Shown piece after piece: positions 1 to 10,317 of a DNA stretch of 10,317 bases. The notes under the pieces are model-generated. The model saw nothing but the letters and a program-made list of their open reading frames with translations. It did no database searches and had not been told where the DNA came from. Both the position numbers and the translations under genes were made by a program. Every line of letters starts with the position of its first letter. Position 1 is the stretch's first letter. The stretch is from Nocardioidaceae bacterium (GTDB lineage: Bacteria; Actinomycetota; Actinomycetes; Propionibacteriales; Nocardioidaceae), in contig JACCSH010000047.1 of assembly GCA_013813125.1 (NCBI GenBank), positions 1 through 10,317 of the forward strand, read 5' to 3'.

Positions 1-258
1 GCTCCACCCCGCGTTGGCTGCTGACTTCGCAGCGAGTGCAACTGTACGGAGGCCCGCCGGGCGAATCAAGTCAGCGTCAACCCTGCCGCCACCGCACGCT
101 CACATGCTCCCAGGCACCCAACCCCGCGCACGTGAACGATTGTGCGACCTATACGGCCCAGTCCGGGTCAAACTTCCGCGCACGTGAACGATTGTGCGAC
201 CAAACAAACCCCCGCCGCGCGGCCAACCCGCCGACGACAGACGGACCAAACCAAGCCC
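1..258. other. Noncoding region downstream of the UPF0182 gene
   Basis: No convincing gene is visible here. The short open frames lack a ribosome binding site and any recognisable protein signature. The stretch lies 3' of the minus-strand UPF0182 gene, whose stop is the TAA at 261-259. It contains the duplicated 26-bp element at 124-201 and a small GC hairpin near 52-62 (GCCC/GGGC arms). On the minus strand the DNA just after the UPF0182 stop is GC-rich and then T-rich (roughly 215-200), which could help termination, but I see no strong stem there. The gene beyond the left edge cannot be identified. Confidence 0.6.
124..201. repeat. Two exact 26-bp direct repeats spaced by 26 bp
   Basis: Positions 124-149 and 176-201 are identical over 26 bases, and the intervening stretch 150-175 is also 26 bases, giving a period of 52. 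Each copy starts CCGCGCACGTGAACG and ends TTGTGCGACC. Each holds a CACGTG palindrome and short inverted ends (CGCAC and GTGCG) that could form a hairpin. No third copy is seen on either side and no cas genes are in the window. This is probably a dispersed intergenic repeat or a paired protein-binding site; its role is unknown. Confidence 0.85.
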
Positions 259-3200
259 TTACCCTCCCGGTGACGCCGTCGTCTCAGTGGGCTCGGTCGT
301 CGTCCCCGTCGGTGGAGTCGTCGTGGTTGGCGAAGTCTCCGTCGGTGCAGTCGTCTCTGTGGGTGTGTCCCCCGGTTCCGGATCGTCTCCAGAACCCTCG
401 GCGGCTTGCTGCAGTGCGATCGCCTTCTCGACCCACTCCATAGCCTCCTCATTCGCCTCTTGATAGGCGCCCAGGTCACCCGCTTCGTAGGCTGTCTGCG
501 CCCGGACGAAAGCCGCCTCCGCCTCGCTCAGGTACTTCGCCAACTGCTCTCGGCGGTTATCCGGACCGCCACCGCCGTTCCCCGGACCGGGATCGGGATC
601 ATCAGACGTCGGTGGCGTCTCCGTTGGCAGGTCCTCGAGTCCGAGTGCGTTCGCGAACGCCTCCTCGAAGGAGGTGCCAAGTCCAACCTTCCCCACCTCT
701 TCTTCGCCACCTTCACCGACCGCGACCAGCACGAACTGGAGAATCGGATAGCTACCTGTCCCCTCACGGCGGGTGTACACGGGCTGGACGTAGAGCAACT
801 CGTCACCGATCGGTAACGTCAACAGGTTGCCCATGTCGACCTGGTTTCCCTGCGTCTTGTACTTCAACAGAGCCGCCGAAACGACCGGGTCGCTCTGCAA
901 CGCGTTCGCCACCTGCCCGGGACCACTCACTGCGTTGTCGCCGGGCAATTCGAGCACGGTGAACTCCCCATACCGCTCACTCGCCGCATCGGCGTTCACC
1001 GTCATGAAGCTCGCAAGGTTCTGCCGGTTCTCCGGCACATAGACGCTCGTCAACGAGAACTGCGGCTCCTCGCCCGGGATCTTCACCGACAAGTAGAAAG
1101 GCGGCTGCGCCTCCTGGGCCGGGGTGACGGTCGGGTCTTCAGGAACCGTCCAGTTCTCCGATCCGCCGTAGAAGGTGTTGGCGTCCGTGACGTGATAGCG
1201 GGAGAAGAGCTCGCGCTGGACCTTGAACAGGTCCTCGGGATAGCGCAGATGCGCCAGCAGCGACTCCGGGATCTCCGTCTTGTCCACGACCACCTCGGGG
1301 AAGGCACCTCTCCAGGCTCGGAGCAACGGGTCCGTCTCGTCCCACTCGTAGAGCGTGACCGTGCCGTCGTACGCGTCGACGGTCGCCTTAACCGAGTTCC
1401 GCATGTAGTTGATGTCATCCGACGCCTGCCCGACCACTGCGGCCTCGTCGGTGAGCGAGTCGCTGGTTGCGTCGCTCAGATCAACCAGGTTCGACATCGG
1501 ATAGTTGGCAGTCGAGGTGTACCCGTCGAGAATCCATAGCAGTCTGCCGTCGACAACGGCTGGGTACGGGTCGCCGTCAACCGTCAACCAGGGCGCGACC
1601 TTCTGGACCATGTCGTGCGGTCGGCGGTCATAGATGAGCCGCGACTCGCTGTCGACGCGTCCCGAGAGCAGGATCGACGACTCCCAGAACTTCGCGGCGT
1701 AAAGCAGCTGGGTGAAGGTCGAGCCGATCGGCACGCCACCTGCGCCGTCGTACGTCGAGTTCTCGTCGGCGCCATCGCCAGTGCCCGTGTCGGGAATGTT
1801 GAGCTCGACCGGCTCCTTGCCGGCCTCTGCACCGACAATCGAGTAGGTGGCGCCCAGCTCCCCGAAGTAGACACGCTGCTCGAACTCGCCGAGCCTGCCC
1901 ATCGACGGCAGGTTCTTCTGGGCGAAATCTGGCTGACCACTGGCAGTGCGCCGGTCTCCGTAGGCCGCCACCACGCCGTACCCGTGGGTGAAGACGGTGT
2001 GGTCGTTGGTCCAGTTGCGCTGGTCGGCCGGCACTCCGGCGAGGTCGATCTCTCGAACGGCGAGCACCACGTCCTGCGGCTCGGTCTCACCCTCGAACGT
2101 GTAGCGGTCGACGTCCAACACGTCCGGCACGGTGTAAAAACCCCGCACCTGCTGCAACTGCTCGAACGCGTCGGAAACAAGCCGCGGGTCGATCAGCCGC
2201 ACTCCCGGAAGATCCGCGGCCTGCCGCTGCAGCTGCTCAGCGGTGTCCGTTGTCGTGCCCGCATAGTCCTGCATCTTGATGTCCTCGAGGTCGTACGCCG
2301 TTCGGGTCGCCTCGATGTTCAGCTGGATGTATGCGGCCTCCTTGTCCGCCTCGGTGGGCTTGACCTGGAAGCGCTGAACGAGCGCCGGCCAGATTCCGCC
2401 GATCAGCACCGCCGACAAGATCAGCAGGCCGAACCCCAGGACGGGAAGCATCCAGCCCGGCCGAAAGACGTTGCCGAAGAACAGCAGCGCACAGATGATC
2501 GCGATGATGGCGAGGATGTTCTTCGAGGGCAGCACCGCATTGGCGTCGGTGTAGGTGATGCCGGTTATCAGGTTCCCCTCGGAGAACGCCAACCCATAGC
2601 GGTCCAGCCAGTACGACGCCGCCCGCACCAGCATGAACAGCCCGAGCAGCACCGACAGCTGCACCTGAGCACCGGACGCCACCTTGTTGCGCCGCGCCTG
2701 CAGACGAATGCCGCCGTACAGGTAGTGGGTGGCAAGGGCGAGGAGAAACGAGATCACCAAGACGGTGAAACCGAAGCTGATCAAGAAGCGGTACCAGGGG
2801 TAGCCGAACACGAAAAAGCCGATGTCGCGGTCGAAGTAGACGTCGGTCTCCCCGAACGGAACGCCGTGTCGCCACAGCAGGTACGTCTTCCACTGCCCAG
2901 CCGCGGTGGCCCCACCGAACAGGAACGCCAACAACCCAATCCCCATCAGCACCCAATGCCGGATGGGGTCGATCACGTCTTGGTAGCGCTCGACCGTCGG
3001 GTTGCGATAGCCGTCACCGATCAGGATCGGGCGCATCCGGAACGCCAGCAAGGCGTTCCCCACCGCGACCGCCGCAAGCACCAGCCCGAAGACGACGAAC
3101 AGGCCGACGCGGGTCCACAACATGGTCGAGAAGACGCTGCTGTAGTTGAGAGAGGCGAACCAAAGCCGCCCGGTCCAAACCTCGACGAACACCGAGAACA

Positions 3201-3315
3201 ACATGACCAGCGCAAACGCCACTGCGAGTGTGGGCAGGAGCGCACGTGGTCGTCGCGACGGCGGACGACGTGGTCGAACCGGTCGGCCTTCGTCCTCATT
3301 GAAGATGCTGCTCAC
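259..3315 (-). CDS. UPF0182 family large membrane protein
   Basis: This 1018-residue protein matches the actinobacterial UPF0182 family (Rv3193c type), whose function is unknown. About seven hydrophobic segments are visible near residues 27-46, 70-92, 120-140, 176-200, 217-235, 266-283 and 288-310. The Arg-rich N-terminus (residues 11-25) suggests it lies in the cytoplasm, which would place the roughly 700-residue region after segment seven outside the cell. A Gly/Pro linker, a helical Ala/Glu-rich stretch and an extreme Thr/Pro tail (17 Thr in the last 38 residues) close the protein. The start is GTG at 3315, which shares GTGA with the stop of the upstream PPA1309 gene. AAGGA at 3326-3322 serves as ribosome binding site six bases before it. 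It is the last gene of the minus-strand cluster. Family assignment is firm; topology is inferred from hydrophobicity. Confidence 0.95.
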   Translation of the reverse strand: MSSIFNEDEGRPVRPRRPPSRRPRALLPTLAVAFALVMLFSVFVEVWTGRLWFASLNYSSVFSTMLWTRVGLFVVFGLVLAAVAVGNALLAFRMRPILIGDGYRNPTVERYQDVIDPIRHWVLMGIGLLAFLFGGATAAGQWKTYLLWRHGVPFGETDVYFDRDIGFFVFGYPWYRFLISFGFTVLVISFLLALATHYLYGGIRLQARRNKVASGAQVQLSVLLGLFMLVRAASYWLDRYGLAFSEGNLITGITYTDANAVLPSKNILAIIAIICALLFFGNVFRPGWMLPVLGFGLLILSAVLIGGIWPALVQRFQVKPTEADKEAAYIQLNIEATRTAYDLEDIKMQDYAGTTTDTAEQLQRQAADLPGVRLIDPRLVSDAFEQLQQVRGFYTVPDVLDVDRYTFEGETEPQDVVLAVREIDLAGVPADQRNWTNDHTVFTHGYGVVAAYGDRRTASGQPDFAQKNLPSMGRLGEFEQRVYFGELGATYSIVGAEAGKEPVELNIPDTGTGDGADENSTYDGAGGVPIGSTFTQLLYAAKFWESSILLSGRVDSESRLIYDRRPHDMVQKVAPWLTVDGDPYPAVVDGRLLWILDGYTSTANYPMSNLVDLSDATSDSLTDEAAVVGQASDDINYMRNSVKATVDAYDGTVTLYEWDETDPLLRAWRGAFPEVVVDKTEIPESLLAHLRYPEDLFKVQRELFSRYHVTDANTFYGGSENWTVPEDPTVTPAQEAQPPFYLSVKIPGEEPQFSLTSVYVPENRQNLASFMTVNADAASERYGEFTVLELPGDNAVSGPGQVANALQSDPVVSAALLKYKTQGNQVDMGNLLTLPIGDELLYVQPVYTRREGTGSYPILQFVLVAVGEGGEEEVGKVGLGTSFEEAFANALGLEDLPTETPPTSDDPDPGPGNGGGGPDNRREQLAKYLSEAEAAFVRAQTAYEAGDLGAYQEANEEAMEWVEKAIALQQAAEGSGDDPEPGDTPTETTAPTETSPTTTTPPTGTTTEPTETTASPGG

Positions 3316-3872
3316 ATCACGTCCTTGTCTGGATCAAGAGTCTCACGCAGAGCCTCTACCAACGCTGGTACGACGTCCGGGCCATGGATGAGCGCATCAT
3401 CACTGTCATGAGAGCGCAGCCGCAACACACAATGCGCCTCACCGGTGCGAAGCACCCCCACCACGATCCGCACATCCTCGTGCCTCTCGTGCTGAGCGGC
3501 GAATCTCGCCGCCAGGTCGGGGTCAGTTGGCACCTCGTCCTCGGCGCCCGGAGGCAGGACCAACCGTTCCACCACAGCCAGGACACCGGCCACCTCAGGG
3601 GGCCAGGTGATATCGCCCAACAGCTCCTCAAGGGGCCAGTCGGGGTCTTCTAATTCCTGCTCCACGGGCGTGAACGGGTCACCGAAGCCGTCACTGATCC
3701 CGAGCTCAGCAGCCAGCTCCGGCTCCGCCGCCGCAAGCTCTGCTGTCGGCGCCAAGGCGAACAGTCGCGCCGGCTGGTCCCAGCCGGCCTGGCTCGCGTG
3801 CTGTTCCACCTCGACCGCCGCCATCCGCAGACCGAGCGCGTCCGTCGTGAGACTACCGTCAGCACCTGTCAC
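3312..3872 (-). CDS. PPA1309 family protein
   Basis: This 186-residue acidic, apparently soluble protein resembles the PPA1309 family, an actinobacterial family of unknown function usually found beside UPF0182 and PDZ/Lon genes. Recognisable stretches are GWDQPARLFALAPTAEL near residues 28-44, ITWPPEVAGVLAVVERL in the middle and the HEDVRIVVGVLRTGEAHCVL region towards the C-terminus. There is no signal peptide or membrane segment. I chose GTG at 3872 because GGAGGG at 3886-3881 lies eight bases before it and the start forms a GTGA overlap with the stop of the PDZ protease. The upstream GTG at 3881 begins inside that ribosome binding site and is unlikely to be used. Its 3' end overlaps the UPF0182 start in the same GTGA manner, so translation of all three genes is probably coupled. 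It may assist the two membrane proteins, but that is inference. Confidence 0.88.
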   Translation of the reverse strand: MTGADGSLTTDALGLRMAAVEVEQHASQAGWDQPARLFALAPTAELAAAEPELAAELGISDGFGDPFTPVEQELEDPDWPLEELLGDITWPPEVAGVLAVVERLVLPPGAEDEVPTDPDLAARFAAQHERHEDVRIVVGVLRTGEAHCVLRLRSHDSDDALIHGPDVVPALVEALRETLDPDKDVM

Positions 3873-4921
3873 CCGTCGCACCCTCCGACCACTGTCTCGT
3901 TCCCGGCCCGAAGAGACTCGAGCGCCTCGACCGCCTCGACCATTGTGGCCACCGCGACGAGGCGGATCTCCTCGTCATCGACGAACCTCCCGACGTCAGC
4001 GCAGTCGCCAGCCGGCACCAAGAAGACCGTCGCGCCGTCGTCGCGCGCTCCGGCGATCTTTTGCTGTACGCCACCGATCTCGCCAACCGTGCCGCTCGCG
4101 TCGATCGTGCCAGTCCCGGCGATGTGCGCTCCCCCGGTGAGCGCACCGGGTGTGAGCTTGTCATAGATCCCCAGCGAGAACATGAGCCCGGCACTCGGTC
4201 CGCCGATCTCCTGGCCGAGCTCGATGTCGACCTCGAAGGGTGGGTCGAAGTCGTCGCGCAGTGTCACTCCCACGCGCGACTGTGACGAATCGTCGGGCGA
4301 CGGAGCCGTCGTCACCTCGACCTCTCGGCTCGCGCCGTCGCGCGTGATCTCCAGGGTGATGCGGGTGCCCGGCTCTACTGCGCTGATGACCTCAACGGCG
4401 TCCTGGGTGGAGAGGATGGGGGTCGAGTCCACGGCGACGATCTCGTCGTCCTTTCGTAGCACACCGTCCGCTGGGGCGCCTGGTGTCACGGCCTGCACCT
4501 TCACCCGCACAGCGTCGACGCCCGCCTGGGCGAGTCCGACGGCACGTGCCGAGTCCATCGAGTCGAGCATCTGGACCTCGTTCTCCTGCTTCACCTGCTC
4601 CACGCTTTGCTCCGGTGGGTACACCACTTCGCGCGGCAAGATGATCTGCTCGGTGGACCACCACGCGCTGAGCACGTCAGGCAGGTGAACGGCTGATTCC
4701 GGCGATGTCACGGACACCGTGGTCAGGTCGAGGTTGCCAGCTGTCGGATAGGTCCGAGCCCCTTTGATGACGATGACCGGTTCGCCCTTGAACTCGCCGA
4801 TCGTGTTCTCCGTCAGCCCGGGCGACATCACGACGTACGGCACCGGGACCAAGACGGCCACGCCGATGAGGACGATGAGAGCCAAGACGGCCACCGACAA
4901 CGAGGTGGTACGGCGAGTCAT
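3869..4921 (-). CDS. Membrane-anchored PDZ and Lon-type (S16) serine protease, YlbL/Rv3194c-like
   Basis: This 350-residue protein has an N-terminal membrane anchor (about residues 8-31, after a TRR basic start), so its bulk should face the exterior. A PDZ-like domain covers roughly residues 125-205 and a Lon proteolytic (S16) domain roughly 215-345. The catalytic pair looks intact: Ser243 in the GGPSAG motif and Lys288 in GGVQQKIAGA. No AAA+ ATPase module is present, as in the Bacillus YlbL group, so proteolysis should be ATP-independent. The start is ATG at 4921 with a GAGGT-type ribosome binding site about eleven bases upstream. It follows the small membrane protein gene by 13 bases and overlaps the PPA1309 gene by GTGA. 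Substrates are unknown; the UPF0182 ectodomain encoded two genes downstream is a plausible partner (inference). Confidence 0.93.
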   Translation of the reverse strand: MTRRTTSLSVAVLALIVLIGVAVLVPVPYVVMSPGLTENTIGEFKGEPVIVIKGARTYPTAGNLDLTTVSVTSPESAVHLPDVLSAWWSTEQIILPREVVYPPEQSVEQVKQENEVQMLDSMDSARAVGLAQAGVDAVRVKVQAVTPGAPADGVLRKDDEIVAVDSTPILSTQDAVEVISAVEPGTRITLEITRDGASREVEVTTAPSPDDSSQSRVGVTLRDDFDPPFEVDIELGQEIGGPSAGLMFSLGIYDKLTPGALTGGAHIAGTGTIDASGTVGEIGGVQQKIAGARDDGATVFLVPAGDCADVGRFVDDEEIRLVAVATMVEAVEALESLRAGNETVVGGCDG

Positions 4922-4934
4922 GCGTTCGATGACC

Positions 4935-5207
4935 TCACCGCTGCGTGTCGGGAGAAGAGATGGCGCGGCTCGAAGACCTCCGGATGACCACGCCGTGGCT
5001 GGGCTCCGAGAGCCTGACGCTCGAGCCTTCCCGGGAACGGACCTTGGCCTGGGGCACGGGCCGCTCGAGCGCCTTCTTCAAGCGAAGCTGGGCTGCGGCG
5101 GAGTCGTCTCGACGGATGTCATCGCGGGCCCGGCCGACCCAGGCCGCCCAGACCATCGCCAAGGCGGTCGTGGCCAAGGGCGGCACCAGCCACCACAACA
5201 CCTCCAC
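4935..5207 (-). CDS. Small single-pass membrane protein, hypothetical
   Basis: From the GTG at 5207 this encodes 90 residues with one hydrophobic segment almost at the N-terminus (VLWWLVPP through AAWVG, about residues 3-25). A basic, charged and probably cytoplasmic tail follows. An ATG at 5297 would add 30 residues and overlap the moaE end by 19 bp, but I see no ribosome binding site for it. GGAGG lies five bases before the 5207 GTG, and starting there puts the membrane segment at the very N-terminus. A GTG two codons later is a further option. The gene sits 71 bases after moaE and 13 bases before the PDZ protease gene, on the same strand, so it is probably co-transcribed. No known domain is recognised; it could be a small membrane adaptor for the neighbouring protease. 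Confidence 0.72.
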   Translation of the reverse strand: MEVLWWLVPPLATTALAMVWAAWVGRARDDIRRDDSAAAQLRLKKALERPVPQAKVRSREGSSVRLSEPSHGVVIRRSSSRAISSPDTQR

Positions 5208-5278
5208 CGCGACCTCCGTCTCGTCTGCTTCGCTGAAAGCCCAGCCTACGTCGGCGCTGGCGATGATCCCTGTCACTG

Positions 5279-5704
5279 CTACGGCGTGCCCACCCATTCG
5301 TCGCTGCCGTCGCTGAAGCGCTGGTGCTTCCAGATCGGCACGGTCTCCTTGAGCTGGTCGATCAGGTGCCGCGCCGCCTCGAACGACTCCCCCCTGTGAG
5401 CGCAGGCGACCGCGACAACGACCGCGATGTCACCGACCTCCAGATCTCCCACCCGGTGCACAGCCGCCAGCCGAACCACATCGAACTTGTCGACCACGTC
5501 GTCGGCCACGCTGCGCAGCGCCGCCAATGCCGTGGGATGTGAGCTGTAGCCCAGCTGGTCGACCGGTCTGCCGCCGTCGTAGTCGCGAACGGTGCCGACG
5601 AACAGGGTCACTCCGCCGGCTTGGGGGTGCTGCACGGCGTCGTACACCTCGCTGATCTCCAAAGCCGTGTCACGGATGGAGAGCAGCGCAATGGCATCGG
5701 TCAT
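5279..5704 (-). CDS. moaE: Molybdopterin synthase catalytic (large) subunit MoaE
   Basis: This 141-residue protein is a full-length MoaE. With the thiocarboxylated small subunit MoaD it inserts the two dithiolene sulfurs into cyclic pyranopterin monophosphate to make molybdopterin, in the cytoplasm. The family signature is clear: FVGTVRDYDGG near residues 35-45, HRVGDLEVGD at 83-92, CAHRGESFEAARHLIDQLK at 101-119 and VPIWKHQ at 122-128. Lys119 and Lys126, the catalytic lysines at the same numbers in E. coli MoaE, are present, as are Arg40 and Arg104. ATG at 5704 is preceded by TAGGGT with exactly six bases between, which suggests a leaderless mRNA. It heads the minus-strand cluster of membrane proteins. 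No moaD or other molybdenum-cofactor gene is seen in the window. Confidence 0.95.
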   Translation of the reverse strand: MTDAIALLSIRDTALEISEVYDAVQHPQAGGVTLFVGTVRDYDGGRPVDQLGYSSHPTALAALRSVADDVVDKFDVVRLAAVHRVGDLEVGDIAVVVAVACAHRGESFEAARHLIDQLKETVPIWKHQRFSDGSDEWVGTP

Positions 5705-5710
5705 TTCCCG

Positions 5711-5716
5711 ACCCTA
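5711..5716 (-). promoter_or_regulatory. Probable -10 box of moaE, leaderless
   Basis: On the minus strand the hexamer TAGGGT fits the actinobacterial TANNNT consensus and lies six bases before the moaE ATG (5704). That spacing puts the transcription start at or within a base of the A of the start codon. No Shine-Dalgarno sequence precedes the ATG. I see no clear -35 hexamer. It would drive the whole minus-strand cluster, since no other good promoter is evident between its genes. Confidence 0.55.
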
Positions 5717-5783
5717 GTGGCAACGCCTCTACGACCCTTCGGACGTCTCCGCACCTGTGCCGCCGCGCAGGAGCAGTCGGCGC

Positions 5784-5798
5784 GGCAGGGTACCTGCC
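5784..5798. promoter_or_regulatory. Palindrome in divergent moaE/DUF2342 region, possible operator
   Basis: GGCAGG and CCTGCC form perfect 6-bp arms around a 3-bp centre. The site lies between two divergent genes, about 70-80 bp from the inferred moaE -10 box and about 100 bp from that of the DUF2342 gene. It could be a transcription-factor operator. No regulator gene is next to it, and a chance palindrome cannot be excluded. Confidence 0.35.
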
Positions 5799-5898
5799 AT
5801 ATCGTCGTAGTACCCGGACCAGAAACCACCGCGCCGGAACCCCAGTCTGTGACTGTGCGGCGCCGATCGTCTCCGGACCGGCCACTCGTGGCGGGCAG

Positions 5899-5904
5899 TA
5901 GATT
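5899..5904 (+). promoter_or_regulatory. Probable -10 box of the DUF2342 gene, leaderless
   Basis: TAGATT matches TANNNT and is followed by exactly six bases (TGGGCC) and then the ATG at 5911, so transcription likely begins at the start codon. There is no good Shine-Dalgarno sequence. The 7-mer GGACCGG at 5875-5881 begins 24 bases upstream of the hexamer, where a -35 element could sit. The same 7-mer occupies nearly the same place ahead of the YgjP-like gene. Confidence 0.6.
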
Positions 5905-5910
5905 TGGGCC

Positions 5911-7332
5911 ATGGCTGACCTTCCCCCCCACTCTGGTGACGATCAATCCGACGAAAATCCCCGCAATCCCTTTGCGGGGACACCCCTTGAGCAGATGTTC
6001 GGCGCTCTCGCCGGTGGTGACACCAGTGGTCTGCAGGCGATGTTCGGACAGCTTCAACAGATGTTCGCCCCGCACGAGGGCATCGTCAACTGGGAGATGG
6101 CCCGCGACGTCGCCCGCAAGTCGGTCGCCCAAACCGCTGACCGCTCCCCTGACGCCGCTGACCAGACTCGGATTCTCGACACCGCCCGGCTCGCTGAGCA
6201 CTGGCTCGACGGCGTGACCGACTTCCCGGCGACTGGGGTTGTCGGGGTTGCGTGGAGTCGCGCCGAGTGGATCGAGTCGAGCATGCCCGCTTGGCGCGAG
6301 CTCGTGGAACCCGTTGCAGAGAGCGTCGTCAGCGCCTTGGGCGGAGCCCTCCCGGCCGAGGCGCAGGCAATGGCCGGTCCGATGATGGGCATGCTGACCC
6401 AGATCGGCGGCGCGATGTTCAGCCAGCAGATCGGCCAGGCCATCGGCGCCCTCTCCCGGGAGGTGGTGTCGGCAACGGACATCGGCTTCCCCGTGAACAC
6501 CGACGGCAAACCTGCCTTTGTGATCCAGAACGCCCGAGACTTCGGCGAGGGTCTGGCGGAGAACGAAGACGACATCCTGCTCTATTTGATGTTGCGTGAG
6601 TGCGCCTACCAGCGGCTCTTTGCCTCGGCGCCTTGGCTGCGCGCCTACCTGTTCTCCGCGGTAGAGGACTACGGGCGCGGTGTCAGCCTCGATACTTCGG
6701 CGATCGAAGAGAAACTGGGCCGGCTCGATCCGACGAATCTGGCTGGAATGCAGGAGGCCATGACCGGTGGGTTGTTCGACCTCGATCCCACACCCGCCCA
6801 GCAACTCGCGCTGACCCGACTGGAAACTGCTCTGACCCTCGTTGATGGCTGGGTCGATGAGGTGGTCGGACAGGCAACGGACAAAGCAATGCCACAGGCC
6901 CAGGCGTTGCGGGAGGTCATCCGTCGGCGACGTGCCTCGGGTGGACCCGCCGAGGCCATCCTCGCCGCCCTGGTCGGTTTGGAGCTTCGCCCTCGGCGAG
7001 TGCGGGACGCCTCGGCCCTGTGGGGCGCCCTCCGTGCGGCTGAAGGCCCGGGTGCTCGGGACGCCGTCTGGGCCCACCCCGACCTCATCCCCACAGCCGC
7101 CGACCTCGACGACCCGCTCGCCTTCGCGCAGCGGACCCGCGAGGCCGACGAGATCGACGTCCAGTCAGCCGACTTCGATGCCCAGCTCACCGCGCTGCTC
7201 GAGGAAGGCAGACCTCCAGCCAGCGACGAGCCAGCGAAACCCTCCGCCAACGCCGAAGGCGACGCCGGCGGTGAAGGCGCGGACCCAGACGATCCGTCCG
7301 GCAACGAGGAGGGCGAGCGCACCAGCGAGTGA
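5911..7332 (+). CDS. DUF2342 (zincin_2) family protein lacking zinc ligands
   Basis: This 473-residue protein resembles the DUF2342/zincin_2 family (Rv3195 type), often annotated as zinc-dependent metalloprotease. It has a disordered N-terminus, a region NWEMARDVARKSVA near residues 60-73, a Gly/Met-rich hydrophobic stretch at about 153-185, a core with LREC-AYQRLFASAPWLRAYL at 228-246, and an acidic Glu/Asp/Gly-rich tail after residue 432. At the place where active relatives have HExxH it reads R229-E-C-A-Y233. The later ligand region reads VDGWVDEV (311-318), with no His. Only Glu230 remains, so it is predicted not to bind zinc or cleave peptides. ATG at 5911 follows the leaderless-type promoter. 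The next gene downstream encodes a metallopeptidase with an intact motif. Family is confident; loss of catalysis is inferred from motif comparison. Confidence 0.88.
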   Translation: MADLPPHSGDDQSDENPRNPFAGTPLEQMFGALAGGDTSGLQAMFGQLQQMFAPHEGIVNWEMARDVARKSVAQTADRSPDAADQTRILDTARLAEHWLDGVTDFPATGVVGVAWSRAEWIESSMPAWRELVEPVAESVVSALGGALPAEAQAMAGPMMGMLTQIGGAMFSQQIGQAIGALSREVVSATDIGFPVNTDGKPAFVIQNARDFGEGLAENEDDILLYLMLRECAYQRLFASAPWLRAYLFSAVEDYGRGVSLDTSAIEEKLGRLDPTNLAGMQEAMTGGLFDLDPTPAQQLALTRLETALTLVDGWVDEVVGQATDKAMPQAQALREVIRRRRASGGPAEAILAALVGLELRPRRVRDASALWGALRAAEGPGARDAVWAHPDLIPTAADLDDPLAFAQRTREADEIDVQSADFDAQLTALLEEGRPPASDEPAKPSANAEGDAGGEGADPDDPSGNEEGERTSE

Positions 7333-7334
7333 GG

Positions 7335-7376
7335 CGCGGGCGCAACAGTCAGATTTGTCTGAACCAGATTCCCGCG
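7335..7376 (+). terminator. Possible terminator structure after the DUF2342 gene
   Basis: Directly after the stop codon, CGCGGG (7335-7340) can pair with CCCGCG (7371-7376). The enclosed sequence has its own hairpin, TCAGA/TCTGA (7349-7362) with a 4-base loop. No U-run follows, which is common in actinomycetes. The position fits termination, but the function is unproven. Confidence 0.35.
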
Positions 7377-7440
7377 GAGAACCGGACGCCTGCTCAGGTG
7401 CGTTCCACCAGTGTCGCCACGGATCAGCCGGACGACACCA

Positions 7441-7510
7441 ATGAGGCCTCCAAGGCTTGACGGCGCTCGCCTTCCCCTTGCCAACGCCGACCGGCTCTTC
7501 GAGGCCTCAT
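7441..7510. repeat. Perfect 10-bp inverted repeat enclosing possible three-way-junction RNA
   Basis: ATGAGGCCTC (7441-7450) and GAGGCCTCAT (7501-7510) are exact reverse complements 50 bp apart. Inside, CAAGG (7451-7455) can pair with CCTTG (7476-7480), stacking on the outer stem and enclosing GGC/GCC. A second small hairpin GCC/GGC lies at 7486-7495. Together these make a plausible three-stem fold. Each outer arm also contains the 8-bp palindrome GAGGCCTC, so paired protein-binding sites are an alternative reading. Confidence 0.5.
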
Positions 7511-7568
7511 CGATGCGCTCACGCTAGAAGGTCGCTCCCGGCGACGTCAATCAGCGTTCGGACAAGCT

Positions 7569-7718
7569 TGTGGAAATCGCTGTGTACAACTTGTGTGCCA
7601 CGTTGCAAGGCTGTGGATATCCAGTGGACGACGACGCCAAAGCCTGTGCAGAACCCGATAACTTTGCGTTAGCAGCGCCTTCTCACCTGCTCGGTACCGC
7701 CTCAGGCCCTGTGGATTC
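7569..7718 (-). promoter_or_regulatory. Cluster of DnaA-box-like motifs
   Basis: Read on the minus strand, this stretch contains ATTTCCACA (7577-7569), TTGTACACA (7589-7581), ATATCCACA (7620-7612), TTCTGCACA (7653-7645) and GAATCCACA (7718-7710). Three share the TCCACA core of the DnaA box (TTATCCACA, or TTGTCCACA in actinomycetes). TTGTACACA differs from the latter at one position. All five have the same orientation and the first two start 12 bp apart. The cluster lies in comparatively AT-richer DNA. No dnaA or dnaN gene is in the window, so a replication origin is not implied; a DnaA-titrating or regulatory site is possible. Confidence 0.4.
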
Positions 7719-7785
7719 CAAATGATTCGAGGACGCCGCGACGTCGGCGGAAGGTCCGGAGGACCGGAACCCAGCATTCGCCGAT

Positions 7786-7791
7786 TACCGT
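7786..7791 (+). promoter_or_regulatory. Probable -10 box of the YgjP-like gene, leaderless
   Basis: TACCGT fits TANNNT and is followed by six bases and the GTG at 7798. No Shine-Dalgarno sequence is visible before that start. GGACCGG at 7761-7767 starts 25 bases upstream, matching the arrangement before the DUF2342 gene. Confidence 0.5.
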
Positions 7792-7797
7792 AATGTC

Positions 7798-8358
7798 GTG
7801 GGCCTTTCGAGCGCAGACGTGAAGATCGACGTCCGTCGATCGCGTCGACGCAAGCGCACGGTGTCGGCCTACCGAGACGGCGAGACGATCGTGGTGATGA
7901 TCCCGGCCCGGCTCAGCCAAGCAGAAGAGCGGCAGTGGGTCGCCACGATGGTCGACCGGATCGCCACGTCCGAACGCAGGCGCCGTCTCGACGATGCAGA
8001 CCTCGCTGCGCGCGCCCAAGCCTTGTCAGAGCGCTACCTCGACGGCTTGGCCGCGGCGTCTTCCGTGCGCTGGGTGACGAACCAGAATGCCCGCTGGGGT
8101 TCGTGTACACCGGTTGATGGCTCGATTCGGCTCTCCACACGGCTCCAAGGGCTGCCGTCGTATGTCATCGACTACGTGCTGCTGCACGAGCTCACCCACC
8201 TGCTGATCCAGGGCCACGGTGAGGAGTTCTGGACCTGGGTGCACCGGTATGACCGAAGTGAACGCGCTCGCGGATTCCTCGACGGCGTCGCCGCCGCGAC
8301 AAGGCGAAACGAGATCGAGAAGGCGGCAAACCACGCTGCAGAACCAGCCACCGAGTGA
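7798..8358 (+). CDS. YgjP-like (DUF45) zinc metallopeptidase, also called M48 family
   Basis: This 186-residue protein has the hallmarks of the YgjP/WLM-like metallopeptidases. An Arg-rich N-terminal strand region (VRRSRRRKRTVSAYRDG, residues 12-28) comes first, then the WGSC motif (W100-C103) and the zinc site HELTH (H130, E131, H134), with a probable third ligand at H140 in QGHGEEFW. All key residues are present, so it is likely an active zinc peptidase, probably cytoplasmic since no signal peptide or membrane helix is seen. Substrates of this family are not well established. The start is GTG at 7798; no other start lies between it and the in-frame stop at 7723, though the GTG at 7819 is a possible shorter alternative. 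It follows the DUF2342 gene after 465 bp and is probably transcribed from its own leaderless promoter. Confidence 0.93.
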   Translation: MGLSSADVKIDVRRSRRRKRTVSAYRDGETIVVMIPARLSQAEERQWVATMVDRIATSERRRRLDDADLAARAQALSERYLDGLAAASSVRWVTNQNARWGSCTPVDGSIRLSTRLQGLPSYVIDYVLLHELTHLLIQGHGEEFWTWVHRYDRSERARGFLDGVAAATRRNEIEKAANHAAEPATE

Positions 8359-8383
8359 CCGTCCAAAGTGGGAGGGTAGCGGG

Positions 8384-8410
8384 ATTTGCCGCATTTGTCG
8401 GTTATGTCGG
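8384..8410. repeat. Three tandem 9-bp iterons
   Basis: ATTTGCCGC (8384-8392), ATTTGTCGG (8393-8401) and TTATGTCGG (8402-8410) are head-to-tail copies of a degenerate 9-mer, directly followed by the hairpin at 8412-8429. They lie 25 bp after the YgjP-like stop and about 190 bp before the DUF5679 gene. They may form a small operator; binding factor unknown. Confidence 0.45.
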
Positions 8411-8411
8411 G

Positions 8412-8429
8412 GAGGAAACCGGCTTCCTC
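8412..8429 (+). terminator. Hairpin after the YgjP-like gene, possible terminator
   Basis: GAGGAA (8412-8417) pairs with TTCCTC (8424-8429) around ACCGGC, 53 bases after the stop codon. There is no U-run immediately after, only a mildly T-rich stretch, so termination is plausible but unproven. Confidence 0.4.
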
Positions 8430-8543
8430 AGCATGTTTATCGCCTCGGCTCATAGGATCGCGTGCGCGGCTGTCGTAGGGTGACGCGAGATCGCCGCCCC
8501 CGCGGCTCAGGGAGACCCATCGCGCGGGTGCGACGAACGCAAT

Positions 8544-8571
8544 GCGGCGTGGTGAACACCCACCACGTCGC
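8544..8571 (+). promoter_or_regulatory. Strong leader hairpin upstream of the DUF5679 gene
   Basis: GCGGCGTGGTG (8544-8554) pairs with CACCACGTCGC (8561-8571) over eleven base pairs, including one G-U, around the 6-base loop AACACC. It ends 14 bases before the ribosome binding site and is separated from it by a run of seven A. The pairing GGTG/CACC inside the loop region offers an alternative fold. It may control translation or mRNA stability of the small zinc-ribbon gene, or act as an attenuator. Confidence 0.5.
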
Positions 8572-8585
8572 CCGTGCCAAAAAAA

Positions 8586-8592
8586 GAGGAGG
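8586..8592 (+). promoter_or_regulatory. Strong ribosome binding site that fixes the DUF5679 start
   Basis: GAGGAGG lies five bases before the ATG at 8598, after seven A residues. It decides against the in-frame GTG at 8574, which lies upstream of this site. Confidence 0.85.
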
Positions 8593-8597
8593 CCATC

Positions 8598-8756
8598 ATG
8601 GCGGAGACCTGGAGCGGTGAGTTCTACTGCGTGAAGTGCAAGGCCAAGCGCGAGGCTAGTGGTGAAGTCCGTGTCAACGATAAGGGCACGCGGATGGCCA
8701 AGGCCACCTGTCCTGAGTGTGGCACCAACCTCAACCGCATCCTCGGCAAGGCCTGA
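8598..8756 (+). CDS. DUF5679 small zinc-ribbon protein
   Basis: This 52-residue protein carries two CxxC pairs, C11-VK-C14 and C38-PE-C41, separated by 23 residues, the layout of a zinc ribbon. It matches the actinobacterial DUF5679 family, which has no assigned function. The middle is basic and polar (KAKREASGEVRVNDKGTRMAKA), which could suit nucleic-acid binding, and it ends NLNRILGKA. There is no membrane segment or export signal. The ATG at 8598 is set by GAGGAGG at 8586-8592; an upstream in-frame GTG at 8574 would place that site inside the gene. The strong ribosome binding site suggests high expression. It stands alone between hairpins: a leader stem at 8544-8571 and a possible terminator overlapping its stop codon. 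The next gene, which encodes the ThiF-like protein, starts 360 bp downstream. Confidence 0.9.
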   Translation: MAETWSGEFYCVKCKAKREASGEVRVNDKGTRMAKATCPECGTNLNRILGKA

Positions 8757-8766
8757 CGCCTCAGGC
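8751..8766 (+). terminator. Hairpin overlapping the DUF5679 stop codon, possible terminator
   Basis: GCCTGA (8751-8756, which includes the TGA stop) pairs perfectly with TCAGGC (8761-8766) around a 4-base loop. No U-run follows. The position suits a U-less actinomycete terminator. Confidence 0.4.
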
Positions 8767-8826
8767 GCCACCTCGCCAGCGCAGCGCTCAGCTCAGGGAC
8801 TGTCCTTTCGTGGCCAGAGGTTCTTC

Positions 8827-9006
8827 CCGAGAGTTCCACCGGACCGCTGCAGTCAAAACGTGCGCCCCAGCAGTCGGGTCAGCCGCATCGTCGCGCGCGC
8901 CGCACAGTCGTCCGCGCCGAGAGTTCCACCGGACCCAATGCAATCGGGCCTGCGCACCAGCGATCGGGCCGGCCGCAGAGTCGTCCGCGCCGCAGAGTCA
9001 TCCGCG
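8827..9006. repeat. Two 90-bp tandem repeat units
   Basis: Units 8827-8916 and 8917-9006 are head-to-tail. The first 19 bases (CCGAGAGTTCCACCGGACC) are identical, and the full units agree at about 65 of 90 positions without any gap. Most differences lie in positions 20-32 of the unit. The period is a multiple of three, so the plus frame is preserved, but no start or ribosome binding site supports a protein. The repeat fills much of the 360-bp gap (8757-9116) between the DUF5679 and ThiF-like genes; nothing else is evident in that gap except the shorter repeat at its end. Confidence 0.8.
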
Positions 9007-9020
9007 CCGCGTCGTCGTCC
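8973..9020. repeat. 17-bp tandem repeat nested at the end of the 90-bp repeat
   Basis: CCGCAGAGTCGTCCGCG (8973-8989), CCGCAGAGTCATCCGCG (8990-9006) and a 14-base shortened copy (9007-9020) are contiguous. A related copy, CCGCACAGTCGTCCGCG, ends the first 90-bp unit at 8900-8916. This points to local slippage or recombination amplification within the larger repeat. Confidence 0.8.
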
Positions 9021-9116
9021 GCGCCAGCAGAGGCATCGGAGCTGGCCTGTGGATGGCGAACGCACCTTCCGCCAGCTTTTTGGCACGCTGAGATCCTCAT
9101 CAGAAGGGACTCTCGC

Positions 9117-10010
9117 GTGCGACCCATGCTCCGCCCCGGCCTGCAGATTCTGCGCCGCGACATGTTCACACTCCAGCTTGGGCTCGACTGGCCAGGGCTC
9201 GCGGTGGTCGAGGAGACGCCGGTGGTTCGGGCAGTGCTCGACGCGATCGACGGCTACCGAGACGTGGCCGGTGTCGTGTTGTGCGCAATGGACGCAGCCG
9301 GCCTTCCACGCTCAGATTGCGAAGCTGCTCTGGCTTTGCTGGTTGAGTGTGGCGCGGTTGTGGCCCAGACAGCGACCTCGTCCGCTGTAAGTGAGCCCGC
9401 CTGGACAGCGCTGTCGTTGCTGGCTGGCCCAGACCACACGGCGGCTGACCTGCTGCGGGAGCGAGCAGACTGCTCTGTCTATGTCGATGGCGTCGGTCAA
9501 GTCGCCTCCCAGGTCCACGCCGCCCTCGCGCTCGCCAAGCTCAAGCTCAGTCAAACAGCGGCCGGTGCCGGTCTGGTCGTCATGGCCACCGACAGCGAGC
9601 CGGCACGATCCCGCGTCGACGACCTGATGCACCTCGGGGTGCCGCACCTGTGGGTCTGCCTCCGTGACCTGGTGGGAGTTCTCGGCCCGTTCGTCATACC
9701 AGGGCATACCGCCTGCCTGCGCTGTGTCGACGCCGCGCGCACCGACCGAGACCCGGCGTGGCCGGCCCTGCTTGACGCTGCGGCTGCGCGGCCGCTGCCG
9801 GTCACCGCGAGCGACCCGGTCCTGTGTGCTCTGGTCGCGTCGTGGGCGGTTCTCGAGGCGCAGACGTGGGCTGCCGGTCTGCACCCTCAAACGAGTGATC
9901 GGGTAATCGAAGTCCCCTACGGTTGCGGCGCGGTTCAAACCGAAGAATTCGACCTTCATCCGCACTGCGGATGTGGATGGCCTACCTGGCAGGACACAAT
10001 GGGCGCATGA
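9117..10010 (+). CDS. Orphan TOMM cyclodehydratase-like protein (leader-binding plus ThiF-like)
   Basis: This 297-residue protein resembles the partner half of azoline-forming cyclodehydratases in thiazole/oxazole-modified peptide pathways. Residues 1-85 look like the leader-peptide-recognition winged helix (RPGLQILRRD, LQLGLD, a helix-rich segment to VVAQ). Residues 118-290 resemble a shortened ThiF/E1 fold with a weak glycine motif (DGVGQVASQ), the PFVIPGHTACLRCVDAARTDRDPAWP stretch (191-216), and probable zinc ligands C200/C203 with C284/C286 in HCGCGWP. No YcaO partner, dehydrogenase or clear precursor gene is in the window, so it may have another job. GTG at 9117 has AGAAGGGA at 9102-9109 seven bases upstream; ATG at 9126 is an alternative start. 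Its TGA overlaps the ATG of the ABC1 kinase gene, implying coupled expression. Confidence 0.82.
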   Translation: MRPMLRPGLQILRRDMFTLQLGLDWPGLAVVEETPVVRAVLDAIDGYRDVAGVVLCAMDAAGLPRSDCEAALALLVECGAVVAQTATSSAVSEPAWTALSLLAGPDHTAADLLRERADCSVYVDGVGQVASQVHAALALAKLKLSQTAAGAGLVVMATDSEPARSRVDDLMHLGVPHLWVCLRDLVGVLGPFVIPGHTACLRCVDAARTDRDPAWPALLDAAAARPLPVTASDPVLCALVASWAVLEAQTWAAGLHPQTSDRVIEVPYGCGAVQTEEFDLHPHCGCGWPTWQDTMGA

Positions 10011-10317
10011 ACGACCTGCCCCGCAAAACCGTAGCGCGGACCGCACGGCTGGCGTCCCTTCCGTTGGGCTATGCCGGGCGGGCGACGCTGGGGTTGGGCA
10101 AGAGGATTGGCGGTGCCCCCGCCGAGGCGGTCGCCGCCGACGTGCAGCAACGCACCGCTGAGCAGCTGTTCAAAGTCCTGGGGGAGCTCAAGGGTGGCGC
10201 CATGAAGTTCGGCCAGGCGATGTCCATCTTCGAGTCGGCGCTCCCAGAGGATCTGGTAGCCCCCTACCGGGCCACGCTGACCCGGCTGCAGGACTCAGCG
10301 CCACCGATGCCGGCAGC
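10007..10317 (+). CDS. ABC1/UbiB (AarF) family atypical kinase, N-terminal part, cut by the window edge
   Basis: Translation from ATG at 10007 gives 103 complete residues and remains open at the right edge. The motif KFGQ (K67-Q70) within LKGGAMKFGQAMS is the KxGQ signature of ABC1 atypical kinases (UbiB/AarF/ADCK), which folds over the active site. LPEDLVAPYRATLTRLQDSAPPM after it is also typical. The Ala-rich loop and catalytic motifs would lie beyond the window. Family members affect quinone or lipid metabolism in other organisms; the actinobacterial branch (Rv3197 type) has no settled substrate. It overlaps the ThiF-like gene by ATGA, so the two are probably translated from one mRNA. In mycobacteria the next gene is whiB7, which could be expected past the edge. 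Confidence 0.9.
   Translation, partial: MNDLPRKTVARTARLASLPLGYAGRATLGLGKRIGGAPAEAVAADVQQRTAEQLFKVLGELKGGAMKFGQAMSIFESALPEDLVAPYRATLTRLQDSAPPMPA

What the first reader, a model, noticed from the sequence alone, without database searches (positions are those of the whole stretch)
9117..10317. Orphan TOMM-type ThiF-like protein translationally coupled to an ABC1 kinase
A protein with a leader-recognition-like N-terminus and a cysteine-bound-zinc ThiF-like domain overlaps an ABC1 kinase gene by ATGA, with no YcaO or dehydrogenase nearby. In known azoline pathways this protein works with YcaO, which uses ATP. Here the coupled ATP-using partner would be an atypical kinase instead. Such a pair could form a new peptide- or protein-modifying or cofactor-handling system. 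The coupling is seen; the function is speculative.
Basis: partly seen in the sequence, partly recalled or inferred. Interest (0 to 1): 0.7.

Follow-up and report, generated by a model that had tools for sequence, protein, structure and literature searches.

The report
Orphan peptide-clamp protein beside macrolide-binding ATPase
Most sampled members of one large class of Actinobacteria carry a protein built like the peptide-holding part of antibiotic-peptide factories but without its usual enzyme partner or its own catalytic site, usually just before a macrolide-binding ATPase gene, so it is probably a repurposed peptide or protein clamp of unknown client.

Summary
Observation confirmed. Window 9117-10010 (+) encodes a 297-aa protein whose stop overlaps, by ATGA (10007-10010), the start of an ABC1-kinase gene cut by the contig end. 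Profile, AlphaFold and PDB comparisons show a full-length RRE + zinc ThiF/E1 fold (MccB, TruD, LynD, PaaA). The adenylating residues are gone across the family (N, R, Q, K: 0 of 49 sampled), so it is a pseudo-E1. The ABC1 protein is an orthologue of MABP-1 (Rv3197), a macrolide-binding ATPase. The protein is in 107 of 118 sampled class genomes (four weak hits dropped), sits in a conserved block Zincin_2 - YgjP - DUF5679 - this protein - MABP-1 - WhiB - UvrD, and 81 of those 107 genomes show no YcaO. Best reading: a repurposed, non-catalytic peptide/protein clamp of the WhiB-MABP-1 locus, MABP-1 being a frequent but not obligate partner. Client unknown. A new variant of a known kind; I found no functional study in the searched library.

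The parts
9117..10010 (+). orphan RRE-pseudo-E1 protein (ThiF-like, TIGR03882-like), 297 aa, GTG start
9117..9368 (+). N-terminal RRE-like winged-helix domain, residues about 1-84 (beta 2-32, helices 35-77, strand 81-84)
   Evidence: AF2 secondary structure; PqqD Pfam match in 3 of 39 members; PaaA match spans profile 4-182
9393..9986 (+). E1/ThiF-fold domain, residues about 93-290; the ATP-site segment of the Rossmann fold is largely missing in the window protein
   Evidence: alignment
9714..9725 (+). zinc knuckle 1, C200xxC203
   Evidence: invariant in 39 of 39; 49 and 48 of 49 in the set not fetched by pattern
9966..9974 (+). zinc knuckle 2, C284xC286
   Evidence: C284 invariant, C286 at least 90%; CxxC...Cx(1,2)C pattern in 46 of 49
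10007..10010 (+). ATGA stop/start overlap (translational coupling inferred)
   Evidence: compared
10007..10317 (+). N-terminal 103 aa of the ABC1-family ATPase MABP-1, cut by contig end; a MABP-1 remainder lies on another contig of the same genome (C178, L116 2512-3648), next to WhiB and UvrD genes
8598..8756 (+). DUF5679 small zinc-ribbon protein, frequent upstream neighbour
   Evidence: 46.4 bits, cut-off 27
7798..8358 (+). YgjP/SprT-like metallopeptidase, conserved neighbour
5911..7332 (+). Zincin_2 (TIGR03624) metallopeptidase, conserved neighbour

Best explanation
The protein is a repurposed RiPP-type peptide clamp: its RRE winged helix binds a segment of a peptide or protein client, and its zinc-stabilised, ATP-incompetent E1 fold serves as scaffold, not as an adenylating enzyme. 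It belongs to the ancestral WhiB/MABP-1 locus of its class and most likely presents its client to, or holds it for, a locus-encoded partner, in most lineages the adjacent ATPase MABP-1. Shown: fold (by model and profile), loss of the adenylation site, conserved cysteines, class-wide conservation, linkage, purifying selection in the pairs tested, usual absence of YcaO. Inferred: client binding, loss of ATP binding, and MABP-1 as (non-obligate) partner.
For: Fold. Pseudo-E1: N/R/Q/K 0 of 49, second Asp 1 of 49, NLxRQ 0 of 49 against 5 of 5 in active-looking RRE-E1 relatives, while C1/C2 are kept in 49/48 of 49. Distinct group: 26 orphan rows on one side of a branch with 96/95 support from active RRE-E1 and YcaO-linked TOMM proteins. 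Conservation: 111 of 118 class genomes at E 1e-5, 107 after dropping four weak ones. Association with MABP-1: both 92, ThiF-like only 15, MABP-1 only 1, neither 10 (Fisher p 3e-7, not corrected for phylogeny); adjacent in 79 of 92. Purifying selection: dN/dS 0.07-0.23 in six pairs (window vs L001 0.15, vs L002 0.18) and 0.23 in two Microbacterium loci without MABP-1. MABP-1 binds erythromycin and hydrolyses ATP (PMC6208485, whole text).
Against: No direct evidence of a client or of contact with MABP-1. Mirror-tree partial correlation with ABC1 is nil (0.008 over 27 loci, -0.011 over 41). Fifteen genomes keep the protein without a MABP-1 match, and four near relatives have MABP-1 elsewhere. One genome keeps MABP-1 without it (G282/L125). 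The ATGA overlap is the minority arrangement (7 of 42). It is the fastest-evolving of the six proteins compared (mean distance 1.13 vs 0.49-0.67), odd for an essential scaffold.
Confidence: 0.42

Rival explanations
1. Neighbour by inheritance: the clamp serves its own, MABP-1-independent role, and linkage merely reflects an ancient gene block. Translational coupling is incidental.
For: Found without MABP-1 in 15 of 107 genomes of six families (f1, f8, f65, f68, f81, f83); mirror-tree partial r 0.008; MABP-1 lies elsewhere in G277, G289, G299, G330 while DUF5679 stays just upstream of the clamp in three of these; the whole block including UvrD and Zincin_2 is syntenic.
Against: MABP-1 is found without it in only 1 of 93 genomes; overlap or short spacing recurs in separate lineages.
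Confidence: 0.35
2. Protease adaptor: as an RRE hands a leader peptide to a peptidase in lasso-peptide pathways (recalled), this clamp hands a client to the upstream Zincin_2 (or YgjP) metallopeptidase.
For: Zincin_2 is its most frequent upstream neighbour (56 of 60 loci of the spread set), including loci where YgjP, DUF5679, MABP-1 and WhiB were not found (L128, L209, L210); highest partial rate correlation of the clamp in the six-gene set (0.41, permutation p 0.001).
Against: In the four-gene set UvrD correlates as well or better (0.495 vs 0.406), and ABC1 also correlates with Zincin_2 (0.51), so the signal may be generic; clamp distances are near saturation; Zincin_2 remains where the clamp is lost (L125, L130); no substrate known.
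Confidence: 0.15
3. A DUF5679-specific partner: the highly conserved 55-aa zinc ribbon encoded just upstream is the client.
For: DUF5679 directly upstream on the same strand in 55 of 72 genomes with both, also in 19 genomes where MABP-1 is not seen adjacent (three of these only because of contig breaks); strongly conserved C-terminus in 12 aligned members.
Against: No DUF5679 match in 35 of the 107 genomes with the clamp, among them all 9 of family f3 and all 8 of f4; DUF5679 present in 3 genomes without the clamp.
Confidence: 0.05
4. Ordinary TOMM cyclodehydratase partner of a YcaO encoded elsewhere.
For: Annotation model TIGR03882 matches all 39 members of A1 at E 0.01; 26 of 107 carriers do have a YcaO somewhere.
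Against: 81 of 107 carriers have no YcaO match; where one exists on the same contig it is at least 160 kb away (others lie on other contigs); a true TOMM C-D protein scores 111.9 against 28-42 bits here.
Confidence: 0.03

Closest known systems
MccB, RRE-E1 of microcin C7 (PDB 3h5a, 3h5n, 3h9j)
   Different: MccB keeps the E1 residues (alignment) and binds ATP (3h5n title); here these residues are absent. No peptide gene known here.
N-terminal half of TruD/LynD (cyanobactin heterocyclases) and other TIGR03882 TOMM C proteins
   Same: RRE + E1-like clamp fold (TMq 0.74 with TruD)
   Different: There fused or clustered with a YcaO ATPase; here mostly no YcaO, lower TIGR03882 score, separate group in the tree
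Ocin-ThiF-like TOMM F proteins (TIGR03693), PMC4603692 (passages read)
   Same: Stand-alone RRE-ThiF protein that binds the precursor and works with the cyclodehydratase
   Different: That paper found F proteins outside HCA/thiopeptide clusters in only two cases; here a class-wide chromosomal gene. TIGR03693 is not among the 19 families matched.
MABP-1 (Rv3197 / MSMEG_1954), PMC6208485 and PMC8696161
   Same: Orthologue of the coupled ABC1 gene (5e-119 to 5yjz)
   Different: PMC6208485 (whole text) does not discuss the upstream gene; in PMC8696161 (opening part and passages seen) 'operon' and 'upstream' do not occur

Membership tests
TIGR03882 TOMM leader peptide-binding protein | curated score 36.9 bits | tested here: not met
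   34.9 bits; 38.7 only in a frame read past the stop. Of seven further members scanned, one passes (L029 41.7)
TIGR03882 TOMM leader peptide-binding protein | RRE + zinc E1-like fold | tested here: met
TIGR03882 TOMM leader peptide-binding protein | YcaO partner in the cluster or genome | tested here: not met
   0 in own genome, which is 76% complete; no match in 81 of 107 carriers, none within 160 kb on the same contig
TIGR03882 TOMM leader peptide-binding protein | precursor peptide with leader and Cys/Ser/Thr core | tested here: inconclusive
   only DUF5679 recurs as a small ORF upstream; it is modelled as a folded zinc ribbon; no systematic small-ORF search
E1/ThiF/MoeB/MccB adenylyltransferases | ATP-site residues (DxD, NLxRQ, K) | tested here: not met
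   N, R, Q, K 0 of 49; second D 1 of 49; NLxRQ 0 of 49 against 5 of 5 active-looking relatives
E1/ThiF/MoeB/MccB adenylyltransferases | CxxC...CxC zinc-site cysteines | tested here: met
   46 of 49 by pattern; zinc itself not testable
MABP-1 (ABC1/UbiB-like) | sequence relation to MABP-1 over the whole protein | tested here: met
   window fragment 1.2e-36, contig C178 remainder 2.0e-118, relative L001 5e-119 to 5yjz
MABP-1 (ABC1/UbiB-like) | NCBIfam exception cut-off 800 bits | tested here: not met
   only 4 of 118 genomes reach it; an orthologue, not the named resistance protein
MABP-1 (ABC1/UbiB-like) | macrolide binding | not testable with these tools
   -

The most novel reading that the evidence does not exclude
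A RiPP-type leader-binding clamp was taken out of peptide biosynthesis early in the evolution of this actinobacterial class and became a core-genome adaptor that, without YcaO and without adenylation, delivers a cellular peptide or protein to the UbiB-like ATPase MABP-1 (and in lineages lacking it, to the Zincin_2 peptidase) in the WhiB7 antibiotic-stress locus.
Probability: 0.25. Interest if true: 0.75.

Novelty: new variant of a known kind. Interest (0 to 1): 0.5.

Why it matters
RREs are used to mine genomes for RiPP clusters. A class-wide RRE-pseudo-E1 gene usually without any YcaO would be a standing false lead in such mining and, if it binds a cellular client, an example of RRE use outside natural-product synthesis. 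It may also be a missing component of MABP-1, whose resistance mechanism its discoverers say needs further investigation (PMC6208485).

Tried and rejected
Active E1: rejected on missing residues. TOMM azoline partner: rejected as a rule. TDRDPAW as an invariant family motif: seen in A1 but an ascertainment effect, since the loci were fetched with that peptide pattern; in 49 sequences not fetched that way (window included) only the window has it exactly, and 17 match DRDxxW. LysW-like carrier role for DUF5679: Pfam LysW match is E 0.73 and Foldseek gave nothing at E 0.001; dropped. A small CxxC ORF in place of DUF5679 upstream in nine of the loci lacking it: no candidate seen. Literature: Rv3196 as a whole word in one paper, as 'Hypothetical protein' in a SNP table; MSMEG_1955 and SCO5193 not found (locus names recalled); DUF5679 0 papers. 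That Rv3196 is the orthologue is recall plus the Mycobacterium-titled locus L028 with the same gene order; its sequence was not compared. Complex prediction was not possible. Native fusions of the two proteins: none noticed in the loci held, not searched wider. Not done: correction of the co-occurrence test for phylogeny; a wider sample than 118 class genomes.

Full report
OBSERVATION. The window is a whole contig (C171, 10,317 bases) of a 1.80-Mb, 332-contig, 76%-complete genome. The 297-aa ORF at 9117-10010 and the ABC1 ORF starting at 10007 overlap by ATGA. The nearest relatives found are two Nocardioidaceae MAGs, 79 and 76% identical; in L001 the ATGA overlap is also present. L002's contig ends just after the gene.

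PSEUDO-E1. Five related RRE-E1 proteins from the same class (L117, L118, L119, L120, L122) carry the E1 signature NLxRQ (5 of 5). In 49 members (48 hand-picked from the class sample without use of the fetching pattern, plus the window) N, R, Q and K are 0 of 49 and the second Asp 1 of 49; the first CxxC cysteines are kept in 49 and 48 of 49. In a set of 84, mostly pattern-fetched, second Asp, N, R and Q are 0 of 84 and K 1 of 84. The window protein also lacks most of the ATP-site segment of the Rossmann fold (alignment). A tree of 33 proteins (26 of the 49 orphan members) puts the orphans on one side of a branch with 96/95 support; outgroup branches are long.

THE ABC1 PARTNER. It is MABP-1: NF050082 at 1.2e-36 on the fragment, 2.0e-118 on contig C178, where WhiB and UvrD genes also lie (L116). 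MABP-1 (Rv3197) is a domain-swapped dimeric UbiB-like ATPase that binds erythromycin and confers inducible macrolide resistance in mycobacteria, mechanism unresolved (PMC6208485, whole text). MSMEG_1954 confers resistance likewise (PMC8696161, abstract, opening part and passages). MSMEG_1954 is 1.7-fold lower in a pafBC mutant (PMC5656591, passage).

SYNTENY. Of 130 relatives found by peptide patterns the best 80 were kept (49 titled Streptomyces). Among the 80: ABC1 74, UvrD 67, WhiB 66, YgjP 63, Zincin_2 61 (many loci are cut by contig ends, so these are lower bounds). Of six without ABC1, two end at the contig end (L002, L011) and four (L060, L065, L072, L075; Microbacterium, Leifsonia, Ornithinimicrobium) have the protein directly facing UvrD. 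Across the phylum (246 genomes) 29 match: 24 in the window's class, and five outside it with only 25-26 bits; one in-class genome without a match is listed. In 118 class genomes: protein in 111, MABP-1 in 93 at E 1e-40, YcaO in 30, DUF5679 in 75. After dropping four weak hits: both 92, protein only 15, MABP-1 only 1, neither 10. Of the 92: 79 adjacent on one strand, 5 on one strand 1.4-2.8 kb apart, 4 elsewhere in the genome, 1 on the opposite strand, 3 split over contigs (window included). The association is strong but phylogenetically uncorrected.

AGAINST A DEDICATED PAIR. (a) Fifteen genomes of six families keep the protein without a MABP-1 match; in the one such pair of loci tested it is under purifying selection (dN 0.14, dS 0.60, two Microbacterium loci). 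(b) In G277, G289, G299 and G330 MABP-1 lies elsewhere. (c) G282 has DUF5679 and MABP-1 but no clamp gene between them. (d) Mirror-tree over 27 loci with six genes: ThiF-ABC1 partial r 0.008 (p 0.46), ThiF-Zincin_2 0.41 (p 0.001), ThiF-UvrD 0.27 (p 0.014); over 41 loci with four genes ThiF-ABC1 -0.011, ThiF-UvrD 0.495, ThiF-Zincin_2 0.406. Distances for the clamp are near saturation, so this is weak evidence, but it does not favour the pair.

YCAO. 81 of the 107 carriers have no YcaO match, 26 do; for YcaO genes on the same contig as the clamp the nearest is 160 kb away. A true YcaO-fused TOMM protein of the class (L121) scores 111.9 bits for TIGR03882, against 28-42 bits for the eight orphan members scanned singly.

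INTERPRETATION. I file it as a repurposed RRE-pseudo-E1 clamp, related to but not a member of the TOMM C/F proteins. Its likeliest use is to bind a peptide or protein client within the WhiB-MABP-1 locus, with MABP-1 a frequent, non-obligate partner. Inheritance of gene order and a protease-adaptor role are live rivals. That the WhiB gene is whiB7 is inferred from its place beside MABP-1 (recall; PMC13118837 says an ABC1 kinase gene is syntenic with whiB7 in Streptomyces, passage).

NOVELTY. Searches for Rv3196/Rv3197/whiB7, MABP-1, RRE/ocin-ThiF terms, SCO5193/SCO5192/wblC, the TOMM-binding-protein name with whiB7/ABC1, DUF5679, and MSMEG_1955/1954 brought up no functional study of this protein in what I saw of them (listings, and the passages and texts named above). 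Most subscription journals are not in the library.

Noticed in passing
window 8598-8756: DUF5679: a 55-aa zinc ribbon with a strongly conserved C-terminus (NRILGKA), directly upstream of the clamp in 55 of 72 genomes having both; no paper in the library names it.
   Followed up: partly
L125 (G282) 3216-4862: DUF5679 directly upstream of MABP-1 with the clamp gene missing, while G303 of the same genus has it.
   Followed up: no
G277, G289, G299, G330 (L222-L226, L213, L214, L126): In one genus of the window's family MABP-1 lies away from the WhiB locus: about 0.33 and 1.77 Mb off in two genomes, on another contig in two.
   Followed up: partly
window 8827-9026: Imperfect direct repeats (19-nt and 59-nt units, 90-nt spacing) in the gap between DUF5679 and the clamp gene.
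   Followed up: no
G000 contig C178 (L116): Very likely the contig to the right of the window: rest of MABP-1, convergent WhiB, UvrD. Not joined.
   Followed up: partly
literature on the M. tuberculosis locus: A small gene Rv3196A, by its number next to the clamp and MABP-1 genes, rises with whiB7 and other resistance genes in an alkX mutant's expression table (PMC9430723, passage); the authors could not confirm the whiB7 rise by qRT-PCR.
   Followed up: no
window 259-5704: Left half holds a 1018-aa ORF (UPF0182-like, recalled), a PDZ/Lon-like ORF at 3869-4921 and a MoaE-like ORF at 5279-5704 (recalled names); the PDZ ORF recurs in the syntenic block.
   Followed up: no
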